Shown piece by piece: positions 1 through 63,724 of a stretch of 63,724 nt of DNA; positions within the stretch are counted from its first letter, which is position 1, and each line of letters begins with the position of its first letter. A program made the position numbers and the translations under genes. The stretch is from Halorubrum sp. GN11_10-6_MGM (GTDB taxonomy: Archaea; Halobacteriota; Halobacteria; Halobacteriales; Haloferacaceae), in NCBI RefSeq assembly GCF_005435165.1, contig NZ_SGUC01000018.1:1-63724 (forward strand), given 5' to 3'. The notes under the pieces are model-generated. The model did not search any database. It was given only the letters and a program-made list of their open reading frames with translations, and had not been told where the DNA came from.

Positions 1-108
1 CCGCCGACAGCGACAACTCCCCGTCGATCGGTCCGTGATTCTCCCGTCGAGACCGTCAGTACAACCGCTTCGATACAAAACTCAGGCTTCAGAAACAGCT
101 AGTCGAGG

Positions 109-627
109 ATGCTTTGTGAGGTACTGAACCTAGGTGTCGCGTCCTACGTTCTGGCGAGCGTCTCGGACGCTGAGCGACCCAGAAACTTCTACCAGTGGGG
201 AAGCATGGGCGTGACGACAGCCGTCGGACTCGGCCTCGCCATCAGCACCGACGAACCCGTCACCGTCCTGGAAGGCGACGGGTCGTTGCTGATGTCGCTC
301 GGCACGCTCACGACCGTCGCGCGATGCGATCCTGACAACCTGACGGTCGTCGTGTGGGCGAACGACGTCTACGGAACGACGGGCGGGCAGTCGCTTCAGG
401 CTAAGCACACCGATTTCGCCGGGATCGCTGAAAACAGCGGTCTCGACGCAGTCACTGTTCGGGACTCTGAGGCGTTCACAGACGCCTACCGGGAGGCCAC
501 CGAGTCATCGAGCGTCACCGTCATCGTGTGCCACGTCGACCCCATCGATCCCGACGCACGACCACCGTTCGATTTCCCGTACATCGCTCGGCGTGTCCGT
601 GAGTCGCTCTCGACCGACTCATCGTAG
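109..627 (+). CDS. TPP-dependent decarboxylase subunit, ComE/sulfopyruvate decarboxylase beta-like, N-terminally eroded
   Basis: The protein matches the C-terminal thiamine-pyrophosphate domain of sulfopyruvate/phosphonopyruvate decarboxylases. GDGS is at residues 56-59 and the partner Asn of the TPP/Mg motif is near residue 85 (WANDVYG). The GSMG stretch typical of this family is at 31-34. In the family about 20 residues precede the NLGVASY segment. Here an in-frame TAG lies at 100-102 and only a short MLCEVL leader remains, so the start looks deleted or rearranged. The alpha-type partner, if any, would lie left of the window. The substrate cannot be told from sequence. The neighbours (amino-acid oxidase, cyclodeaminase, Liv transporter) suggest amino or sulfonated amino acid catabolism, which is inference. 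Confidence 0.65.
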   Translation: MLCEVLNLGVASYVLASVSDAERPRNFYQWGSMGVTTAVGLGLAISTDEPVTVLEGDGSLLMSLGTLTTVARCDPDNLTVVVWANDVYGTTGGQSLQAKHTDFAGIAENSGLDAVTVRDSEAFTDAYREATESSSVTVIVCHVDPIDPDARPPFDFPYIARRVRESLSTDSS

Positions 628-700
628 CCTGAACGTCGTCCGCCCCGGAATCGTGTCCTAGTGTCACTGCCGACAGTAGCTGGGATGGTCTGTGCGCAGG

Positions 701-1861
701 TCACGCGACGCTCTGTTCGTCGAGTGGTGACCCGTTTTCGAACCGATTGGCCGCGAGCTGGGAGACGTCGACGAGATCCGTCTCGCCGTCGAAAATTAAG
801 TCAGAGACGATCCGCGCGGTCGCCGGTGCGTGTTGGAACCCGTGACCGGAAAACCCGGCAGCGGTCACGAGGCCCGGGAGCGTCTCCTCGAGGATCGGGT
901 GGTTGTCGGGCGTCACTGCGTACAGCCCGGCCCAGCCCCGTTTGATCCGCGTTTCCGGGCCGAAGTACGCCGCGCAGTCGGCGGCACGCTCGACCGCTTC
1001 GGCGGCCCATTCCATCTCTATGTTCCGGTCGTACCCGTCCGGATCGACGGCGTGGTCGTCCTCGGCGAAGTGTCCGCCGACGATCGCGGCGCCGTCGCGC
1101 TCGGGTCGGAAGTACGATCCCGTTTCTATATCGATTGTCAGCGGTACTGACTCGGGAACCTGTTTTGACGGGGCGACGACGGCGATTTGCCGTCGTCGCG
1201 GGGAGATCGGGAGCGTCGTGCCGGCCATTTCAGCGAGTCTGGACGACCACGCGCCGGTCGCATTGACGACGTAATCAACGTCGATCCGCTCCGTGGCTCC
1301 GTTCTCGACGATGTCTACACCAACGACGCGATCGCCGGACCGATGAATATCAGTGACCGTCGTCTTGGGTCGGATCTCGACCCCGAGACCGCGGGCGGCC
1401 TCGGCGTACCCCTGTACGGCGAGGTTCGGGTCGGCGAACCCGTCTGTCGGGTTGTACGTCGCGGCGCGGAAGCGTTCGGTGTTGAGTTCCGGACAGTACT
1501 CGGTCGCCGCTCCCGGGTCGAGGAATTCGGTTTCGGCTCCGAGGTCGCGTTGCATCTGGACGTCGTCGCGGAATCGCTCGGCCACTGATTCGCTTCGCGC
1601 GAGGAACAGGTATCCGCTCGTTCGCAATCCGATATCGACGTCGAATCGATCCTCGAAGGTGTTCCAAACGTGTTTGCTGAACAGTGAGAGTTCGACGTTG
1701 ATCCGAGTGGAGAACTGCGATCGGATCCCGCCGGCTGACCGGGCAGTGCTGCCCCCGCCGAGCGAGCCTTGCTCGCAAAGCGTCACGTCGGCCCCGCGGT
1801 CTGCTAACGCGTGTGCCGCTGCGAGACCGACGATGCCGCCGCCGCACACGAGGACTCTCAT
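701..1861 (-). CDS. FAD-dependent oxidoreductase, DAO family
   Basis: This looks like a flavoprotein amine/amino-acid oxidase of the D-amino acid oxidase/sarcosine oxidase beta type. The first 30 residues form a Rossmann dinucleotide fold (CGGGIVGLAAAHALADRGA, then the acidic strand end TLCE). It is followed by the SAGGIRSQF loop that contacts FAD, and near the C-terminus by AGFSGHGFQHAPAT, the usual second FAD motif. About 386 residues is normal for the family. I chose the ATG at 1861 because the Rossmann strand MRVLVCGG begins there; a start six codons earlier is possible. The gene is divergent from the cyclodeaminase-like gene and may share its pathway. The substrate is unknown. Confidence 0.85.
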   Translation of the reverse strand: MRVLVCGGGIVGLAAAHALADRGADVTLCEQGSLGGGSTARSAGGIRSQFSTRINVELSLFSKHVWNTFEDRFDVDIGLRTSGYLFLARSESVAERFRDDVQMQRDLGAETEFLDPGAATEYCPELNTERFRAATYNPTDGFADPNLAVQGYAEAARGLGVEIRPKTTVTDIHRSGDRVVGVDIVENGATERIDVDYVVNATGAWSSRLAEMAGTTLPISPRRRQIAVVAPSKQVPESVPLTIDIETGSYFRPERDGAAIVGGHFAEDDHAVDPDGYDRNIEMEWAAEAVERAADCAAYFGPETRIKRGWAGLYAVTPDNHPILEETLPGLVTAAGFSGHGFQHAPATARIVSDLIFDGETDLVDVSQLAANRFENGSPLDEQSVA

Positions 1862-2036
1862 AGAGGCGTATCGTGTCACTGGTATAAATTAACACGGGTG
1901 AACGGTTGACACGGCTGTCGGCAGCCGTTCAGGCGTATCGCAGTCGAGCCGCTCTGGACGCTCGTGACCGAAGTACTCGGGATGGCCGTGCTAGAAGCTA
2001 ACAATACCTAAGTCATCACCAGTCGTCGGGGTCGAT

Positions 2037-3020
2037 ATGGTTCGCGTGATTCCTGAGACCGTCGTCGAACGACACCTAGACTTAGCGTCTCTCGTCGAAA
2101 TCGTAGGAGAGGCACTCGTGAAGCAGGCCGTAGACGAAGTCGAGCGGCCTGAACGCCCACATTTCCCAGTGGGCCAAGGACTCGACGGACCGGCGTCGAA
2201 AGGCACCGCTATTGCGATGCCTGCGTACATTCACGGGGCCGAGCGGTACGCGACGAAGCTGGTCGGTGTCCACGAGGGAAACGTCGACCGGGGACTCCCG
2301 ACGATCAACGCGCAGATCGCACTCACTGACGCCCGCACCGGGATTCCGGAGGCGGTCGTGGCGGGGACGATGATCACGAACGCCCGGACGGGGTGTATCG
2401 GCGCACTGGCCGCCCGGGAACTAGCCCCCGATCCGCTGACGCTAGGGGTTATCGGGGCGGGCGCACAGGCACGCTGGCAGACTCGCGCAATTGCGACCGT
2501 CGCCGGACTGGAAGACGTGCGCGTGTACTCCCCGAGCGAGTCCCGGCAAGCGTGCGCGCGTGACCTCTCGGGCGAAGGGATTCCGGCTCGCGCCGTCGAC
2601 GACCCGGCCACAGCAGTGAGAGGCGCCGATGCGGTCGTCACGGCGACTACCGCGACCGAGCCGGTGTTTCCGGCGGCCGAGTTAGGTGATGAGACGCTCG
2701 TCGTCGCCATCGGCGCGTTCACCGAGGAGATGCGAGAACTCGAACAGACGGTGATCGAGGGTGCAGAGACGGTGTTCGCCGACGTCCCGTCTGAGGTGAT
2801 CGAGACCGGAGACTTCCGTGGAACCGACCTCACAGCGTCTGATCTCGTTGAGTTCGGATCGATCCTCGGCGACGGGGATCATGATCTCTCGCCGGGGACT
2901 CGCGCTGTCGTTGCGTCGGTCGGCTCGGCGACGCTGGACGCCGCCGCGACCGATGCGATCTATCGCCGCGCCGCCGAGGCGAACGACGGTACCGACGTCG
3001 AACTATTCCCCGATGAGTGA
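2037..3020 (+). CDS. Ornithine cyclodeaminase / mu-crystallin family protein
   Basis: The 327-residue protein has the family layout: an N-terminal substrate half with the conserved Lys (YATKLVG, K74) and Arg (NARTG, R117), then an NAD(P) Rossmann fold with GAGAQA at residues 140-145. Members deaminate and cyclise ornithine, act as alanine dehydrogenases or reduce cyclic imines, so the reaction is not fixed by sequence. The ATG at 2037 matches the expected N-terminus. The gene lies divergent to the FAD oxidase; an oxidase making an imine and a ketimine-reductase-like partner would be chemically sensible, which is inference. Confidence 0.85.
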   Translation: MVRVIPETVVERHLDLASLVEIVGEALVKQAVDEVERPERPHFPVGQGLDGPASKGTAIAMPAYIHGAERYATKLVGVHEGNVDRGLPTINAQIALTDARTGIPEAVVAGTMITNARTGCIGALAARELAPDPLTLGVIGAGAQARWQTRAIATVAGLEDVRVYSPSESRQACARDLSGEGIPARAVDDPATAVRGADAVVTATTATEPVFPAAELGDETLVVAIGAFTEEMRELEQTVIEGAETVFADVPSEVIETGDFRGTDLTASDLVEFGSILGDGDHDLSPGTRAVVASVGSATLDAAATDAIYRRAAEANDGTDVELFPDE

Positions 3021-3121
3021 CGGCGGAAAGCGGGAGTGCTTAGGGCCGGGCGTAGGAGTTGCCGCGGAGGAATGGGATCCGTGACTCGGCGACCGGACCC
3101 GGTCGGTGCCCATCGTTTCTC

Positions 3122-3445
3122 TCAGTACAGTTCGCCGTGGAGCGGGACAGATTTTTCTGGGGTCACGAGTACCGGATTCCCGTCGTCGCCCGGAACGCCG
3201 AGCGTCAACGCCTCCGAATTAAATCCGGCAATGCGGATCGATCCGAGGTCCGTGACGCAGAGTACCTGTTGACCGACGAGGTCTGCCGCATCGTGATGGT
3301 AACCAAGCTGCGCCGCCGACTGTCGTGACTCCTCGCCGAGGTCAAGCCACAGTTTGACCATCTCTGGCTTGTTCGCCTCAGGAAACGGTTCCGCATCAGA
3401 GACCTCCGCCACTCGCGCCGTCAGGTCGAAGGGAGCTTCCGCCAT
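3122..3445 (-). CDS. csaA: CsaA-like tRNA-binding-domain protein
   Basis: A 107-residue single-domain protein with the OB-fold of the EMAP/tRNA-binding family. The pattern is VAEVSDAEPFPEANKPEM near the N-terminus, GQQVLCVTDL in the middle and LGVPGDDGNPVLVTPEKSV at the end. This is the CsaA arrangement, a small homodimeric protein with chaperone-like and tRNA-binding activity in bacteria. The length is typical. It is convergent with nothing close and sits between the cyclodeaminase and glyoxalase-like genes. Its role in the cluster is unclear. Confidence 0.8.
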   Translation of the reverse strand: MAEAPFDLTARVAEVSDAEPFPEANKPEMVKLWLDLGEESRQSAAQLGYHHDAADLVGQQVLCVTDLGSIRIAGFNSEALTLGVPGDDGNPVLVTPEKSVPLHGELY

Positions 3446-3533
3446 GCTGTGAACATATTATTTGAAGAGGGATTAGAGATACCGGTTGAGCCGGCCGAAA
3501 CGAATGAAGGCCCGTGTTGCGAAGGAGGACTCA

Positions 3534-4373
3534 ATGGATCTCCAGATCGACCACGTGACGGTCGCCGGTCAGGAGCTCGATCGGCTCGGTGAGTCGTTCA
3601 GTCAGGCCGGACTAGAGGCAGAGTACGGCGGCCGACACTCGAACGGAGTCACTCACATGTCTGTCGTCGGCTTCCGTGACGGAAGCTACCTCGAACTCAT
3701 TTCGACGGTTAACCCCGACGAGGAGTCACCGTGGTGGAACGACCCTATCCACGGGGACGGGGGTCCGTGCGCGTGGGCAGTCCGCGTCGACGATATCGAG
3801 ACAGTAAGTGCCGACCTTGCTGACCGGGGTATCACCGTCGACGGGCCGAACCAGTACGAACGGGTCCGTGACGACGGGACGCTCGTTGAGTGGGATCTCA
3901 CGACACTCGGGGAGGGTGAACTAGGGTCGACGCTCCCGTTTCTCATCAGCGATCGGACGCCGCGCGAGCGTCGTGTCCAACCGACGGGCGGATTGGCAGA
4001 GTCACTGGTACACGGCGTCGACACCGTAATACTTGGTGTCCCTGATCTTGAGGCGGCGATCGAGGAGTTCGAAACAGCCTTCGAGATGACCGACCCAAAC
4101 CGCGGTGACGACCAGCGGCTTTCGGCGACTGTCGCGTCCTACCCAGATCAGCCAGTCGCCCTAGTGGAGCCGCAAGTGGAGGGGTTCCTCGCTGACCGTA
4201 TCGACGAATTCGGTCCGCGCCCGGTCGGGTACCTACTCGGGTCTGACGGAGAGATCACTTCAGAGTTCAGCGACGCCGTTGAAGACTCGTTCATGGGACG
4301 TCCGGTCGAATGGCTGTCGATAACGGACCCGGTCGGCTGTCGGTATATCGGCGTTGTTCCGGGAAATGAGTAA
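3534..4373 (+). CDS. Glyoxalase-like (VOC) domain protein
   Basis: The protein begins MDLQIDHVTVAGQELDRLG and carries GGRHSNGVTHMSVVGFRDG and SYLELIS, the pattern of the Glyoxalase_3 type of the VOC fold. A second, weaker VOC-like half follows from about residue 150 (LVHGVDTVILGVPDLEAAI). Metal-dependent lyase, isomerase or dioxygenase activity is possible, but no substrate can be named. I chose the ATG at 3534 since the fold starts there; an in-frame ATG 16 codons upstream gives a basic tail not expected in the family. The 3' end converges with livF, 32 bases apart. Confidence 0.75.
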   Translation: MDLQIDHVTVAGQELDRLGESFSQAGLEAEYGGRHSNGVTHMSVVGFRDGSYLELISTVNPDEESPWWNDPIHGDGGPCAWAVRVDDIETVSADLADRGITVDGPNQYERVRDDGTLVEWDLTTLGEGELGSTLPFLISDRTPRERRVQPTGGLAESLVHGVDTVILGVPDLEAAIEEFETAFEMTDPNRGDDQRLSATVASYPDQPVALVEPQVEGFLADRIDEFGPRPVGYLLGSDGEITSEFSDAVEDSFMGRPVEWLSITDPVGCRYIGVVPGNE

Positions 4374-4405
4374 TCGACCGAGGGAATACGACTGGAAACT
4401 GTTGG

Positions 4406-5110
4406 TCACCCGCCGAGGAACTGTCGCCGGACTTCCTCGTCGTTGAGGAGAACCTCCCCATCGTCTTCGAACCGGTTCTCACCGTTAGCGATGACGTAGC
4501 CGCGATCGCAGCGCCGGAGCGCCTCTTTGGCGTTCTGTTCGACCATCAGCACGGTCGTTCCCGCGTCATTAATCCTGTCGACACGGTCGAACATATCATC
4601 AACGAGGTCAGGCGCAAGCCCCGCGCTCGGCTCGTCCAACAACAGGACGTCGGGATCGAGCATCAACGCGCATCCCATCGCAAGCATCTGTTGCTGGCCG
4701 CCAGACAGGGATCCGGCCTCCTCGTCGGTACGGTCCGCAAGGACGGGGAATCGGTCGTATACTGCCTGTTTCCGCTCTTCCGGGACTGTCTCCAGTACGT
4801 ACGCTCCGATCCGAAGATTCTCTTCAACAGATAGTGTCGGGAAGATGTTATTCGATTGGGGGACGTACCCGATTCCCTCGTAAACGACTTCTTCGGGCGG
4901 CATACCTGCGATATTGGTTCCTCGCAGTGTGATCGTTCCGCTGAAGCAATCTGCGAGTCCCACAATCGCCTTCATGACCGTCGATTTGCCCGCCCCGTTG
5001 GGCCCGACGATGGTAACGTACTCTCCGTCCTCGACGCGGAGATTTATTTCAGATAAGACCTTGATGTCACCGTAGCCAGCCTCCAGGTCCTCTACGTCGA
5101 GCAGGCTCAC
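4406..5110 (-). CDS. livF: Branched-chain amino acid-type ABC transporter ATP-binding protein LivF
   Basis: A cytoplasmic ABC ATPase of 234 residues with Walker A GPNGAGKST, Q-loop GYVPQSNN, signature LSGGQQQM and Walker B LLLDEPSAGL. The length and the short C-terminus match LivF. The GTG start overlaps the livG stop (GTGA), so translation is probably coupled. It is the last gene of livK-H-M-G-F and energises uptake together with LivG. Related systems import branched-chain amino acids, amides or urea; the exact ligand is not known. Confidence 0.93.
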   Translation of the reverse strand: MSLLDVEDLEAGYGDIKVLSEINLRVEDGEYVTIVGPNGAGKSTVMKAIVGLADCFSGTITLRGTNIAGMPPEEVVYEGIGYVPQSNNIFPTLSVEENLRIGAYVLETVPEERKQAVYDRFPVLADRTDEEAGSLSGGQQQMLAMGCALMLDPDVLLLDEPSAGLAPDLVDDMFDRVDRINDAGTTVLMVEQNAKEALRRCDRGYVIANGENRFEDDGEVLLNDEEVRRQFLGG

Positions 5111-5868
5111 ACTTCACCTCCGAGGTACGCCTCAATGACGCGGTCGTCCGACAACACGTCATCCGGCTGTCCGTCGACAAGTATCCGACCCTGTTGGAGC
5201 ACGATCAGTCTGTCGACCAACTCAGTCAGTGTTTCGAGCTCATGTTCGATAATGATCACAGTCATCCCGTCCTCGTTCAGTTCACGTATTCGTTCGGCGA
5301 TTTCATCGGTCAGCGTGGGATTCACCCCGGCGAACGGTTCGTCGAGCATCAGCAGATCCGGGTCTAACATCAACGCGCGAGCGAGTTCCAGAAGCTTCCG
5401 CTGCCCCCCAGAGAGGTTCCCACTGTACTCGTCGGCGAGATGATCGAGTTCGAATGTCTCAAGCAACTCGTCTGTACGAGTTCGAACAGCTCGTTCCGCA
5501 GACTGCATCGAGTCGGTGCGAAGCAGCGCAGAAAGCGTCTGTTCACCGGGCTGATCGGGTGCGGCGAGCCGCACGTTGTCACGAACAGTCATTGTCTCCA
5601 GCTCTCTCGTAGACTGGAACGTTCGAACCAGCCCGCGTCTGGCGAGCTTCTCCGGCGGGTCCCCGGTCACCTCTGTCCCGTCGTACGTCACGACTCCCTC
5701 GTCCGGCGTGATGACGCCGCTGATACAATTGAACAAAGTTGATTTTCCCGCGCCGTTCGGGCCGATAACGCCCACGAGTTCTCCCGTATCAATCGACACC
5801 GAAAGTCCGTCTATGGCCCGCAGACCGCCGAACTCTTTCACGAGTTCATCGGCGGACAGGAGACTCAT
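5107..5868 (-). CDS. livG: Branched-chain amino acid-type ABC transporter ATP-binding protein LivG
   Basis: 253 residues starting MSLLSADELVKEFGG, with Walker A GPNGAGKST, signature LSGGQRKL and Walker B LLMLDEPFAG, followed by the C-terminal extension typical of LivG. The ATG at 5868 overlaps the livM stop by four bases (ATGA), which fixes the start; a much longer upstream open frame is antisense-like and Arg-rich and was not accepted. It pairs with LivF as the second ATPase of the transporter. Confidence 0.93.
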   Translation of the reverse strand: MSLLSADELVKEFGGLRAIDGLSVSIDTGELVGVIGPNGAGKSTLFNCISGVITPDEGVVTYDGTEVTGDPPEKLARRGLVRTFQSTRELETMTVRDNVRLAAPDQPGEQTLSALLRTDSMQSAERAVRTRTDELLETFELDHLADEYSGNLSGGQRKLLELARALMLDPDLLMLDEPFAGVNPTLTDEIAERIRELNEDGMTVIIIEHELETLTELVDRLIVLQQGRILVDGQPDDVLSDDRVIEAYLGGEV

Positions 5869-6908
5869 CGGTCCACCCCTAACTCCTGCGGATCTCCCCA
5901 GATCCCGGCCGGTCGGTACCGGATCACCGCGACGAGAATGAGCCCGACAACGACGAGTCGAATGGAGGCGAACACGTCCGAGGAGACTGGCGTCACGTCG
6001 AGCGCAAACCGTGAGATGAGTCGTAGTCCCATAATGATCGCCAGCCCGGCTAGGACAGCCCGGTGGTTCGCGGCGCCGCCAAGCAACATGCCAATCCACA
6101 CCGTCACCGTCACCTGAATGGTGAAGAATCCCGGCGCAACTGCGCCGTTGTAGAGCGCGAATAACCCGCCAGCGAGCCCCGCGAGGGCTGCCCCGTAGAC
6201 GAACGCTTGTGTCTTGTAGGTGACCGTAGATTTGCCGACCGACCGAGTGACGAGCTCGTCTGCCCGGATGGCCCGGAGCACGCGGCCGTACGGAGCGCTC
6301 GTGAGCCGGGTTACTCCGGCAAGTGTCACCAACGTGATGCCGCCGATGACGAGTAGTGTCGCAGCAAGCCGGGTATCGGCGTCGCCGACGAGTGCGGCGA
6401 TCGGGCGCGGAACACCGAGGATCCCGACGTTCCCGCCGAACACTCCCTCGAAGTTGACGAATATCGAGTGGAGTATCTCGGCGGCCGCGAGAGTCACGAT
6501 GGCGAGGAAATCTCCTCGAAGCCGGATTGAGGTGACGCTGACACCGAGTCCGACCAGCGCAGCAGCCACGACACCGACACCGAGAGCGAGGGGCCAGGGG
6601 TATCCAAGCCCGATTCCGGCGAAGGTGTCCTGCGCAGAGAGCATCGCCGTTCCGTACGCGCCCACTGCGAAGAACGCGACGTGACCGAAGTTGACGAGGC
6701 CGGTGTGGCCGTACTGGAGATCGAGTCCGAGCACGAGCAGTCCGTAGATCACGAAGAGGATCCCGACCTCGACGAAGACGTAAAACGCGCTGGGAAGTTG
6801 GGCTCGAAGCGGCGTCAACGCAAATAGCCCGCCGAGGAGTACACAACACAACCCCGCGAGGAGGGCTAGATCACCGTTGTCTGTTGGGATCCGATCGAGG
6901 GCGCTCAT
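5865..6908 (-). CDS. livM: Branched-chain amino acid-type ABC transporter permease LivM
   Basis: A 347-residue polytopic membrane protein with about nine hydrophobic segments. It has the family hallmark LDLQYGHTGLVNFGHVAFFAVGAY near residues 60-85 and the cytoplasmic loop IRADELVTRSVGKSTVTYK that engages the ATPases. It overlaps livH upstream and livG downstream by four bases each, so the operon is tightly coupled. It forms the translocation pore with LivH. Confidence 0.92.
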   Translation of the reverse strand: MSALDRIPTDNGDLALLAGLCCVLLGGLFALTPLRAQLPSAFYVFVEVGILFVIYGLLVLGLDLQYGHTGLVNFGHVAFFAVGAYGTAMLSAQDTFAGIGLGYPWPLALGVGVVAAALVGLGVSVTSIRLRGDFLAIVTLAAAEILHSIFVNFEGVFGGNVGILGVPRPIAALVGDADTRLAATLLVIGGITLVTLAGVTRLTSAPYGRVLRAIRADELVTRSVGKSTVTYKTQAFVYGAALAGLAGGLFALYNGAVAPGFFTIQVTVTVWIGMLLGGAANHRAVLAGLAIIMGLRLISRFALDVTPVSSDVFASIRLVVVGLILVAVIRYRPAGIWGDPQELGVDR

Positions 6909-7819
6909 GCTTCACGCACCTCCGTTCCCGCGATTCCGCTCGGTTTGACGAGCAGCACGATGATCAGAATAGCGAACGCAACTGCGGAGGAGAGGCCGCT
7001 CATCCCCGACGGGAGAAACGCCGTCGAGAGCGCCAACACGATCCCGATGAGGTACGCACCGAGGATTGCGCCGTACGGGCTCCCCGCACCGCCGAGGATG
7101 GCTGCGGAGAGGATCTGGAGGATCTGACTGAACCCTGTTGTCGCGTTCACGTTCGTTTGAATAGCCAAGAGAACGCCCGAAAGCCCTGCGAGAACGCCAG
7201 CCAGCACCCAGACACTGTCGCGGATCAGTTGCGTGTCGATTCCCCGGACCCGAGCGAGATTCTCGTCGTCGCCCATCGCCCGCATTGCGATCCCGACATC
7301 TGTCCGGGTTAGGAGACCGTGGATGGCAACGAAAACGGTGACGGCAGACGCGACCACTATCAGTTGTTCCGAGGTAACGAAGAATCCGCCGAGGAGATCT
7401 ACGGACCCGACCGAGAGGTCCGGGATCGCATCGAATCGAAACGTCGTCGTCTCGGTATCGTAGTACCGGGCCTCTCGTCCCGCGACGAGGCGGATAGCAT
7501 TTCGAAGAGCGATGCCGAGACCAATCGACGTCAACAGTAACGGAACCGGCCCGGTCTGATTTATCGGAGTGAAGAAGCCGCGTGCGAGTACGATACTCGC
7601 AAGTCCCCCGCCGGCCATTGCGACGAGTGCAGCGACCGGGAGCGGGATAGGGAACGTGGTCGCCGCGAAAAATCCGATGAATGCGCCGAGAGTCAGGTAT
7701 TCGCCGTACGCGAAGTTGATCATGTTCACGATCCCGTAGATCAGAGTGAATCCGATCGCGGCGATGGCGATATACGAGCCCGTGACCACTCCGAAAATAA
7801 TGTTTTGAAGGAGTCCCAT
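6905..7819 (-). CDS. livH: Branched-chain amino acid-type ABC transporter permease LivH
   Basis: 304 residues, highly hydrophobic, with the LivH signatures GIVNMINFAYGEYLTLGAFIG-type motif near residue 35 and RAMGDDENLARVRGIDT in the large cytoplasmic loop. The start follows the livK stop by five bases. With LivM it makes the membrane channel of the importer. Confidence 0.92.
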   Translation of the reverse strand: MGLLQNIIFGVVTGSYIAIAAIGFTLIYGIVNMINFAYGEYLTLGAFIGFFAATTFPIPLPVAALVAMAGGGLASIVLARGFFTPINQTGPVPLLLTSIGLGIALRNAIRLVAGREARYYDTETTTFRFDAIPDLSVGSVDLLGGFFVTSEQLIVVASAVTVFVAIHGLLTRTDVGIAMRAMGDDENLARVRGIDTQLIRDSVWVLAGVLAGLSGVLLAIQTNVNATTGFSQILQILSAAILGGAGSPYGAILGAYLIGIVLALSTAFLPSGMSGLSSAVAFAILIIVLLVKPSGIAGTEVREA

Positions 7820-7824
7820 CGAGA

Positions 7825-9180
7825 TCAGTACTGGCCTTCCTCGACGAAACTCCGGACATCCGCGGCGGAGACCTCACTCGTCTGAGTGAACTCGCCGTCC
7901 TGTGCCGTATTGATGCTGACCGACCCGAACACGTTGCCGTGCTGGGTGAAGTTGACCGGGGTTGCGGCGCCTTGGTAGTTTATTTCCTCGCCGTTTGCGA
8001 GCGCCTCCTTCCCCTCGGCGAACGTGCTGACCTCCGTCCCCTCGCCTCCGCTGACCGGACCGAGGTTTTGTTGAATCGCTTCTGGTGTGGCCTCGCCTGC
8101 CCGTTCGATTGCGAGCGCAGTCACTTGAACCGCGTCCCAAGCCGGGGGCGTCCAAGCGTTGATATCCGCGTCACCCGCCTCGGAGTAGATATCTTCGAAC
8201 GTGTCGTAGTTCGGCCCGGATTGCCCGGGAGTGGCTCCCCAGGCACCGTTGAGATCGCTACCAACCTGATCGATTACCGCCTGTGATGTCAGCGTGTCTG
8301 AGAGGATCGGTTGTCGACCGTACCCACCGTCGGACCAGTCGCTCAGTGCTGTGATCGCTGACTCCTGTGGGAGACTCATGAGGAACGCATCGAAATCAGC
8401 CTCGAACAAGCGGCTGAGCGCCGATTGATAACTCGAAGCACCGAGTTCGACCTCCACCCGTTCGGCGACAGTCCCGCCGTTGGCCTCGTAGGCGGAGACA
8501 AACCCCTCAACGTAGCTCCGCTCTCCCTCGGTAGTCCCGTTGATTACACCTAATGTGTCGAGGCCTTCCTCAATTGCGAAGGCGGCACTACCGCTCGTGT
8601 GGACCGTGTCACCGACGACGGTCCGCCACACCCACTCGTCGTCGCTCAAATCTTCAGGGGTTCCCTTGTCACCTCCACGAGTATCAAGGAAGGTCGATCC
8701 TGGCCACGGGGTGATGACTGGGGTCGAGAGTTCCTGAAGGTGATCCCAGAGCGGATTGATCTCACTCGAAAACAACCCGATGATCGCCGTGACATCGTCG
8801 TTCTCGACCAACTGTGTCGTCACGGTCCGCGCCTCCTGCGGACTGACCGCGGTATCGCGGCGGGCGACTTCGAGTTCGGCGTCCAGTGGACCACCGGCCT
8901 CGTTAATATGGTTGACAGCAGCGTCAGTCGCCTGTGAGATACCGGGTTGGAGGAAGTCCCACTGGCCGCTGAGCGACGCGGGCTGTCCGAGCGTAATTGT
9001 CTCGGGAGCGTCTGAACCTCCCGTCCCACCGTCCGTACCGTCTCCGTCGCCGCCCCCTCCATCGCCTCCATCGCCATTCCCTCCGAATCCGACACAGCCG
9101 GAGATGCCCGCAATCCCGGCGGCCCCAGCGATGGTGAGCAACGCACGACGATTTGTGTGGGTAGTGTTATCAGGAGACAT
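7825..9180 (-). CDS. Branched-chain amino acid-type ABC transporter substrate-binding lipoprotein (LivK-like)
   Basis: A periplasmic-type binding protein of 451 residues. The N-terminus has a twin-Arg Tat signal (NRRALLTIAG, RR at 11-12) and a lipobox ending in Cys 29 (GISGC). A Gly/Asp-rich linker follows, as is usual for haloarchaeal Tat lipoproteins, then a type-I binding fold beginning ITLGQPASLSG. I chose the ATG at 9180 because the Tat signal starts there and a TATA-like box lies 27 bases upstream. The same frame stays open upstream into a decayed transposase, which is a remnant and not part of this protein. It is the first gene of the liv operon. Confidence 0.92.
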   Translation of the reverse strand: MSPDNTTHTNRRALLTIAGAAGIAGISGCVGFGGNGDGGDGGGGDGDGTDGGTGGSDAPETITLGQPASLSGQWDFLQPGISQATDAAVNHINEAGGPLDAELEVARRDTAVSPQEARTVTTQLVENDDVTAIIGLFSSEINPLWDHLQELSTPVITPWPGSTFLDTRGGDKGTPEDLSDDEWVWRTVVGDTVHTSGSAAFAIEEGLDTLGVINGTTEGERSYVEGFVSAYEANGGTVAERVEVELGASSYQSALSRLFEADFDAFLMSLPQESAITALSDWSDGGYGRQPILSDTLTSQAVIDQVGSDLNGAWGATPGQSGPNYDTFEDIYSEAGDADINAWTPPAWDAVQVTALAIERAGEATPEAIQQNLGPVSGGEGTEVSTFAEGKEALANGEEINYQGAATPVNFTQHGNVFGSVSINTAQDGEFTQTSEVSAADVRSFVEEGQY

Positions 9181-9200
9181 CTGTAGTAGAAGCCTGAGTG

Positions 9201-9213
9201 GGATTAAATAAAA
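9201..9213 (-). promoter_or_regulatory. TATA-like box of the liv operon
   Basis: On the minus strand this reads TTTTATTTAATCC, centred 27 bases before the livK ATG. That is the spacing of an archaeal TATA box for a leaderless transcript. It lies just inside the border with the transposase remnant. Confidence 0.6.
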
Positions 9214-9238
9214 CTTGTGGCAAGAATGGTGGTAGTGT

Positions 9239-9832
9239 TCAGATAAGCTGATTCCATGCGAAGGCGAACGGTCTGAGCCACTCGTTTGCTGTTTCTGCTT
9301 CGGCGTTACTGAAACAGTTTGAGAGATGGTAGTTCTGCGTTTTACCTCACGAAATACACTTTCGGAGCTGTTTCGATTTCCATGTCGCTCGTATCTGAAA
9401 TCGAGGTCGTGTTTGTCACACGCCCGGTGAAGTGGAACCGCGCCATCAACGAGAAAGATCGCGTCATCTACGTCGTGTTTCTCGCGGAGATCTGCGAAAA
9501 ACTGATCTGCGAGAGCATTGTTTCTTGTCGGTTCAAGCTGTGTATGGAGTAAATAGTTCGTTTCTGGATCGACAGCAGCGTACAGCCAATACTGTTCATC
9601 ATCAAGTCGAATCACGGTCTCATCGACCGCAACGTGATTCGGGCTCCGACCAGATTCCGGCTGTAGATCAGCTTTGTGAACCCAGTTGTGAACGGTGGAC
9701 CGAACCCGATCAACACCAAATACCTCAAGAAACGAAACAGTATTCGAAAGCGATAATCCAGCCAAATGAAGCTGAATACTGAGCTTCATCAATAGCTTCG
9801 GTGTTGCTTCTCGCTCCACAAACCCTCACACG
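9239..9832 (-). pseudogene. Decayed IS6-type (haloarchaeal ISH) transposase
   Basis: The minus-strand frame carries an IS6-family transposase core: HNWVHKADLQP, VAVDETVIRLDD, YAAVDPETN, FLVDGA and SESVFREVKRRT, covering the DDE region. It is broken in several ways. The N-terminus is cut by a TGA just before FVEREATPK near 9832. A one-base shift near 9325 moves the end (FSNAEAET...AFAWNQLI) into another frame, with its stop at 9239-9241. The upstream frame instead runs on into livK. The remnant marks the border between the lower-GC catabolic cluster and GC-richer core DNA. Confidence 0.88.
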
Positions 9833-10077
9833 GCAGGTGGTTGACGCCCCTAATCGGCGGCCAGCGGCCGGCGATGGTTGGGGCGAGGCGGAGGCCCAGC
9901 GGTCGGGCCGGAGCGATTCAACCGCCGGCGCGAGCGACCGTGGGAGCGAGCGCGGTCGGCGGGGTCGAATCCGCCCCAACCCATCTCTGATTCCTCGCAA
10001 CGACGAGCGGCATCTCCAGGAGACGACGATCCGGAACCGGACGGAAGAGGTAATCCGTTGGCTCCGAGTGAAGGCGT
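9833..10077. other. Intergenic region with distant inverted repeat
   Basis: No gene is evident. GGTTGGGGCG at 9876-9885 is the inverse of CGCCCCAACC at 9972-9981, and the segment between is GC-rich and could fold. It lacks the conserved tRNA positions. GC content rises sharply here compared with the left flank. Confidence 0.4.
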
Positions 10078-10641
10078 ATGGACGACACGCCGTTACACGA
10101 GCGGATGGAAGCACACGACAGGGCGGCGAGCGAGGCGAAGAAGGCCGCGCAGAAGCGCGACAAGGCGGCGTCGGCGATCGGGCGGCGGCTGTCCGCGTCG
10201 GTCGCCGACGCCGTCGAGCGCGCCGGGGCGAACGTCGAGGTTGCCGGACGGTCGGCGGACGGGCACCGGTATCGGTTCACGGCGCGCCTCGATCGGGCGG
10301 CGCTCGTGGCCGCGCTGACGGAGTCGCTTCCGGACGGGTTCGTCGTCTCGCACGTCAACAACGACGGCACGCTCTCTATCGAGTGGACCGGCGACGACAG
10401 GACGCCCTCGAAGCGCCAGCACGGCGCGATCCTGAAGGCGATCATCGCCGAGGAGTTGGTGTTAGACGACGACGGACTCGTCGAATCGGTGCCGACGCGC
10501 GAGCGCGTGCTCCGCCGGGCCACGGAACTCGGACTCGACGAGACGGACGCGGCCGAGCGGCTGCGTCGGTTGGCGTCGCTCGACGTGGTAGACCTCGCCG
10601 ACGACCGGGTCTACCCCGACGACAACTTCTCGCGGTACTGA
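10078..10641 (+). CDS. Conserved haloarchaeal hypothetical protein
   Basis: 187 residues with no domain I recognise. The first 50 residues are a helical, Ala/Lys/Arg-rich segment (SEAKKAAQKRDKAASAIG) that may form a coiled coil. A mixed alpha/beta part follows (TLSIEWTGDDRTPS), and a C-terminal helical part (RVLRRATELGLDETDAAERL) has a winged-helix-like look. The codon and amino-acid use is that of normal haloarchaeal genes, so the frame is likely real. It is transcribed toward the SDR gene 72 bases away. Confidence 0.75.
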   Translation: MDDTPLHERMEAHDRAASEAKKAAQKRDKAASAIGRRLSASVADAVERAGANVEVAGRSADGHRYRFTARLDRAALVAALTESLPDGFVVSHVNNDGTLSIEWTGDDRTPSKRQHGAILKAIIAEELVLDDDGLVESVPTRERVLRRATELGLDETDAAERLRRLASLDVVDLADDRVYPDDNFSRY

Positions 10642-10713
10642 CCGCGGGTCGCGAACGCCGTCGCGCGCGCCGCCGGCACCGTTTTGAGGCGACGAGTCGA
10701 CTAGCGAGGTGAC

Positions 10714-11553
10714 ATGAACGGAATTGCGGGCGGAACCGCCCTCGTTACGGGCGCGGGCTCGGGAATCGGACGCGCCTCCGCGCTCCGGTTCGCGGAGGAG
10801 GGCGCGAACGTCGTCGTCGCGGACATCGCGACGGCCGAGGGGAAGGAAACCGCGGCGCTGATCGACGACGCAGGCGGCGAGGCGACGTTCGTCGAGGTCG
10901 ACGTCGCGGACACCGAGTCGGTCGAGCGTATGGTCGACGTCGCGGTCGAGACGTACGGGAGTCTGGAGTTCGCGCACAACAACGCCGGAATCCTGACCGA
11001 CTTCGTCGACGTGACGGGGATCTCCGAGGCGCGCTGGAACCGGATCATCGACGTCAATCTGAAGGGTGTCTGGGCGTGTCTGAAGGCCGAACTCCCGGTG
11101 ATGAAGTCACAGGGCCACGGCGCGATCGTCAACACGGCGTCGGAGGCCGGGCTGGTCGGGATGCCCGGCCTCTCCAGCTACTCGGCGAGCAAACACGGTG
11201 TGGTCGGCCTGACGAAGTCGGTCGCGCTCGAACACGCCGAGGGAGGGATCCGGGTCAACGCGGTCGCCCCCGGCCCGACGAAGACGAACATCCAGTCCGG
11301 GCTGCTCGGCGACGGCCCGGGCGGGTCGGCGCCCTCGCTCCGGGACCGGCTCCGGACCGCCCTCCGACTGATCCGAACGGCTATCCGGACGATTCGGGCC
11401 GACTACGACACCGCCGCGATGCGCGACGTGCCGATGGGGCGGATCGCCGACCCCGAGGAGATCGCCGGTGTCGTCGCGTTCCTCTGCTCGTCGGACGCCT
11501 CCTACGTCACGGGCCACACGGTCCCCGTCGACGGCGGGCAGGCGGCCGACTGA
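10714..11553 (+). CDS. SDR-family NAD(P)-dependent oxidoreductase
   Basis: A classical short-chain dehydrogenase of 279 residues. It has TGAGSGIG cofactor loop at residues 11-18, NNAG after beta-4, the Ser and YSASK catalytic set near 155-160, and VDGGQAAD at the C-terminus. An insertion (about residues 195-225, Arg/Leu-rich) before the last part makes it slightly longer than typical. The acidic residue after beta-2 (VVADIA) suggests NAD(H) preference. The substrate is unknown. Confidence 0.9.
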   Translation: MNGIAGGTALVTGAGSGIGRASALRFAEEGANVVVADIATAEGKETAALIDDAGGEATFVEVDVADTESVERMVDVAVETYGSLEFAHNNAGILTDFVDVTGISEARWNRIIDVNLKGVWACLKAELPVMKSQGHGAIVNTASEAGLVGMPGLSSYSASKHGVVGLTKSVALEHAEGGIRVNAVAPGPTKTNIQSGLLGDGPGGSAPSLRDRLRTALRLIRTAIRTIRADYDTAAMRDVPMGRIADPEEIAGVVAFLCSSDASYVTGHTVPVDGGQAAD

Positions 11554-11611
11554 GGCGGTCGGGAGAACGGAACGGTCGGACTCTCCTGAGGCGACGGGCC
11601 TGTCCGACCGA

Positions 11612-11968
11612 TCAGAACGTGATGACCTCGTAGTCGTCGTCGACGAGCGACCGGATACTCGGGTGGCCGTCGTACTCCGCGAGTGTGGCCAGCCCGGCGT
11701 CGTCGACCGCGTCCGCGACGTCGAACGCGCTCGAACAGTAGTCGCAGACCGCGGCGTCGTCGCGGACGGTCTGGTACAGCTCGTGATAGTCGCTCTCTTC
11801 GTCTTCGAGCTCCGGGACCCACTGCGTCCCGGCGCCGTCGAAGATGAGCTTCAGTTCGTCGCCGTCGTTCTCGGCGAACTCCTTGGCCGCCTCCAGCGCG
11901 TTCGCGAGGCGACCGTAGTCTGCGTGCGACTCGTTACCGGCGAGGATCACGATTGCTGCTTTCGCCAT
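11612..11968 (-). CDS. DsrE-family-like small protein
   Basis: 118 residues beginning MAKAAIVILAGNESHADYGRL, an alpha/beta fold with a conserved GAGTQWVPEL loop and a Cys pair (CDYCSSAF) near residue 80. This is the DsrE/DsrF-like pattern seen in many haloarchaeal proteins, some linked to sulfur relay. I chose the ATG at 11968, ten codons inside the open frame, because the first beta strand starts there. It is convergent with the SDR gene. No operon partner gives a clue. Confidence 0.75.
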   Translation of the reverse strand: MAKAAIVILAGNESHADYGRLANALEAAKEFAENDGDELKLIFDGAGTQWVPELEDEESDYHELYQTVRDDAAVCDYCSSAFDVADAVDDAGLATLAEYDGHPSIRSLVDDDYEVITF

Positions 11969-12037
11969 CGTATCGCCCGATATATCGCACTCGTACAAAA
12001 CCGGTCCGCGGCTGTGTGTCCGGATCGCCGGACCGTC

Positions 12038-12778
12038 TCACCAGTCTCGGGACACCGGCGTCTCGCTCGCGTTCGCGTGCTCCAGCAGCCACGTCGCGGC
12101 GTCGTCGAGCGCGTCGCCGTCGGTCGCGGTCAGTTTCAACCGGTTGTGGTCGGCCTCGCGGTCGGGGTAACAGCCGACGGCGACGTCGAACCGCTCCCCG
12201 GCCGCCTCCAGCGCGTCGATGATGTTCGACTCGGGCTCGACGGTGTAGAGGAACCGCGAGCGCCGGTCGCCGGCGAACTCGTCGGCGACCGTCTCGAAGG
12301 TCGCCTTCAGCTCGTCCGGAATGCCCGGCATGACGTAGACGTTCTCGACCACGCAGCCCGGCGCGAGCCCCGCCTCGGTCAGCAACGGGCGGCTCCCCTC
12401 GGGGACCGCCGCCTCGGCCGCGACGTCGACGTCGAACTCGCGGTCCGGGACGCGCTCGCGGATCGCGGCCAGCCGGCGCTCGACCGACTCGCGCGTGAGG
12501 TCGGTTGGGGCCATCCCGCGGTCGAACGCGTCCGCGACCGCCTCCATCGTCACGTCGTCGGGAGTGCTGCCGATCCCGCCCGTGACGATCACGGCGTCGA
12601 ACGCCGCGGCGTACTCCCGGACCCGCGCCACGATCTCGGCCCGGTCGTCCGGGATCGAGAGGATCCGCGCCACAGCGACGCCGCGCTCGCTCAACTCGGC
12701 GGCGAGCCAGTTGGCGTTCGTGTTCACCGTGTCCCCCGAGAGCAGTTCGTCACCGACCGTGATCAGCGCGACCTCCAT
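12038..12778 (-). CDS. CinA-type molybdopterin-binding-fold protein
   Basis: 246 residues starting MEVALITVGDELLSGDTVNTN, with TGGIGSTPDDVTMEAVADAF at about 65-85. This is the MoaB/MogA-like fold of the CinA N-terminal domain (COG1058). The NMN deamidase domain of bacterial CinA is absent, as is usual in archaea. The ATG at 12778 is set by the conserved first strand; a longer frame upstream is Arg-rich and unlikely. It is divergent from the penicillin acylase gene with about 25-60 bases between starts. Confidence 0.88.
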   Translation of the reverse strand: MEVALITVGDELLSGDTVNTNANWLAAELSERGVAVARILSIPDDRAEIVARVREYAAAFDAVIVTGGIGSTPDDVTMEAVADAFDRGMAPTDLTRESVERRLAAIRERVPDREFDVDVAAEAAVPEGSRPLLTEAGLAPGCVVENVYVMPGIPDELKATFETVADEFAGDRRSRFLYTVEPESNIIDALEAAGERFDVAVGCYPDREADHNRLKLTATDGDALDDAATWLLEHANASETPVSRDW

Positions 12779-12804
12779 CGATCTCCGGTTCGGTCGGGCG
12801 ACGG

Positions 12805-15042
12805 ATGTACGTTTCCCGCCGAACTCGAACCCGAATGATAATGAGGGATCGCGGTCTGGATCGGGAGGTGACACGCGACACCACGCGCCGCGCGGTCCTC
12901 GCGAGCGTCCTCGCGGCCGGGAGCGCGGGGCTGGCGGCGAGCGACGCGGCCGACCTCCTCGACTCGTTCGCCCCGCCGTCGGGCGAGGCGTGGGACGCCG
13001 CCGACCGATCGCTCCCGGAGACCGTCGAGAGCCCGCACGGCGCGGCGAGCGTCGCCCGCGACGAGTTCGGGGTTCCGCAGGTGACGGCCGACGCGGAGCC
13101 CGCGGCGTACTTCGCGGTCGGCTACTGTCAAGCGTTCGACCGGCTGTTCGCGATGGACCTCCAGCGCCGCGTCATGCGCGGCCGGCTCTCCGAGGTGATC
13201 GGCGAGGCGACGCTCGACAGCGATGAGTTCAACGTCGCCATGGGCTTTTCCGACGCCGCCGAGGTCACGTGGGACGCCGTCGCCGAGACGCGCGCGGGGC
13301 CGCTGGTCGAGGCGTTCGCCGACGGCGTCAACGCGGCGATGGAGGACCTGCCGCTCCCGCTGGAGTTCGAGCTGATCGGCTACGAGCCCGAGCCGTGGAC
13401 CCCGGTCGACTCGATGCTGATGGAGAAACAGATCTCGTGGACGCTCACGGGGAGCTTCGGTGAACTCCGGCGCGCGCTCGTCGCCGACCGCCTCGGCGCG
13501 GAGCGCGCGGAAACCCTGTTCCCGACGCAGTACGACCACGAGTACCCGATCCTCGACGGGACGGAGACGCGGCTCGGGGGCACGCGGGAGTCCGCGAGGC
13601 ACGCGGGCGAGCGCGCATCTCACGAGGGAGCGCGCGGCTCCGGGTTCGGCTCCGCCGACCCCGTCGACCCCGCGCTCACCGACTGGCTCTCCGGCTTCGA
13701 GTCGCCGACCGGCGTCGGCTCGAACAGCTGGGTCGTCTCCGGCGACAACACCGCGAGCGGGACGCCGATCGTCGCGTACGACCCGCACCTCTCCCTCCAG
13801 GCGCCGCCGCTGTGGTACGAGCAGTCGGTCGAGACGCCGGAGCGGTCGGTGCGGGGCGCGACGTTCTCCGGCGTTCCGTTCGTCATCGCGGGCGCGAACG
13901 ACCGCGGCGCGTGGTCGTTCACCAACCTCGGCGCGGACGTCCTCGACTGCTACCGGTACGAGATCGACGACGCGGGCGAGCGCTACCGGTACGACGGCGA
14001 GTGGCGCCCCTTCGAGGTCGACCGACGCGAGACGATCCCGGTCGCGGGCGGCGAGGACCGCGAACTCCGCGTGCGACGCACCGTTCACGGCCCCCTCATC
14101 GAGCGCGAGGGGCGGACGGTCGGCGTCGCGTGGACCGGCCACACCGCGACGCGCACGACGACCGCCATCGAGGCGTACGGGCGCAGCGAGGGGATCGACG
14201 ATCTGCTGGCGGCGACCCGCGACTTCGACCTCCCGACGCAGAACCTCGTGTACGCCGACGCGGGCGGCCGAACGCTCTACTTCGCGACCGGGCGGCTGCC
14301 GATCCGCCGGACCGACGGCGAGGTCGTCGACGGCGACCGGGTCTTCGACGGCTCCGCCGGCGAGGGAGAGTGGGCGGGGTTCGAGCCGTTCGGCGAGTCC
14401 TCGTGGGAGGGGTTCGTCCCGTTCGAAGAGAAGCCGCACGCGATCGACCCCGCCGCGCTCTCGACGGCGAACCAGCGCCCGATCGACGACCCGATCCACT
14501 ACGTCGGCGTCGACTACGCGACCCCGTACCGCGGCGCCCGGATCGCGGACCGCCTCGTCGAGTCGTACTACCCGAGCGACTGGACGCTGGCGCGGCTCCC
14601 GGACGACGACCCGCTGTTCGACGGGCGCTCGCGGGGCGACCTCGCGGTCGCGGCCCTCCGCGACGCGCTCGACGAGGTCGGGGGGGCCGGCTCGGAGGAC
14701 TGGCAGCGGTACGGCGACTACAACACCACCCGCGCGATGGGCCACCCCCTCGGCGGCGAGGCGCCGTTCCTGAACTACGAGGAGCTGCCCGCGGACGGCT
14801 CGCCCGCGACGGTGAAGAACTACCGCGTCGAGTCGTCGGTCGGGTCGAGCTGGCGGATGGTGGTGCGACCGGGAACCGACGCGACCGCGGTCCTCCCGGG
14901 CGGGAACTCGGGCGACTACTTCTCCGAGCACTACGACGACCAGCTCCGGCGCTGGCTCGGCAACGACCAGCGACCGATGCCGCTCGGCGCCGGCGGCGAT
15001 CCGGTCGTTCGGTTCGAGCGGTCGACGGAGGGGTCACAGTGA
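12805..15042 (+). CDS. Penicillin acylase family protein (N-terminal nucleophile hydrolase)
   Basis: A 745-residue Ntn hydrolase precursor. A Tat-like signal (TRRAVLASVLAAGSAGLAAS) lies near residues 27-46, pointing to export. The alpha-chain part begins ASVARDEFGVPQVTAD. The spacer ends at GVGSNSW, where the Ser becomes the nucleophile after autocleavage, and the beta chain continues SWVVSGDNTASGTPIVAYDPHL-like. The length is normal. Members cleave amides such as acyl-homoserine lactones or beta-lactam side chains; the natural substrate is unknown. The true start may be one of two ATGs 10-12 codons downstream (12835 or 12841). The stop overlaps the next gene. Confidence 0.9.
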   Translation: MYVSRRTRTRMIMRDRGLDREVTRDTTRRAVLASVLAAGSAGLAASDAADLLDSFAPPSGEAWDAADRSLPETVESPHGAASVARDEFGVPQVTADAEPAAYFAVGYCQAFDRLFAMDLQRRVMRGRLSEVIGEATLDSDEFNVAMGFSDAAEVTWDAVAETRAGPLVEAFADGVNAAMEDLPLPLEFELIGYEPEPWTPVDSMLMEKQISWTLTGSFGELRRALVADRLGAERAETLFPTQYDHEYPILDGTETRLGGTRESARHAGERASHEGARGSGFGSADPVDPALTDWLSGFESPTGVGSNSWVVSGDNTASGTPIVAYDPHLSLQAPPLWYEQSVETPERSVRGATFSGVPFVIAGANDRGAWSFTNLGADVLDCYRYEIDDAGERYRYDGEWRPFEVDRRETIPVAGGEDRELRVRRTVHGPLIEREGRTVGVAWTGHTATRTTTAIEAYGRSEGIDDLLAATRDFDLPTQNLVYADAGGRTLYFATGRLPIRRTDGEVVDGDRVFDGSAGEGEWAGFEPFGESSWEGFVPFEEKPHAIDPAALSTANQRPIDDPIHYVGVDYATPYRGARIADRLVESYYPSDWTLARLPDDDPLFDGRSRGDLAVAALRDALDEVGGAGSEDWQRYGDYNTTRAMGHPLGGEAPFLNYEELPADGSPATVKNYRVESSVGSSWRMVVRPGTDATAVLPGGNSGDYFSEHYDDQLRRWLGNDQRPMPLGAGGDPVVRFERSTEGSQ

Positions 15043-15401
15043 GCGACGCGTCCGAGTCGACCGCGCCCTCGGAGTCGCGCTCCCTCCGCGACCGCGTCAG
15101 GACCGAGCCGCGCCCGCACGCGGTCGCGCTCGTCGCCGCGCTCGCCGCCGGCGTCGGGCTCGCGTCGCTCCACTGGCTCGGGCTGATCGCCGCGGGCGCG
15201 CTCGCGTCGCTCGTCGCGCCGACCGCCCGTCGCGGCGTCGGGTACGCGCTCGCCGCGGGCGTCGTCGTCCTCGCCGCGTTCGCGGTTTCGCTCGGCCCCG
15301 CGGCCGGCGCCGCGTCGGAGATGATCCCGGTCGTCTACGTCACGGTCGGCGCGGGACTGGGGCTGCCGCTGTTCGGGTCGCTCGCGCGAGCGGTCGTGTG
15401 A
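15039..15401 (+). CDS. Small membrane protein, unknown function
   Basis: A 120-residue protein starting at a GTG that overlaps the penicillin acylase stop (GTGA), which implies translational coupling. A Ser/Glu/Arg-rich N-terminus of about 35 residues precedes three to four hydrophobic segments (AVALVAALAAGVGLASLHWL; ALAAGVVVLAAFAVSL; PVVYVTVGAGLGLPL). No family was recognised. It may be a haloarchaeal partner of the acylase, an inference from the overlap only. Confidence 0.7.
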   Translation: MSDASESTAPSESRSLRDRVRTEPRPHAVALVAALAAGVGLASLHWLGLIAAGALASLVAPTARRGVGYALAAGVVVLAAFAVSLGPAAGAASEMIPVVYVTVGAGLGLPLFGSLARAVV

Positions 15402-15412
15402 AGCGAACGCGG

Positions 15413-15533
15413 GCCGTCGCGTGAGGGCGGACCGAAGCGGACGCAGGTCGTCGCGTGAGGGCTGACCGAAGCGGACGCAGGTCGTCGCGTGAGGGCTGAC
15501 CGAAGCGGACGCAGGTCGTCGCGTGAGGGCGGA
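15413..15533. repeat. 3.5 tandem copies of a 34-bp repeat
   Basis: Copies at 15413-15446, 15447-15480, 15481-15514 and a partial copy at 15515-15533. Units two and three are identical; the first differs at two places. The core is GTGAGGGCTGACCGAAGCG. It fills the gap between the membrane-protein stop and the convergent cupin gene. It is a direct tandem array without spacers, so not a CRISPR. Confidence 0.95.
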
Positions 15534-15542
15534 CCCGCCCCG

Positions 15543-15908
15543 TCAGCCGAGCCGTTCGAGGTCGGTCACGGTCTCGTCGGTCTCGACGTCGCCCGTGTTG
15601 CGCGTCTCGGTCGGCTCGAAGAGGAGGATATCGGCCTCGGGCTCGGCGACCGGACGGTGTTCGGTGCCGCTGGGGACGACGAGCAGGTCGCCCGCCTCCA
15701 ACACCGCGTCGTCCGCCTCGCGGAACTCGATCCGGAGCCGGCCGGCGTGGACGAAGAACAGCTCGTCGGCGTCGGCGTGGCTGTGCCAGACGAACTCCCC
15801 GTCGCCCTTCGCGAGCTTCACCGCCTGTCCGTTGAGTTCGCGGGCGAGCCGCGGCGACCACGGCTCGTCGAACGAGTCGAACGCCTCGTCGAGGGACACT
15901 TTCTCCAT
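15543..15908 (-). CDS. Cupin-domain protein
   Basis: 121 residues, a single cupin barrel. Motif 1 is HSHADADELFFVHAGRLRI with the metal-binding His, His and Glu, and motif 2 is LEAGDLLVVPSGTEHRP with the last His. Such small cupins are metal-dependent isomerases, dioxygenases or sensors; none can be picked. The ATG at 15908 follows from the conserved helix MEKVSLDEAFD. A TATA-like GGTATATATCG lies about 50 bases upstream (15955-15965). Confidence 0.85.
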   Translation of the reverse strand: MEKVSLDEAFDSFDEPWSPRLARELNGQAVKLAKGDGEFVWHSHADADELFFVHAGRLRIEFREADDAVLEAGDLLVVPSGTEHRPVAEPEADILLFEPTETRNTGDVETDETVTDLERLG

Positions 15909-16048
15909 ACCGACGGTCGGCACCGAAGGGTCAAAGTCGCTCCCCTCGCCGGCGCGATATATACCGCTCCGGAGGCGTCCGAACGCCTCCGTGTCGGAGG
16001 ATACCCCACATATAAGCGCTTAGGAGGGTCGCCGGCGTGGCGTGGCGT

Positions 16049-16921
16049 ATGGCAGCGACCCACGCGGAGGAGGGGAGCGGACCGATCCGGGCGGCGCGGG
16101 CGGCCCTCCGCGTCGAGCGCCGGCGCGTCGTCGACGAACGGGAGGCGTTGCGGGCGTTCCGAAGTCGGGTGTCGTCGATCCCGGACGAGAGCGGGAGCGG
16201 CTCGGGGGGCGCCGGGTTCGGCTCCGGCGCGTCGAACGCGCCCGCCGGCGTGTCGAGCGCGGTTCGGGATCCGGCCGGAAGCGCGGTGTGGGACGCGGGC
16301 GGGAGCGCGCCCCGCCCGGGCTCGCCGCTCGCGGCGGTCAGGGACGCCTATCAGGCCACGGTGATGTCGGTCCCGCACTACGCCGAGGAGTACGACGACA
16401 CCTACGAGCGGAGCGTCGCCGAGGAGTTCGGTCCCGAGCTCGCCTACGCGCTCACGCGGACGCAGGGGTTCCGCGCGGAGTACAAGCGATCGCTTCTCGG
16501 CGCCGTCGAGACCGCGGTTCAGGAGCGCGAGGCGTTCTGCGACGCGCTGGAGTCGGAGACCGAGTCCGTCGAGCGCGCGCGGTCGCGCCTCGACCCGATC
16601 CGGACGGAGATCGACGCGATCGACGGAGAGCTCGGCGACGAGAACGACGCGGCGGCCGACGTCGGCTTCGGGGCGCTCGACGCCTGTCGGACGCGGACGG
16701 TGGCGCTCAGAGCGGACTGCGACCGCATCGCGGCTCGCCGCCAGCGCGTTCTCGCGGACCACGAACGTCGGCTCGCGCTCGGCGACGAGGTCGGCTTCGC
16801 GACGTACTGCTATCAGGACCTCGACGTCACGTACCCGGTGTTAGCGGCGGTCGGCGCGGTCGGCGATCAGTTGAAAACGCTCGGGGATCGGATCGAACGG
16901 GCGATGGCGCGAGCTCTCTGA
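16049..16921 (+). CDS. Conserved haloarchaeal coiled-coil protein, DUF7260-like
   Basis: About 290 residues. It opens with a helical, charged region (IRAARAALRVERRRVVDERE), then a Gly/Ser linker (residues 50-90), then a conserved-looking block (RDAYQATVMSVPHYAEEYDD) and long helices with heptad-like Arg/Glu/Leu pattern. The pattern resembles haloarchaeal DUF7260 proteins, often of unknown cytoplasmic role. The start may instead be a GTG at 16037; a TATA-like ACATATAAGCG at about 16008 fits either. Confidence 0.75.
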   Translation: MAATHAEEGSGPIRAARAALRVERRRVVDEREALRAFRSRVSSIPDESGSGSGGAGFGSGASNAPAGVSSAVRDPAGSAVWDAGGSAPRPGSPLAAVRDAYQATVMSVPHYAEEYDDTYERSVAEEFGPELAYALTRTQGFRAEYKRSLLGAVETAVQEREAFCDALESETESVERARSRLDPIRTEIDAIDGELGDENDAAADVGFGALDACRTRTVALRADCDRIAARRQRVLADHERRLALGDEVGFATYCYQDLDVTYPVLAAVGAVGDQLKTLGDRIERAMARAL

Positions 16922-16996
16922 TCGATACGTTCGGACCGAGCCGCCACCGAGGGAGGCTCGGTGATACCATTTCAGTTATAAACCGCCGATCGACAC

Positions 16997-17077
16997 GAAC
17001 ACCGCCGAAGCCCCAGTCGCTCGCTTATAAATAACCGTCAACAGATCGGTGGCGAACACCGCCGAAGCCCCAGTCGC
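16997..17077 (+). repeat. 24-bp direct repeat (16997-17020 and 17054-17077)
   Basis: The same 24 bases, beginning GAACACCGCCGAAGCCCC, occur twice, 33 bases apart. Each is preceded by a TATA-like box, 18 and 26 bases before it. The second copy is the left end of the long dispersed repeat. Confidence 0.95.
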
Positions 17078-17360
17078 GAGGACTCGCGCGCCTTGCTGCG
17101 CTCCTCGCTCGCGTTGCTCGCTGCGGTGCTTGCTGCGGCGTGCTTCGCCCTCGCGACAGCGAGAATCGGAGATTCTCTGGCAGCCGGCGCGTAGCGCCGG
17201 CGACTGCCCCTTCGAGCCCCGCCCCGCACCGCGACCGCACAGCACCTCACGCCTCCCCAGCCTCGTCGGTCGCCTCGCTCTGCTTCGGCGACCGACTCCC
17301 TCGCGCATGCTGTCTCGCGGCCGCCGAGGGCGGCCGCTCGCAGGCACGCGCCACCGCACG
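17054..17360 (+). repeat. Dispersed GC-rich intergenic repeat, copy A (longest)
   Basis: This 307-bp segment starts GAACACCGCCGAAGCC and contains CACCTCACGCCTCCCCAGCC near 17243 and GACTCCCTCGCGCATGCTG near 17288. Its left two-thirds recurs at 40661-40850 and its right part recurs inverted at 34130-34250. No open frame is shared between copies. Internal hairpins (CAGCCGGCGCGTAGCGCCGG) are visible. It may be a transcribed RNA or a non-autonomous mobile repeat. Confidence 0.85.
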
Positions 17361-17464
17361 TTTATAAATCGCAGCCGCTGTCAGCGCATCTCGGCGACGC
17401 ACTTCGGGCCCGGTAACACCCGTGTCCGCGCCGATTCAAGTCCCTCCGCGACGTAGGCTGGGGT

Positions 17465-18493
17465 ATGACAGACGAATCCGAGACCGCCGAGAACGGGTCT
17501 GGAGACGGCCCGACGCCGACGCCCGGGATCCACCACGTGACCTGCGTGACGGGCGACCCGCAGCGAAATCTCGACTTCTGGGTGGACACGCTCGGTCTCC
17601 GGCTGGTGAAGCGCTCGATCAACCAGGACGACCCCGGGACGTACCACTTCTTCTACGGCGACGCCGAGGGGACGCCCGGCACCAGCATGACGTTCTTCCC
17701 GTGGACGGACCTCCCGGAGGGGGAGGTCGGCTCCGGGCAGGTCTCCCGCACCGCGTTCCGCGTGCCCGAGGGGAGCCTCGACTTCTGGGAGGACCGGTTC
17801 GACGAGCGCGGTGTCGACTACGACGAACGCGAGGAGCGCTTCGGCGAGACCGTGCTCCCGTTCCGCGACCCGGACGGGCTCCCGATCGAGCTGGTCGCCG
17901 TCGAGATTCCCGACGACGATCCGACGACGGCGTGGACCGCGCACGTCCCCGAGTCGGCCGCGATCCGCGGCTTCCACTCGGTGACGCTGTGGATCGCCGA
18001 CCCCGAGCGCACGGCGCGGCTCCTCCGGACGATGGGGCTGGCCGAGACCGAGTCCGAGGCCGACGCCGCGACCGGCGACGAGCGCACCCGCTTCGCCGCG
18101 GGCGGGCCGGTCGGGAAGTACGTCGACGTCGTCGAGGCGGACCGACAGGGGCGTTCCGGGCGCGGCACGGTCCACCACGTCGCGTTCCAGACCCCGACCG
18201 ACGCCGACCAGTCCGCGATGCGAGACGCGGTGGCGTCGATGGGGCTCCGCCCGACAGAACAGATCGACCGCCACTGGTTCCGCTCGGTCTACTTCCGCGA
18301 GTTCGCGGGCGTCCTCTTCGAACTCGCCACCGCCGACCCCGGCTACGCGAGCGACGAACCCCTCGACGAACTCGGCGAGCGGTTGGTGTTGCCCGGGCGG
18401 TTCGAGGAGCGTCGCGAGGCGATCAAGGCCGGCCTCCCCGACGTGACGGTGCCGCGCTCCGACGCCGAGTTCGCGGCGAACCGCGCGGACTGA
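17465..18493 (+). CDS. VOC-family ring-cleaving dioxygenase-like protein
   Basis: 342 residues with two tandem VOC domains. The first starts GIHHVTCVTGDPQRNLDF, the second GFHSVTLWIADPERTARLL. Candidate metal ligands are His in each half (GIHHV; VHHVAFQTPTD) and Glu near the end (REFAGVLFELATAD). This is the arrangement of hydroquinone/catechol extradiol dioxygenases of the MhqO/LinE type, Fe(II)-dependent. The N-terminal 20 residues are a Glu/Asp-rich tail. The aromatic substrate is unknown. Confidence 0.88.
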   Translation: MTDESETAENGSGDGPTPTPGIHHVTCVTGDPQRNLDFWVDTLGLRLVKRSINQDDPGTYHFFYGDAEGTPGTSMTFFPWTDLPEGEVGSGQVSRTAFRVPEGSLDFWEDRFDERGVDYDEREERFGETVLPFRDPDGLPIELVAVEIPDDDPTTAWTAHVPESAAIRGFHSVTLWIADPERTARLLRTMGLAETESEADAATGDERTRFAAGGPVGKYVDVVEADRQGRSGRGTVHHVAFQTPTDADQSAMRDAVASMGLRPTEQIDRHWFRSVYFREFAGVLFELATADPGYASDEPLDELGERLVLPGRFEERREAIKAGLPDVTVPRSDAEFAANRAD

Positions 18494-18576
18494 GAGCGCC
18501 GACTGAGCGGACGCCGACGGACGGCGCGACGACCGAGGACCGATCCTTCTAATCCCGCGCGGCCGAACGCCCTCCC

Positions 18577-19437
18577 ATGACCGAGGACCTCGGGACGCCG
18601 GTGCTGGATAACCACCTCCACCTCGACCCGCGGCACGGCCGCGGGGTCGAGGCGGTCGAGGAGTTCGCGCGGCTCGGCGGCACGCACCTGCTCGTGGTGA
18701 ACAAACCCTCGTGGCTGCTCGGCGTCGAGCCCGACGAGCCCGACGACTTCCGGGCCGTCTTCGAGGAGACGCTGGAGACCGTCGCGGCCGCGACGGAGGC
18801 CCTTCCGGGCCGGGCGTGGCCCGTCCTCGGCGTTCATCCCGGGCTGATCAGCCGGCTGGTCGACGAGCAGGGCTTCTCGCCCGGCGAGGCGCGCGACCTC
18901 ATGGCGGGCGGGCTGGAAGTCGCGAGCGAGTACGTCGCCGACGGCGACGCGCTCGCGCTGAAGTCCGGGCGGCCCCACTACGACGTGAGCGACGCCGTGT
19001 GGGACGCGTCGAACGCGGTCACGCGGCGCGCGTTCGAGCTCGGCGCCGCGGTCGACTGCGCGGTCCAGCTCCACACCGAGGCCACCGAGGACCTCACCGA
19101 CCTCGCGGCGGTCGCCGAGGACGTCGGCCTTGACCCCGAGAAGGTCGTCAAACACTACGCGGCCGGCGAGCTGGCGGGCGTCACGCCGAGCGTGATGAGC
19201 GACAAGGACCGACTGGAGCGCGCCGCCGAGGCGGGCGAGCCGTTCCTGATGGAGACCGACTTCGTCGACGACCCGGACCGGCCGGGGATGGTGTTGGGGC
19301 CGAAGACCGTTCCCCGACGGGTGCGCTGGCTGCTGGAGGCGGGGCGCGACGAGGCCGTCCGGCGGGCGCACGTGGAGACGCCGCGGGACGTGTACGGGAT
19401 CGACACCGAGGCGACGCTGGACCGGGAAGAGCCGTGA
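18577..19437 (+). CDS. TatD-related metal-dependent hydrolase (archaeal COG1831 type)
   Basis: A 286-residue amidohydrolase-fold protein. The HxH metal motif LDNHLHLDP is near residue 13, VHPGLISRL near 90, QLHTEA near 165, KHYA near 190 and the last metal Asp at METDFVDDP. The length fits the family. TatD proteins are Mg-dependent nucleases or hydrolases; this archaeal branch is not characterised well enough to name a substrate. A TATA-like TTCTAATCC lies 27 bases before the ATG. The stop overlaps the next gene by four bases. Confidence 0.88.
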   Translation: MTEDLGTPVLDNHLHLDPRHGRGVEAVEEFARLGGTHLLVVNKPSWLLGVEPDEPDDFRAVFEETLETVAAATEALPGRAWPVLGVHPGLISRLVDEQGFSPGEARDLMAGGLEVASEYVADGDALALKSGRPHYDVSDAVWDASNAVTRRAFELGAAVDCAVQLHTEATEDLTDLAAVAEDVGLDPEKVVKHYAAGELAGVTPSVMSDKDRLERAAEAGEPFLMETDFVDDPDRPGMVLGPKTVPRRVRWLLEAGRDEAVRRAHVETPRDVYGIDTEATLDREEP

Positions 19438-20636
19438 CGGACGCCGCCCCCTCGCGGCCGCCGGCGGTCCTGTTCACCGGGTTTCCCGGGTTCCTCGGCT
19501 CGGCGCTCCTCCGTCGCGTCCTCGCCCGCGGCGACGGCCCGGTCGCCTGCCTGATACAGCCGCAGTACCGCGACCTTGCCGAGCGTCGCGCCCGGGAGAT
19601 CGTCTCCGCGGTCGGGAGCGACTCCGCGGACGGCGGCGACTCCGCGGAAGACGGCGACTCCGCGGAAGACGGCGACTCCGCGGAAGACGGCGACTCCGCG
19701 GAAGACGGCGATCCACCGGCCGTCCACCTCTACGAGGGCGACATCACGCAGCCGGACCTCGGTCTCGGGTCGGCGCTCGACGACCCCGACCTGCTCGGCG
19801 GCGTCGACGAGCTGTACCACCTCGCGGCGGTGTACGACCTGAGCGTCGACGCCGACCTCGCCGAGGCTGTGAACGTCCGCGGCACCGAACGCGTCCTCGA
19901 CGCCGCCGAGCGGGTCGACGTCGAGCGCCTCCACTACGTGTCCACCTGTTACGTCAGCGGGCGGTACGACGGGGATTTCACCGAGGAACACCTCCGCGAG
20001 GGACAGTCGTTCAACAATCACTACGAGGAGACCAAGTACCGCGCGGAGGTCGCGGTGCGCGAGCGGATATCCGAGGGGCTCCCCGCGACCGTCTACCGGC
20101 CGGCGATCGCCGTCGGCGACAGCGAGACGGGCGAGACCGACAAGCTCGACGGGCCGTACAACCTCCTCCGGCTGCTCCTCGCCCAACCGAGGCGGCTCGC
20201 GGTCGCGTTCTCGGTCCCCGGCGCGGCCGCGACCGAACTCAACGTCGTCCCGCGCGACTACGTCGTCGACGCGATCGCCGAGTTGAGCGCCCGCCCGGAG
20301 ACGGTCGGCGAGACGTACCAGCTCTGCGACCCCGACCCCCTGATGGTCCCCGAGTTCGTCGGGGCGCTCGGCGACGCCGCGGGGCGCCGGACCGTCACCG
20401 TGCCGACGCCGAAACCGGTCGCGAAGGCGGCCGCGTGGCTGCTCTCGGCCGGCGGCGTCGACGTGGAGCCGGCGACGATCGACTACTTCGACCACCCGAC
20501 CCGCTACCGCTGTCCGAACGCGAGCGACGCGCTGGCGGGCACCGCCGTCTCGGTCCCGCCCTTCGAGTCGTACGTCGACCGGCTCGTCGCGTTCGCCCGC
20601 GAGAACCCCGACCTCGGCGACGATCCGATGACGTGA
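19434..20636 (+). CDS. Extended SDR / NAD-dependent epimerase-dehydratase-like protein
   Basis: 400 residues with a Rossmann start LFTGFPGFLGSALL and catalytic YEETK (Tyr and Lys) near residue 200, plus PAIAVGDSETGETDKLDGPYN, as in the fatty acyl-CoA reductase-like/sterol dehydrogenase branch of extended SDRs. The GTG start overlaps the upstream hydrolase stop (GTGA). Between beta-2 and beta-3 a low-complexity loop of DSAEDG repeats (about residues 63-92) is encoded by an 18-bp tandem repeat, unusual in this family. The substrate may be a lipid or isoprenoid, which is a guess. Confidence 0.85.
   Translation: MTDAAPSRPPAVLFTGFPGFLGSALLRRVLARGDGPVACLIQPQYRDLAERRAREIVSAVGSDSADGGDSAEDGDSAEDGDSAEDGDSAEDGDPPAVHLYEGDITQPDLGLGSALDDPDLLGGVDELYHLAAVYDLSVDADLAEAVNVRGTERVLDAAERVDVERLHYVSTCYVSGRYDGDFTEEHLREGQSFNNHYEETKYRAEVAVRERISEGLPATVYRPAIAVGDSETGETDKLDGPYNLLRLLLAQPRRLAVAFSVPGAAATELNVVPRDYVVDAIAELSARPETVGETYQLCDPDPLMVPEFVGALGDAAGRRTVTVPTPKPVAKAAAWLLSAGGVDVEPATIDYFDHPTRYRCPNASDALAGTAVSVPPFESYVDRLVAFARENPDLGDDPMT
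19620..19709. repeat. Five tandem 18-bp units coding for DSAEDG
   Basis: Units start at 19620 (degenerate), 19638, 19656, 19674 and 19692; the last four are identical, GACTCCGCGGAAGACGGC. The period keeps frame and adds an acidic loop to the SDR protein. Copy number probably varies between strains. Confidence 0.95.
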
Positions 20637-20789
20637 CCCGCGAGCCGTGGTGCGGTCGCGAGGCCCCGTCGCGGGCGGACCGCGTGACCGAAGCGCCTCC
20701 CCGGAATCCGGGACTCACGCGGGTGAGACGCGGTCTCGCGCGGCGATCGATAGGAAAGGCATTTGAGTAGTCCGGGCGACGTACGGGAC

Positions 20790-21371
20790 ATGACCGACGA
20801 CGACGCCGTCGAAACGTTCTATACCGACGAACGCTGGCAGAACTGGCTCGACAGGCTGGCCGAGGAGGATCTCGACCCCGAGAACGAGGACTCGGCGCGG
20901 CTCCTCCTCAACCTCCAGGACGACGCGGCGATCGCCGTGGTGAAGGTGCTCGCGGCGTTCGACGACGGGCGCATCGACGAGGAGCGCGCCGTCGAGGAGG
21001 TCCGCGATATCCGCGAGATCGTCCTCGCCGACGTCGAGTTCGACGACGAGGACAAGGTGATGCTGATCGACGGCGTCCAGACCTCGCTCGTCCCCGTCTT
21101 CTACGCGGCCGAGGAGTACGTCGTCGGCGGCGTCGTCGACGGCGACGTGACCGAGTTCGTGCGCGCGGCCGCCGAGGCCGAGGAGGGCGACGACTTAGAC
21201 GCCGCGCTCGGCTACGTGGTTCAGGCCGGGACGCGCGTCATCGACGGCGAGGCGCTCGACATCGAGCTCGTCGAGGACCTCGAATACGGCCTCGTCTCCG
21301 AGTGGGTCAACGGCCTCGACTCCCTCCAGTCGGCCATCGAGGACCCGGAAGTCGTCGAGGAAGAAGACTGA
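20790..21371 (+). CDS. DUF2150 family protein
   Basis: 193 residues, strongly acidic and mostly helical (ETFYTDERWQNWLDRLAEED; DDEDKVMLIDGVQTSLVPVF). It matches the haloarchaeal/euryarchaeal DUF2150 family of unknown function in length and pattern. The ATG at 20790 is nine codons inside the open frame and gives the family N-terminus MTDDDAVETFYTDERW. It is followed 86 bases on by a small membrane protein in the same direction. Confidence 0.88.
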   Translation: MTDDDAVETFYTDERWQNWLDRLAEEDLDPENEDSARLLLNLQDDAAIAVVKVLAAFDDGRIDEERAVEEVRDIREIVLADVEFDDEDKVMLIDGVQTSLVPVFYAAEEYVVGGVVDGDVTEFVRAAAEAEEGDDLDAALGYVVQAGTRVIDGEALDIELVEDLEYGLVSEWVNGLDSLQSAIEDPEVVEEED

Positions 21372-21457
21372 GTCGCGGGCTGCGGGCGGTAGGCCGGGCC
21401 CACCGAGGCGGCGGCGACCGGAGGAAGAGTTATGCCGAATCTGGCCGAGACCCGGCT

Positions 21458-21640
21458 ATGGACCTCCGTCGGAACCTCTACGCGGCCGCCTTCGTCGGGG
21501 CCTCGCTGTCGTACATCTTCAACGTCCTCGCGTTCACCGGGACGTTCGACGCGTTTCGGTGGGTCGTGTTCGTCGCCCTCTTCCTCGGATTCACCTACGG
21601 ATTCGAGAGACTCATCGGTTGGCAGACCGACTCGACGTGA
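21458..21640 (+). CDS. Small two-helix membrane protein
   Basis: 60 residues: a short basic N-terminus (MDLRRNLYAAAF) and two hydrophobic helices (FVGASLSYIFNVLAFTG; FRWVVFVALFLGFTYGF). The positive-inside pattern suggests both ends are cytoplasmic. No known family. The codon use fits the neighbours, so it is likely expressed. Confidence 0.7.
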   Translation: MDLRRNLYAAAFVGASLSYIFNVLAFTGTFDAFRWVVFVALFLGFTYGFERLIGWQTDST

Positions 21641-21749
21641 TCACGGCCGCCGACCGCGCCTTCCGCATCCGTCGCTGGTCGCGGTCAGCGACCGTCAGTC
21701 TCGACGGAACGGGGTGAAGCGTTTTGAGCGCGCGCGACGTTGCTCTCGT

Positions 21750-22232
21750 ATGGTCTCTCTCGCGGCCGGACTGGCGATCGCGCTGCTCGTCGTCTGGACG
21801 GCCAGCGCGTTCGTCCCGTTCGTGCCGGGCGGCGCCCTCGCCGCGCTGACGGTCGTCGGCTACGCGTACACCACCGGCTTCGCCGAGCCGGGCCTCGCCG
21901 TGCTGGTCGCGCTCGTCCTCGTCTCGCTTCTGGCCTCGCTCGCGGACCTCGTGTCGGGAATGGTCTCCGGGAAGCTCGGCGGCGCGTCGACGCGAACCGT
22001 CGTCGTCGGGACGCTGGTCGGAATCGTCCTCCTGATCCCGCTCGGGCCGATCGGGCTCGTCGTCGGACTGGGCGGCACCGTCTTCGTCGCGGCCCTCGAC
22101 GAGCACGGCGGCGACGCGCGCGAGGCCGCTCGGCAGGCGGCGTACGCGGTGGTCGGCGCCCTCGCCAGCGCGTTCGTCCAGGCCGTCCTGCTCGCCGGCG
22201 TCACGGTCGCGTTCGCGCTGGCGGTGCTCTGA
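21750..22232 (+). CDS. DUF456-family membrane protein
   Basis: 160 residues with five to six hydrophobic segments and the DUF456 pattern VPFVPGGALAALTVVGYAYTTGF, ASLADLVSGMVSGKLGGAS and IPLGPIGLVVGLGGTVF. The function of the family is unknown. The ATG at 21750 fits the first helix. It converges with the DUF63 gene 13 bases away. Confidence 0.82.
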   Translation: MVSLAAGLAIALLVVWTASAFVPFVPGGALAALTVVGYAYTTGFAEPGLAVLVALVLVSLLASLADLVSGMVSGKLGGASTRTVVVGTLVGIVLLIPLGPIGLVVGLGGTVFVAALDEHGGDAREAARQAAYAVVGALASAFVQAVLLAGVTVAFALAVL

Positions 22233-22245
22233 TCCCGGCTCGGCC

Positions 22246-23055
22246 TCACGCCGCGACGGAGAACAGCAGCAGGTTGTGCGCCGCCGGGCCGAGCCCCATC
22301 GCCGCGACGAACCCGAGCAGGAGGTACCCTTCCGCCGGGTCCTCGCGGACGTACGCCGCGAACAGCCACACGACGGCGCTCGCGACGGCGAGCTTCACGA
22401 GGAGGAACAGCCACCCCTCACCGAGCACCGGCACCGACGGGAGCCCTTCGATTTCCAGTAGGATCCGCGAGACGGGCGTGCGCTCGCCGAATCCCAGTTG
22501 GGTCGTCCCGACCGCGGTCGAGACGCCGTCGAGCGCGTGGCCGAACACCGCGAGGGCGCCCACCCCGCCGGTGACCGCGGTCTCGGGCCGGAGCCGCGTC
22601 AGCCCGACCCAGGCGGCGCCCGCAATCGGGACGGTGAGCGCGAGCGCGAGCGCCGACCAGCGCGCGCCCGCGAGAGAGATTCCGGTGCCGACCGCGACCG
22701 CGACCACGGGGACGAGGAGGACGGCGCCGGCGCCCGCGAGCGTCGCCGCGACCCGATCGGGCCGGGCGGCGTCGGCCGCGAGCCACGCCGCGCCCGCGAG
22801 CGCCCCCACGGTGAGGTAGACAGTCGGCGAGCCGGCGAACGGCGCGAGGAGCGGCGGGAGCGCGTCGACGACGTAGAGGACGTGCGCGGCGGAGCCGAGC
22901 GCCATCCACGGGGCGAGCGCGAGCACGCGGCGGCCGGTCACTCGCGGGCGGCGTCGGCGGAGCGCGAGCGCGACCCCGCCGGTCGCGAGCAGGACGACGA
23001 GGAGGTGCGGGAGGGGCGGCAGCGTCGTGCCCGCCGGGAGGAGGCCGCCGACCAT
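22246..23055 (-). CDS. DUF63 family membrane protein
   Basis: 269 residues with about seven to eight membrane helices, and the DUF63 features AVFGHALDGVSTAVGTT and GLGPAAHNLLL, which contain conserved His and Asp within helices. It is a euryarchaeal integral membrane family of unknown function, possibly an intramembrane enzyme. The ATG at 23055 shares a base with the stop of the upstream stress-protein gene, so the two are coupled. Confidence 0.88.
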   Translation of the reverse strand: MVGGLLPAGTTLPPLPHLLVVLLATGGVALALRRRRPRVTGRRVLALAPWMALGSAAHVLYVVDALPPLLAPFAGSPTVYLTVGALAGAAWLAADAARPDRVAATLAGAGAVLLVPVVAVAVGTGISLAGARWSALALALTVPIAGAAWVGLTRLRPETAVTGGVGALAVFGHALDGVSTAVGTTQLGFGERTPVSRILLEIEGLPSVPVLGEGWLFLLVKLAVASAVVWLFAAYVREDPAEGYLLLGFVAAMGLGPAAHNLLLFSVAA

Positions 23056-23504
23056 CAGACGGACAGCACGGGCTGGCTCGCGTACAGGAGGACGTACTCC
23101 GCGGCCTTGCCCAGCACCTCGCCGGGGTCGCCGGAGACCGGCTCCCGCGGGACGACGATGAAGTCCGACTCCAGCTCCTCGGCGGTGTCGAGGACGACGC
23201 TCCCGGGGTGGACGGTCTTCACCGACGTGGAGAAGCCGTACGCGATCGAGTTGCTGTGGGGGACCCCGGCCGCCTCCGCGCGGCGCGCGACGGAGTCGGT
23301 GAACGCCTCCGAGTCGTCGGCCACCTCGCTCTCGTCGACCACGCCGTGGTCGATCGCGCGGACGACCTCCTCGTCGAGGACGTACAGCGCGTGGACGCTC
23401 GCGCCGTACTCCGTCGCGAGCGCGATCGCGTAGTCGACCGCCTCGTGTGACTCCTCGCTGCCGTCGACGGGCACGAGGACGAGGTCGATGTCGAGATCGG
23501 TCAT
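23055..23504 (-). CDS. Universal stress protein (UspA family)
   Basis: A single 149-residue UspA domain: first strand DLVLVPVDGSEESHEAVDYA, middle HALYVLDEEV, and C-terminal IVVPREPVSGDPGEVLGKAAEYVL. The nucleotide-binding glycine motif G-2x-G-9x-G(S/T) is altered (SGDPGEVLGKAAEYV), so ATP binding is uncertain. The ATG at 23504 matches the family start. It is transcribed with the DUF63 gene. Confidence 0.88.
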   Translation of the reverse strand: MTDLDIDLVLVPVDGSEESHEAVDYAIALATEYGASVHALYVLDEEVVRAIDHGVVDESEVADDSEAFTDSVARRAEAAGVPHSNSIAYGFSTSVKTVHPGSVVLDTAEELESDFIVVPREPVSGDPGEVLGKAAEYVLLYASQPVLSV

Positions 23505-23591
23505 ACCCGGGTCGTCGGCGGGGGAGGTCAAAAAGCCCGCCCTAACGGGAGTGCCAACGGGTCCGGGCGGGGTGTGGCGTCGACGAGCGAG

Positions 23592-24512
23592 TCAGAACCC
23601 GGACAGCTCGCGCTGGCCGGCCGCACCGCGCTCGGCGGGCGGGACGTTCGTCGCGACGATCTCGTCGACCGCCTCGCGGCCGTCGGCGTCGCTGTTGATC
23701 GCGCGGGTCGCGTCCTCGCGGTCGACGCGGAAGCCCGCCTCGGCGTACGCGTCGTACATCACGCCGCTGTTCGAGAGCACGACCCACACGCCGGCGTCGT
23801 CGAGCTCGCCGGCGACGTCGAGCAGCCGGCGCTGGTCCTCGCGGTCGAACCCGGCGGCGCTGTACTCGTTGAAGCTCGCGGTCGCGCTCATCGGCTCGTA
23901 CGGGGGATCGAAGTAGACCAGATCGCCGGGGTCGGCGGCGTCGAGGACGTACGCGAAGTCGCCGTTACGGATCTCGGCGTCGGCGAGCAGGTCGCTGGCG
24001 CGCCGGACCCGGTCGCGCTGGACCCAGTCGGGGTCGGCGTACCGACCGATCGGGACGTTGAATCCGCCGTCCGCGTTCTCGCGGTAGAGCCCGTTGTAGC
24101 AGGTGCGGTTGAGATACAGGAGGAGGGCGGCCTCCTCTAACGGATCGAACGCGCCCTCGTACGGCCGGCGGTTGAACCGCGCGCGCTGCTGGTAGTAGTA
24201 GGCGTCCACGTCCCGGCCGCGCGCGGTCTCCTCGGCGTACGGGAGGTCCGGGTCGGGATCGCTTTCGGGGTCGTCGAACGACGCCAGCAGCGAGATCAGC
24301 TCGTCGGGGCGGTCGCGGACCTGCTCGTAGAAGTTCACGAGCCGCGGGTTCGCGTCGTTGATCGTCGCGCCCGCGGGTTCGAGGTCGAAGAAGAGGGCGC
24401 CGCCGCCGACGAACGGCTCGTGGTACCGACCGAACTCGGCCGGGAACCGAGCGTACAGCTCGTCGAGCAGCTGTCGCTTGCCGCCGGCCCACTTCAGGAT
24501 CGGCTCGGCCAT
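23592..24512 (-). CDS. Dam-type DNA adenine N6-methyltransferase (D12 class)
   Basis: 306 residues with the D12-class order: AdoMet motif LKWAGGKRQLLDELYARFP at the N-terminus, FVGGGALFFDLEPAGATINDANPRL-type motif near 35-60, and catalytic DPPY (VYFDPPYEPM) near 205. It transfers methyl from AdoMet to adenine in DNA; the family often recognises GATC, but specificity is not readable here. No restriction nuclease gene is next to it, so it is an orphan methyltransferase. I chose the ATG at 24512 from the motif; the same frame stays open upstream (see the broken small gene there). Confidence 0.88.
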   Translation of the reverse strand: MAEPILKWAGGKRQLLDELYARFPAEFGRYHEPFVGGGALFFDLEPAGATINDANPRLVNFYEQVRDRPDELISLLASFDDPESDPDPDLPYAEETARGRDVDAYYYQQRARFNRRPYEGAFDPLEEAALLLYLNRTCYNGLYRENADGGFNVPIGRYADPDWVQRDRVRRASDLLADAEIRNGDFAYVLDAADPGDLVYFDPPYEPMSATASFNEYSAAGFDREDQRRLLDVAGELDDAGVWVVLSNSGVMYDAYAEAGFRVDREDATRAINSDADGREAVDEIVATNVPPAERGAAGQRELSGF

Positions 24513-24855
24513 CGCTGTCGGGTGTCGCCCGCGCCCGGGGATAAACGTCCCGGGCCGCGTTCGCGGGGGTCGGTCTCGGCCGAGGGAGCGCTCGGGAGAA
24601 GGGCGCTCGGCCGGCGGCGGTCGGTCGTCGAAGTCCTCGGCGTCGGGCTCCGGGAGGTCGTCGACGTGGCTCGCGGCCTCCTCGATGGCGGGGAGGTGCG
24701 TCTCGCGGAGTTCGGGCACGATCTCCTCGACCCGTCCGCGAACGCGGAGATCCGCCCGTCTCGACGGCGCCGTCGGCGAGGCCGGCGACGACGCGCCTTC
24801 GCTCCGCCGCCGCGACGGCGACCGCCGGGTCGGTGGTGAGTGTGTCGAGTGTCAT
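24513..24855 (-). pseudogene. Possible frameshifted small gene upstream of the methyltransferase
   Basis: An ATG at 24855 with a nearby TATA-like ATTTTATTTCA (about 24891-24901) opens MTLDTLTTDPAVAVAAAERRRVV. After about 32 codons the sense switches frame: RADLRVRGRVEEIVPELRETHLPAIEEAASHVDDLP continues one frame over and then stays in frame with the methyltransferase without a stop. The two parts have normal haloarchaeal composition, while continuation of the first frame is Arg-rich and unlikely. It may be a broken small gene or an N-terminal extension of the methyltransferase. Confidence 0.4.
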
Positions 24856-25145
24856 CGTGTTGCTGTCGGTATGTACAGAGACAATCTGTTTGAAATAAAA
24901 TCACGCCGTGCGTGCCCGTCGAGAATGTCGGTCGTCGCGAGGAGGTATCCGGCCTCTGAGTGTGAAACCCCGGCACACGGAGTATCTCACAGAATTTTGA
25001 GAAGTGTATCAACGAGTACCGTGGTACACCTTACACCCCATTAACAACCGTTTTAGATGTTTAGAGTCGGTGTAGTGTGGTACCGTTTCTCAAAACATAT
25101 TTGGGAAGTGAAAGGTTTTAGTCGGGGGAGCGCGTACGGTGAGAT

Positions 25146-25433
25146 ATGTACCAAGGCTCTATCACCTCGGCGGAAGCTCACCGGCCGATCGGTTCCGAGT
25201 CGCCGCCCGCCGGCCGCTCGCCGCTGGGAGTGCTCGTTTACCTGGCGCTCGTCATCGTTCCGTTCGTCGCGTTCACGTACCCCGTCGCGACCGTCGCGCT
25301 GCTCATCGGTACCGTCGCGCTCGCCGTCCTCTCGCGGTCCGTCAGGCGCACCCTGCGCCGGCGCAGCGGTCGCGTCCGAACGCTCACGCTCCCCGGGCTG
25401 GGAACCGTCGAGTACCGGATCACGACGAACTGA
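25146..25433 (+). CDS. Small two-helix membrane protein
   Basis: 95 residues: a polar 25-residue N-terminus, two helices (LGVLVYLALVIVPFVAFTYP; VATVALLIGTVALAVLSRSV), then a basic stretch (RRTLRRRSGR) and a short beta-like tail. The basic stretch after helix two suggests a cytoplasmic C-terminus. No family recognised. The AT-rich DNA upstream supplies a TATA-like GGTTTTAGTC at about 25115. Confidence 0.7.
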   Translation: MYQGSITSAEAHRPIGSESPPAGRSPLGVLVYLALVIVPFVAFTYPVATVALLIGTVALAVLSRSVRRTLRRRSGRVRTLTLPGLGTVEYRITTN

Positions 25434-25529
25434 GGCGGCAGACCCCTCTCGAAACGCGTCGCCGAACCGTCTTTTAAGAGAATCCCCTCGGGCAGCGGTG
25501 CCCTCTCGACCTTTTCCCTCTCGACGTTT

Positions 25530-26597
25530 TTATATCGCGTACGCGACGCGCTCGCCGACGTCGAGCCCGTTCGCGATGGCGGCGTGGAGCCGTCCCTCGC
25601 CCGCGACCCAGTCGCCGAGGAGATACAGCCCCGCGTCGCGCGCCGAGTCGACCGGCCCGCGGTCGACGCCCCCTTCGGGGAGCGCGTAACGCCACCCCTG
25701 GTGGTCGGTCCACGCGGGGTCCGCGAGGCGCTCGTCGCCGACGATGTCGGCCGTGTGCTCCGCGAGCGCGTCGACGTTCTCTACCGGGTCGTCGTCGTAG
25801 TGCGCCGCCGACCACGCGTCGTTCGCCTGAACGACGAGCAGCGTCTCGCCGTCGGGAACGTGGCCCGCCTTACACTCCTCGCGGGAGATCCACCCGACCG
25901 CGTGCTCCTTGTCGGTGTTGACGAGCGCGTAGTAGGGAACGTCGAGCGCGAACGGATACCGGAGGATCGCGGTCCAGACGCTGCCGTACTCGACGTCGCC
26001 GACCGCGTCGACGAGCGTCTCGCGGAGCGGGTCGTCCCACTCGGCCGTCCGAAGCAGTTCGGCGGTCTGCGGGGCCGGCGGATTCATGAGGAGCACGTCG
26101 AACGGCCCGTGCGTCTCGCCGTCCGCGTCGTCGAGTTCCCAGCGCCCCTCTCCGGTCCCGTTCGGGGCGTCCTCGGAGCCGACCCGCCGGACCGTCTCGA
26201 TCCGGGTCCGCCGGTGGACCGTCGCGTCCGTGCGATCGAACAGCCGCTTCGCGATCTGGGTGAGCCCCCGACGGTAGCTCCACTTGTGGTCGTCGGCGTC
26301 GCGCCCGGGAGACACCTCTTCGTCGGCGTCGAAGGTGTACACCGGCTCCGTCACGTCGACGAGCCCCTCGTCGTCGAGCATCTCGGTGACCAGGTCGACG
26401 ACGCGGTCGTCGTCGCTCTTCAGGTAGTTCGCCCCGTAGTCGTACGTGAGATCGTCGTGGCGACGGGTCGCGGCGCGTCCGCAGAGCCCGCCCGACTTCT
26501 CGAACACGGTCACGTCCGCGTCGGGCACGGTTTCGTCGATGACGAACGCCGCCGCGGCCGCCCCCGCGCCCGCGCCGACGATGCCTACGTCTGTCAC
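25530..26597 (-). CDS. Renalase-like NAD(P)/FAD-dependent amine oxidase family protein
   Basis: About 355 residues with FAD Rossmann motif VGIVGAGAGAAAAAFVI, FEKSGGLCGRAATRR after beta-2 and a C-terminal LYLLGDWVAGEGRLHAAIANGL. This is the arrangement of renalase-type flavin oxidoreductases, common in haloarchaea. I chose the GTG at 26597 because a TATA-like GGTTAAGTG lies about 27 bases upstream (near 26625), giving a leaderless start right before the first strand. The substrate may be dihydropyridine-type nucleotides by analogy, not shown. Confidence 0.82.
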   Translation of the reverse strand: MTDVGIVGAGAGAAAAAFVIDETVPDADVTVFEKSGGLCGRAATRRHDDLTYDYGANYLKSDDDRVVDLVTEMLDDEGLVDVTEPVYTFDADEEVSPGRDADDHKWSYRRGLTQIAKRLFDRTDATVHRRTRIETVRRVGSEDAPNGTGEGRWELDDADGETHGPFDVLLMNPPAPQTAELLRTAEWDDPLRETLVDAVGDVEYGSVWTAILRYPFALDVPYYALVNTDKEHAVGWISREECKAGHVPDGETLLVVQANDAWSAAHYDDDPVENVDALAEHTADIVGDERLADPAWTDHQGWRYALPEGGVDRGPVDSARDAGLYLLGDWVAGEGRLHAAIANGLDVGERVAYAI

Positions 26598-26633
26598 ACC
26601 GATCCTTTGGACCGCGATCACTTAACCGGTCGC

Positions 26634-26687
26634 GTGCGGCGGGTGTGGCGGGTGCGGCGGGTGCGGCGGGTGCGGCGGGTACGACGG
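26634..26687. repeat. Six tandem 9-bp units
   Basis: GTGCGGCGG-type units fill the gap between two minus-strand genes; the second and last units carry substitutions. It is a simple-sequence tract, likely from replication slippage. Confidence 0.95.
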
Positions 26688-26698
26688 CGAAAAGGGGC

Positions 26699-27217
26699 TC
26701 AGTCGTCGTCCGGGCCGACGACCACGACCGGGGCGTCGGCGCCGCGCCGGACGCGAGCCGGAAGCGGGTCGGGGTGAAGGAGCCGGTCGAGTCCGGTCCG
26801 GCGGGCGGAACCGACCACCACGAGGTCGGCGTCGTGCGCGGCGGCGAAGTCGACCGCCTCCCGGTGCGGGGTGCCGTAGCGGAACCACTTCTCGACGTCG
26901 ACGTCGGCTGCGGCGCCGGCGGCCTCGACCGACTCGACGAGCGCCTCGCCGGCCCGCTCGCGGCGCTCGACGACCATGTCCCAGCCCTCGGTGGTGTCGA
27001 CGACGTACAGCGCGTCGACGGTCGCGCCGTGGGCCGCGGCGAGGTCGACGGCCGTCGACGCCGCCGCCCGCCCGGCGGGGTCGTCCGTCGTGACGACCAG
27101 CACGCGCTCGAAGCGCCCCGCCCCGGGAGACGGCGCGGCGAAGTCGGCGTCGCTGGCGGTGGTCGCGGCTCCGTCGTCCGGGTCGGCGGGGTCGGCGGGG
27201 TCGACGTCGGTGGACAT
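26699..27217 (-). CDS. Universal stress protein with acidic N-terminal tail
   Basis: 172 residues. The first 32 are an Asp/Ala/Pro-rich tail (DVDPADPADPDDGAAT) absent from the core family, followed by a UspA domain (FERVLVVTTDDPAGRAAAST; DALYVVDTTEG; DLVVVGSARRTGLDRLL; ADAPVVVVGPD). The C-terminal glycine loop is partly kept. The ATG at 27217 is the first fitting start; upstream frame is Arg-rich. It precedes the renalase-like gene on the same strand. Confidence 0.85.
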   Translation of the reverse strand: MSTDVDPADPADPDDGAATTASDADFAAPSPGAGRFERVLVVTTDDPAGRAAASTAVDLAAAHGATVDALYVVDTTEGWDMVVERRERAGEALVESVEAAGAAADVDVEKWFRYGTPHREAVDFAAAHDADLVVVGSARRTGLDRLLHPDPLPARVRRGADAPVVVVGPDDD

Positions 27218-27635
27218 GTTGTGAGGTTCGGGCCGTCGGTTCGACGAAGGCCCTGTGTTCGAATACATGTACGAGAGGGTTGCTCTTAACAATTTTCGAC
27301 AGGATAGACGATTATCATAATTTATCCGCGGGGGTCGCGGTCCGTCGCGACCGACGGGAGAGGCGGGGCGACGCCGGCCCTCCCCGGACTCCCCGCGACC
27401 GCCGGCGGGCGGGTAAGCGAGGACCGACCGCAACGACGCGTTTTAGTCGGCGAGTGTGGTGGATGGAAACGAAACGGCCGCGCGGGGCCGACGAGACCGG
27501 CGCCGCAACGCGGACCGACGCGGGACACGCACGACATGACACGGACCGACAGCACGCGGGCGACGACCGATAGCACGCGGGCGACGACCGATAGCACGCG
27601 GGCGACGACCGATAGCACGCGGGCGACGACGGACG
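27218..27635. other. 418-bp intergenic region between divergent genes
   Basis: The left part is AT-rich (ACAATTTTCGAC and CATAATTTATCC near 27290-27325) and probably holds the promoters. The right part is GC-rich and ends in the four 21-bp repeats just before the MFS gene. An open frame at 27280-27573 is Arg/Thr-rich and does not look coding. Confidence 0.6.
27548..27631. repeat. Four tandem 21-bp units before the MFS gene
   Basis: Units begin at 27548, 27569, 27590 and 27611 with consensus GATAGCACGCGGGCGACGACC; only the first and last have single changes. The array ends four bases before the MFS ATG, so it occupies the 5' leader or the promoter-proximal region. Confidence 0.95.
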
Positions 27636-29003
27636 ATGGGTGAGGACGAACCGACGGCGGCGGACGCCGACTCCGAATCCGGTTCGCCAGCGGACGCCGA
27701 GTCGGGATCGGAGGCCTCCGGCGTCGACTACGCCGCACGGGCGGCCGACACGCTCGGCTTCTCGCGGTGGTGGCAGATCGCCGCCGCGGCCGGGATGATG
27801 GCCGCGGTGAGCCCGTATCAGTACGTCTGGTCGTCGATCGAGCAGCCGCTCGCGGCCAACCTCGACATCGCGCTGCCGGCGCTGGGCGCGGTGTTCTCCT
27901 TTTACGTCGTCTTTCAGTCGCTCTCGCAGTTTCCCGCGGGCAAGTGGCGAGACAGCCGCGGCCCGGGCGCGCTCACGTTCCTCGCGGCGATTCTGGCCGG
28001 CGGCGGCTACATCGGCCTCGCGTACGCGACGAGCCTCTGGCAGCTGTACCTGCTGTACTCGCTGGGGGCGGTCGGCGTCGGCATCGTCTACACCGTCGCC
28101 GTCAACACCGCCGTCAAGTGGTTCCCCGACCGGACGGGGCTGACGACCGGCGTCGGGACGATGGCGTTCGCGGCTGGGAGCGCGCTCGTCGTCCCGTACG
28201 TCCGGGTGAACGCGACCCCGGCAGCGTACAGCGACGTACTCCGCAACATCGGGATCGGGATCTTGGTCGTGACGCTCGTCGGCTCGTTCCTCCTCCGCGA
28301 TCCGCCGACGGACTGGCTGGACCGTGGAGACGGCGACGAGGGTGACGACGGCGACGACGGGCTCGCCGCGTCGATCCGCGGCCGCAACTACTCCACGCGG
28401 GAGATGCTCTCGACGTGGCAGTTCTGGCTGCTGTTCGCGATGTTCGTCGCGATGGCGAGCGCCGACCTCCTCGTCATCGCGAACGTGGTCCGGTTCGCGG
28501 AGAACTTCGGGCTGGCGGCGCTGATCGCGACGCTCTCGGCGACGCTTCTACCCATCTCCGCGGGCGTCTCGCGGCTGGTCCTCGGCGAGGCGATCGACCG
28601 GTTCAGCCGCAAGCGCGTGATGGCCGGGTCGTTCCTCCTCGCCGGGCTGTTCCGGATCGGGCTGGTCGGCGCCGGCGAGGCCGGCAACGGCGCCGTCTTC
28701 GTCGCGTTCGTCCTCGGCGCGATGTTCTTCTCCTCGCCGCTGTACGTCTTCTTCCCGTCGCTGCTGGCCGACTACTACGGCGCGGCCAACTCCTCCGGGA
28801 ACTACGCCGTCCTGTACACCGCGAAGGTCGGCGGCGGCATCTTCTCCGGGACCGTCGCCGGCTACCTCGTCGCGACGACCGGATGGAACGCCACCTTCGT
28901 CCTCGGCGGCGGGCTCGCGGTCGCCGCCGGACTCGCGGTGTTCCTCCTCCGCCCGCCGAGCGGTTCGGGGCTGGAGACGAGCGAGTCGGCGACCGCGGAC
29001 TGA
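27636..29003 (+). CDS. MFS transporter, OFA-like
   Basis: 455 residues: an acidic 40-residue N-terminal tail, then about twelve membrane helices with a central acidic loop (RGDGDEGDDGDDGLAAS) between helices six and seven. The stretch GMMAAVSPYQYVWSSIEQPL and AVNTAVKWFPDRTGLTTGVG are typical of the oxalate:formate antiporter-like MFS branch. Transport of a small monocarboxylate is plausible; the substrate is unknown. The ATG at 27636 directly follows the tandem repeats. Confidence 0.88.
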   Translation: MGEDEPTAADADSESGSPADAESGSEASGVDYAARAADTLGFSRWWQIAAAAGMMAAVSPYQYVWSSIEQPLAANLDIALPALGAVFSFYVVFQSLSQFPAGKWRDSRGPGALTFLAAILAGGGYIGLAYATSLWQLYLLYSLGAVGVGIVYTVAVNTAVKWFPDRTGLTTGVGTMAFAAGSALVVPYVRVNATPAAYSDVLRNIGIGILVVTLVGSFLLRDPPTDWLDRGDGDEGDDGDDGLAASIRGRNYSTREMLSTWQFWLLFAMFVAMASADLLVIANVVRFAENFGLAALIATLSATLLPISAGVSRLVLGEAIDRFSRKRVMAGSFLLAGLFRIGLVGAGEAGNGAVFVAFVLGAMFFSSPLYVFFPSLLADYYGAANSSGNYAVLYTAKVGGGIFSGTVAGYLVATTGWNATFVLGGGLAVAAGLAVFLLRPPSGSGLETSESATAD

Positions 29004-29023
29004 ACGGCGCCGCGGTCCATCTC

Positions 29024-29437
29024 TCACGTCGGCGCCCGCGCTCCCCGGCGGACCGCGAGCGACCAGCAGCCGACCGCGACGCCGCCGACCGCGAGCACCG
29101 CGTTGACGCCGGTCGGTTCGAGGCCGAACGGCGTGAACGCCGGCGAGATCGACGCGTGAAGCAGGAAGCCGACCGCGACTGCGGCGGCGACCCGGCGCGG
29201 GCGCCACACCCACGAGTCGACGTCGCTCCTCGCCGGACTGAAGACGCGGTCGCCGGACGCGACGAGGACGTGTCCGACACCGAACACGGCACCGAGCGCG
29301 GCGGAGCCGGCGAGGTCGACGGCGACGCTCGTCGCGAAGGCGCGGTACCACAGCACGTGCGCGAGCCTCGCCGCGGCGCCGAGCGTCAGGACGAGCGAGA
29401 GGTCGAACATCCCGACCGCGACGCGTCGCGGGGTCAC
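29024..29437 (-). CDS. Small haloarchaeal membrane protein
   Basis: 137 residues starting at a GTG that overlaps the methyltransferase stop (GTGA), the reason for this start. Four hydrophobic segments (FDLSLVLTLGAAARLAHVLW; VDLAGSAALGAVFGVGHVLV; AAAVAVGFLLHASI; AVLAVGGVAVGCW). No family recognised. The overlap points to co-expression with the methyltransferase. Confidence 0.65.
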   Translation of the reverse strand: MTPRRVAVGMFDLSLVLTLGAAARLAHVLWYRAFATSVAVDLAGSAALGAVFGVGHVLVASGDRVFSPARSDVDSWVWRPRRVAAAVAVGFLLHASISPAFTPFGLEPTGVNAVLAVGGVAVGCWSLAVRRGARAPT

Positions 29438-30042
29438 GGGTTTGTTCCCACGACGGCGTAGAACGGGTCCTCGCCGGGGCGCTCCGCGATCCGGTCGACG
29501 ACGTCGAACCCGCCCGCGTCGAGATATCGCTCGACGAGACCGGCGCGGTCGCCCATCGAGGCGGCACGCCACGCGCGGACCGCCTTCGTCGGGAACATGC
29601 GGTTCGAGAAGCTCACGACGACCGTTCCGCCGGGCGCGAGGACCCGGGCGAACGCCGCGAACACCGGACCGGGATACTGGAGGTACTGGACCGACAGCGC
29701 ACAGCAGACGACGTCGAACGTTCCGTCGTCGAACGGGAGCGACGGGTCGGCGTTGAGGTCGCGGACGACGAACTCGTCGAGCCGGTCGTTGGCGGCCAGT
29801 TCGGCCTCGTTGAGCCCGTGTCCGACGACGCGCTCGTACTCGGTGTCGGGCAGGTGCGACACCCAGCTACTCATCGCGTCGAGGACGCGGTCGCCCGGCT
29901 CGGTGACCGAGTCGTACAGGGCGGTCAGCCGCGCGAGGAAGGCGTCGTCGGCGTGGGTGACGAACCGCGGTTCGTCGTAGAACGCCCCGTCCGGCCGGTC
30001 GTCGCGCTTGCGGCGGTCGCGGTCCGAGAGGACGGTCGGCAC
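29434..30042 (-). CDS. Class I SAM-dependent methyltransferase
   Basis: About 202 residues. Motif I is degenerate (GDRVLDAMSSWVSHLP), followed by the acidic end of beta-2 region (VGHGLNEAELAAND), DLNADPSLPFDDGTFDVVCC as motif II and GGTVVVSFSNRMFPTKAV as motif III region. The form is that of a small-molecule methyltransferase; the target is unknown. I chose the GTG at 30042 (VPTVLSDRDRRKRDD); a GTG at 30126 would add 28 Arg-rich residues. Confidence 0.82.
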   Translation of the reverse strand: MPTVLSDRDRRKRDDRPDGAFYDEPRFVTHADDAFLARLTALYDSVTEPGDRVLDAMSSWVSHLPDTEYERVVGHGLNEAELAANDRLDEFVVRDLNADPSLPFDDGTFDVVCCALSVQYLQYPGPVFAAFARVLAPGGTVVVSFSNRMFPTKAVRAWRAASMGDRAGLVERYLDAGGFDVVDRIAERPGEDPFYAVVGTNP

Positions 30043-30199
30043 GGTATCGGAGCGTGGGGCGCGGGACGGAAGAGCGCGTCGCCGGCGCGAGCGGCCGCCC
30101 GCGGTCGCGTCCGTTGCCTCCGTCACGCTCGTGTTCCCCCCGCCACGCTCGTCGCCCCCACCGGACGCCTTTTTGCCGACGGGATTTTACCGTCTGGTA

Positions 30200-30964
30200 A
30201 TGGACTCCACCACCGCCGCCGACAGCGGCCTTCACCCGGCGCCTCGCTCCGAGGTATTTCAGAATCAGGGGAAGTTCCGCACGCGGTTCAACTTCCCCGG
30301 CCGCAACCTCTCGGACCACGACGACCACGGCTACGGGCCGCTCTCGACCGTCGTCGAGTCGTTCATGGACCCGGGCACGCTGATCCGGATGCACCAGCAC
30401 CGCGACGAGGAGATCGTCTCGTGGGTGCCCGCGGGCGTGATGCGCCACGACGACCGCGAGGGGAACGAGCTCGTCACCGACTCGGAGCACCTCCTCGTGA
30501 TGAACGCGGGGTCGGGGTTCTGGCACGCGGAGGAGACGCTCGCCGACGACCCGCCGCTGCGGATGCTCCAGATATTCGTCCGGCCGACGGAGCTCGGCAT
30601 GGAGCCCGGCATCCAGCACGGCCCGCTGCCGGAGCCCGAGCCGAACGAGTGGCGCCGCGTGTTCGCGCCCGCGGGCGCCGACCACCCCTTCACCGTGCGC
30701 AACGCGGTCGACTGCTTCGACGTGCGCCTCGACGCCGACGCGGGCGCGACGCTCCCCGAGATCGATGGCCGCGACGCCTACGTGTACGTCTTCGAGGGGA
30801 GCGTCGACGTCGACGGCGTCGCGCTCGACGAGACGGAGAGCGCCCTGTGGACCGGCGACGGCGCCCCGCCGACCGTGAGCGCGGGCGACGAGGGCGCGAC
30901 CGTCGTGGCGTTCCTGATGGACCCCGACGCGCCCGTGACGCGGCAGGGGACGATCGGACGGTAG
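30200..30964 (+). CDS. Pirin family protein
   Basis: 254 residues with two cupin-like barrels. The first holds IRMHQHRDEEIVSWVPAGVM and the metal-binding His set, and the middle QIFVRPTELGMEPGIQH is the pirin signature. Bacterial pirins can be quercetinases or transcription cofactors; which applies here is unknown. The ATG at 30200 follows a TATA-like CCTTTTTGCC at about 30167, 28 bases upstream, so the transcript may be leaderless. Confidence 0.88.
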   Translation: MDSTTAADSGLHPAPRSEVFQNQGKFRTRFNFPGRNLSDHDDHGYGPLSTVVESFMDPGTLIRMHQHRDEEIVSWVPAGVMRHDDREGNELVTDSEHLLVMNAGSGFWHAEETLADDPPLRMLQIFVRPTELGMEPGIQHGPLPEPEPNEWRRVFAPAGADHPFTVRNAVDCFDVRLDADAGATLPEIDGRDAYVYVFEGSVDVDGVALDETESALWTGDGAPPTVSAGDEGATVVAFLMDPDAPVTRQGTIGR

Positions 30965-31013
30965 CGCGACGACGAGCCCGAACGCTCAACTCCCGGCCCG
31001 CCGAACGCGACGT

Positions 31014-31556
31014 ATGCGCACCCCGATCGCCGCCGCCGGGCTCGTCGCGCTCGGCGTTCTCCTGATGGCGAACCCCCTGTTCCTCCCCGTCGCGGTCGGC
31101 GAGCCGAACCCCGCCTACACGCACACCGTCCAGCCGGTCGGTGAGGGGTCGGTCGCCGGCATCGAGTCGCCGGCGACCGGCGTGGAGAACGGGTCCGACG
31201 GCGGAAGCGAGTCGAACGCGTCCGACGCGGTCGTCGCGTACGCTGACCTCGATCCCGACGCGCGGGCGGCCTTCGACCGGGCCCGCGACGCGCCCGAGGG
31301 CGGGTTCGGCGTCGAGAGTCCGGACGAGCGCGTCGACTCGCTGTCGTACCCCGCCGACCCGACGCTCGGCGACGGGCTGCTGATAGTCGAGCGCGACGGC
31401 GAGCGGTACGAGTTCTGGACCCGAACCGTCGAGCGCGAGCCGGGGGCCGTCGTCGCTCAGCGGGTCCTGCTCCAGCCGGTCGCGTTCCTCGTCGGCTTCC
31501 TCGCGGTCGTCGCCGGCGCCGCCGTCGGGCTTCGGGAGCAGCTCGCCGGGGAGTGA
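31014..31556 (+). CDS. Haloarchaeal membrane-anchored hypothetical protein
   Basis: 180 residues: one hydrophobic N-terminal helix (IAAAGLVALGVLLMANPLFL), an acidic outer domain of about 120 residues (VAYADLDPDARAAFDRARDA; ERYEFWTRTVERE) and one C-terminal helix (FLVGFLAVVAGAAVGL). This two-anchor layout with an external loop recurs in haloarchaeal proteins of unknown function. It is convergent with the aspartoacylase gene. Confidence 0.72.
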   Translation: MRTPIAAAGLVALGVLLMANPLFLPVAVGEPNPAYTHTVQPVGEGSVAGIESPATGVENGSDGGSESNASDAVVAYADLDPDARAAFDRARDAPEGGFGVESPDERVDSLSYPADPTLGDGLLIVERDGERYEFWTRTVEREPGAVVAQRVLLQPVAFLVGFLAVVAGAAVGLREQLAGE

Positions 31557-31590
31557 CGGGGACGGCTCGGCGGGGAGTGACCGAGTGAAC

Positions 31591-32634
31591 TCACTCCGAG
31601 GCCGTTGGGGTCGGCTGGCCCACGGGCGTGGGTGCGTCACCGGCCTCGATCGCACGGCGGGTCGACTCGCCGATCTCAACGAGGTGACACAGGGGATTGC
31701 CGGGGTAGACGACCGGGTTCTCCAGAAGGCCGATCAGCAGGCCGGTGAAGGGGGCCTCGACCGCGACCGCGTCCTCCTTGAACGGATTGGTGATCGTCGC
31801 GATGCGCTCGCCCTCGCGGACGAGCGAGCCGCTCTCGAAGTGGGTGTCGACGATGCCGCCGGAGTCGGCGCGCAGCCACGTCTTCTCGCCCGTGCCGGCG
31901 ACGACCGTGCGCCAGCCGGGCCAGCGCACCGTGTCGGTCTCCAGCAGGCCGTACTCCGCGAAGACGGAGCGCACGCCGGCGAGCGCGTCGTCGATCAGCG
32001 GGCGCTGAAACCGGTGGGCCTCCCCCATCTCGATCGTGATCGTGGGGATGCCGTCGTCGGTCGCCTCGCCGCGGAGGGTGCCGCTCGGGCCGTCGCTGTC
32101 GATGATCACCTTCGATCCGAACCCCATCGCGAGCCGGTACACCGCCTCGTCGGTCATGTCCGCGCGGACGTGGAGCATGTTCGTCCGCCCGCGCGTCGAG
32201 GTGTGGAAGTCCAGCCCGAAGTCGCAGGGCGCGATGAAGTTCTCGTAGATCCGGTGGGCCATCCGCTTCGAGCTGGTCGAGCCGGGTTTCCCGGGGAACG
32301 ACCGGTTCAGGTCGCGGTCGTACACGGGGAGATATCGCTGCTGAGCGAGGAAGCCGGGGACGTTGAGGACGGGGAGACAGACCAGCGTGCCCGCAAGCTC
32401 CGAGAGGTCCCACTCGTGGGCGACCTCGCGGACGACCTCGATCCCGTTGAGTTCGTCTCCGTGCGCGGCGGCGGTGAGGAAGGCGGTCGGCCCGTCGCGC
32501 TCGCCGTTGACGATGGTGACCGGAATTCGCACCGGGTCGCCGAGGTACGTCTCGCTGATTCCGTAGCGGATGTTCTGCGTTTCGCCGGGCGGCACCGCCC
32601 CGCCGTTGTACGTGAACGCCCGGTCGTCGCTCAT
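31591..32634 (-). CDS. Succinylglutamate desuccinylase/aspartoacylase (AstE/AspA) family protein
   Basis: A 347-residue M14-like zinc amidohydrolase. Zinc ligands are His and Glu in AAAHGDELNGIEV and a later His in LDFHTSTRG; the catalytic Glu is likely in TIEMGEAHRF. The C-terminal part has a beta-barrel-like region (ADSGGIVDTHFESGSLVREG). The family removes acyl groups from acidic amino acids or trims peptides with them. It is divergent from a RimK-RimB fusion gene with 110 bases between starts, a pairing that suggests glutamate ligation and removal (inference). The start follows a TATATATA box by 28 bases. Confidence 0.88.
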   Translation of the reverse strand: MSDDRAFTYNGGAVPPGETQNIRYGISETYLGDPVRIPVTIVNGERDGPTAFLTAAAHGDELNGIEVVREVAHEWDLSELAGTLVCLPVLNVPGFLAQQRYLPVYDRDLNRSFPGKPGSTSSKRMAHRIYENFIAPCDFGLDFHTSTRGRTNMLHVRADMTDEAVYRLAMGFGSKVIIDSDGPSGTLRGEATDDGIPTITIEMGEAHRFQRPLIDDALAGVRSVFAEYGLLETDTVRWPGWRTVVAGTGEKTWLRADSGGIVDTHFESGSLVREGERIATITNPFKEDAVAVEAPFTGLLIGLLENPVVYPGNPLCHLVEIGESTRRAIEAGDAPTPVGQPTPTASE

Positions 32635-32657
32635 GCTCCAGCGGAACACGGCGCCGG

Positions 32658-32668
32658 GTATATATATG
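32658..32668 (-). promoter_or_regulatory. TATA-like box of the aspartoacylase gene
   Basis: A run of TATATATA centred 28-29 bases upstream of the ATG at 32634, read on the minus strand, fitting a leaderless transcript. Confidence 0.6.
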
Positions 32669-32744
32669 GCGACCGGGCGACCCGACGTCCCCCCGAGTCG
32701 AGTCGATCGGGGCGTCTTTTAGGGCGGCCCGCGCAAGGAGAGGT

Positions 32745-34100
32745 ATGAGTTCGGACTCGGTTCGGGTGGGAGTGCTGTCGCTACACAACAGCAAGGAGAC
32801 GAAGGCGATCTGTAACGCGGTCGAGGACCTCGGCCACGAGCCGGTGTGGCTCCGCGAGGAGAACGCCGCGGTCAGCGTCGAGGACGGCGACGTGTCCGTC
32901 GAGCCCGCGGTCGACGTGATCGCGAACCGGCTGCTCCTGTCGAACACCGACCAGCCCGCGGAGCTGCTGGGACTGGCGACGACGTTCGAGCGCATCCGGC
33001 CGATGCTGAACGAGCCGGACGCCGTGCTCGCGTCGATCCACAAGTTCGCCACCGCCGCGACGCTGGCGGACTGGAACATCCGCGTGCCGGACGCGCTGCT
33101 CGCGCTCTCGAACGATCGCCTCAACGAGGGCCGCGAGCGGTTCGGCGACGTCGGCGTGTACAAGACCGCGATCGGCACCCACGGCGGCGGGACGTGGAAG
33201 GTGGACCTCACGGAGCGCGTGAACCCGAAGGTGGGAAACCGGCAGGCGTTCCTCCAGAAGCTCATCGACCGCGACGACGAGAAGCACCGCGACCTGCGCG
33301 TGTACGTCGTCGGCGACGAGATCGTCGGCTCGATGTACCGCTACGCGCCCGAGGGCGACTGGCGCACCAACGTCGCGCTCGGCGGCGCGGTCGAGGACGC
33401 GACCGACGACATGCCCGAGGAGGCCGCCGACACCGCGCTGTACGCCGCCGAAGTGATGGACCTCGACTACGCCGGCGTCGACCTCGTCGAGGGGTACGAC
33501 GGCTGGTACGTCCTCGAGGTGAACCCCACGGCGGGGTTCAAAGGGCTGTACGAGGCGACCGGCACCAGCCCCGCGCCACACATCGCGAAGCTCGCGATCG
33601 AGACGGTCGGCGGCGAGGTCGACGACGACGACGTCGACCGGATCGCCGCGACGCTCGACGACTCGCGGCCCTCCTGTGCCCCCGCGCCGAAGCCGAACTC
33701 GACCGAGCAGCCCGACATCGGCTACATCGAGGAGGTCGTCGTGACGGGGACCTCCGGCTCCACGCAGGCGCTCGCGAAGTCCGACACGGGCGCGACCCGG
33801 ACGAGCATCGACACGCAGCTGGCGGCCGAGATCGGCGCCGGCCCGATCAAGAGCATGACGCGGGTGAAATCGGGCAGCGTGAAGGGCGGGAAGGCGCGCC
33901 CGGTCGTCGACCTCGTGATCGGGATCGGCGGGAACCAGCACACCGTCACCGCGAGCGTCGAGGACCGCGGGCACATGGAGTACCCGCTGCTGCTCGGCCG
34001 CGACATCCTCACCGACTACCGGGTGGACGTGCGCCGGCGCGCCGACACCGACGAGGCCGAGCGCGACGAGGCGGGGGAGATCTTAGAAGAAGAGGAATAG
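32745..34100 (+). CDS. RimK-type ATP-grasp ligase fused to a RimB (retropepsin-like) domain
   Basis: 451 residues with two units. Residues 1-290 are a RimK-type ATP-grasp: YKTAIGTHGGGTWKV loop, LRVYVVGDEIVGSMYR, and Mg/ATP site YAGVDLVEGYDGWYVLEVNP. Residues 310-430 match PF05618 (once called ATP-dependent zinc protease, now RimB-like): catalytic-type KSDTGATRTSID and second motif YPLLLGRDIL of a retropepsin fold. In Pseudomonas, separate RimK and RimB add and trim glutamates on a ribosomal protein. Here they are one chain, next to an aspartoacylase. A TATA-like CTTTTA lies 27 bases before the ATG. Confidence 0.9.
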   Translation: MSSDSVRVGVLSLHNSKETKAICNAVEDLGHEPVWLREENAAVSVEDGDVSVEPAVDVIANRLLLSNTDQPAELLGLATTFERIRPMLNEPDAVLASIHKFATAATLADWNIRVPDALLALSNDRLNEGRERFGDVGVYKTAIGTHGGGTWKVDLTERVNPKVGNRQAFLQKLIDRDDEKHRDLRVYVVGDEIVGSMYRYAPEGDWRTNVALGGAVEDATDDMPEEAADTALYAAEVMDLDYAGVDLVEGYDGWYVLEVNPTAGFKGLYEATGTSPAPHIAKLAIETVGGEVDDDDVDRIAATLDDSRPSCAPAPKPNSTEQPDIGYIEEVVVTGTSGSTQALAKSDTGATRTSIDTQLAAEIGAGPIKSMTRVKSGSVKGGKARPVVDLVIGIGGNQHTVTASVEDRGHMEYPLLLGRDILTDYRVDVRRRADTDEAERDEAGEILEEEE

Positions 34101-34129
34101 ACGGAGACGCCCGTCGCCGAGGCGGAGCG

Positions 34130-34250
34130 GTTGCGGCGGCGCGTGCCTCCGAGCGTGCCGCCGAAGGCGGCCGCGAGGAGCACGCGCGAGGGAGTCGCTG
34201 GCTCCCGGAGCGAAGCGGAGGGTGCCAGCGACGAGGCTGGGGAGGTGTTC
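34130..34250 (-). repeat. Dispersed GC-rich intergenic repeat, copy B (inverted, deleted)
   Basis: Read on the minus strand from 34250 it runs GAACACCTCCCCAGCCTCG and then GACTCCCTCGCGCGTGCTC to GGCACGCGCCGCCGCA. It thus joins the left end of copy A (17054) to its right third, with the middle missing. A TATA-like ATAATAAACG lies 26 bases before the GAACACC, as at copy A. Confidence 0.8.
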
Positions 34251-34333
34251 GCTGTCAGTCCAGCATCATTCGTTTATTATCGAGCGACCGGAGCGTTGGC
34301 GGTAGCCTCCACAGCAGATCCGAATCCGGCCAA

Positions 34334-34930
34334 TTACGACTCGTATTCGGCCCAGATGTACCGCGTGCCGTAGCTCCGGTAGGGGCGCCACACGTCGCCG
34401 ATCTCGCGCATCTCGGCGCGCGACAGCTCCCCGCCGTCGGCGTACACCTGCTCGATCCCCTTCCGTACCGCGAGGTCGCCGAGGGGGAGCACGTCCTCGC
34501 GGCCGAGCGCGAAGATGAGGTACATGCGGGCGGTCCACGCGCCGACGCCGCGGATCTCGGTGAGCCGCTCGACGACCTCGTCGTCGCTCAGGTTCGCCAG
34601 CCCCTCCCGGGTGAAGTCGCGCTCGTCGTCGCGGAACGCCGCGGCGGCGTCGCGCAGGTACTCGACTTTCGTTTCGCTGAGCCCGGCCTCGCGCAGGGCC
34701 GACTCGTCGGCGGCGAGGACACGGTCGGGCGTCGGCTCGCCGCCCAACACGTCCAGGAACCGCTCGCGGATGGCCGCCGCGGAAGCGGTCGAGAGCTGCT
34801 GGTTCACGATCGAGGTACAGAGCCGAGCGAACTCGTCGGCCGCGGGCGCGACGTCGAGGGGGCTGTGCCGGTCGACGAGCGTTGCCATCGTCGGGTCCTC
34901 GCGCAGCGTCGCAGCGACTCGGTCGTCCAT
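34334..34930 (-). CDS. AlkA-like DNA-3-methyladenine glycosylase (HhH-GPD)
   Basis: 198 residues covering only the helix-hairpin-helix glycosylase domain. The HhH is LTEIRGVGAWTARMYLI and the catalytic Asp is in VLPLGDLAVRKG; CTSIVNQQLSTASAAAI is the usual helix after the start. It removes alkylated bases from DNA in base excision repair. The N-terminal beta domain of E. coli AlkA is absent, as in many archaeal forms. The ATG at 34930 fits the family; longer starts add a basic tail. Confidence 0.9.
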   Translation of the reverse strand: MDDRVAATLREDPTMATLVDRHSPLDVAPAADEFARLCTSIVNQQLSTASAAAIRERFLDVLGGEPTPDRVLAADESALREAGLSETKVEYLRDAAAAFRDDERDFTREGLANLSDDEVVERLTEIRGVGAWTARMYLIFALGREDVLPLGDLAVRKGIEQVYADGGELSRAEMREIGDVWRPYRSYGTRYIWAEYES

Positions 34931-35061
34931 GTCGGGGAGACGGGAGCGCGACACGAGTAGGTTCGGATCGGTGCCGGGCCGCCACGGCGTCGCGCCGCGG
35001 GACGCGAAAGGGGGTTCGACCCTCACCCGAATAAACTTACGGACCGTTTTGCGTTTGGAAG

Positions 35062-37083
35062 ATGGAAACGTTCAACCATGACGGTTCCGACCGTCCGTGT
35101 ATGCAACTCGAAGACGTCCAGCGCGTGGCGGTACTCGGCGCCGGAAACATGGGGCACGGGATCGCGGAAGTCGCCGCGCTCGCCGGCTACGACGTGTCGC
35201 TGCGCGACATCAACGAGGAGCTCGTCGAGAAGGGGTACGACCAGATCGAGTGGTCGCTCGGCAAGCTCGCGGAGAAGGACCGGATCGGCGACGACGAGGC
35301 GGACGCCGCGCTCGACCGCGTCGAGGCGTTCGTCGACCTCGAAGACGCGCTCGACGGCGCCGACGTCGTCGTCGAGGTCGTCCCCGAGAAGATGGCGATC
35401 AAGAAGGACGTGTACGACGAAGTCGTCGAGTACGCCCCCGAGGAGGCCGTCTTCGTCACCAACACCTCCAGCCTCTCCATCACCGAGCTGTCCGAGGTCA
35501 CCGACCGCCCCGAGCGCTTCTGCGGCATGCACTTCTTCAACCCGCCGGTGCGGATGGACCTCGTCGAGGTCATCTCCGGGGAGCACACGAGCGAGGAGAC
35601 GCTCGAACTGATCGAGGGGCTCGCGGAGTCGATGGGGAAGACCCCCGTTCGGGTGCGAAAGGACAGCCCGGGCTTCATCGTCAACCGCATCCTCGTCCCG
35701 CTGATGAACGAGGCGGCGTGGATCGTCGAGTCCGGCGACGCGACGATGGAGGCGGTCGACTCCACCACGAAGTTCGACATGGGCCTCCCGATGGGTTCGT
35801 TCGAGCTCGCGGACCAGGTCGGCATCGACGTGGGCTACCACGTACTGGAGTACATGCACGAGGTCCTCGGCGACGCCTACCGCCCCTGCCCGCTGCTCGG
35901 CGAGAAGGTCGAGGCGGAGGAGCTCGGCAAGAAGACCGGGAAGGGCTTCTACGACTACGAGGACGGCGAGGGCGCCCAGATCCCGACCGACGCGGTCGAC
36001 GCCGACGTCCGACGCCGGCTGCTCGCGGTGATGGCCAACGAGACGGCCGGGCTGATCGGCAACGACGTGGCCGACGCCGACGACGTCGACGAGGCCGTCA
36101 AGCTCGGCGCGGGCTTCCCGGACGGTCCGGCCAAGCTCGCGGACGAGGAGGGGCTCGACGCCCTCGTCGAGACGCTCGACGACCTCGCCGACGAGACCGG
36201 CGAGGAACGCTACGAGGCGACCGACTACCTGCGCGAGGCCGCCGAGGCGGGCGGGTTCCGCGGCGCCGGCGACGCCGATGGCGACGGGAGCGACACGGCC
36301 GACTACGAGGTGCTCAACGTCGCGGTCGAGGACCGCGTCGGGCACGTCGAGATCGACCGCCCGCACCGGATGAACACGATCAGCGGCGAGGTCCTCGACG
36401 AGCTCGCCGACGCGGTCGACCGGTTCGACGCCGACGACGAGGTGCGGGCGATCCTGCTGTCCGGCGCCGGCGACCGCGCCTTCTCCGCGGGCGCGGACGT
36501 CCAGAGCATGGCCGCGGGCGGCGCCGACCCGATCCACGCCGTCGAGCTGTCGCGGCAGGGCCAGCAGACGTTCGGCAAGCTGGAGTCGTCGGACAAACCC
36601 GTCATCGCCGCCATCGACGGCTACTGCCTCGGCGGCGGGATGGAGCTCGCGACCGCGGCGGACATGCGTATCGCCTCCGAGCGCTCCGAGCTCGGCCAGC
36701 CCGAGCTCGACCTCGGCCTGCTCCCGGGGTGGGGCGGCACGCAGCGGCTCGCACGGATCGTCGGCGAGGGGCGCGCGAAGGAGATCATCCTCACCGCCGA
36801 CCGCTACGACGCCGAGACGATGGCCGACTACGACTTCGTCAACGAGGTCGTCCCGGACGACGAGCTCGACGAGCGGGCGCGGGAGCTGGCCGAGCAGCTC
36901 GCCGGCGGCCCGCCGATCGCACAGAAGTACACGAAGCGCGCGATCCACGCCGGCCGGACCGACAACGAGGCCGGGCTGGAGGTCGAGGCGATGGGCTTCG
37001 GCCACGTGATGAACACCGACGACCTCATGGAGGGGATCACGGCGTTCATGGGCGACGGCGAGCCCGAGTTCGAAGGGAAGTAG
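35062..37083 (+). CDS. Fused 3-hydroxyacyl-CoA dehydrogenase / enoyl-CoA hydratase
   Basis: 673 residues with the dehydrogenase first: NAD motif VAVLGAGNMGHGIAEVA, catalytic-region HFFNPPVRMDLVEVI and C-terminal domain DSPGFIVNRILVPLMNEA; then from about residue 410 a crotonase domain with AFSAGADVQSM, IDGYCLGGGMELATAADMRI and GLLPGWGGTQRL (oxyanion hole and catalytic Glu). This order, opposite to bacterial FadB, is the archaeal type known from crotonyl-CoA hydratase/3-hydroxybutyryl-CoA dehydrogenase. It works in beta-oxidation or acyl-CoA assimilation. ATG at 35062 follows a TATA-like AATAAACTTA by 27 bases; ATG 35101 is an alternative. Confidence 0.92.
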   Translation: METFNHDGSDRPCMQLEDVQRVAVLGAGNMGHGIAEVAALAGYDVSLRDINEELVEKGYDQIEWSLGKLAEKDRIGDDEADAALDRVEAFVDLEDALDGADVVVEVVPEKMAIKKDVYDEVVEYAPEEAVFVTNTSSLSITELSEVTDRPERFCGMHFFNPPVRMDLVEVISGEHTSEETLELIEGLAESMGKTPVRVRKDSPGFIVNRILVPLMNEAAWIVESGDATMEAVDSTTKFDMGLPMGSFELADQVGIDVGYHVLEYMHEVLGDAYRPCPLLGEKVEAEELGKKTGKGFYDYEDGEGAQIPTDAVDADVRRRLLAVMANETAGLIGNDVADADDVDEAVKLGAGFPDGPAKLADEEGLDALVETLDDLADETGEERYEATDYLREAAEAGGFRGAGDADGDGSDTADYEVLNVAVEDRVGHVEIDRPHRMNTISGEVLDELADAVDRFDADDEVRAILLSGAGDRAFSAGADVQSMAAGGADPIHAVELSRQGQQTFGKLESSDKPVIAAIDGYCLGGGMELATAADMRIASERSELGQPELDLGLLPGWGGTQRLARIVGEGRAKEIILTADRYDAETMADYDFVNEVVPDDELDERARELAEQLAGGPPIAQKYTKRAIHAGRTDNEAGLEVEAMGFGHVMNTDDLMEGITAFMGDGEPEFEGK

Positions 37084-37560
37084 GGCGCGAGCGGGTCGGC
37101 CGTGGCGGTGGAGACAGTCATGTCTCCGACTGTGTATTTTAGCATCCACCACCGGGTAAAGCCGGAGAAATCTTGAGCGGTGGGAGTTTCACGTTCGCAG
37201 TCACGGGGACCCAATCTGCGGGAATCCATTCAACCCAGTCGTCGTGGTCAGTAGTTGACTGATGTTAACGAAGCGAATTTCTCGTTCGCACATTAGAGAT
37301 CATTAACTTCTGAACGACCTCGTTACAAGTGGCAGGCTGGCCGCCCCCGAGGGTCGTTCGGAATCTGCCCCGCTCCGACCTGACCCTACCAATGTCCCAT
37401 ATTTATCATAGTTTGATGTATATATTAGAAACGCGCGCTGCGCTACTGTTGACAGATGTGTCTTCTTATGAGTAGATTCGTCCTGCGTCTGTAGCCGTAG
37501 ATGTTCTCTTTGACTCTCATAACCAAATTATTAATATTCGACACATACAAATATTGAACG
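37084..37560. other. 477-bp AT-rich intergenic region
   Basis: GC content drops abruptly near 37140 and stays low to about 40600, marking imported DNA. No convincing gene. A minus-strand stretch (about 37140-37250) reads DDWVEWIPADWVPVTANVKL in one frame but has no start and may be a gene remnant. The right end holds the promoter of the propeller gene. Confidence 0.55.
37524..37541 (+). promoter_or_regulatory. TATA-like box of the propeller-kinase gene
   Basis: AAATTATTAATATTC, centred about 27 bases before the ATG at 37561, consistent with leaderless transcription. Confidence 0.55.
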
Positions 37561-38394
37561 ATGAGTGGTCAACTGTTCTGGAAGTATCCAACTTCGAGTA
37601 AGATACAGTCGTCGCCTACAGTAGTAAATGGGACACTCTTCGTTGGCAGTACTGATGGCACCGTCTACGCACTCGAAGCCGAGACAGGACGCGAACGCTG
37701 GCAATTTACAACTGATGACACGGTTGTCTCGTCGCCGACAGTGGTTGATAAGACTGTCTTCGTTGGAAGTGACGACGGCAACGTATACGCGCTGAATGCG
37801 GCCTCGGGTGAGAGACAGTGGCACTTCGAGACAGGAGAGTCGGTCCAATCTTCGCCAACAGTAGCGGATCAGACTGTCTTCGTCAAAAGTAACGACGGCA
37901 TTGTGTACGCGCTGAACGCGACCTCGGGTGAGAGCCAGTGGCGCTACAAAACCACGGGATCTTCCCCTCAGTCACCGGTTGTTGTAGACGGAACACTCTA
38001 TATTGGCACCGGAACGACTGGTTCCTCCCACTCTACCGGTAGCGTGACCGCGCTTGATATTAGTACTGGACAGGTACAGTGGAGATTCGAGCCGTTCGAG
38101 TTCCCGTGTGGTCACTCGTCGCTAACGGTGTCCAATTATACACTCTTTGTTGGTACGTGGATTCTTCACGCCGACAAATCTAAGCAGGGATACGTCCACG
38201 CTCTGGAACCCGATACAGGAGATGAACGGTGGCGGGTGGGATTGAACGGCTGGGTCGAATCGACTACCGTACCCACGGTTGCGAAAAATACCCTTTTTAC
38301 GGTAACCTATTCAGAGAAGTTACACGCTATTGACATCAGCACTGGGAAAAATGGGATGCTGACGGCGTGTCAAGATTCCAATCTCCCACAGTAG
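37561..38394 (+). CDS. PQQ-like beta-propeller (first part of a split propeller-kinase gene)
   Basis: 277 residues made of blade repeats of about 40 residues of the form SPTVVxGTLFVGSxDGxVYALxAxTGxxxW, the PQQ/quinoprotein-dehydrogenase-like propeller. Six blades are visible here. In blade six the frame is lost at an A5 run (38347-38351); one extra A would give GKKWDADGVSRFQSPTVVDG and continue into the next frame, which has two more blades and a kinase. With repair the propeller has eight blades, the usual number, so this is probably the N-terminal part of one protein. There is no signal peptide, so it is cytoplasmic. Low GC suggests transfer. Confidence 0.85.
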   Translation: MSGQLFWKYPTSSKIQSSPTVVNGTLFVGSTDGTVYALEAETGRERWQFTTDDTVVSSPTVVDKTVFVGSDDGNVYALNAASGERQWHFETGESVQSSPTVADQTVFVKSNDGIVYALNATSGESQWRYKTTGSSPQSPVVVDGTLYIGTGTTGSSHSTGSVTALDISTGQVQWRFEPFEFPCGHSSLTVSNYTLFVGTWILHADKSKQGYVHALEPDTGDERWRVGLNGWVESTTVPTVAKNTLFTVTYSEKLHAIDISTGKNGMLTACQDSNLPQ

Positions 38395-39746
38395 TGGATG
38401 GGACGCTTTTTACCGGTGATCAGGATGGTAACGTCTATGCGATTGACATTACATCCGGAGAGAAACATGTTCTGTTCCGCTTGGGAGACAGAACTGTGTC
38501 TTCACCAACAGTAGTGAATGGTGTTCTTTATATTGGATGTGATGACGGTAACGTTTATGCTCTGGATATAGAGACAAAGGCATCAAGTGATGACTCTCGA
38601 GTATTATTAGGTACGCTGGGTCATCATAAGAATCGTGTAACGACAGATCCAGCACGGATATCAAGCCACCCACATAATTCTCCTAACCAAAGAGATCCCG
38701 GTAAACCATCGGACGAGGACACAGACAGTCCAGTTGACTCGACGTACCTTTCGTCAGATCACACGACCGTTGCTATTGAAACTGGAGACACATCTCGTGA
38801 GCCAGATCTGGCTGCTGTCTCAAGCCCTCCTCGGAGAGCGTTAACAGACGACGAGATTGAGGCGGGAGAACCGATTGGGAGTGGTGGTCAAGGAATTGTA
38901 CATCAGGCAAAAATTCTGGACGATTGTCCACCCAATCAGGTTGCTCTAAAAGAACCACAACAACAGAACCGTACTCTCAACAAATCGGTTGTTGAGTCAT
39001 TCCTCGAGGAAGCTGAAACGTGGGAGATGCTCGACAACCAGGAACGTCAGAAGCCCCGGTGGAATACCTCTGAGCATATTGTGGGAATCGTCGACACCGG
39101 TGACCAGTTGCCGTGGATTGCAATGGAATACATGGACGGGGGTAGTCTTGGGGATAGACTGGCCGACCATCCAGACGGATTCCCGATAGACGAAGCACTA
39201 TGGATAGGGGAGTGTATCTGTCGCGGAGTCGAACTCGCGCATAACAACGGAATTGCACACTTAGACATCAAACCCGAGAATATCTTGTTCCGTGAAACCA
39301 AGGACAGGAAGTGGGACGTTCCAAAACTCGCGGATTGGGGGGGATCACGGAAACTCGCTGAACAAACCGGAACGATGGAAGCGTTGTCCGTGGAGTACGC
39401 TGCTCCCGAACAGTTTGAACAACAAAAATTTGGGGACCCAGACATGCTCACAGACATCTATCAAGTCGGTGTCCTACTGTACACGGTCTTCACAGGAGAG
39501 CCGCCGCACACAGGATCTCAGCTCGCGGTAAGGTGCGCTGTCGTCAACGATACAAAACCAAAAGCACCCAGTGACTGTAGATCCGAACTGCCGGCTGAGT
39601 TGGATCGGATTGTTCTCAAAGCAATGGCTCAAAAAAAATCGGAGCGATATAGAACAATTAGCATACTTGTCAACGAGCTCCAATCACTTCGTACCGGTGA
39701 TGGAGTCACAAAGCGATCAGAAAAGTCAGAGCCGGAATCAGGATGA
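38367..39746 (+). CDS. Ser/Thr protein kinase with two PQQ blades (second part of the split gene)
   Basis: 459 residues. Residues 1-75 are two propeller blades, then a Ser/Asp-rich linker, then from about 165 a Hanks-type kinase: P-loop GSGGQGIVHQ, Lys in VALKEP, catalytic HLDIKPENILF (HLD in place of HRD), DWG in place of DFG (LADWGGS) and YAAPEQF as APE. The key Lys, Asp, Asn and Asp are kept, so it is likely active. The ATG at 38367 lies 28 bases inside the previous frame and could allow separate translation, but fusion is more likely original. The propeller would be the sensor or substrate-binding part. Confidence 0.88.
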   Translation: MSRFQSPTVVDGTLFTGDQDGNVYAIDITSGEKHVLFRLGDRTVSSPTVVNGVLYIGCDDGNVYALDIETKASSDDSRVLLGTLGHHKNRVTTDPARISSHPHNSPNQRDPGKPSDEDTDSPVDSTYLSSDHTTVAIETGDTSREPDLAAVSSPPRRALTDDEIEAGEPIGSGGQGIVHQAKILDDCPPNQVALKEPQQQNRTLNKSVVESFLEEAETWEMLDNQERQKPRWNTSEHIVGIVDTGDQLPWIAMEYMDGGSLGDRLADHPDGFPIDEALWIGECICRGVELAHNNGIAHLDIKPENILFRETKDRKWDVPKLADWGGSRKLAEQTGTMEALSVEYAAPEQFEQQKFGDPDMLTDIYQVGVLLYTVFTGEPPHTGSQLAVRCAVVNDTKPKAPSDCRSELPAELDRIVLKAMAQKKSERYRTISILVNELQSLRTGDGVTKRSEKSEPESG

Positions 39747-39854
39747 TGAGGAACGAGATACAGTGAACCAGAAGTCCCCGTCGCTTTCGAAAACAAATTC
39801 TGTCCTAGGTGTAAGAGTATTCTGAATCCGATAATTACAAGCGAATCACGATAG
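39747..39854 (+). other. In-frame zinc-ribbon-like remnant after the kinase stop
   Basis: After the kinase stop and a second TGA, the same frame reads about 34 codons including AFENKFCPRCKSILNP before a TAG at 39852-39854. The CPRC knuckle resembles half of a zinc ribbon. It may be the eroded end of the kinase or of another gene. It could be chance. Confidence 0.3.
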
Positions 39855-39891
39855 TTGACGGAGCGATTATATTGCTCTTTGCTGCGGCTAT

Positions 39892-40587
39892 TCGGTCGCG
39901 TTAAGTTTGGCGTGAATTGTGGTAGACGGCGAAGGCTTCGAGCCAGTTTTGAGCTGTCTCTAGCGCGACATTGCTGAAACTATTCGCAAACGATGACGTT
40001 CGTCGTTCTATTTCCCAAAAGACACGTTCGATGGCATTCCGATTTCCATGTCGAATGATTTGAAATCGATAACCATCTTCAGCGAGAACTGATCCGAGAT
40101 AGTCTGCGTCATCGACGAGAAATTCCACGTTATTGAGTTGATAGCGGCGGTGTAGCTCGGTCAGAAACCATCGCGTGATCTGTTTATTTGCGGTCGGATA
40201 GAGGCTCACGTGAAGGATCTCGTTCGTCTGTGGATCAACCGCGCCGTACAGCCAGAACTTCTGGCCATGGAGGCGGATCATCTTTTCGTCAACCGCAAGC
40301 TGATCCTCGGAGACGGTCGAGATCGGCTGTAGATCGGCTTTATGAACCCAGTTATGAATAGCGACGTGACTCCGATCTATCCCAAAGCTTTCGAGAAATT
40401 TACTTATCTCACGTAGTGACATACCGACCAAGTGACAGCGAATCCCTACTTCAATCGCCCATCGCGGCGTTCGATCTCGCTCCACAAACGACAAGTCGAT
40501 CCACGCGATACGTTCGCTGAGGCGTTCGATTTCGGCCATAGACACTCTGAAGTCGAGCGCCTCATTCTCTAACTTAACGCGACCGAC
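39892..40587 (-). mobile_element. IS6-type haloarchaeal insertion sequence, apparently complete
   Basis: About 696 bp bounded by perfect 16-bp inverted repeats: TCGGTCGCGTTAAGTT at 39892-39907 and its inverse at 40572-40587. It carries one transposase gene whose stop codon lies within the left repeat. No clear 8-bp target duplication is seen (GCGGCTAT left, CTATTCTG right), so the copy may have come by recombination or be old. Confidence 0.9.
39901..40539 (-). CDS. IS6-family transposase
   Basis: About 212 residues with the DDE catalytic core of haloarchaeal IS6 elements: HNWVHKADLQP before the core, first Asp in LAVDEKMIRLHG, second in FLVDDADYLG and Glu in NAIERVFWEIERRTSSF. The frame is intact, so it may be active. 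I chose the ATG at 40539 (MAEIERLSERIAWIDL); two codons earlier is another ATG. It is of a different subgroup from the decayed copy near 9.5 kb, since many residues differ. Confidence 0.93.
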   Translation of the reverse strand: MAEIERLSERIAWIDLSFVERDRTPRWAIEVGIRCHLVGMSLREISKFLESFGIDRSHVAIHNWVHKADLQPISTVSEDQLAVDEKMIRLHGQKFWLYGAVDPQTNEILHVSLYPTANKQITRWFLTELHRRYQLNNVEFLVDDADYLGSVLAEDGYRFQIIRHGNRNAIERVFWEIERRTSSFANSFSNVALETAQNWLEAFAVYHNSRQT

Positions 40588-40963
40588 TATTCTGGGTCAA
40601 CTATTTAAGATCTCCTTCCTTCCCCCTACCGAGATAAGTGATTAATCGCAGAGTGGTAACAACGACTGCCGAAGCCCAGCCGCGAGAGCCCGTGCGTCTC
40701 GTGTCGCGCCTCGTTCAGTCACTCTGTTTACTCGCTCCTTCGCTGAGGTGCTTACATCGGTGACCTTCGCCCTCGCAACTGCCCCCTCGTGCCATGCCTC
40801 ACAACAGCACCGCACCTCACGCCTCCCCAGCTCCGTCGCTGCGAGTTAAAATCGCCAGTGACTCTATCGCGTGAGTGATCCTCGGCGCTACGTGCCGGCT
40901 GTCAGAGCGATCGAAGGTCTCTCGCTGCTCACATCACCGCACACTGAGACGTCGCTTTGCGGT
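40588..40963. other. 376-bp intergenic region with dispersed repeat copy C
   Basis: Between the insertion sequence and the asd gene. Most is copy C of the dispersed repeat. The right end (40870-40963) is the 3' flank of asd with no further gene. GC content rises back to core level by 40.95 kb. Confidence 0.65.
40661..40850 (+). repeat. Dispersed GC-rich intergenic repeat, copy C
   Basis: Diverged match to the left two-thirds of copy A: CTGCCGAAGCCCAG, then CGAGAGCCCGTGCG, TTCGCCCTCGCAACTGCC, and CACCTCACGCCTCCCCAGC near 40815. It shares no open frame with the other copies. A TATA-like TGATTAATC lies about 17 bases before the start. Confidence 0.8.
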
Positions 40964-42010
40964 CTATACGTACCCTTCCTCGACGAGCAGCTCGCCGTTG
41001 AGCAGCGAAGCACCGGCCGCGCCGCGGATCGTGTTGTGCGCGAGGCAGTTGTACTTCGCACCGGTGTCGGTCGTCTGGACACCGCCGGCGACGATCCCCA
41101 TCCCGTCCGCGTACGTGCGGTCGAGGCGGGGCTGCGGGCGCTCGGGCTCGTCGTCGCCGAACACCTTGATGAGCTGGTCGGGCGAGCTGGGGAGGTCGCC
41201 GGCGCCCTCGAACGAGCGCATCGCCTCGCGGAGGTCCGCGGCCGAGGGGTCGTCGGCGAACTCGGCGAAGACGTTCTCCAAGTGGCCGTCGAGCGTCGGG
41301 ATGCGGTTACAAGAGGCGGCCACGTCGGCGTCGTGGAGCGCGACCTCGGCGCCGTCGAACTCGCCGAGCAGCTTGCGCGACTCCGTCTCCATCTTCTCCT
41401 CCTCGCCGCCGATGTGCGGGATGGCGTTGTCGATGATCTCCATCGAGGTGACGCCGGAGTAGCCGGCGCCGGAGACGGCCTGAAGCGTCGAGACGCTGAC
41501 GCGCTCCAGTCCGAACTCGTCGATCGCCGCGAGCGTCGGCACCATCGTGATCGTCGAGCAGTTCGGGTTCTTCACGAGGGCGCCGTCCCAGCCGCGCTCG
41601 TCGCGCTGGACCTCGATCAGGTCGAGGTGGTCGGGGTTGATCTCCGGGATGGTGAGCGGCACGTCTTCGGCCATGCGGTCGTTCGAGGAGTTCGACGAGA
41701 CGACGTACCCCTCTTCGAGGAACGACGGCTCGACCTCGGCGGCGACGCCCGAGGGGAGCGAGGAGAACAGGAGGTCGACGTCGGCGTCGGCGACGCCCGC
41801 GGGCGTCGTCTCCGCGACCTCCATCTCGGCGACGTCGTCCGGGATCGGGGTGTCGACGCGCCACTTGGCCGCCTCGCGGTAGGTCTTCCCCGCGCTCTCC
41901 GCGCTCGCCGTGACAGCGGCGAGGTCGAAGGTCGGGTGATCGTCGAGCAGCTGGATGAATCGCTGGCCCACGGCCCCCGTCGCGCCGAGGATACCGACTC
42001 GTACAGACAT
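40964..42010 (-). CDS. asd: Aspartate-semialdehyde dehydrogenase
   Basis: 348 residues with NADP motif VGILGATGAVGQRF at the N-terminus, catalytic Cys in VKNPNCSTITMVPTL, SGAGYSGVTSMEIIDN and the His near DGHLENVFAEF. It is the archaeal/fungal-type Asd, which reduces aspartyl phosphate to the semialdehyde for threonine, methionine and lysine synthesis. The ATG at 42010 gives the conserved N-terminus; the open frame extends 73 codons upstream but is Arg-rich there. It is divergent from the NhaC-like gene. Confidence 0.94.
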   Translation of the reverse strand: MSVRVGILGATGAVGQRFIQLLDDHPTFDLAAVTASAESAGKTYREAAKWRVDTPIPDDVAEMEVAETTPAGVADADVDLLFSSLPSGVAAEVEPSFLEEGYVVSSNSSNDRMAEDVPLTIPEINPDHLDLIEVQRDERGWDGALVKNPNCSTITMVPTLAAIDEFGLERVSVSTLQAVSGAGYSGVTSMEIIDNAIPHIGGEEEKMETESRKLLGEFDGAEVALHDADVAASCNRIPTLDGHLENVFAEFADDPSAADLREAMRSFEGAGDLPSSPDQLIKVFGDDEPERPQPRLDRTYADGMGIVAGGVQTTDTGAKYNCLAHNTIRGAAGASLLNGELLVEEGYV

Positions 42011-42198
42011 TGCGCGTGAGTCAGTGACAGGGACGTAAGTGCGTTCGGATACGGGTCGATTCCGCCGGGCGCGGTCGGCGGTTCGGCGGAACGGCCGGTC
42101 CGACGAGAGATGGCCGTCGACGGCCCCGAGTCCCCGACGGACCGTCGCCGAACGGAGCGGTCCGGCGGCCGTCCCGCAGTCCGCCCCGGTAGGCAACA

Positions 42199-42211
42199 CA
42201 TTATAAATAAT
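42199..42211 (+). promoter_or_regulatory. TATA box of the antiporter gene
   Basis: CATTATAAATAAT, centred 28 bases before the ATG at 42233; the clearest TATA box in the window. It suggests a leaderless, well-expressed transcript. Confidence 0.75.
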
Positions 42212-42232
42212 GGTGGGTGATATTCTCACGCA

Positions 42233-43915
42233 ATGTCCGAGTTCGGAGCGCTCTCGATCCTCCCGCCGCTGCTCGCCATCGCGCTGGCGATCGTCACCCG
42301 CAAGGCGATCCTCTCGCTTTTTCTCGGCATCTGGTCGGGGGCCGTGATCTACACGGGCGGGCTGGGAATCGTCCAGACGTTCGACTGGATCGTCGCGGCG
42401 ATCATCGCGGACGACGGGTTCCAGGCGACGATCCTCGTGTTCACGTTGCTGCTCGGCTCCGGCGTGGCGATGGTGTGGAACCTCGGAGGGACCTACGCCA
42501 TCCGCGACTGGGCGATCGAGCGTCTCGACACGCAGCGCAAGGCCGGGCTGGCGGCGTGGGGCCTCGGACTCGTCCTCTTTTTCGACGACTACGCCAACAC
42601 CGCCATCGTCGGCTCGGCGATGAAGGACGTCTCAGATCAGCTCCGAATCTCCCGCGAGAAGCTCTCGTACGTCGTCGACTCCACCGCCGCGCCCGTCGCG
42701 ACGCTCGGCATCTCCTCGTGGGTCGCGTTCCAGCTGTCGCTGATCGACGAGGGGTACGCGGAGGCGGGCGTCGCCGAGGCGAACCGACCCAGCACCTTCG
42801 AGGTGTTCCTCGCTTCTATCCCGTTCAACATGTACGCGATCCTCGCCATCGCGATGGTCGCGATCGTCGTGCTGTGGGGCCGCGACTACGGGGAGATGCT
42901 CACCGCCGAACACCGGTCGTGGACGACCGGGCAGGTCACCCGCGAGGGCGCGGAGCCGATGCAGGACGTGGCGGGCGAACTGGGCGAGCCGCCGGCGTCG
43001 ACGCCGCGCCTGATCAACTTCTTCGCGCCGGTCGCCGTCCTAGTCGCCGTCACAGTCGCGACCGCGTTCTGGTCCGGCGGCTTCGCGCCGACGGGCTTCC
43101 TCTCCGACTTCCTCGCGGGCGAGTTCGGAAGCGCGGGCGACCGCCTGTGGAACGCGGTCATCGGCGCCGACTTCGCGACCGCCCTGATGATCGGGTCGTT
43201 CGGGATGGTGCTGTCCGGGTTCGTGCTCGGGAAGGCGTACCGGATCTTCGGGGTGGGGGAGGCAACCGAGCACGCCGTCGACGGGTTCGGAATCATGCTC
43301 ACCGCGGTGTCCATCCTCGTGTTGGCGTGGGGGATCGGGGAGGTCATCTCCGCGCTGGAGACGGGTCAGTACGTCGCCGAGGCGACGGTCGGGACGGTCC
43401 CCCAGTCCGTCCTCCCCGCGCTCGTGATGGCCGTCGCCGGCTTCATCGCCTTCTCGACCGGGACCTCCTGGGGGACGATGGGGATCATGACCCCTATCGC
43501 GGTGCCCGTCGCTTGGGAGATAACCGGAGGCGGTGCCGAGGGGCACGCCCTCGTCGCGGTGATGGTCGGCGTCATCTTTTCCGGGGCGATCTTCGGCGAT
43601 CACAGCTCGCCCATCTCCGACACGACGGTGCTGTCCGCGACGTTCACCGGCGCGGACCTCATCGACCACGTCCGCACGCAGATCTACTACGCGGCCACGG
43701 TGGGGCTCGTCTCGATCGCGCTGCTGCTCGCGTGGGGCTTTTTCGGGATCACGCCGTTCGCGCTGCTCCCGATCGGCGTCTTGGCGCTCGTCGGCCTCGT
43801 CTACCTCCTCTCCGAGTTCGACGCCAACCGTCGCGGGATCGACCCCGTCTCCGTCTCCGAGCCGCAGACGGACGACGGCGAGCGCGTGGTCGTCGCCGGG
43901 ACTGAAGAGGACTGA
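42233..43915 (+). CDS. NhaC-family Na+/H+ antiporter
   Basis: 560 residues with about twelve membrane helices. NhaC-type signatures are LVLFFDDYANTAIVGSAM, GISSWVAFQLSLI, FSTGTSWGTMGIMTPIAVP and IFGDHSSPISDTTVLS, which hold membrane-embedded Asp, Ser and Thr residues for ion exchange. It would exchange sodium for protons, or a related organic pair, at the cell membrane of a halophile. The short cytoplasmic tail is acidic. It is divergent from asd. Confidence 0.93.
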   Translation: MSEFGALSILPPLLAIALAIVTRKAILSLFLGIWSGAVIYTGGLGIVQTFDWIVAAIIADDGFQATILVFTLLLGSGVAMVWNLGGTYAIRDWAIERLDTQRKAGLAAWGLGLVLFFDDYANTAIVGSAMKDVSDQLRISREKLSYVVDSTAAPVATLGISSWVAFQLSLIDEGYAEAGVAEANRPSTFEVFLASIPFNMYAILAIAMVAIVVLWGRDYGEMLTAEHRSWTTGQVTREGAEPMQDVAGELGEPPASTPRLINFFAPVAVLVAVTVATAFWSGGFAPTGFLSDFLAGEFGSAGDRLWNAVIGADFATALMIGSFGMVLSGFVLGKAYRIFGVGEATEHAVDGFGIMLTAVSILVLAWGIGEVISALETGQYVAEATVGTVPQSVLPALVMAVAGFIAFSTGTSWGTMGIMTPIAVPVAWEITGGGAEGHALVAVMVGVIFSGAIFGDHSSPISDTTVLSATFTGADLIDHVRTQIYYAATVGLVSIALLLAWGFFGITPFALLPIGVLALVGLVYLLSEFDANRRGIDPVSVSEPQTDDGERVVVAGTEED

Positions 43916-44254
43916 GCGTCCACCCGACCCTTTAAAACCGCTCACCGGTTATGCGGAGTCGCGCGCCATTAGTCCCCGCCCGAGTACTCCCCGATGGGAG
44001 CGATGACAGCGCGGAGAACCCAGGCGCGTCACATCGGTCGCAGACGCGACCCGCCCGTCGCCGCGCAGGCGACCGCCCGCCACGAGGGTTTCCCGGTCGA
44101 CGCGGCACGCCGCCGGAGATGAGACCGGTCGTTAGTGTCGCGGGCGCACATTTCGAACGCTCGATGAGAGGGATCCGACGGCGGCGCACGGGAACGAAGA
44201 GCGCGTCACGGGGCGGTGTCGGGTTTTTAATCGGCACACCTCCCACCTTGAGGT
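43916..44254. other. 339-bp intergenic region
   Basis: No gene recognised; frames on both strands are Arg/Pro-rich. CCTTTAAAACCG at about 43928 is AT-rich and could be a terminator or promoter. The right end (GGGTTTTTAA at 44221) is the TATA-like box of the MscS gene, 28 bases before its ATG. Confidence 0.55.
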
Positions 44255-45145
44255 ATGGTCTACCAGATCACTCTCCCGGAGTGGCTGACGGAGCTCCTCT
44301 CGGCGTACGATCAGGTGCTGTCGGAGCTGTTCTGGTTCGCGGTCGGGTTCGCGATCGTCTACCTCGTCGGCCAGATCGTCCTCGTTCCGCTCGCGACGCG
44401 GGCCGTCCGCTCGCGGAACCGCAACAACGCCACGATCGAGACCGCGACGGAGACGTACCTCCGCGTGGCGGTGATCGGGTTCGCGGTCCTCACGGGCATC
44501 ATCGGCGCCGGGTACGGACGGGTGCTCTCCGAGTCGGCGGTCATCATCGCGGCGCTCACGTTCGCCCTCGGTATCGCCGGGCAGCAGGTGTTCGGGTCGC
44601 TCGTCAGCGGGATGTTCCTCGTCGCCGACCCGGATTTCAACGTCGGCGACTAGATCGAGTGGCCGGGCGGGAGCGGGACGATCGAGGCGGTCGACTTCCG
44701 CGTCACCCGCGTCCGGACGCCGAACCACGAGACGATATCGGTGCCCAACACCGAGCTCACGGCCAACGCGATCACCCGGCCGTACGGCCGCGACCGGTTT
44801 CGGCTCACGGAACAGGTGGACGTCGCCTACTACGAGGACACCGAGCGGGCGCTGCTAGAGCTCCAGCAGATCGTCACGACCATCGGTCCGGTGCTCGACG
44901 ACCCGGCGCCGAACACGCGCATCGTCGAACTCGGCGAGAACGCGATCACGATACAGGCGGAGTTCTGGACCGACGACCCGGGAAACAAGGACATCCAGAC
45001 GATCCGCTCGGACTTCCGCCGACTGGTGAAACGGCGCTTCGACGAGGAGGGAATCACGCTCGCCCCGCCGTCCGCGAACCTGCTCTCCGGCGAACTCACC
45101 GTGACGGACCGGTCGGCCGACGCACCGAACGCGGCGGGGCGGTGA
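44255..45145 (+). pseudogene. MscS-type mechanosensitive channel, interrupted by an in-frame TAG
   Basis: The frame 44255-44653 codes for two to three membrane helices and the pore region (AALTFALGIAGQQVFGSLVSG) of a small-conductance channel, ending ADPDFNVGD then TAG at 44651-44653. The same frame continues IEWPGGSGTIEAVDFRVTRV and VPNTELTANAITRPYGRDRF, the MscS beta domain, to 45145. The stop sits where the family has Tyr or a similar residue (VGDxIEW), so a TAC-to-TAG change is the simplest cause. Total length of 296 residues is otherwise normal. As written it makes a channel fragment without the cytoplasmic domain. Confidence 0.92.
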
Positions 45146-45250
45146 CCGCCACGAAGCGGGTCGGTGACTGCCACGCAGCGAGCAGTGACCGCCGGGATCC
45201 GGCGACCAACTCGCGGACTGCGGGGCCGCCCCGCGGAGACGTCGGATCGA

Positions 45251-46324
45251 CTACTCGGAGTCGCGCAACACCAACGGCCCGACGGCGAGCGTGCGCTTCG
45301 CGAGGGTGAGCACGCGGAGCAGGTAGGAGACGAAAAGCGAGAACGGGAGGAGCGCGACCGCGAACGCGCCCCCGACGACGAGCGTCACGTGGTCGACGCC
45401 GAGCGTCCGTCCGGGGAACGTCCCGGCGTCGACGGCCGCGACCATGAGACCGGCGACGACCAGCGCCGGCACCGCGGCGTACAGGATCAGCCGCGAGAGG
45501 TCGATCAGCGCCCACTGGAAGTACAGCGTTTTGACGTGTTCGCGGGCGGGGCCGAACAGCGACAGCGACTCCCGCAGTTCCACGAGGAGGTCCCGCTCGT
45601 CGTCGGTGAGCGCCTCGTCGTGATCGGTGGTGATGCGTTCGATCCGGCCGATCTTCGGGCCGTAGTCGAAGTTGAGCGCGGCGAACACGACGTCGAAGGA
45701 GCCGAACTCGGCGCCGTCGAGCTGGCCGCGCACGGCGTCGGCGTTCTCGGCGATTCCCGTGGCGAGGTCCTCGACGTCCGCTTCGAGCGCGGGTCGGTCC
45801 GCCTCGTCGCCGCCGCCTCCGCGACCGCCTACCGATTCGCGGAGGGCCCGGGAGCGCTCCGCCGCGGCGCCGAGGAGCGCGTCGAGGAACGCGGCCGGGT
45901 CCGTGGGGGTCGGCGCACCGGTCAGCTCCGCGATGTCGTCTCGGACCGCGAGCGTCCCGTTCATGCGCTCCTGCTGGTCGCCGAGCGGGCCGTTCTCCTG
46001 CGTGAGCACGAGCTGTCCGATCGTGACGACGAGCGTCGCCCCGGTGACGATGGCCGTGATCATCGAGGCGAACAGCGTCTCGATCGGGTCGCTCGCCTCG
46101 ACCTTCGCCGCGAGCGACGGCGAGAGGACGACCGCGGCGGCGACGAACGCGACGAAAATCACGACAGTGAGGACCGCCGCGACGACGAGCCGGTTCGCGC
46201 GCAACAGCAGCCAGAGCTTCGCGCGGTTCTCGCCGGCGCGCTCGCGCATCGTGTCGGCGGTGTCCGTGTTGCCGGCGTCGTTGACGTCTCCCCCGGCCGA
46301 AGCCTCTCCGACCGAGTCGCTCAT
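45251..46324 (-). CDS. Haloarchaeal membrane protein of unknown function
   Basis: 357 residues. After an acidic N-terminus come two helices (LVVAAVLTVVIFVAFVAAAVV; ASMITAIVTGATLVVTIGQLVL), a cytoplasmic or outer central region of about 150 residues with helices (ALEADVEDLATGIAENADAV), and two more C-terminal helices (LILYAAVPALVVAGLMVAAV; VVGGAFAVALLPFSLFVSYLL). The segment TQENGPLGDQQERMNGTL recurs in haloarchaeal homologues. Function unknown. The ATG overlaps the stop of a 45-residue gene upstream (ATGA), so both are probably one operon. Confidence 0.75.
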   Translation of the reverse strand: MSDSVGEASAGGDVNDAGNTDTADTMRERAGENRAKLWLLLRANRLVVAAVLTVVIFVAFVAAAVVLSPSLAAKVEASDPIETLFASMITAIVTGATLVVTIGQLVLTQENGPLGDQQERMNGTLAVRDDIAELTGAPTPTDPAAFLDALLGAAAERSRALRESVGGRGGGGDEADRPALEADVEDLATGIAENADAVRGQLDGAEFGSFDVVFAALNFDYGPKIGRIERITTDHDEALTDDERDLLVELRESLSLFGPAREHVKTLYFQWALIDLSRLILYAAVPALVVAGLMVAAVDAGTFPGRTLGVDHVTLVVGGAFAVALLPFSLFVSYLLRVLTLAKRTLAVGPLVLRDSE

Positions 46325-46458
46325 CGCGGCTCGGCGCGCACCGAGAGGTCGTCGACGTAGCGGGTCGCGTCGGCCCTCCGGATCGTCGCGGCGCTGACGG
46401 CGCCGAGCCCGTCCGTCCAGAGTAGCTCGCGTCGGGTCGTCGTCTCGGATCCGTCCAT
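46321..46458 (-). CDS. 45-residue small protein upstream of the membrane protein
   Basis: Minus-strand ATG at 46458 reads MDGSETTTRRELLWTDGLGA, continues through VSAATIRRADATRYVDDLSV and stops at TGA 46321-46323, whose bases overlap the next ATG (ATGA). A TATA box TTATATAGTG (46481-46490) is centred 28 bases upstream, as expected for a leaderless start. The composition is like that of real proteins here. No homologue recognised; it may be a regulator or a subunit of the membrane protein. Confidence 0.62.
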   Translation of the reverse strand: MDGSETTTRRELLWTDGLGAVSAATIRRADATRYVDDLSVRAEPR

Positions 46459-46480
46459 GAGTAGCGACACGGCTCGCGAG

Positions 46481-46490
46481 CACTATATAA
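46481..46490 (-). promoter_or_regulatory. TATA box of the 45-residue gene operon
   Basis: TTATATAGTG on the minus strand, 28 bases before the ATG at 46458. The spacing supports that small gene as the real transcript start rather than the longer membrane-protein frame. Confidence 0.65.
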
Positions 46491-46642
46491 CTACGCGAGT
46501 GCGACGAGAGCGACCGGAACGCGGTAGTCGCGGCCACGGGACTCGGTCTGCCGACCGCCGCGAGCGAGCCCCGACGACCCCCGCGATCGCGCCCCGATGC
46601 CGGCGGCGCAAGTCACAACCCGCTGCTCGCCGAACCGGGAGT

Positions 46643-47377
46643 ATGTCGACAGCCGCCGGCTCCGACGTCACCCTCGTTCGCAACGCCACGGTCCTCGCGA
46701 CCGTGGACGGGACGACCTTCCTCGTCGACCCGCTGTTCGCGCCGCAGGGCGCGCTACCGCCGATCGATAACACCCCGAACGACCGGAACAACCCGCTCGT
46801 CCCGATGCCGGACGTCGACCTATCCCACGACGCGGTGATCGTCACTCACCGCCACCCGGACCACTTCGACGACGCGGCGGTCGAGGAGCTCGACGCCGAC
46901 GTGCCCCTGTTCTGTCAGCCCGCCGAGGCCGACGCGTTCGCCGAGGAGGGGTTCACCGACGTGCGACCGGTCGAGGAGACGGCCTCATTCGACGGGGTCA
47001 CGCTCCACCGGACTCCGGGTCGCCACGGCCACGGGGAACTGGCCGAGCGGATGGGGCCGGTCTCCGGGTTCGTCCTCGACGGCGACGAGACGCTGTACCT
47101 CGCCGGCGACACGGTCTGGTACGAGCCGGTCGCCGAAACGCTCGACCGGTTCGACCCCGACGCGGTCGTCCTCAACGGCGGCGCGGCGCGGTTCACCGAA
47201 GGCGAGCCGATCACGATGGGGGTCGAGGACGTGGCGGCCGTCCGCGAGGCCACCGACGCCGCGATCGCCGTGGTCCACATGGAGGCGATCAACCACTGTC
47301 TGCTCTCGCGCGAGGAACTCCGGGCCGAGACCGAGGACGTGGTGGTCCCCGAAGACGGCGAGCGGATCTGGGTCTAG
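46643..47377 (+). CDS. MBL-fold metallo-hydrolase
   Basis: 244 residues of metallo-beta-lactamase fold. The metal motif is VIVTHRHPDHFDDAAVE (HxHxDH), with a later His in TPGRHGHGEL, Asp in LAGDTVW and His near VVHMEAINHCLL. This is the UlaG/RomA-like branch of small-molecule hydrolases; substrate unknown. The ATG at 46643 matches the first strand (DVTLVRNATVLATVDGTTFL); earlier frame is Arg-rich. Confidence 0.88.
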   Translation: MSTAAGSDVTLVRNATVLATVDGTTFLVDPLFAPQGALPPIDNTPNDRNNPLVPMPDVDLSHDAVIVTHRHPDHFDDAAVEELDADVPLFCQPAEADAFAEEGFTDVRPVEETASFDGVTLHRTPGRHGHGELAERMGPVSGFVLDGDETLYLAGDTVWYEPVAETLDRFDPDAVVLNGGAARFTEGEPITMGVEDVAAVREATDAAIAVVHMEAINHCLLSREELRAETEDVVVPEDGERIWV

Positions 47378-47433
47378 CGCGCTCCCGTCCGGCAGCCCGA
47401 GAGTCTTTGTGTGTCTCCCCGGAACGGCATCGC

Positions 47434-48144
47434 ATGTCTCGCGCGTCGGACCTCGGACGGCTCTACGACCTCTTCGATCGTCTCGAAGCGGCCGGCGACG
47501 GGAAGCGACGCCTCTCGGACTGTACCGGACACATGGACTGGCCCGAGCGCGGGGTCTACTTCTTTTTCGCGACGAACGAAACGCGGGAGGCGACCGACCA
47601 GCTTCGGCTCACGCGCGTCGGTACGCACGCCGTCTCGACGGGGTCCGGAACATCGCTGTGGAACCGGCTCCGAACGCACCGCGGAGCCAACCGCGGGAGC
47701 TACGAGGGCGGCGGGAACCACCGCGGGTCGGTGTTCCGCAAGCACGTCGGACGGGCGATGATCGAACGGAACGGACTCGGCGAGGAGTACCCCCACTGGG
47801 GCGAGGGTTCCACCGCGGACCGCGAGCGTCGACTCGCGGAGTTGGATCACGAGCGACGCGTGAGCGAGTACATCCGTGACCTCCCGTTCCTGTGGATCGA
47901 CGTCGACGACGAGCCCGGACCCGAGAGCGACCGGGCGTACATCGAGCGGAACGCGATCGCACTCGTTAGCAACTACGAGACGGAGGCCATCGACGACCGA
48001 AGCGACGAGTGGTTGGGGCGGGACAGTCCGCACGAACGAATCTCCGAGTCGGGGCTGTGGAACGTCGATCACGTCGACGAGGCGTACGAACCGGCGTTCC
48101 TGGACCGACTGGCGGGCACCGTGGCGGAGACCGCTGAGCCGTAG
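47434..48144 (+). CDS. GIY-YIG-like nuclease domain protein
   Basis: 236 residues. The segment RGVYFFFATNETRE, then RVGTHAV, then SLWNRLRTHRGANRGS and GNHRGSVFRKHVGRAM follows the order of the GIY-YIG nuclease core: GVY for GIY, RVG for YIG, and conserved Arg/His in the helix after. The rest is helical and acidic. Members are nucleases in repair, restriction or mobile elements. The ATG at 47434 fits. It is followed by another nuclease-like gene and the tRNA-His region. Confidence 0.72.
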   Translation: MSRASDLGRLYDLFDRLEAAGDGKRRLSDCTGHMDWPERGVYFFFATNETREATDQLRLTRVGTHAVSTGSGTSLWNRLRTHRGANRGSYEGGGNHRGSVFRKHVGRAMIERNGLGEEYPHWGEGSTADRERRLAELDHERRVSEYIRDLPFLWIDVDDEPGPESDRAYIERNAIALVSNYETEAIDDRSDEWLGRDSPHERISESGLWNVDHVDEAYEPAFLDRLAGTVAETAEP

Positions 48145-48218
48145 CTTCCTCGTGGCGGACCGCCGCCGTCCGCTCGGCGCTCGTGAAGACTTATCGGGGC
48201 AGGTGGCGGTTCTGGTGT

Positions 48219-48779
48219 ATGACGCAGCCGCAACCGGGAGAGCAGTTGGTCGGCGCGTACCTCCGCGTCGTCGAGGGGTGCGACCTCGTGACGTACAACC
48301 AGCGGTCCATGGAGCAGGGCGACCAAACGGAGCTCGACGTGCTGGGCGTCAAGTCGACTCCCGAGGGCCAGCGGGTCCTCGCCTGCGAAGTCGTCACGCA
48401 CCTCGACGGACAGCTGTACTCCGGGACGCCCTCGACGGACGAGTGGGCTGCGTACGGGAACGCCAGCTACCAGTACAGCTTAGAGCGGATCTCCGAGAAG
48501 TTCGAGCGCGTCGTCGACTATCTCGACGTCGTGTTCGACGACCTCTCGCTGGCCGAGATCCAGCTGTGGTCGCCGTACGTCAGCGAAGGACACCAGACCG
48601 CCGGGCTCACCGAGGTCGTCGAACGCACCGAGCGCGACCACGAGCCCGGCGTGCGGCTCGTGATCAACGACGAGTACACCGACCGGATCGAGGAGCTCCG
48701 CGACGCCGCGAGCGCGTCGTCGAAGGACTACAGCGAGACGGGGTTCCGTTACCTCCAGATCCTCGAAGGCATGCGGTAG
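48219..48779 (+). CDS. Restriction endonuclease-like fold protein
   Basis: 186 residues. AYLRVVEGCDLVTYNQRS, then QTELDVLGVKSTPEGQRVL and ACEVVTHLDG gives the E-xn-D-xn-E pattern of a PD-(D/E)XK-type nuclease, with the Lys of ExK replaced (EVVTH), so activity is uncertain. The C-terminal half is helical with ISEKFERVVDYLDVVF and a conserved-looking SPYVSEGHQTAGL. The ATG at 48219 is preferred; twelve codons earlier is an unlikely basic start. Function unknown. Confidence 0.6.
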   Translation: MTQPQPGEQLVGAYLRVVEGCDLVTYNQRSMEQGDQTELDVLGVKSTPEGQRVLACEVVTHLDGQLYSGTPSTDEWAAYGNASYQYSLERISEKFERVVDYLDVVFDDLSLAEIQLWSPYVSEGHQTAGLTEVVERTERDHEPGVRLVINDEYTDRIEELRDAASASSKDYSETGFRYLQILEGMR

Positions 48780-48831
48780 CGCGGTCCGCGTCCTGCGCAG
48801 CCTCGCGGCTCGCGGTGTTGCTCGCCGCGAG

Positions 48832-48858
48832 AAGGTCCGGGTGCGAGAATCGAACCCG
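48832..48858. repeat. Copy of the tRNA-His 3' end
   Basis: 27 bases, beginning AAGGTCCGGGTGCGAGAA, repeat the 3' part of the tRNA-His gene at 48937-48963 with one mismatch, 105 bases apart. A duplicated tRNA 3' end is the usual scar of integration by a tyrosine integrase or of a decayed second tRNA. No integrase is in the window. Confidence 0.8.
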
Positions 48859-48939
48859 AGCGAGACTCGCTTCGCTCGTCTCGCGTGATTCAATCTCGTC
48901 GTCCGGACTTTTCGCTCCTCACTCCGTTCGTCGGTAAAG

Positions 48940-49013
48940 GTCCGGGTGCGAGAATTGAACCCGCGTCTCAGCCTCCACAAGGCTGAAGGATAGTCCACTA
49001 CCCTAACCCGGAC
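48940..49013 (-). tRNA. tRNA-His (GTG anticodon)
   Basis: The minus strand folds as a full cloverleaf of 74 nt. The 5' G acts as G-1 and pairs with C73, the mark of tRNA-His. The acceptor is TCCGGGT with ACCCGGA, the D-arm starts GGGTAGTGG, the anticodon arm is CAGCC-TTGTGGA-GGCTG with anticodon GTG, and the T-arm is GCGGG-TTCAATT-CTCGC. No intron and no encoded CCA. Confidence 0.95.
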
Positions 49014-49157
49014 ACGCGTCGTCAACTACCTCGCTTCGATAAATAACGGTTACGACTCCGGGACGGGCGTGCGACGGCGTGGCGCCCGGGGCGGGTTCGG
49101 TCGCGTCGTCGACCACCGCGTCGTTTTTGACGGTCGCGGGCGTATCGACGCCAACTC

Positions 49158-49613
49158 GTGGCCTTCACCGACAAGATCTACGTCAAGAACCACCGCCAGC
49201 TCTCCTCCCAGCTGGAGGCGAACATTCCGAAGGGGGCGTTCGCCGGCGCGACCCTCGACCTGCTGTTCACCGGCGACGGCCTCTCGAAGCTCGACGAGAC
49301 GACCCGCGACCGCGTCCTCGACTTCGCCGAGGACTTCCTCGACTGCGACTGTGACTCGAACCCCTACTGCGGCCATCCCGAAGAGAAGTTCATGCGGTAC
49401 GTCCTCGAACTTCGCGCCGAGGGGCTCGGCCCGCAGGCCATCGTCGACGTGATGACCGACGACTACATGGTGTACGCGTACACCGGCGACGTGCTCTCCT
49501 TCCTCGACGACTCGGTCAGAAAACTGGAGGCGATCGAGACGCTCGCGGACGTCGACGGCAACGGCGAGATGTCCGAGCGGGCGCGAAAGGCGAAACGAGA
49601 GCTGTCGGGCTAG
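49158..49613 (+). CDS. DUF5814-like small protein with Cys cluster
   Basis: 151 residues, starting at a GTG (AFTDKIYVKNHRQLSSQLEA). A Cys/His cluster CDCDSNPYCGHPEEKF near residues 63-77 may bind a metal or an iron-sulfur cluster. The rest is helical and acidic. It resembles the C-terminal region of archaeal DUF5814 (helicase-associated) proteins as a stand-alone form. The function is unknown. No close operon partner. Confidence 0.7.
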   Translation: MAFTDKIYVKNHRQLSSQLEANIPKGAFAGATLDLLFTGDGLSKLDETTRDRVLDFAEDFLDCDCDSNPYCGHPEEKFMRYVLELRAEGLGPQAIVDVMTDDYMVYAYTGDVLSFLDDSVRKLEAIETLADVDGNGEMSERARKAKRELSG

Positions 49614-49664
49614 CGATCGGTCCCGAAGCGGACGCGTCGGTCGGGGTCGGCGACGACGCGACGA

Positions 49665-51167
49665 CTAGTCGTTGTCGGCGGACGCGACGCCCGAGCCGAT
49701 CTCGTCGACGGGGGCCTCCTCCTCGGTCAGGTTCCCGTCGCGCCAGGTGTCGCGTTTGAACCAGAGGTACGCGACGACGCCGCCGACGACGTTCGAGATC
49801 GGGAACGCGATCCACAGCCCCATCGCGCCCAGCGAGCCGGCGGCGACCCACGCGACCGGCAGGCGGACGAACCCGAGGGTGACGAGGGAGATGACGGCCG
49901 CGATCATCGTGTGGCCCGCGCCGCGGAAGCCGCCGGTGTACGCCCGCATCACGCCGATGAACCCGAACGAGAGGCCGCTCACGCGGAGGAACGTCGTCGC
50001 GTGGTCGACGACCGCCGGATCGGGGGAGAACACGCCGGCGATCGGCCGCGCAGCGAGGACGATGACCCCGCCGCCGACCGTGAGCAGCGCGAGCAGGGCG
50101 CGGGCGCCGAAGTGGTTCGTCTCGGCGGCGCGGTCCAGTTCGTCCGCGCCGATGTTCTGTCCCGTCATCGTCTCGATCCCCTGCGAGACGGCGAGCGCCG
50201 GCAGGAAGATCACCGAGAAGATCCGCGTCCCGATGCCGTACGCCCCGCTGACCGCGTTCGGGAAGTTCGCGACCACGACGAGGAGCGCGGTGATCGAGAC
50301 CGAGCGGGCCGCGCCCTCGGCGGAGGCGGGCAGTCCGATGCCGAGGACGGTCTTCCCGAACTCGGGGTCGGGGAGCATCTCCGAGAGCCGTATCCGAACG
50401 CCGCGGTCGCCGCGGAACATGATCTGAAGGCCGACGAGGAGCGCGAGCGCCCTGGAGCCGACGGTCGCGATCGCGGCGCCGCCGATCCCCCAGCCGGTGA
50501 ACCCCGTCGCGTCGAGGGCCGCGGCCTCCAGCCCGCCGAGGCCGAGCGCGCCGAACAGCGGGTTCGCGTCGAAGCCGAAGATGAAGATCGGGTCGAGGAG
50601 GATGTTGAGGACCACCGAGCCGGCCATGACGTACATCGGGGTCACCGTGTCGCCGTAGCCGCGCATCAGCGCCATGAACACCGCGAAGCCGAAGACCGCG
50701 AACAGGCCGACCGCGTACACCCGCATGTATTCCACGACGAGCGGCGCGACCGTCTCGTTCACGCCGAGGAGCGCGGTGACGTCGTCGACGAGGACGTATC
50801 CCAGCACGCCCAGCACGACGGAGATGACGGCCGCGTACGCCATCGTCTGCGACGCGGCGTAGGCGGCGCGGTCCTCGTTGCCGGCGCCGGTGTGTTGCGC
50901 GACGAGGACGCTCCCCGCGACGGAGACGCCCAACGCCAGCGAGATCATCAGGAAGACGATCGGGAACGCGAACGTGATCGCCGACAGTGCCTCGGTGCTG
51001 TACCGGCCGAGCCAGAAGGTGTCGGCGAGGTTGTACAGCACCTGAAAGAGGTTCTGGACGACGATCGGGAGGGAGAGGAAAAACAGCGGCCACCCGATGT
51101 CGCCCGAGGTGAGGTCGAGCTCGTCGGCTCCTTTAAATAGCGAGTCGACGCGGTCGCGGAGCCCCAT
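49665..51167 (-). CDS. MATE-family multidrug efflux transporter
   Basis: 500 residues with twelve membrane helices in two repeats: PLFFLSLPIVVQNLFQVLYN with LADTFWLGRYSTEALSAI in the first, and IGLPASAEGAARSVSI in the second, the NorM/DinF-type layout. It would export cationic compounds in exchange for sodium or protons. The ATG at 51167 shares its A with the stop of a 29-residue open frame just upstream. A perfect palindrome 107 bases upstream suggests control by a TetR-type repressor not in the window. Confidence 0.93.
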   Translation of the reverse strand: MGLRDRVDSLFKGADELDLTSGDIGWPLFFLSLPIVVQNLFQVLYNLADTFWLGRYSTEALSAITFAFPIVFLMISLALGVSVAGSVLVAQHTGAGNEDRAAYAASQTMAYAAVISVVLGVLGYVLVDDVTALLGVNETVAPLVVEYMRVYAVGLFAVFGFAVFMALMRGYGDTVTPMYVMAGSVVLNILLDPIFIFGFDANPLFGALGLGGLEAAALDATGFTGWGIGGAAIATVGSRALALLVGLQIMFRGDRGVRIRLSEMLPDPEFGKTVLGIGLPASAEGAARSVSITALLVVVANFPNAVSGAYGIGTRIFSVIFLPALAVSQGIETMTGQNIGADELDRAAETNHFGARALLALLTVGGGVIVLAARPIAGVFSPDPAVVDHATTFLRVSGLSFGFIGVMRAYTGGFRGAGHTMIAAVISLVTLGFVRLPVAWVAAGSLGAMGLWIAFPISNVVGGVVAYLWFKRDTWRDGNLTEEEAPVDEIGSGVASADND

Positions 51168-51256
51168 CAGGCGACCGCCTCCGAGGGGCCCAGGTCGTCG
51201 CGCTCGGGGAGGGGACTGTTCGCGGCGTCGGGGATCGGTCGGTCCGTGTGGTCCAT
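51167..51256 (-). CDS. 29-residue open frame overlapping the MATE start
   Basis: Minus-strand ATG at 51256 reads MDHTDRPIPDAANSPLPERD, then DLGPSEAVA and TGA, and the stop overlaps the MATE ATG (TGATG). It starts 18 bases downstream of the TetR-like palindrome, so it is probably the first start codon on the transcript. It may couple translation or act as a leader. No homologue known; could be non-functional. Confidence 0.45.
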   Translation of the reverse strand: MDHTDRPIPDAANSPLPERDDLGPSEAVA

Positions 51257-51273
51257 TCGGTTCGTACCAATAC

Positions 51274-51291
51274 TGACTGACTGGTCAGTCA
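51274..51291. promoter_or_regulatory. TetR-style operator palindrome
   Basis: TGACTGAC-TG-GTCAGTCA, a perfect 8-2-8 palindrome that resembles operators of TetR-family repressors. It lies about 107 bases upstream of the MATE ATG and just upstream of the 29-residue frame, where the promoter must be. Regulation of the MATE gene by a TetR protein is inference. Confidence 0.7.
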
Positions 51292-51456
51292 AAAACATTC
51301 GGAAGCCGGACGGCTGCGCCGATCCGACGGCGGACGACCGCCCTGATCGGCCGTCTGATGAACGCCCTGATCGGACGGCGGACGACCGCGCCGTCCGCTT
51401 CCCGGAGGCGAGGAGCGGCCGAACGGTCTAAGTGCGCGCGCGCCCGAAATCCGGCA

Positions 51457-52353
51457 ATGAGTCTTCGGCCCGCGTGGCTAACGTTCAGGCGATACGCGGC
51501 GGCGACGACGGGGATGACGCTCGTCCTCTTCTCGCTCGGCGTCTACACCGCGGCGACCGGTTCGGGGCTGGCGTGTCAGGCCCAGTGGCCGCTGTGTTCC
51601 GACCAGCTCATCCCGGCGCTGACGATCAACCCCGACTTCATCGAGTGGTTCCACCGCGCGTGGGCGATGGTGACCGGCTTCCTCATCATCGGGGTCGCCG
51701 GGTGGACGTGGCTCGGCTCCGAGTTCGAGCGCCGGACCAAGCTGGCGGCGACGCTGGCGGTCGCGATCCTCCCCGTTCAGATCACCGTCGGCGCGATCAC
51801 CGTCACACTCGGCGGGCTCGTCCCCGGCGGGTACACGGTGTCGACGCACGCCGCGCACCTGATCGTGGCGCTGACGATCTTCACGCTGCTCGGGCTGGCG
51901 ACGATCTGGGGCGGCGGGCGCGGGAACGCGCGGCTGCTCCGCGCCGCCGCGGGGATCGCGGTCGCCGGCATCGTCGCCAGCGCGGTCTTCTCGCGGGCGG
52001 TGCCGTTCCTCACCTACGCGCCGCCCGCGCAGGCCGCCTTCTACATCACCGGCCTCGCCGGGCACCTCGGGCTCGTCGCGGTGATCGCGTACACGACCGA
52101 GGCGGTCCGGGGAGGGTACGACGGTCTCGACGCCGGAACGGCGGGCACCGTCCGCGCGCTCGCCGCCGGGTCGATGACTGCCCTCGTCGGGACGCTCCTG
52201 CTCGGTCGCGACCTCGTGTTATACACCGCCACATGGCAACAGATCAACCTCGTCGCGCTGGGCATCGCGGTCGCGCTCGCCGCGGGCGCGGTGTGGGCCC
52301 TGCGCCGGCCCGACGCCTCGGGACCGACCTCGGAGCCGATCGGCGGCGACTGA
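51457..52353 (+). CDS. CtaA/Cox15-family heme A synthase-like protein
   Basis: 298 residues with eight membrane helices. Conserved His residues lie in FIEWFHRAWAM and VSTHAAHLIVAL, and a Cys pair (GLACQAQWPLC) in the first outer loop, as in CtaA. It oxidises heme O to heme A for terminal oxidases at the membrane. The second half (GLAGHLGLVAV) has fewer matched His residues than bacterial CtaA, as in other haloarchaeal forms. The ATG at 51457 fits; earlier frame is Arg-rich. Confidence 0.88.
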   Translation: MSLRPAWLTFRRYAAATTGMTLVLFSLGVYTAATGSGLACQAQWPLCSDQLIPALTINPDFIEWFHRAWAMVTGFLIIGVAGWTWLGSEFERRTKLAATLAVAILPVQITVGAITVTLGGLVPGGYTVSTHAAHLIVALTIFTLLGLATIWGGGRGNARLLRAAAGIAVAGIVASAVFSRAVPFLTYAPPAQAAFYITGLAGHLGLVAVIAYTTEAVRGGYDGLDAGTAGTVRALAAGSMTALVGTLLLGRDLVLYTATWQQINLVALGIAVALAAGAVWALRRPDASGPTSEPIGGD

Positions 52354-52467
52354 CGCGCGTCGAGACGGGTTTCGGAACCCGTGTGCGCGGGCCGATCGAC
52401 CGTCGCACCCGGAACCGGCGCGTCCGAGGGAGGAAAGGTTGAAATCGCTCGCCGTACTCGCACGGGT

Positions 52468-53265
52468 ATGACACGCCGCACCCAGACCGATGTGAGCCGT
52501 CGGACGTACCTGAAGCTGACCGGCGGCTCCGCCGCGGTCGGACTGACCGGTCTCGCCGGCTGCCTCGGCGAGAACACCACCACTATCACGCCCGGAACCG
52601 CGCCCGGTTTCCCGCCGTTCGAGATGCGGCAGGACGGCGAGCTGGTCGGGTTCGACGTCGACCTGCTGGAGGCGGTCGTCGCCGAGACCGACTACGAGCT
52701 CGGTGAGTGGGCCACCTTCGACTTCGACGGGCTGATCCCCGCGCTCACGCAGAACGAGGAGATCGACGTCATCGCCGCCGCGATGACGATCACCGAGGAT
52801 CGCCAGGAGACGATCGCCTTCTCGGACCCGTACTGGGAGTCCGACCAGGCGATCCTCGTGCGCGAGGGAGGCGACTTCCAGCCGTCGGAGTGGGCGGACT
52901 TCGAGGGCGCCCGCGTCGGCGCGCAGTCCGGGACCACCGGCGCCGACCAGGTCCAGTCGAACCTCGTCGACCCGGGGATCGTGGCCGAGAGCGACTCCTC
53001 GACGTACGACAGCTACGTCCTCGCGGTCGAGGACCTCGCGAACGAGAACATCGACGCCGTCGTCGTCGACAACCCGGTCGCCGAGACGTTCGCCGCGAAC
53101 CGCGCCGTGACGATCGCGTTCGTCGAGGAGACCGGCGAGCAGTTCGGCTTCGGGCTCCGGCAGGGCGAGTCCGAGTTCCAGTCCGCGCTCAACGACGGCC
53201 TCCAGACCGTCCGCGACGACGGGACGTACCAAGAGATAACCAACACCTGGTTCGGGCAGGAGTAG
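52468..53265 (+). CDS. Polar amino acid-type ABC transporter substrate-binding lipoprotein
   Basis: 265 residues: Tat signal VSRRTYLKLTGG (RR at 11-12) with a lipobox ending in Cys 32 (GLAGC), then a family-3 binding fold (PGFPPFEMRQDGELVGFDVD; ALTQNEEIDVIAAAMTITEDR; DAVVVDNPVAETF). It binds a polar amino acid such as glutamine or arginine outside the cell. First gene of a four-gene operon; the permease starts one base after the stop codon. Confidence 0.92.
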   Translation: MTRRTQTDVSRRTYLKLTGGSAAVGLTGLAGCLGENTTTITPGTAPGFPPFEMRQDGELVGFDVDLLEAVVAETDYELGEWATFDFDGLIPALTQNEEIDVIAAAMTITEDRQETIAFSDPYWESDQAILVREGGDFQPSEWADFEGARVGAQSGTTGADQVQSNLVDPGIVAESDSSTYDSYVLAVEDLANENIDAVVVDNPVAETFAANRAVTIAFVEETGEQFGFGLRQGESEFQSALNDGLQTVRDDGTYQEITNTWFGQE

Positions 53266-53266
53266 G

Positions 53267-54094
53267 ATGTCGGTCGCGGGCCCGCTCGCGCTCGCCGCGT
53301 CGAACAGCCTCGGCGCTCTCGCGGGCGCTGCCTCCGCCGCGGCGCCGGCGGCGAGCGACGCCGTCGTGCCGGCGATCGGATCGATCGACCCGTGGCTCGT
53401 CGGCGACCCCGTCGACTGGTGGTTCGTCCTCCGGAACGTCGACTACCTCGGGGGCGGGCTCGCGCTGACGGTCGGGCTCACGGTCGCGTCGATCCTGCTC
53501 GGGTTCCTCGTCGGCTTCCCGGCCGGCGCGGTGGAGGTGTACGGTGACGGACCCGCGAAGCGCCTCGTGGAGACGGTCGGGGTCGTCCTCCGCGGGACCC
53601 CCATCGTCGTCATCCTCCTCGTGATGTACTTCGTGATCGGCGTCCCGCAGGTGAACCTCGGTATCGGCTCGATCTCGCCGGCGATCTCGGCCGGAATCTT
53701 GGGTCTCGGACTCCGGAGCGCCGCGTACCAGTCGCAGATCTTCCGGGCGTCGCTCGCGAGCGTCGACGACGGCCAGCTGGAGGCGGGGCGGGCGGTCGGC
53801 CTCTCCCGGTTCGAGGCGATCCGGTACGTCGTCGTCCCGCAGGCGCTCCGGCGGTCGATCCCGGGCTTTCAAAACGAGTTCACCATCGTGTTGAAGGACA
53901 CGAGTATCGTCTTCGCGATCGGCCTCGCGGAGCTTCTCACCCGCGGGTACGACCTGTTCACGGAGCAGACGACCGCGGTCCTCGAAGTCATCCTGTTCAT
54001 CAGTGCCATCTACTTCGTCCTCACGTTCACCACGAACCGCGCGCTCGACTACCTCGGCACCCGGTACGCGATCCCGGAGGGTGAGTCGGCGTGA
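53267..54094 (+). CDS. Polar amino acid-type ABC transporter permease
   Basis: 275 residues with a long Ala-rich N-terminus and five to six helices; the EAA-like loop is GQLEAGRAVGLSRFEAIRYVVVPQALRR, typical of HisM/GlnP permeases. RGTPIVVILLVMYFVIG is also a family mark. It ends overlapping the ATPase gene (GTGA). Confidence 0.92.
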   Translation: MSVAGPLALAASNSLGALAGAASAAAPAASDAVVPAIGSIDPWLVGDPVDWWFVLRNVDYLGGGLALTVGLTVASILLGFLVGFPAGAVEVYGDGPAKRLVETVGVVLRGTPIVVILLVMYFVIGVPQVNLGIGSISPAISAGILGLGLRSAAYQSQIFRASLASVDDGQLEAGRAVGLSRFEAIRYVVVPQALRRSIPGFQNEFTIVLKDTSIVFAIGLAELLTRGYDLFTEQTTAVLEVILFISAIYFVLTFTTNRALDYLGTRYAIPEGESA

Positions 54095-54837
54095 GTGACG
54101 ACGCCTTCCTCCGCGTGAGCGAGGTCTCGAAGTGGTACGGCGACGAGCAGGTGCTCGACGGGGTCTCCTTCGAGATGGACCGGGGCGACGTGACCGTCCT
54201 GATCGGCCCGTCCGGCTCCGGCAAGTCGACCATGCTCCGCTGTGTCAACCGGCTCGCGGAGGCCCAAGAGGGGTCGATCACCCTCGACGGTGAGGAGGTG
54301 CTCTCGCCCGACACCGACGTCGACGAGCTCCGCCGGGACGTCGGCATGGTGTTCCAGAGCTTCAACCTGTTCGCGCACCTGACGGCGACCGGCAACGTCG
54401 CGCTCGGGCCGCGACGCGTCCTCGGACTCTCGGAGGAGGAGGCACGGGACCGCGCCGCGGCGCAGCTCGAACGCGTCGGGCTCGCCGACCAGCTCGACTC
54501 GTACCCGGCTGAGCTGTCGGGCGGCCAACAGCAGCGCGTGGGGATCGCCCGGGCGCTGGCGATGGAACCGAAGCTCATGCTGTTCGACGAGCCGACGAGC
54601 GCGCTCGACCCCGAGCTCATCGGCGAGGTGTTGGAGGTGATGCGCGCCCTGGTCGACGAGGGCATGACGATGCTCGTCGTCACCCATGAGATGAGCTTCG
54701 CGCGGGCGGTCGCCGACGAAGTCGTGTTCTTAGACGACGGGCGCGTGGTCGAGCGCGGCCCGCCGGAGCAGCTGTTCGAACGCCCCGAGAAGGAGCGGAC
54801 CGGCCGCTTCCTCGAACGCATCGCGAGTCACGACTGA
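54091..54837 (+). CDS. glnQ: Polar amino acid-type ABC transporter ATP-binding protein
   Basis: 248 residues with Walker A GPSGSGKST, Q-loop VFQSFNLFAH, signature LSGGQQQR, Walker B LMLFDEPTSALD and H-loop VVTHEM. The GTG start overlaps the permease stop, and its stop overlaps the second permease (TGATG), so the operon is fully coupled. It powers the importer. Confidence 0.93.
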   Translation: MSDDAFLRVSEVSKWYGDEQVLDGVSFEMDRGDVTVLIGPSGSGKSTMLRCVNRLAEAQEGSITLDGEEVLSPDTDVDELRRDVGMVFQSFNLFAHLTATGNVALGPRRVLGLSEEEARDRAAAQLERVGLADQLDSYPAELSGGQQQRVGIARALAMEPKLMLFDEPTSALDPELIGEVLEVMRALVDEGMTMLVVTHEMSFARAVADEVVFLDDGRVVERGPPEQLFERPEKERTGRFLERIASHD

Positions 54838-55763
54838 TGGCGGGGGCGACGCGACCGCGGACGGTCGGCGAGCGCGTGGCCGACGCGGACCCGTCCGCCG
54901 GCCGGATCCTCCTCGTCGCCGCCGGCGCGCTGTTCTGGGGCTGGCTCCTCGTCAGCTGGGTCAACCGCTGGCTCGGCGGTGCGATCGCCCCGGTCGGCGA
55001 ACCGCTCGTCGCGCCGGAGACCGTCGAGGGCGCGTTCGCCGCGGTGCCCGGGCTCGCCGCGGTGGCGGCCGACGCCGCGTTCGTGGTCGAGCTCACGCCC
55101 GTCCTCGCGCAGGGAACGTGGCTCACGGTGGTCATCACCGGCGTGAGCCTCGTCTGCGGCTTCTTCATCGCCGTGCCGCTGGCGGTCGCGCGGGTGTACG
55201 GTCGGTTCTCGGCGTGGCTCTCGCTCGGCTACACCGAGCTGCTGCGCGGCACCCCGCTTCTGGCGCAGCTGTTCGTGCTCTACTACGGGCTGAACCTCGC
55301 GGCCTCCGTGCCGGCGGCGGTGTCGGGCGTGTTCCCGCGCGACGTGGTGTGGGTCGCGATCCTCGGGTTCACGCTCAACGGGGCCGCCTATCAGGCCGAG
55401 TACATCCGCGGCGCGGTCGAGAGCGTCGACGACGGCCAGATCACCGCGGGGCGCGCGATCGGGCTCTCGAAGCTGGAGTCGATCTACTACGTGGTGCTCC
55501 CGCAGGCGCTCCGATACGCGATCCCCTCGTGGACGAACGAGTTCGTCTACCTGATCAAGTACTCGTCGCTGGCGGGCTTCATCACGGTCCCGGAGCTGTA
55601 CTACCGCGCCGACCAGGTGGCCACCGAGACGTTCCGGTACACCGCCGTCTTCCTCGTCCTCGGCGCGATGTACCTCGCGTTGGTGCTCACGGCGTCGAAG
55701 TTCATGGAGCGCGTCGACGACCGCGTCGCGATCCCGGGACTCGGGGTGGACCGGGAGCGGTGA
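54837..55763 (+). CDS. Polar amino acid-type ABC transporter permease
   Basis: 308 residues with five to six helices; EAA-like loop DGQITAGRAIGLSKLESIYYVVLPQALRY, and LLRGTPLLAQLFVLYYGL. The N-terminal 100 residues are longer than usual. It pairs with the first permease as a heterodimer and closes the operon. Confidence 0.92.
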   Translation: MAGATRPRTVGERVADADPSAGRILLVAAGALFWGWLLVSWVNRWLGGAIAPVGEPLVAPETVEGAFAAVPGLAAVAADAAFVVELTPVLAQGTWLTVVITGVSLVCGFFIAVPLAVARVYGRFSAWLSLGYTELLRGTPLLAQLFVLYYGLNLAASVPAAVSGVFPRDVVWVAILGFTLNGAAYQAEYIRGAVESVDDGQITAGRAIGLSKLESIYYVVLPQALRYAIPSWTNEFVYLIKYSSLAGFITVPELYYRADQVATETFRYTAVFLVLGAMYLALVLTASKFMERVDDRVAIPGLGVDRER

Positions 55764-55766
55764 CGG

Positions 55767-56843
55767 TCACGCGCCGAAGTCGGTGACGACCTCGACGCCG
55801 CGCGCGTCGTACTCCTCCATCGCTGCGAGCCGTCCCGACACCTCCGACAGCGACAGCTCCCGAGAGACCAGCTCGCCGGGGGCGATCCCCGTCGCCTCGA
55901 TCAGATCGAACAGGTCGTCGTAGCTGGTCGGCGGCATCCCGCGCGACCCGAGGAACGAGATCTCCCAGCGAGTCATCCAGTCGATCGGCAGCGACACCTC
56001 GCCGCGCTCGGCGTCGGTGGTGAGTCCGACCTGGACGTGCGCGCCACGCGGGCGCACCGAGCGGACGGAGTTCCGACACGTCTCCGCGATCCCGAGCGCG
56101 TCCATCGAGACGTCTGCGCCGCCGTCGGTCAGGTCGCGGACGCGCTCGGGGACGGACCCGTCTCCCGACGGCGACGCCGGGTTCACGGTCGCGTCCGCAC
56201 CGAAATCGGCCGCGAGCGCGAGCGCGTCGTCGTCGACGTCGACCGCGATCACGCGGGCGCCGAGCGCCGCGGCGATCTGGACCGCGGAGAGCCCGACGCC
56301 GCCGCAGCCGTGGACGGCGACGGCGTCGCCGCCCCCGACGCCCGCCCGCTCGGCGAGCGCGTGGTACGCCGTCATGTACCGGCAGCCGAGCGCCGCGGCC
56401 GCGGTCGCGTCGAGCCAGTCCGGGCGCTCGACGAGGTTGTAGTCGGCCGCGGGCACCGCCACTCGCTCCGCGAACGCCCCCGGCGCGGCGGCCTCGAACC
56501 CGAGCGCGCGCCCGTCCTCGCAGACGTTCCCGGCGCCGCGGCGGCAGTGCGGACAGGTGCCGTCGCCGAGCGAGAATGGGACGACCACGCGGTCACCGGG
56601 CCGGAATCGGTCGACTTCGCCGCCGACGGCGAGCACCTCGCCGGCCGGCTCGTGGCCGAGGACCTGCCCGCGCGGGACGCGGTCGTCCGCCCACTCGCCG
56701 TGGCCGGCCCACGCGTGCCAGTCGCTGCGACAGACGCCGCAGGCGTCCACGCGGACGACGGCGCCGTCGGGGGCGGGTTCGGGGTCAGGGAGGTCGCGAA
56801 CCGCGAGCGGTTCGCCGTACTCTCGCAGGATCGCTGCGCGCAT
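55767..56843 (-). CDS. Zinc-dependent alcohol dehydrogenase (MDR family)
   Basis: 358 residues with catalytic zinc region CGVCRSDWHAW and GHEPAGEV, NAD motif VHGCGGVGLSAVQIA and a structural zinc lobe DGTCPHCRRGAGNVC. In that lobe Asp replaces the first of the four usual Cys, so the structural zinc may have an altered ligand set. It oxidises an alcohol or related substrate with NAD(P); which is unknown. It converges with the permease gene four bases away. Confidence 0.9.
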   Translation of the reverse strand: MRAAILREYGEPLAVRDLPDPEPAPDGAVVRVDACGVCRSDWHAWAGHGEWADDRVPRGQVLGHEPAGEVLAVGGEVDRFRPGDRVVVPFSLGDGTCPHCRRGAGNVCEDGRALGFEAAAPGAFAERVAVPAADYNLVERPDWLDATAAAALGCRYMTAYHALAERAGVGGGDAVAVHGCGGVGLSAVQIAAALGARVIAVDVDDDALALAADFGADATVNPASPSGDGSVPERVRDLTDGGADVSMDALGIAETCRNSVRSVRPRGAHVQVGLTTDAERGEVSLPIDWMTRWEISFLGSRGMPPTSYDDLFDLIEATGIAPGELVSRELSLSEVSGRLAAMEEYDARGVEVVTDFGA

Positions 56844-56988
56844 ACGGGAGCCACCGAGCGACGGGACAAAGGTCTCTCGGCGCTCCGACCCCCTCGAGAG
56901 ATTATTTCGCGGCGTTTTTACTTGATCTCAGCGCATGACAACTGATAGGCGAGTAAGGTTTATGCCGACCGAGTAGACTCGTTGACAC

Positions 56989-58104
56989 GTGTCGCGTCAA
57001 CTCGAACGACGTCCCGGAGTCGCGTACCGTCGGCCCGGTGGAGATCCCGACCGATTCGTGGTCGAGGCCGCCGGCGAGTCGCGGCTCGATCTGTCGGACT
57101 GTTCCGACGGCGGATGGCTCGATCGGGTGGCGAGCGCCGACCGCGACCGGCTCCGAGAGGCGCTGGAGGCTCCCGCCGTCGACGTCGTGTATCGGGTCGC
57201 GGCCGACGGGGAGCCGCGGTGGGTCCACGAGCGCGGCCGAACGACGGACGGCGGCGACGTGGTGGGATACCTCTTTCTCGCGGGCGAGCGCGTCGAGCGT
57301 CGGCGGCAGCTAGAGCGGCAGCGCGAGCGGCTCGACGAGTTCGCGAGCGTCGTCTCCCACGATCTCCGGAACCCCCTCTCCGTCGCGGTCGGCAACGTCG
57401 AACTGGCGGAACAGCTCGCCGGTGACGCATCGGCCGAACGGATGGACCGCGCGCTCGACGCGCTCGACCGTATGGACGAGCTCATCGGCGACCTCCTGAC
57501 GTTGGCCCGGGAGGGGAAGACGGTCGACACCGCCGAGCCGACCGACCTGCGGCCGGTCGTCGAGCGCGCGTGGAGAACCGCGGGCGAGTCGGCCGACGCC
57601 GCGCTCGCGATCGATGGACCCCTCGGAACGACCCGATGCGACCCGGAACGGATGCGACAGGCGCTCGAGAACCTCTTCCGGAACGCGATCGAACACGGCA
57701 CGACCGACGACGCCCCGACGACGCCTGACGCCTCCGCGACGCCTGACGACGCCCCGACGACGCCTGACGCCTCCGCGACGCCTGACGACGCCGCGGTCCG
57801 GGTCCGGGTCGGACGGACGGACGAGGGGCTCTACGTCGCGGACGACGGGCCGGGGATCGATCCCGACCAGCGGGACGCCGTCTTCGAGCCGGGACACACG
57901 ACCGCGCCCGACGGCACGGGCTTCGGGCTGGCGATAGTCGAGCGGATCGCGGCGGCGCACGGTTGGTCGGTATCGGTCACGGAGAGCCGCGAGGGCGGCG
58001 CCCGATTCGAGTTCGTCTACGACGAGTCGATCGACGCCCCCGAAACGAGCGGACCCGACACCGGTCCGCACTCGACTCGGCTCCGCGGTCGCGGTAGTCA
58101 GTGA
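56989..58104 (+). CDS. Sensor histidine kinase with PAS-like domain
   Basis: 371 residues starting at GTG. A degenerate PAS-like part (residues 20-105; VVYRVAADGEPRWVHERGRT) leads by a coiled coil (ERRRQLERQRERLDEF) to the H-box VVSHDLRNPLSVAVGN, then N-box LENLFRNAIEHG, G1 DDGPGIDPDQR and G2 GTGFGLAIVER. No membrane helix, so it is cytoplasmic. A 39-bp tandem duplication puts DDAPTTPDASATP twice between N and G1 boxes, in the ATP-lid-proximal loop. No response regulator is adjacent, as is common in haloarchaea. Confidence 0.9.
   Translation: MSRQLERRPGVAYRRPGGDPDRFVVEAAGESRLDLSDCSDGGWLDRVASADRDRLREALEAPAVDVVYRVAADGEPRWVHERGRTTDGGDVVGYLFLAGERVERRRQLERQRERLDEFASVVSHDLRNPLSVAVGNVELAEQLAGDASAERMDRALDALDRMDELIGDLLTLAREGKTVDTAEPTDLRPVVERAWRTAGESADAALAIDGPLGTTRCDPERMRQALENLFRNAIEHGTTDDAPTTPDASATPDDAPTTPDASATPDDAAVRVRVGRTDEGLYVADDGPGIDPDQRDAVFEPGHTTAPDGTGFGLAIVERIAAAHGWSVSVTESREGGARFEFVYDESIDAPETSGPDTGPHSTRLRGRGSQ
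57706..57783. repeat. Two tandem 39-bp units in the histidine kinase gene
   Basis: 57706-57744 and 57745-57783 are identical and code for DDAPTTPDASATP. The insertion keeps frame and lengthens a surface loop. Recent slippage is likely. Confidence 0.93.
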
Positions 58105-58119
58105 CCCGCCGAGCCCGTC

Positions 58120-59634
58120 TCACATGAAATCGGTCAGCCCGGCCTGATCGTCGTCTGCTTCGTCGTCGGAACCGTCTTCCGCGGTCGCGTCGTCCGCCGA
58201 GTCGCGCCCGTTGCTCTCGCCGGCGGTCGGTCCGGAGTCATCGGGGGCGGCCTCATCGGTCGCGGCGTCGGCCGCGGTCGCGTCGTCCGCGTCCTCCCCG
58301 CGGTCGGCACCGTCGAACGCGAAGGCGCCCTCGGCGTGTTCCTCGATCAGCTCCTCGCGGCGGGCTTGCGCGTCCTCGACGATCGACGTGACCTTGTTCG
58401 TCGACTCGCCGGAGCCGGTGACGAAGGCGACGCCCGCCTCGTCGAGGTCGTACGCCGCCGCCATCGCGACGGTCAGGTCGCGGGGCTTACAGTGGTGGGT
58501 GACGGCCTCGAGGAACGGTAACACCTCCCGTCTCGCGGTCGCGACGCTACACCCGCTCGCGGCCGCGATCTTGCCGACGACCTCGTCGGCGGTCGCGTCC
58601 GACGACGACCAGAACTGCGGGCGACCGTAGCGCGTCCAGCCACCCTTCTCGCCGTCGCGGGCGGCCGCGACGCCCGCGGCCGCGTTGTCGGTCGCGTAGC
58701 GCCAGTAGGAGTAGTTCTGGGTGGCGCGCACGCGGCCGAGCCACACGTCGGCGTTGGCGAGGAAGTCGTACGCGCGGACCGCCTCGGTCGGCTCGTACAC
58801 GTCGAGGACGTTGTTCTCGATCCAGCGCGTCAGGTCGTCGGGCGTCTCGTCGACGGCGTACGACGACCGCAACGCCTCCTCGGCGGACTCCTCTTTCAAC
58901 ACGGCGTCGAGGAACGGAAACAGCCCCAGCGCCTTGTCGCGGTCGCCGGTAACGACGTCGTCGACCGTGATCGAGTCGCGCCCCTGGGTCGCGGCTTGGA
59001 GGTCGTTTATCGCGCCGCGGAGATCGCCGCGGTTCCCTTCCGCGATCTGCTGGAGGGCGTCGGAGTCGAACTCGATCCCCTCCTTGCGGCAGACGTCGCG
59101 GAGGACGGGGACGATGGAGCGCGCGGAGACGTCGCGGAACTCGATCTCCCGCGTCGCGTTCCGGAGTCCGCGCGACATGTCGTAGTAGTCGTTGGCGATG
59201 AGGACGATGGGCTGACCGGACTCCTTGACCAGCTTCGTGATCGCCGAGGCGCCGCCGCGGTCGTAGTTCCCGTGGATGTTGTCGGCCTCGTCGACGATGA
59301 CCAGCTGGCGCGAGGCGGTATCGCCGCCGCCCGCGCCGCCGCCGGCCGCGCTCCCGCCGAGGGTGGCGTTGCGCGCCGCACGGCCCGCGGAGCGCTCGAT
59401 GACGTCGGCGGTGCGCTGGTCGGAGGCGTTCAGCTCGACCGTCTCCCAGCCCATGTCGTTCGCGAGCGCGTGCGCCGCGCTCGTCTTCCCGACGCCCGGG
59501 CTGCCGTGGAGGACGACCGCCTCGTGGTGGTCGTCCCACGAGCGGGCCCACTCCGCGAACGCGTCGCGGGCCTTGTCGTTGCCGCGGACCTCCGAGAGCG
59601 TGCTCGGGCGGTACTTCTCCGTCCAATCGGCCAT
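58120..59634 (-). CDS. rfcL: Replication factor C large subunit
   Basis: 504 residues of clamp loader large subunit: MADWTEKYRPSTLSEVRGND, Walker A HGSPGVGKTSAAHAL, Walker B LVIVDEADNIHG and sensor region IVLIANDYYDMSRGLR. The C-terminal 90 residues are a low-complexity acidic tail ending QAGLTDFM, which resembles a PIP box for PCNA binding. With RfcS it loads PCNA at primed DNA. It is single-copy core chromosome content in haloarchaea, useful for typing. It converges with the kinase gene. Confidence 0.96.
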   Translation of the reverse strand: MADWTEKYRPSTLSEVRGNDKARDAFAEWARSWDDHHEAVVLHGSPGVGKTSAAHALANDMGWETVELNASDQRTADVIERSAGRAARNATLGGSAAGGGAGGGDTASRQLVIVDEADNIHGNYDRGGASAITKLVKESGQPIVLIANDYYDMSRGLRNATREIEFRDVSARSIVPVLRDVCRKEGIEFDSDALQQIAEGNRGDLRGAINDLQAATQGRDSITVDDVVTGDRDKALGLFPFLDAVLKEESAEEALRSSYAVDETPDDLTRWIENNVLDVYEPTEAVRAYDFLANADVWLGRVRATQNYSYWRYATDNAAAGVAAARDGEKGGWTRYGRPQFWSSSDATADEVVGKIAAASGCSVATARREVLPFLEAVTHHCKPRDLTVAMAAAYDLDEAGVAFVTGSGESTNKVTSIVEDAQARREELIEEHAEGAFAFDGADRGEDADDATAADAATDEAAPDDSGPTAGESNGRDSADDATAEDGSDDEADDDQAGLTDFM

Positions 59635-59676
59635 TACCGGAGCAAGGAGCGAGCCGCGTTTAGTGGTTGCGGAGCG

Positions 59677-60051
59677 TCAGTCGTTCGCCCGGTCGCGGAG
59701 GTCGAGACGCGGGGTGAACCCCTCGTACGCGCCGTCGCTGGACACGATGGGGTCGTCCCCCGACGCGACGAGGTGGAGCGCGTCGAACGGCGTGAAGCCG
59801 TGTTCGTCGACGTACGTCGCGGCCGCGACCACGCCGTCGACGTCGCCCCGGACCTCCACGAGCGCGGCCGCGTTCGCGACGGTCCGCTCCGCGCTTCGGT
59901 CCTCACGGTACGCGACGAGCAGGAGTTCGACGAGCGTGAGCCGGGAGGTCCAGAGGTCGTCCCGGTGATCGCGATACACCGACTCGGCCGCGTCTCCGAG
60001 CCAGTCGTCGTCCTTTATCAGCGCGAGAAGGAAATCGGTCTCCGCGTACAT
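59677..60051 (-). CDS. vapC: VapC-type PIN-domain toxin
   Basis: 124 residues of PIN fold with the acidic quartet: Asp in MYAETDFLLAL, Glu in LTLVELLLVA, Asp in FTPFDALHLV and Asp in IVSSDGAYEGF. Such proteins are Mg-dependent RNases, toxins when unbound. The ATG directly follows the stop of the antitoxin-like gene (TGA-ATG), typical of the pair. Confidence 0.88.
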   Translation of the reverse strand: MYAETDFLLALIKDDDWLGDAAESVYRDHRDDLWTSRLTLVELLLVAYREDRSAERTVANAAALVEVRGDVDGVVAAATYVDEHGFTPFDALHLVASGDDPIVSSDGAYEGFTPRLDLRDRAND

Positions 60052-60282
60052 TCAGCGCCCCGCCTCGTCGATCGCGGCGTCCCGCGCACCGTCGCGCAGC
60101 TCCTCGGCGGTCTTCTCGACGTCCTCGAACTCGTCTCTGAGCGCTTCGAGCGGGTCCTCCGCGACCGGAACCAGCTTGATACCGTCTCGGAGTCGGACGA
60201 CGCGATAGCGGTCCCCGTATCGCTCTCGGATGTCCTTCGGGAGGGTCAGGCGTCCCCGGTCGTCGAGGGTCGTTTCGCCCAT
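60052..60282 (-). CDS. vapB: AbrB/SpoVT-type antitoxin VapB
   Basis: 76 residues with a swapped-hairpin AbrB domain MGETTLDDRGRLTLPKDIRE and an acidic C-terminal tail (ALRDEFEDVEKTAEEL) that probably covers the toxin site. It would bind its own promoter and neutralise VapC. The ATG at 60282 lies 24 bases after TATA-like CTTATATTTT (60301-60310), so the transcript is likely leaderless. Confidence 0.88.
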   Translation of the reverse strand: MGETTLDDRGRLTLPKDIRERYGDRYRVVRLRDGIKLVPVAEDPLEALRDEFEDVEKTAEELRDGARDAAIDEAGR

Positions 60283-60347
60283 ATAGCGAACTACGGTGAG
60301 AAAATATAAGAAAATACCCCATAGAGCTGATCGCACCCATCATCCTG

Positions 60348-60434
60348 CTATTCGGAGTTCACGATCTCCTCCTCGGTGAGTCCGTACAGCTCGTAGACGA
60401 CCTCGTCGATAGGCTGCTCCGTCCGCTCGATCAG
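60348..60434 (-). pseudogene. C-terminal stub of a type IIG restriction-modification protein
   Basis: Minus-strand frame reads IERTEQPIDEVVYELYGLTEEEIVNSE then stop, nearly the same as the end of the protein coded at 62293-63576 (LIDEIVYELYGLIDEEIEVV). Only about 28 codons remain; the rest is lost where AT-richer DNA of the nuclease genes begins. It is a remnant of a gene cut by rearrangement. Confidence 0.75.
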
Positions 60435-60467
60435 AGTAGGATAATGTGCTGATAATTGGGGTCCACA

Positions 60468-60477
60468 GATTAAAATG
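60468..60477 (+). promoter_or_regulatory. TATA-like box of the NucS-like gene
   Basis: GATTAAAATG, about 27 bases before the ATG at 60499, consistent with that start. Confidence 0.5.
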
Positions 60478-60498
60478 TGTATTAAACAATCTGCGAGT

Positions 60499-61599
60499 AT
60501 GCCAATTGATCTGGGTCTCTGGCGAATAGCGGATAACGACGACTTTGAGCGTGTTTCGTCAACGAAACTCGACAGCGAAGACCGGCTTGAAGAATTCCTT
60601 CTCCAAGATCCGAACGTCCTCGGACAACCGTTGTTAGTCATCGATCGGCAAATAACGACATCAAGCGGGAAGCGTCTCGATATTCTGGCGATGGACGCGG
60701 ACGGAGATCTCCATGTCGTCGAGCTCAAGCGAGACCGGACACCGAGGGACGTAACTGCGCAGACAATTGATTACGCCTCTTGGGTTCGAAATCTCACGTA
60801 CGACGAAATCAAAGAACTCTACGAAGACTCGGACGAGCATGAGGACTCATTCGAAGCAGGATTTGATGAGAAATTCCGGCCGAATCATGACGACTCCTCT
60901 GAGGGGCCCGACGAGGTAAACGAAGAACATACCCTGACGATTGTGTCCTCTGAACTTGACGCCTCGACAGAGAGAATTATCGAGTACCTCTCTGAGGAAT
61001 TTGATGTGCCGATCAACGCAGTTCGTTTCAATTACTACCAGGAAGACGAGCGAGAATACATTGCCCGGACATGGTTGAATGACCCCTATCAGTCGGAGGA
61101 TGTGGACGAAGAGAGTACCAGAGAAGACTGGAGTGGCGTGGATTTCTATGCGAATTTCGAACAAACAAAATACCGGAATTGGGACGACGCCCGCGAATAC
61201 GGATTTATTGCGGGAGGTCACGGAGAATGGTATCACCGAACAATGGGGACCGCAACGGAAGGGTCTCGTCTGTTCGTCTACCACCCACAAAAAGGGTATA
61301 TCGGAGTCGGAACTGTGACCCAAGAAAAGACTCCGGCTAACGAATATAAGGTCGAAATTGACGATAAAACAGTGCCTCTCACAGAGGCTCCGCTTGAAGG
61401 TGACTTAAGCCGGGACGCAGAGGATCCTGACCTCCGTGAGTATGTCATAGGAATTGCCTGGGAAGATACTAGAGACATAGGGAATGCCGTCTGGGAAGAA
61501 GGGATGTACGCAAACCAGAATACAGTGACTAGGCTACGTGACCAGCACACGCTTGATCAGCTTCGAGAGGCTTTCGACGTTCCAGAAGTCAAGGATTAA
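60499..61599 (+). CDS. NucS/DUF91-type nuclease with PUA/EVE-like C-terminal domain
   Basis: 366 residues. Residues 1-100 match the PD-(D/E)XK core of NucS/DUF91: LEEFLLQDPNVLGQPLLVI, Asp in KRLDILAMD, ExK in LHVVELKRDR and Gln in VTAQTIDY. A middle acidic and helical region follows. Residues 220-330 (EYGFIAGGHGEWY; SRLFVYHPQKGYIGVGTVT) resemble a PUA/EVE/ASCH-like fold that reads modified bases. This makes a modification-sensing nuclease plausible, as inference. I chose the ATG at 60499. Low GC shows import. The next gene starts five bases after the stop. Confidence 0.78.
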   Translation: MPIDLGLWRIADNDDFERVSSTKLDSEDRLEEFLLQDPNVLGQPLLVIDRQITTSSGKRLDILAMDADGDLHVVELKRDRTPRDVTAQTIDYASWVRNLTYDEIKELYEDSDEHEDSFEAGFDEKFRPNHDDSSEGPDEVNEEHTLTIVSSELDASTERIIEYLSEEFDVPINAVRFNYYQEDEREYIARTWLNDPYQSEDVDEESTREDWSGVDFYANFEQTKYRNWDDAREYGFIAGGHGEWYHRTMGTATEGSRLFVYHPQKGYIGVGTVTQEKTPANEYKVEIDDKTVPLTEAPLEGDLSRDAEDPDLREYVIGIAWEDTRDIGNAVWEEGMYANQNTVTRLRDQHTLDQLREAFDVPEVKD

Positions 61600-61604
61600 C
61601 ACTG

Positions 61605-62237
61605 ATGGATCAGTCTGATTTCGACAGACCGCGAAATGATCCGCGTGCCCAGCGTGTTATACGGTCAATCGAGCGGTTTGCTACCGAATTTGATCGACGT
61701 GTCCCGAGAGAACACGCAAACGAGGTCCTCTACGACTCAGTCCCACTCGAAGGTGGGATAATCCGCCAAGGACCGGAGCGGTTTATCGAGGAACACCTCA
61801 TTCGTGACGTTGCTGATGCTCTCGGCTACCAGTATCGGCCACAACCGAAGGGATTTGAGGGACTCGGAGATGACACTCCAGATTTTACCATTACAAATGT
61901 CGATGTGACAGTGGTCGGTGAACTCAAATCCCCGAACGGAATTAAGAAGGCCCAGACAGAATCAATTCACTACCTTGATGAGGCTGAGAATCGCCCCCTT
62001 GTCGGTATTGCCTCTGATGGGTGGACGTGGATCAAGTACACTGCTCGAAAAGGTGAGAAACCAACTCCCAGCGACCATTGTTCTCTTCGTCAGGTTATCC
62101 GTGATATTGCGCGTGAGCAGTCTGTAGACCAGTCTCCGCGTCGCGATCGGCCAGAACTACGGAAGCGTTGCTACGACTTTGTGTCTTCATTTGGTGCCGA
62201 AGAGATCGGCAAGTCTGTTGAATCTGAGCAGGACTGA
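61605..62237 (+). CDS. PD-(D/E)XK-type nuclease, restriction-enzyme-like
   Basis: 210 residues. The core is DDTPDFTITNVDVTVVGELKSPNG, with Asp and ExK of the PD-(D/E)XK fold near residues 90-107, preceded by the helix FIEEHLIRDVADALGYQYRP typical of type I R-subunit or type IIG nuclease domains. There is no methylase or helicase in the chain. It lies five bases behind the NucS-like gene and faces the type IIG fragment tail-to-tail, so it may be part of one defence cluster. Confidence 0.75.
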   Translation: MDQSDFDRPRNDPRAQRVIRSIERFATEFDRRVPREHANEVLYDSVPLEGGIIRQGPERFIEEHLIRDVADALGYQYRPQPKGFEGLGDDTPDFTITNVDVTVVGELKSPNGIKKAQTESIHYLDEAENRPLVGIASDGWTWIKYTARKGEKPTPSDHCSLRQVIRDIAREQSVDQSPRRDRPELRKRCYDFVSSFGAEEIGKSVESEQD

Positions 62238-62292
62238 AAACGCTACTTTGAGACCGACAAATCGCTGAGCTGATTGAGACTCTTTTCGGGGT

Positions 62293-63576
62293 TTATTTTC
62301 CTACTGCCTCCTCAACGACCTCGATCTCCTCGTCGATGAGCCCGTACAGCTCGTAGACGATCTCGTCGATCAGGTCGTCGGTCTTTGCGATCTTCGCGTC
62401 GAGCTCCTCGGCGCGCTCTTTCGTCTCTAGGTAGTTCTCCAAGTCGTCGGCCACGTCGTCGACGTCGGGAACCTCGATCGCCTTCAGCCGGTCGATCAGC
62501 GAGTTCGTCTTCGTCGCCGTCTCGCGGAAGTTCGCGAAGCCGCCCGCCTCGTCGACGGCGACCGGAACGAAGTGCTCGATCAGGTCCGCCTCCGTCTCCG
62601 TGTAGCCCCACTGGTCCGTTTCGTGCGCGTCCTCGTCGTCCGGCTTGTAGCGGGCGGTGGCCTCGACGAGGACCGTATTGGGGGACTCGCGATCCAACGA
62701 TACATCACCAACCCGTAGGTTTGATCGGTGTTCATTGGTCTGTTCGAGCATCGATTCGTCTGCGTTCTTAGGGGGTTGAACAAATCCGATATTGGTGAGC
62801 CCCTGTTCAGCATCGTAGTTACCAAGATGGTCTCTCAAATTGAGATTCAGTTCTACGAGTTCGTTATTTTTGTCAATCAGGTAGTCACAAGCAGTTTCCA
62901 GACAACGGTGGGCAGCCGATGCTTGGATAGCCCCACCTTCCATTAGATAAGATGAAATCAACTCTTGATTTGAAGATCTACCAGATAGTTTCTTTCTCAG
63001 TTGTCCATTATCAAGATCCGAATGCTTGCCTTCCAGATCTACATTGGGGAGCGGAAATTTCCTTACTGACTGAGGGTACACGTGTGAGTAATCTCCTTGA
63101 AGACTTCCTGTTGCGAATCTGTTGGCATAATAAAAGTTGTCAACTGAAGAATTGACAATTGCGAGAATCGCTTTGAGGGAGTAGTTCGTTTCTAATTTGT
63201 CGAATCCTTCGAAATCGGTCCGGAGATCGGTTCCTTCTACGTTATCATACATTGTACAAAGAACGGTGAGATGATCTGTGTACATACCCCTATCATCAAA
63301 TGCGGCTAGAATTGAATCGTCGTCAGCTGAAACATATCGCACTGCGATCTTTTCAGATTCAAACAGTTTTGAATGACGGGGTCCGTAGATCTCGCTAGGC
63401 TGGTAGTCAAGGTAGATTTCAGGCCATTCAATATGGTATCGGCTGATATTCTTTCCCTCAAAGAATTTCTTGTAGCCTTCTTTATATTCCTCAGATAAGA
63501 AGTGTGACTTTCCAAACCCACCCTTCTCTTTACTCGAAATCTGGGCACCATAATTCACATAACATATATTACCCAT
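62293..63576 (-). pseudogene. Truncated type IIG restriction-modification protein, specificity half
   Basis: 427 residues beginning MGNICYVNYGAQISSKEKGG, then FFEGKNISRYHIEWPEIYLDYQ, LAIVNSSVDNFYYANRF and DYSHVYPQSVRKFPLP: the TaqI_C/Eco57I-type DNA-recognition domain. A long helical tail ends IDEIVYELYGLIDEEIEVVE. The N-terminal nuclease and methylase domains expected upstream are missing; the frame meets a TAA about 14 codons before the ATG, near 63617, where unrelated DNA begins. As it stands it could bind DNA but not methylate or cut it. The 3' portion is GC-richer than the 5' part. Confidence 0.8.
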
Positions 63577-63724
63577 CCTGATACAGCTTTCATCTATGGT
63601 ATGTGTTTAGCCCGAGATCGATTTCGGTACTCTCTCGTAGGAGCCGTTTGAGAGGTATCGTAGATCGATGCAACAGGCGAGCAAGTGGATTCCTGAGGGA
63701 TGGTCTCCGATCAGGAGACCATCC
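63577..63724. other. Foreign DNA end at the truncated gene
   Basis: This 148-bp stretch interrupts the type IIG gene. It has no gene of its own. It ends in a perfect hairpin and may be the end of a mobile element that continues right of the window. Confidence 0.5.
63698..63724. repeat. Perfect 10-bp hairpin at the window end
   Basis: GGATGGTCTC at 63698-63707 pairs with GAGACCATCC at 63715-63724 across a 7-base loop. It could be a terminator or the end hairpin of an IS200/IS605-like element; the window ends too early to decide. Confidence 0.85.

Follow-up and report, generated by a model that had tools for sequence, protein, structure and literature searches.

Two nuclease genes that stand side by side among pieces of restriction-modification genes may form one system, or may have been collected independently in the same place, and this question is raised by a low-GC stretch at 60.3-63.7 kb of the DNA analysed here (GC 0.51-0.55 vs ~0.70 around it). 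The window, meaning the whole stretch of 63,724 bases, is an entire contig from a haloarchaeal draft assembly in 200 contigs, which its closest named relatives place in Halorubrum. A preliminary description had noted in this stretch of lowered GC content two PD-(D/E)XK genes lying head to tail, with pieces of type IIG genes on both flanks, all of which is borne out, and it had proposed that the two nucleases could act as partners. The features of the locus are as follows:

60348..60432, minus strand: orphan type IIG 3' tail, 85 bp, ending at the stop codon (78-88% identity to the IIG 3' ends of other Halorubrum loci)
60470..60475, plus strand: possible TATA box, TTAAAA, read from the sequence
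60499..61599 (open reading frame from 60475), plus strand: gene 1, a NucS-like PD-(D/E)XK nuclease with a C-terminal, weakly EVE/PUA-like domain, PDC-S11 family (PADLOC PDLC04916)
60577..60792, plus strand: NucS-type nuclease domain of gene 1, catalytic D69, E83 and K85 (Pfam NucS_C, residues 35-106)
61120..61596, plus strand: C-terminal domain of gene 1, weak EVE/PUA-like similarity (Priestia relative matching PF01878; hhalign vs EVE)
61605..62237, plus strand: gene 2, a small PD-(D/E)XK nuclease of 210 aa, haloarchaeal family (invariant motif in 12 homologues)
62293..63597, minus strand: type IIG C-terminal part, with a TaqI_C specificity domain (Pfam, E 4e-14) and a conserved tail, truncated
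63599..63724, unstranded: end of a repeated element, probably an insertion sequence (~126 bp, 94-100% identity in six other contigs)

Both nuclease genes are on the plus strand and are separated by a gap of five bases (61600-61604; open reading frames 60475-61599 and 61605-62237), and the two type IIG fragments that flank them are both on the minus strand. With so short a gap, the two genes are probably co-transcribed in this strain and might act jointly. The true start of gene 1 is probably 60499 rather than 60475, since most of its aligned relatives begin at the equivalent of the former position; TTAAAA lies ~26 nt upstream of this likely start, a spacing as for leaderless haloarchaeal transcripts, and may represent a promoter element.

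Gene 2 is convergent to the facing IIG tail, with a 55-bp gap between them. Residues 192-415 of the truncated IIG protein align with residues 1150-1390 of a 1402-aa IIG enzyme, and its gene is cut at ~63598 by the repeated element, copies of which are mostly found at contig ends and which closes the contig here. On the other side, the orphan tail duplicates the IIG 3' end and is a direct repeat of 62322-62392 (80% identity), with homology to IIG 3' ends that begins at -99 relative to the IIG stop. The wreckage of type IIG genes recognised earlier at this site consists of a C-terminal part cut by the repeated element and an 85-bp orphan tail. In addition, a PIN-domain gene and an AbrB/MazE-like gene, likely a toxin-antitoxin pair, occupy 59677-60336 between rfcL (58120-59634) and the orphan tail, and a second low-GC stretch of the contig was found at 37000-41000 (GC 0.49-0.54).

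The two nuclease families

The preliminary description knew of no named system with exactly this pair, which is not quite right: gene 1 matches over its full length the PADLOC profile of PDC-S11 (PDLC04916, E 2.8e-135, residues 9-369), a single-gene phage defence candidate, from which no difference was found. For this family, the paper examined gives no more than co-occurrence statistics, and no functional test was found in it. The N-terminal region matches NucS_C at residues 35-106 (E 1.1e-4, slightly under the Pfam cutoff) and aligns with the structures 5gke and 2vld, and D69, E83 and K85 are identical in 23/23 relatives from haloarchaea, other Halobacteriota and bacteria. An intact nuclease active site is thus carried on the same chain as a C-terminal region of weak EVE/PUA likeness, in agreement with the NucS/DUF91-type nuclease and separate C-terminal domain originally recognised in this protein. 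Gene 1 shares with EndoMS/NucS a nuclease domain with catalytic D, E and K residues; in contrast to those enzymes, it has no NucS N-terminal domain, and its nuclease domain is N-terminal and followed by another domain. NucS itself was ruled out as an identity, as the score against the curated NucS profile (34.6 bits) is below the cutoff of 216.

The nature of the C-terminal domain (approximately residues 216-374) is less sharply defined. It has no Pfam match in gene 1 itself, and PDB sequence searches yielded nothing useful for it, but a full-length bacterial relative from Priestia matches EVE (PF01878) with an E value of 0.0027, under the gathering score. Moreover, the C-terminal profile was compared by hhalign with 17 haloarchaeal EVE domains, using three successively broader alignments. 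The scores were 30.0, 29.3 and 28.1, where shuffled controls reached at most 20.7, 20.5 and 27.6, respectively, and the alignment takes in the core around G-S-R-L-F-V-Y ... Y-I-G-V-G-T-V. The reader domain proposed earlier for this protein thus has weak support, the likeness to EVE being suggestive. Structure prediction of gene 1 and gene 2 from shallow alignments gave a mean pLDDT of 38-39 and was unusable.

On these features, it is plausible that gene 1 encodes a modification-dependent nuclease. If its C-terminal domain is EVE-like, a reader and a nuclease would be combined on one chain as in the EVE-HNH enzymes such as VcaM4I (PMC7897488), from which gene 1 differs in having PD-(D/E)XK instead of HNH, in placing the nuclease first, and in an EVE similarity that is sub-threshold. 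A survey of EVE domains (PMC7641849) names neither DUF91 nor NucS.

Homologues of gene 1 were found in haloarchaea, other Halobacteriota, Actinomycetota, Deinococcus, Bacillota and Klebsiella plasmids, and those in other haloarchaeal families are 71-74% identical to it over the full length. Their neighbours include type III restriction-modification genes (L062), a type I restriction subunit (L061), BREX genes in Halomontanus, and type I restriction-modification genes in Kocuria and Deinococcus. Such neighbourhoods fit a defence role for gene 1, as had been supposed from the sequence of the locus. No relative of gene 1 or gene 2 was confirmed in viral contigs.

Gene 2, the second and compact PD-(D/E)XK gene of the preliminary description, has the motif P92-D93 ... 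E106-x-K108, which is invariant in 12/12 homologues. Among the Halorubrum copies dN/dS is ~0.04-0.07, though with high dS, and gene 2 therefore looks like a maintained gene. No named family was found for it in the profile libraries searched (Pfam and PADLOC among them), and PDB sequence searches gave no useful match. It shows 27-31% identity to the N-terminal part of type IIG enzymes encoded by Halorubrum viruses, and its distant matches include frames of ~1,120-1,310 aa; these similarities point to a distant relationship with the nuclease region that type IIG enzymes carry at their N terminus. Gene 2 is not a type IIG enzyme itself, being a protein of 210 aa with the nuclease motif only and lacking the methyltransferase and target-recognition parts. 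A similar case is HVO_A0006 of Haloferax volcanii (PMC4389544), an orphan IIG-like nuclease that is also free-standing, resembles only the IIG N-terminal nuclease region and lies beside transposition genes; by description, gene 2 is set apart from it by a family that has its own conserved standalone members.

In several genera (L165, L166, L167, L169, L097 and L101), the reading frame of a ~240-aa relative begins 4-8 bp ahead of the end of a full-length IIG gene, which suggests a conserved IIG-plus-nuclease operon in haloarchaea. Assignment of gene 2 to this IIG-coupled type was rejected, as it is convergent to the IIG tail across the 55-bp gap instead of overlapping it on the same strand.

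These relatives raise the alternative that gene 2 is a separate nuclease subunit of type IIG enzymes and not a partner of gene 1. Such a role would agree with the overlap of the 240-aa relatives with IIG stops, with the position of gene 2 next to IIG tails in 4/4 other Halorubrum loci read, and with the change in detected methylation upon deletion of HVO_A0006 (PMC4389544). However, gene 2 is not co-translated with the facing IIG gene, which in the window is truncated, and the gene 2 loci read outside Halorubrum have no IIG tail nearby, several copies there being preceded by short genes, of which one has a weak match to the Mrr_N winged helix. A partnership with type IIG enzymes is hence considered unlikely, though it deserves to be kept in mind.

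Repeated type IIG 3' ends as the setting

Copies of gene 2 at four further Halorubrum loci (L071, L072, L081 and L082; L098 duplicates L081 and was counted once) likewise point towards a IIG 3' end. An orphan tail is present on the other side of gene 2 in three of them, and L081 has one tail only. DNA similarity between the window and each of the four loci starts at approximately the start codon of gene 2, the upstream DNA being different, and continues unbroken through the facing IIG tail in 3/4, an IS5-type transposase gene lying between in L071.

The arrangement is a common one. A search for the IIG tail in 52 Halorubrum genomes gave 83 tallied matches, of which 52 fall in frames shorter than 900 aa, and a control search with the IIG 5' end gave 41, 13 of them in short frames; short orphan tails were therefore more frequent than orphan 5' ends (52/83 vs 13/41, Fisher p 0.002). 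As tail pairs at one locus are non-independent, the counts and p are indicative. Twenty pairs of tails lie 0.3-4 kb apart, all 20 on the same strand, and no comparable pairs were found for the 5' end. Between the tails are ShosT and ShosA (ShosA E 5e-57; L100), PD-(D/E)XK nucleases, a weakly PycTM-like protein, and proteins of no recognised kind. Tail pairs also occur outside Halorubrum (L180 and L181), and some of the IIG-tail loci, the window among them, adjoin rfcL.

Several arrangements at these loci are recorded as observations in their own right. In Halorubrum genome G209, positions 8392-12478 of L100 carry on one strand a IIG gene, a 420-aa unknown, an orphan tail, ShosT and ShosA, and a further orphan tail, a row that looks like stacked modules. 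A 226-aa protein with hydrophobic stretches begins 2 bp after the IIG stop in L093 (4234-4911), L095 (9021-9701) and L099 (6532-7212), and is weakly PycTM-like (E 0.0012 for the L093 copy, which was scanned). In L172, a BrxHII/DrmD-like SNF2 helicase gene (496-3447) overlaps the IIG 3' end. Tyrosine recombinase genes adjoin IIG genes in L072 (11715-13001) and L101 (9499-10749), and the former has an N-terminal IIG part on one side and a C-terminal part on the other. Inverted repeats as a switch for the IIG gene were rejected, with a single inverted pair, of 490 bp, in L101 and no such pair in L072.

Bracketing of cargo by direct repeats of a gene 3' end, with recombinase genes nearby, might be taken to mean that IIG 3' ends are site-specific attachment sites at which a tyrosine recombinase, like those in L072 and L101, inserts cargo. 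On the other hand, the point at which the orphan tails break off upstream differs from tail to tail, between -86 and -482 counted from the IIG stop, and no recombinase match was found among the cargo proteins scanned. Such scatter of the breakpoints speaks for homologous or illegitimate recombination accompanying IIG turnover rather than for integration at a single fixed site, so that this alternative, already weakened, has a low probability. Slightly less probable again is that the locus is decaying wreckage in which neither gene is used: the IIG gene is broken by the repeated element and tail fragments remain, but neither nuclease reading frame is shortened, both active sites are intact, the dN/dS of gene 2 is low, and gene 1 keeps its full-length identity to homologues in other haloarchaeal families.

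The loci resemble the homeocassettes and islands of Halorubrum ezzemoulense (PMC11078007), in which alternative gene sets occupy the same chromosomal places. They differ from these in their boundary, here the type IIG 3' end repeated as short orphan tails, of which no description was found in the literature searched.

Distribution of the two genes and reading of the locus

Close homologues of the two genes were found in disjoint sets of genomes. Among 292 haloarchaeal genomes, gene 1 has close homologues in nine and gene 2 in ten besides their own genome, and none is shared; the expected number of shared genomes is 0.31 by chance (9 and 10 of 291) and 9-10 if the association were obligate. Among the 52 Halorubrum genomes, gene 1 is present only in that of the window and gene 2 in four. 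As the survey covered ~300 haloarchaeal species and 52 Halorubrum genomes with one genome per species, it bears on pairs older than close strains, and a young pair common to such strains would escape it. Gene 2 is absent from all gene 1 loci read, whose hosts range from Halomontanus to Klebsiella, the six plasmid loci included; one Halomontanus plasmid has a gene 1 homologue together with a partial relative of gene 2, and the two are not adjacent.

From this distribution, the two genes are not a conserved two-gene system, and the partnership first proposed for them, for which no co-occurrence was found beyond this genome, is abandoned here. A two-nuclease modification-dependent restriction system, in which gene 1 would read a base and nick and gene 2 would cut with it, is hardly credible despite the same-strand, head-to-tail arrangement with a five-base gap and the two intact active sites, as the combination was found nowhere else and what lies upstream of gene 2 is different at other Halorubrum loci.

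It is considered likely instead that two independent defence-type genes were collected by IIG turnover in a slot beside a type IIG 3' end. As suggested by sequence and context, gene 1 would most likely work alone: its EVE-like C-terminal domain would examine bases, probably modified ones in viral DNA, and the NucS-like domain at its N terminus would cut. Gene 2 would be a small PD-(D/E)XK nuclease with a distant relationship to the IIG nuclease region and to the ~240-aa nuclease that follows many haloarchaeal IIG genes. The slot itself may form as new IIG genes arrive with accessory genes and older copies remain as short 3' tails.

A broader reading can be offered tentatively, with somewhat less than even confidence: the 3' ends of haloarchaeal IIG genes may serve as a docking place for interchangeable defence genes, genes 1 and 2 being such cargo. 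Successive IIG-plus-accessory modules would replace one another and leave tails in the same orientation, and the accessories may act as IIG-linked back-up effectors. If this is true, a row of tails, such as IIG, cargo, tail, ShosTA and tail, would record past modules, and the accessories translated straight after IIG would be a nuclease, a membrane protein and a BrxHII/DrmD-like SNF2 helicase.

The repeated IIG 3' end provides a simple handle for finding further defence genes in archaea. For the gene 1 family, which is broad, the layout suggests a NucS-type modification-dependent nuclease, which, if true, would represent a new use of the NucS fold.
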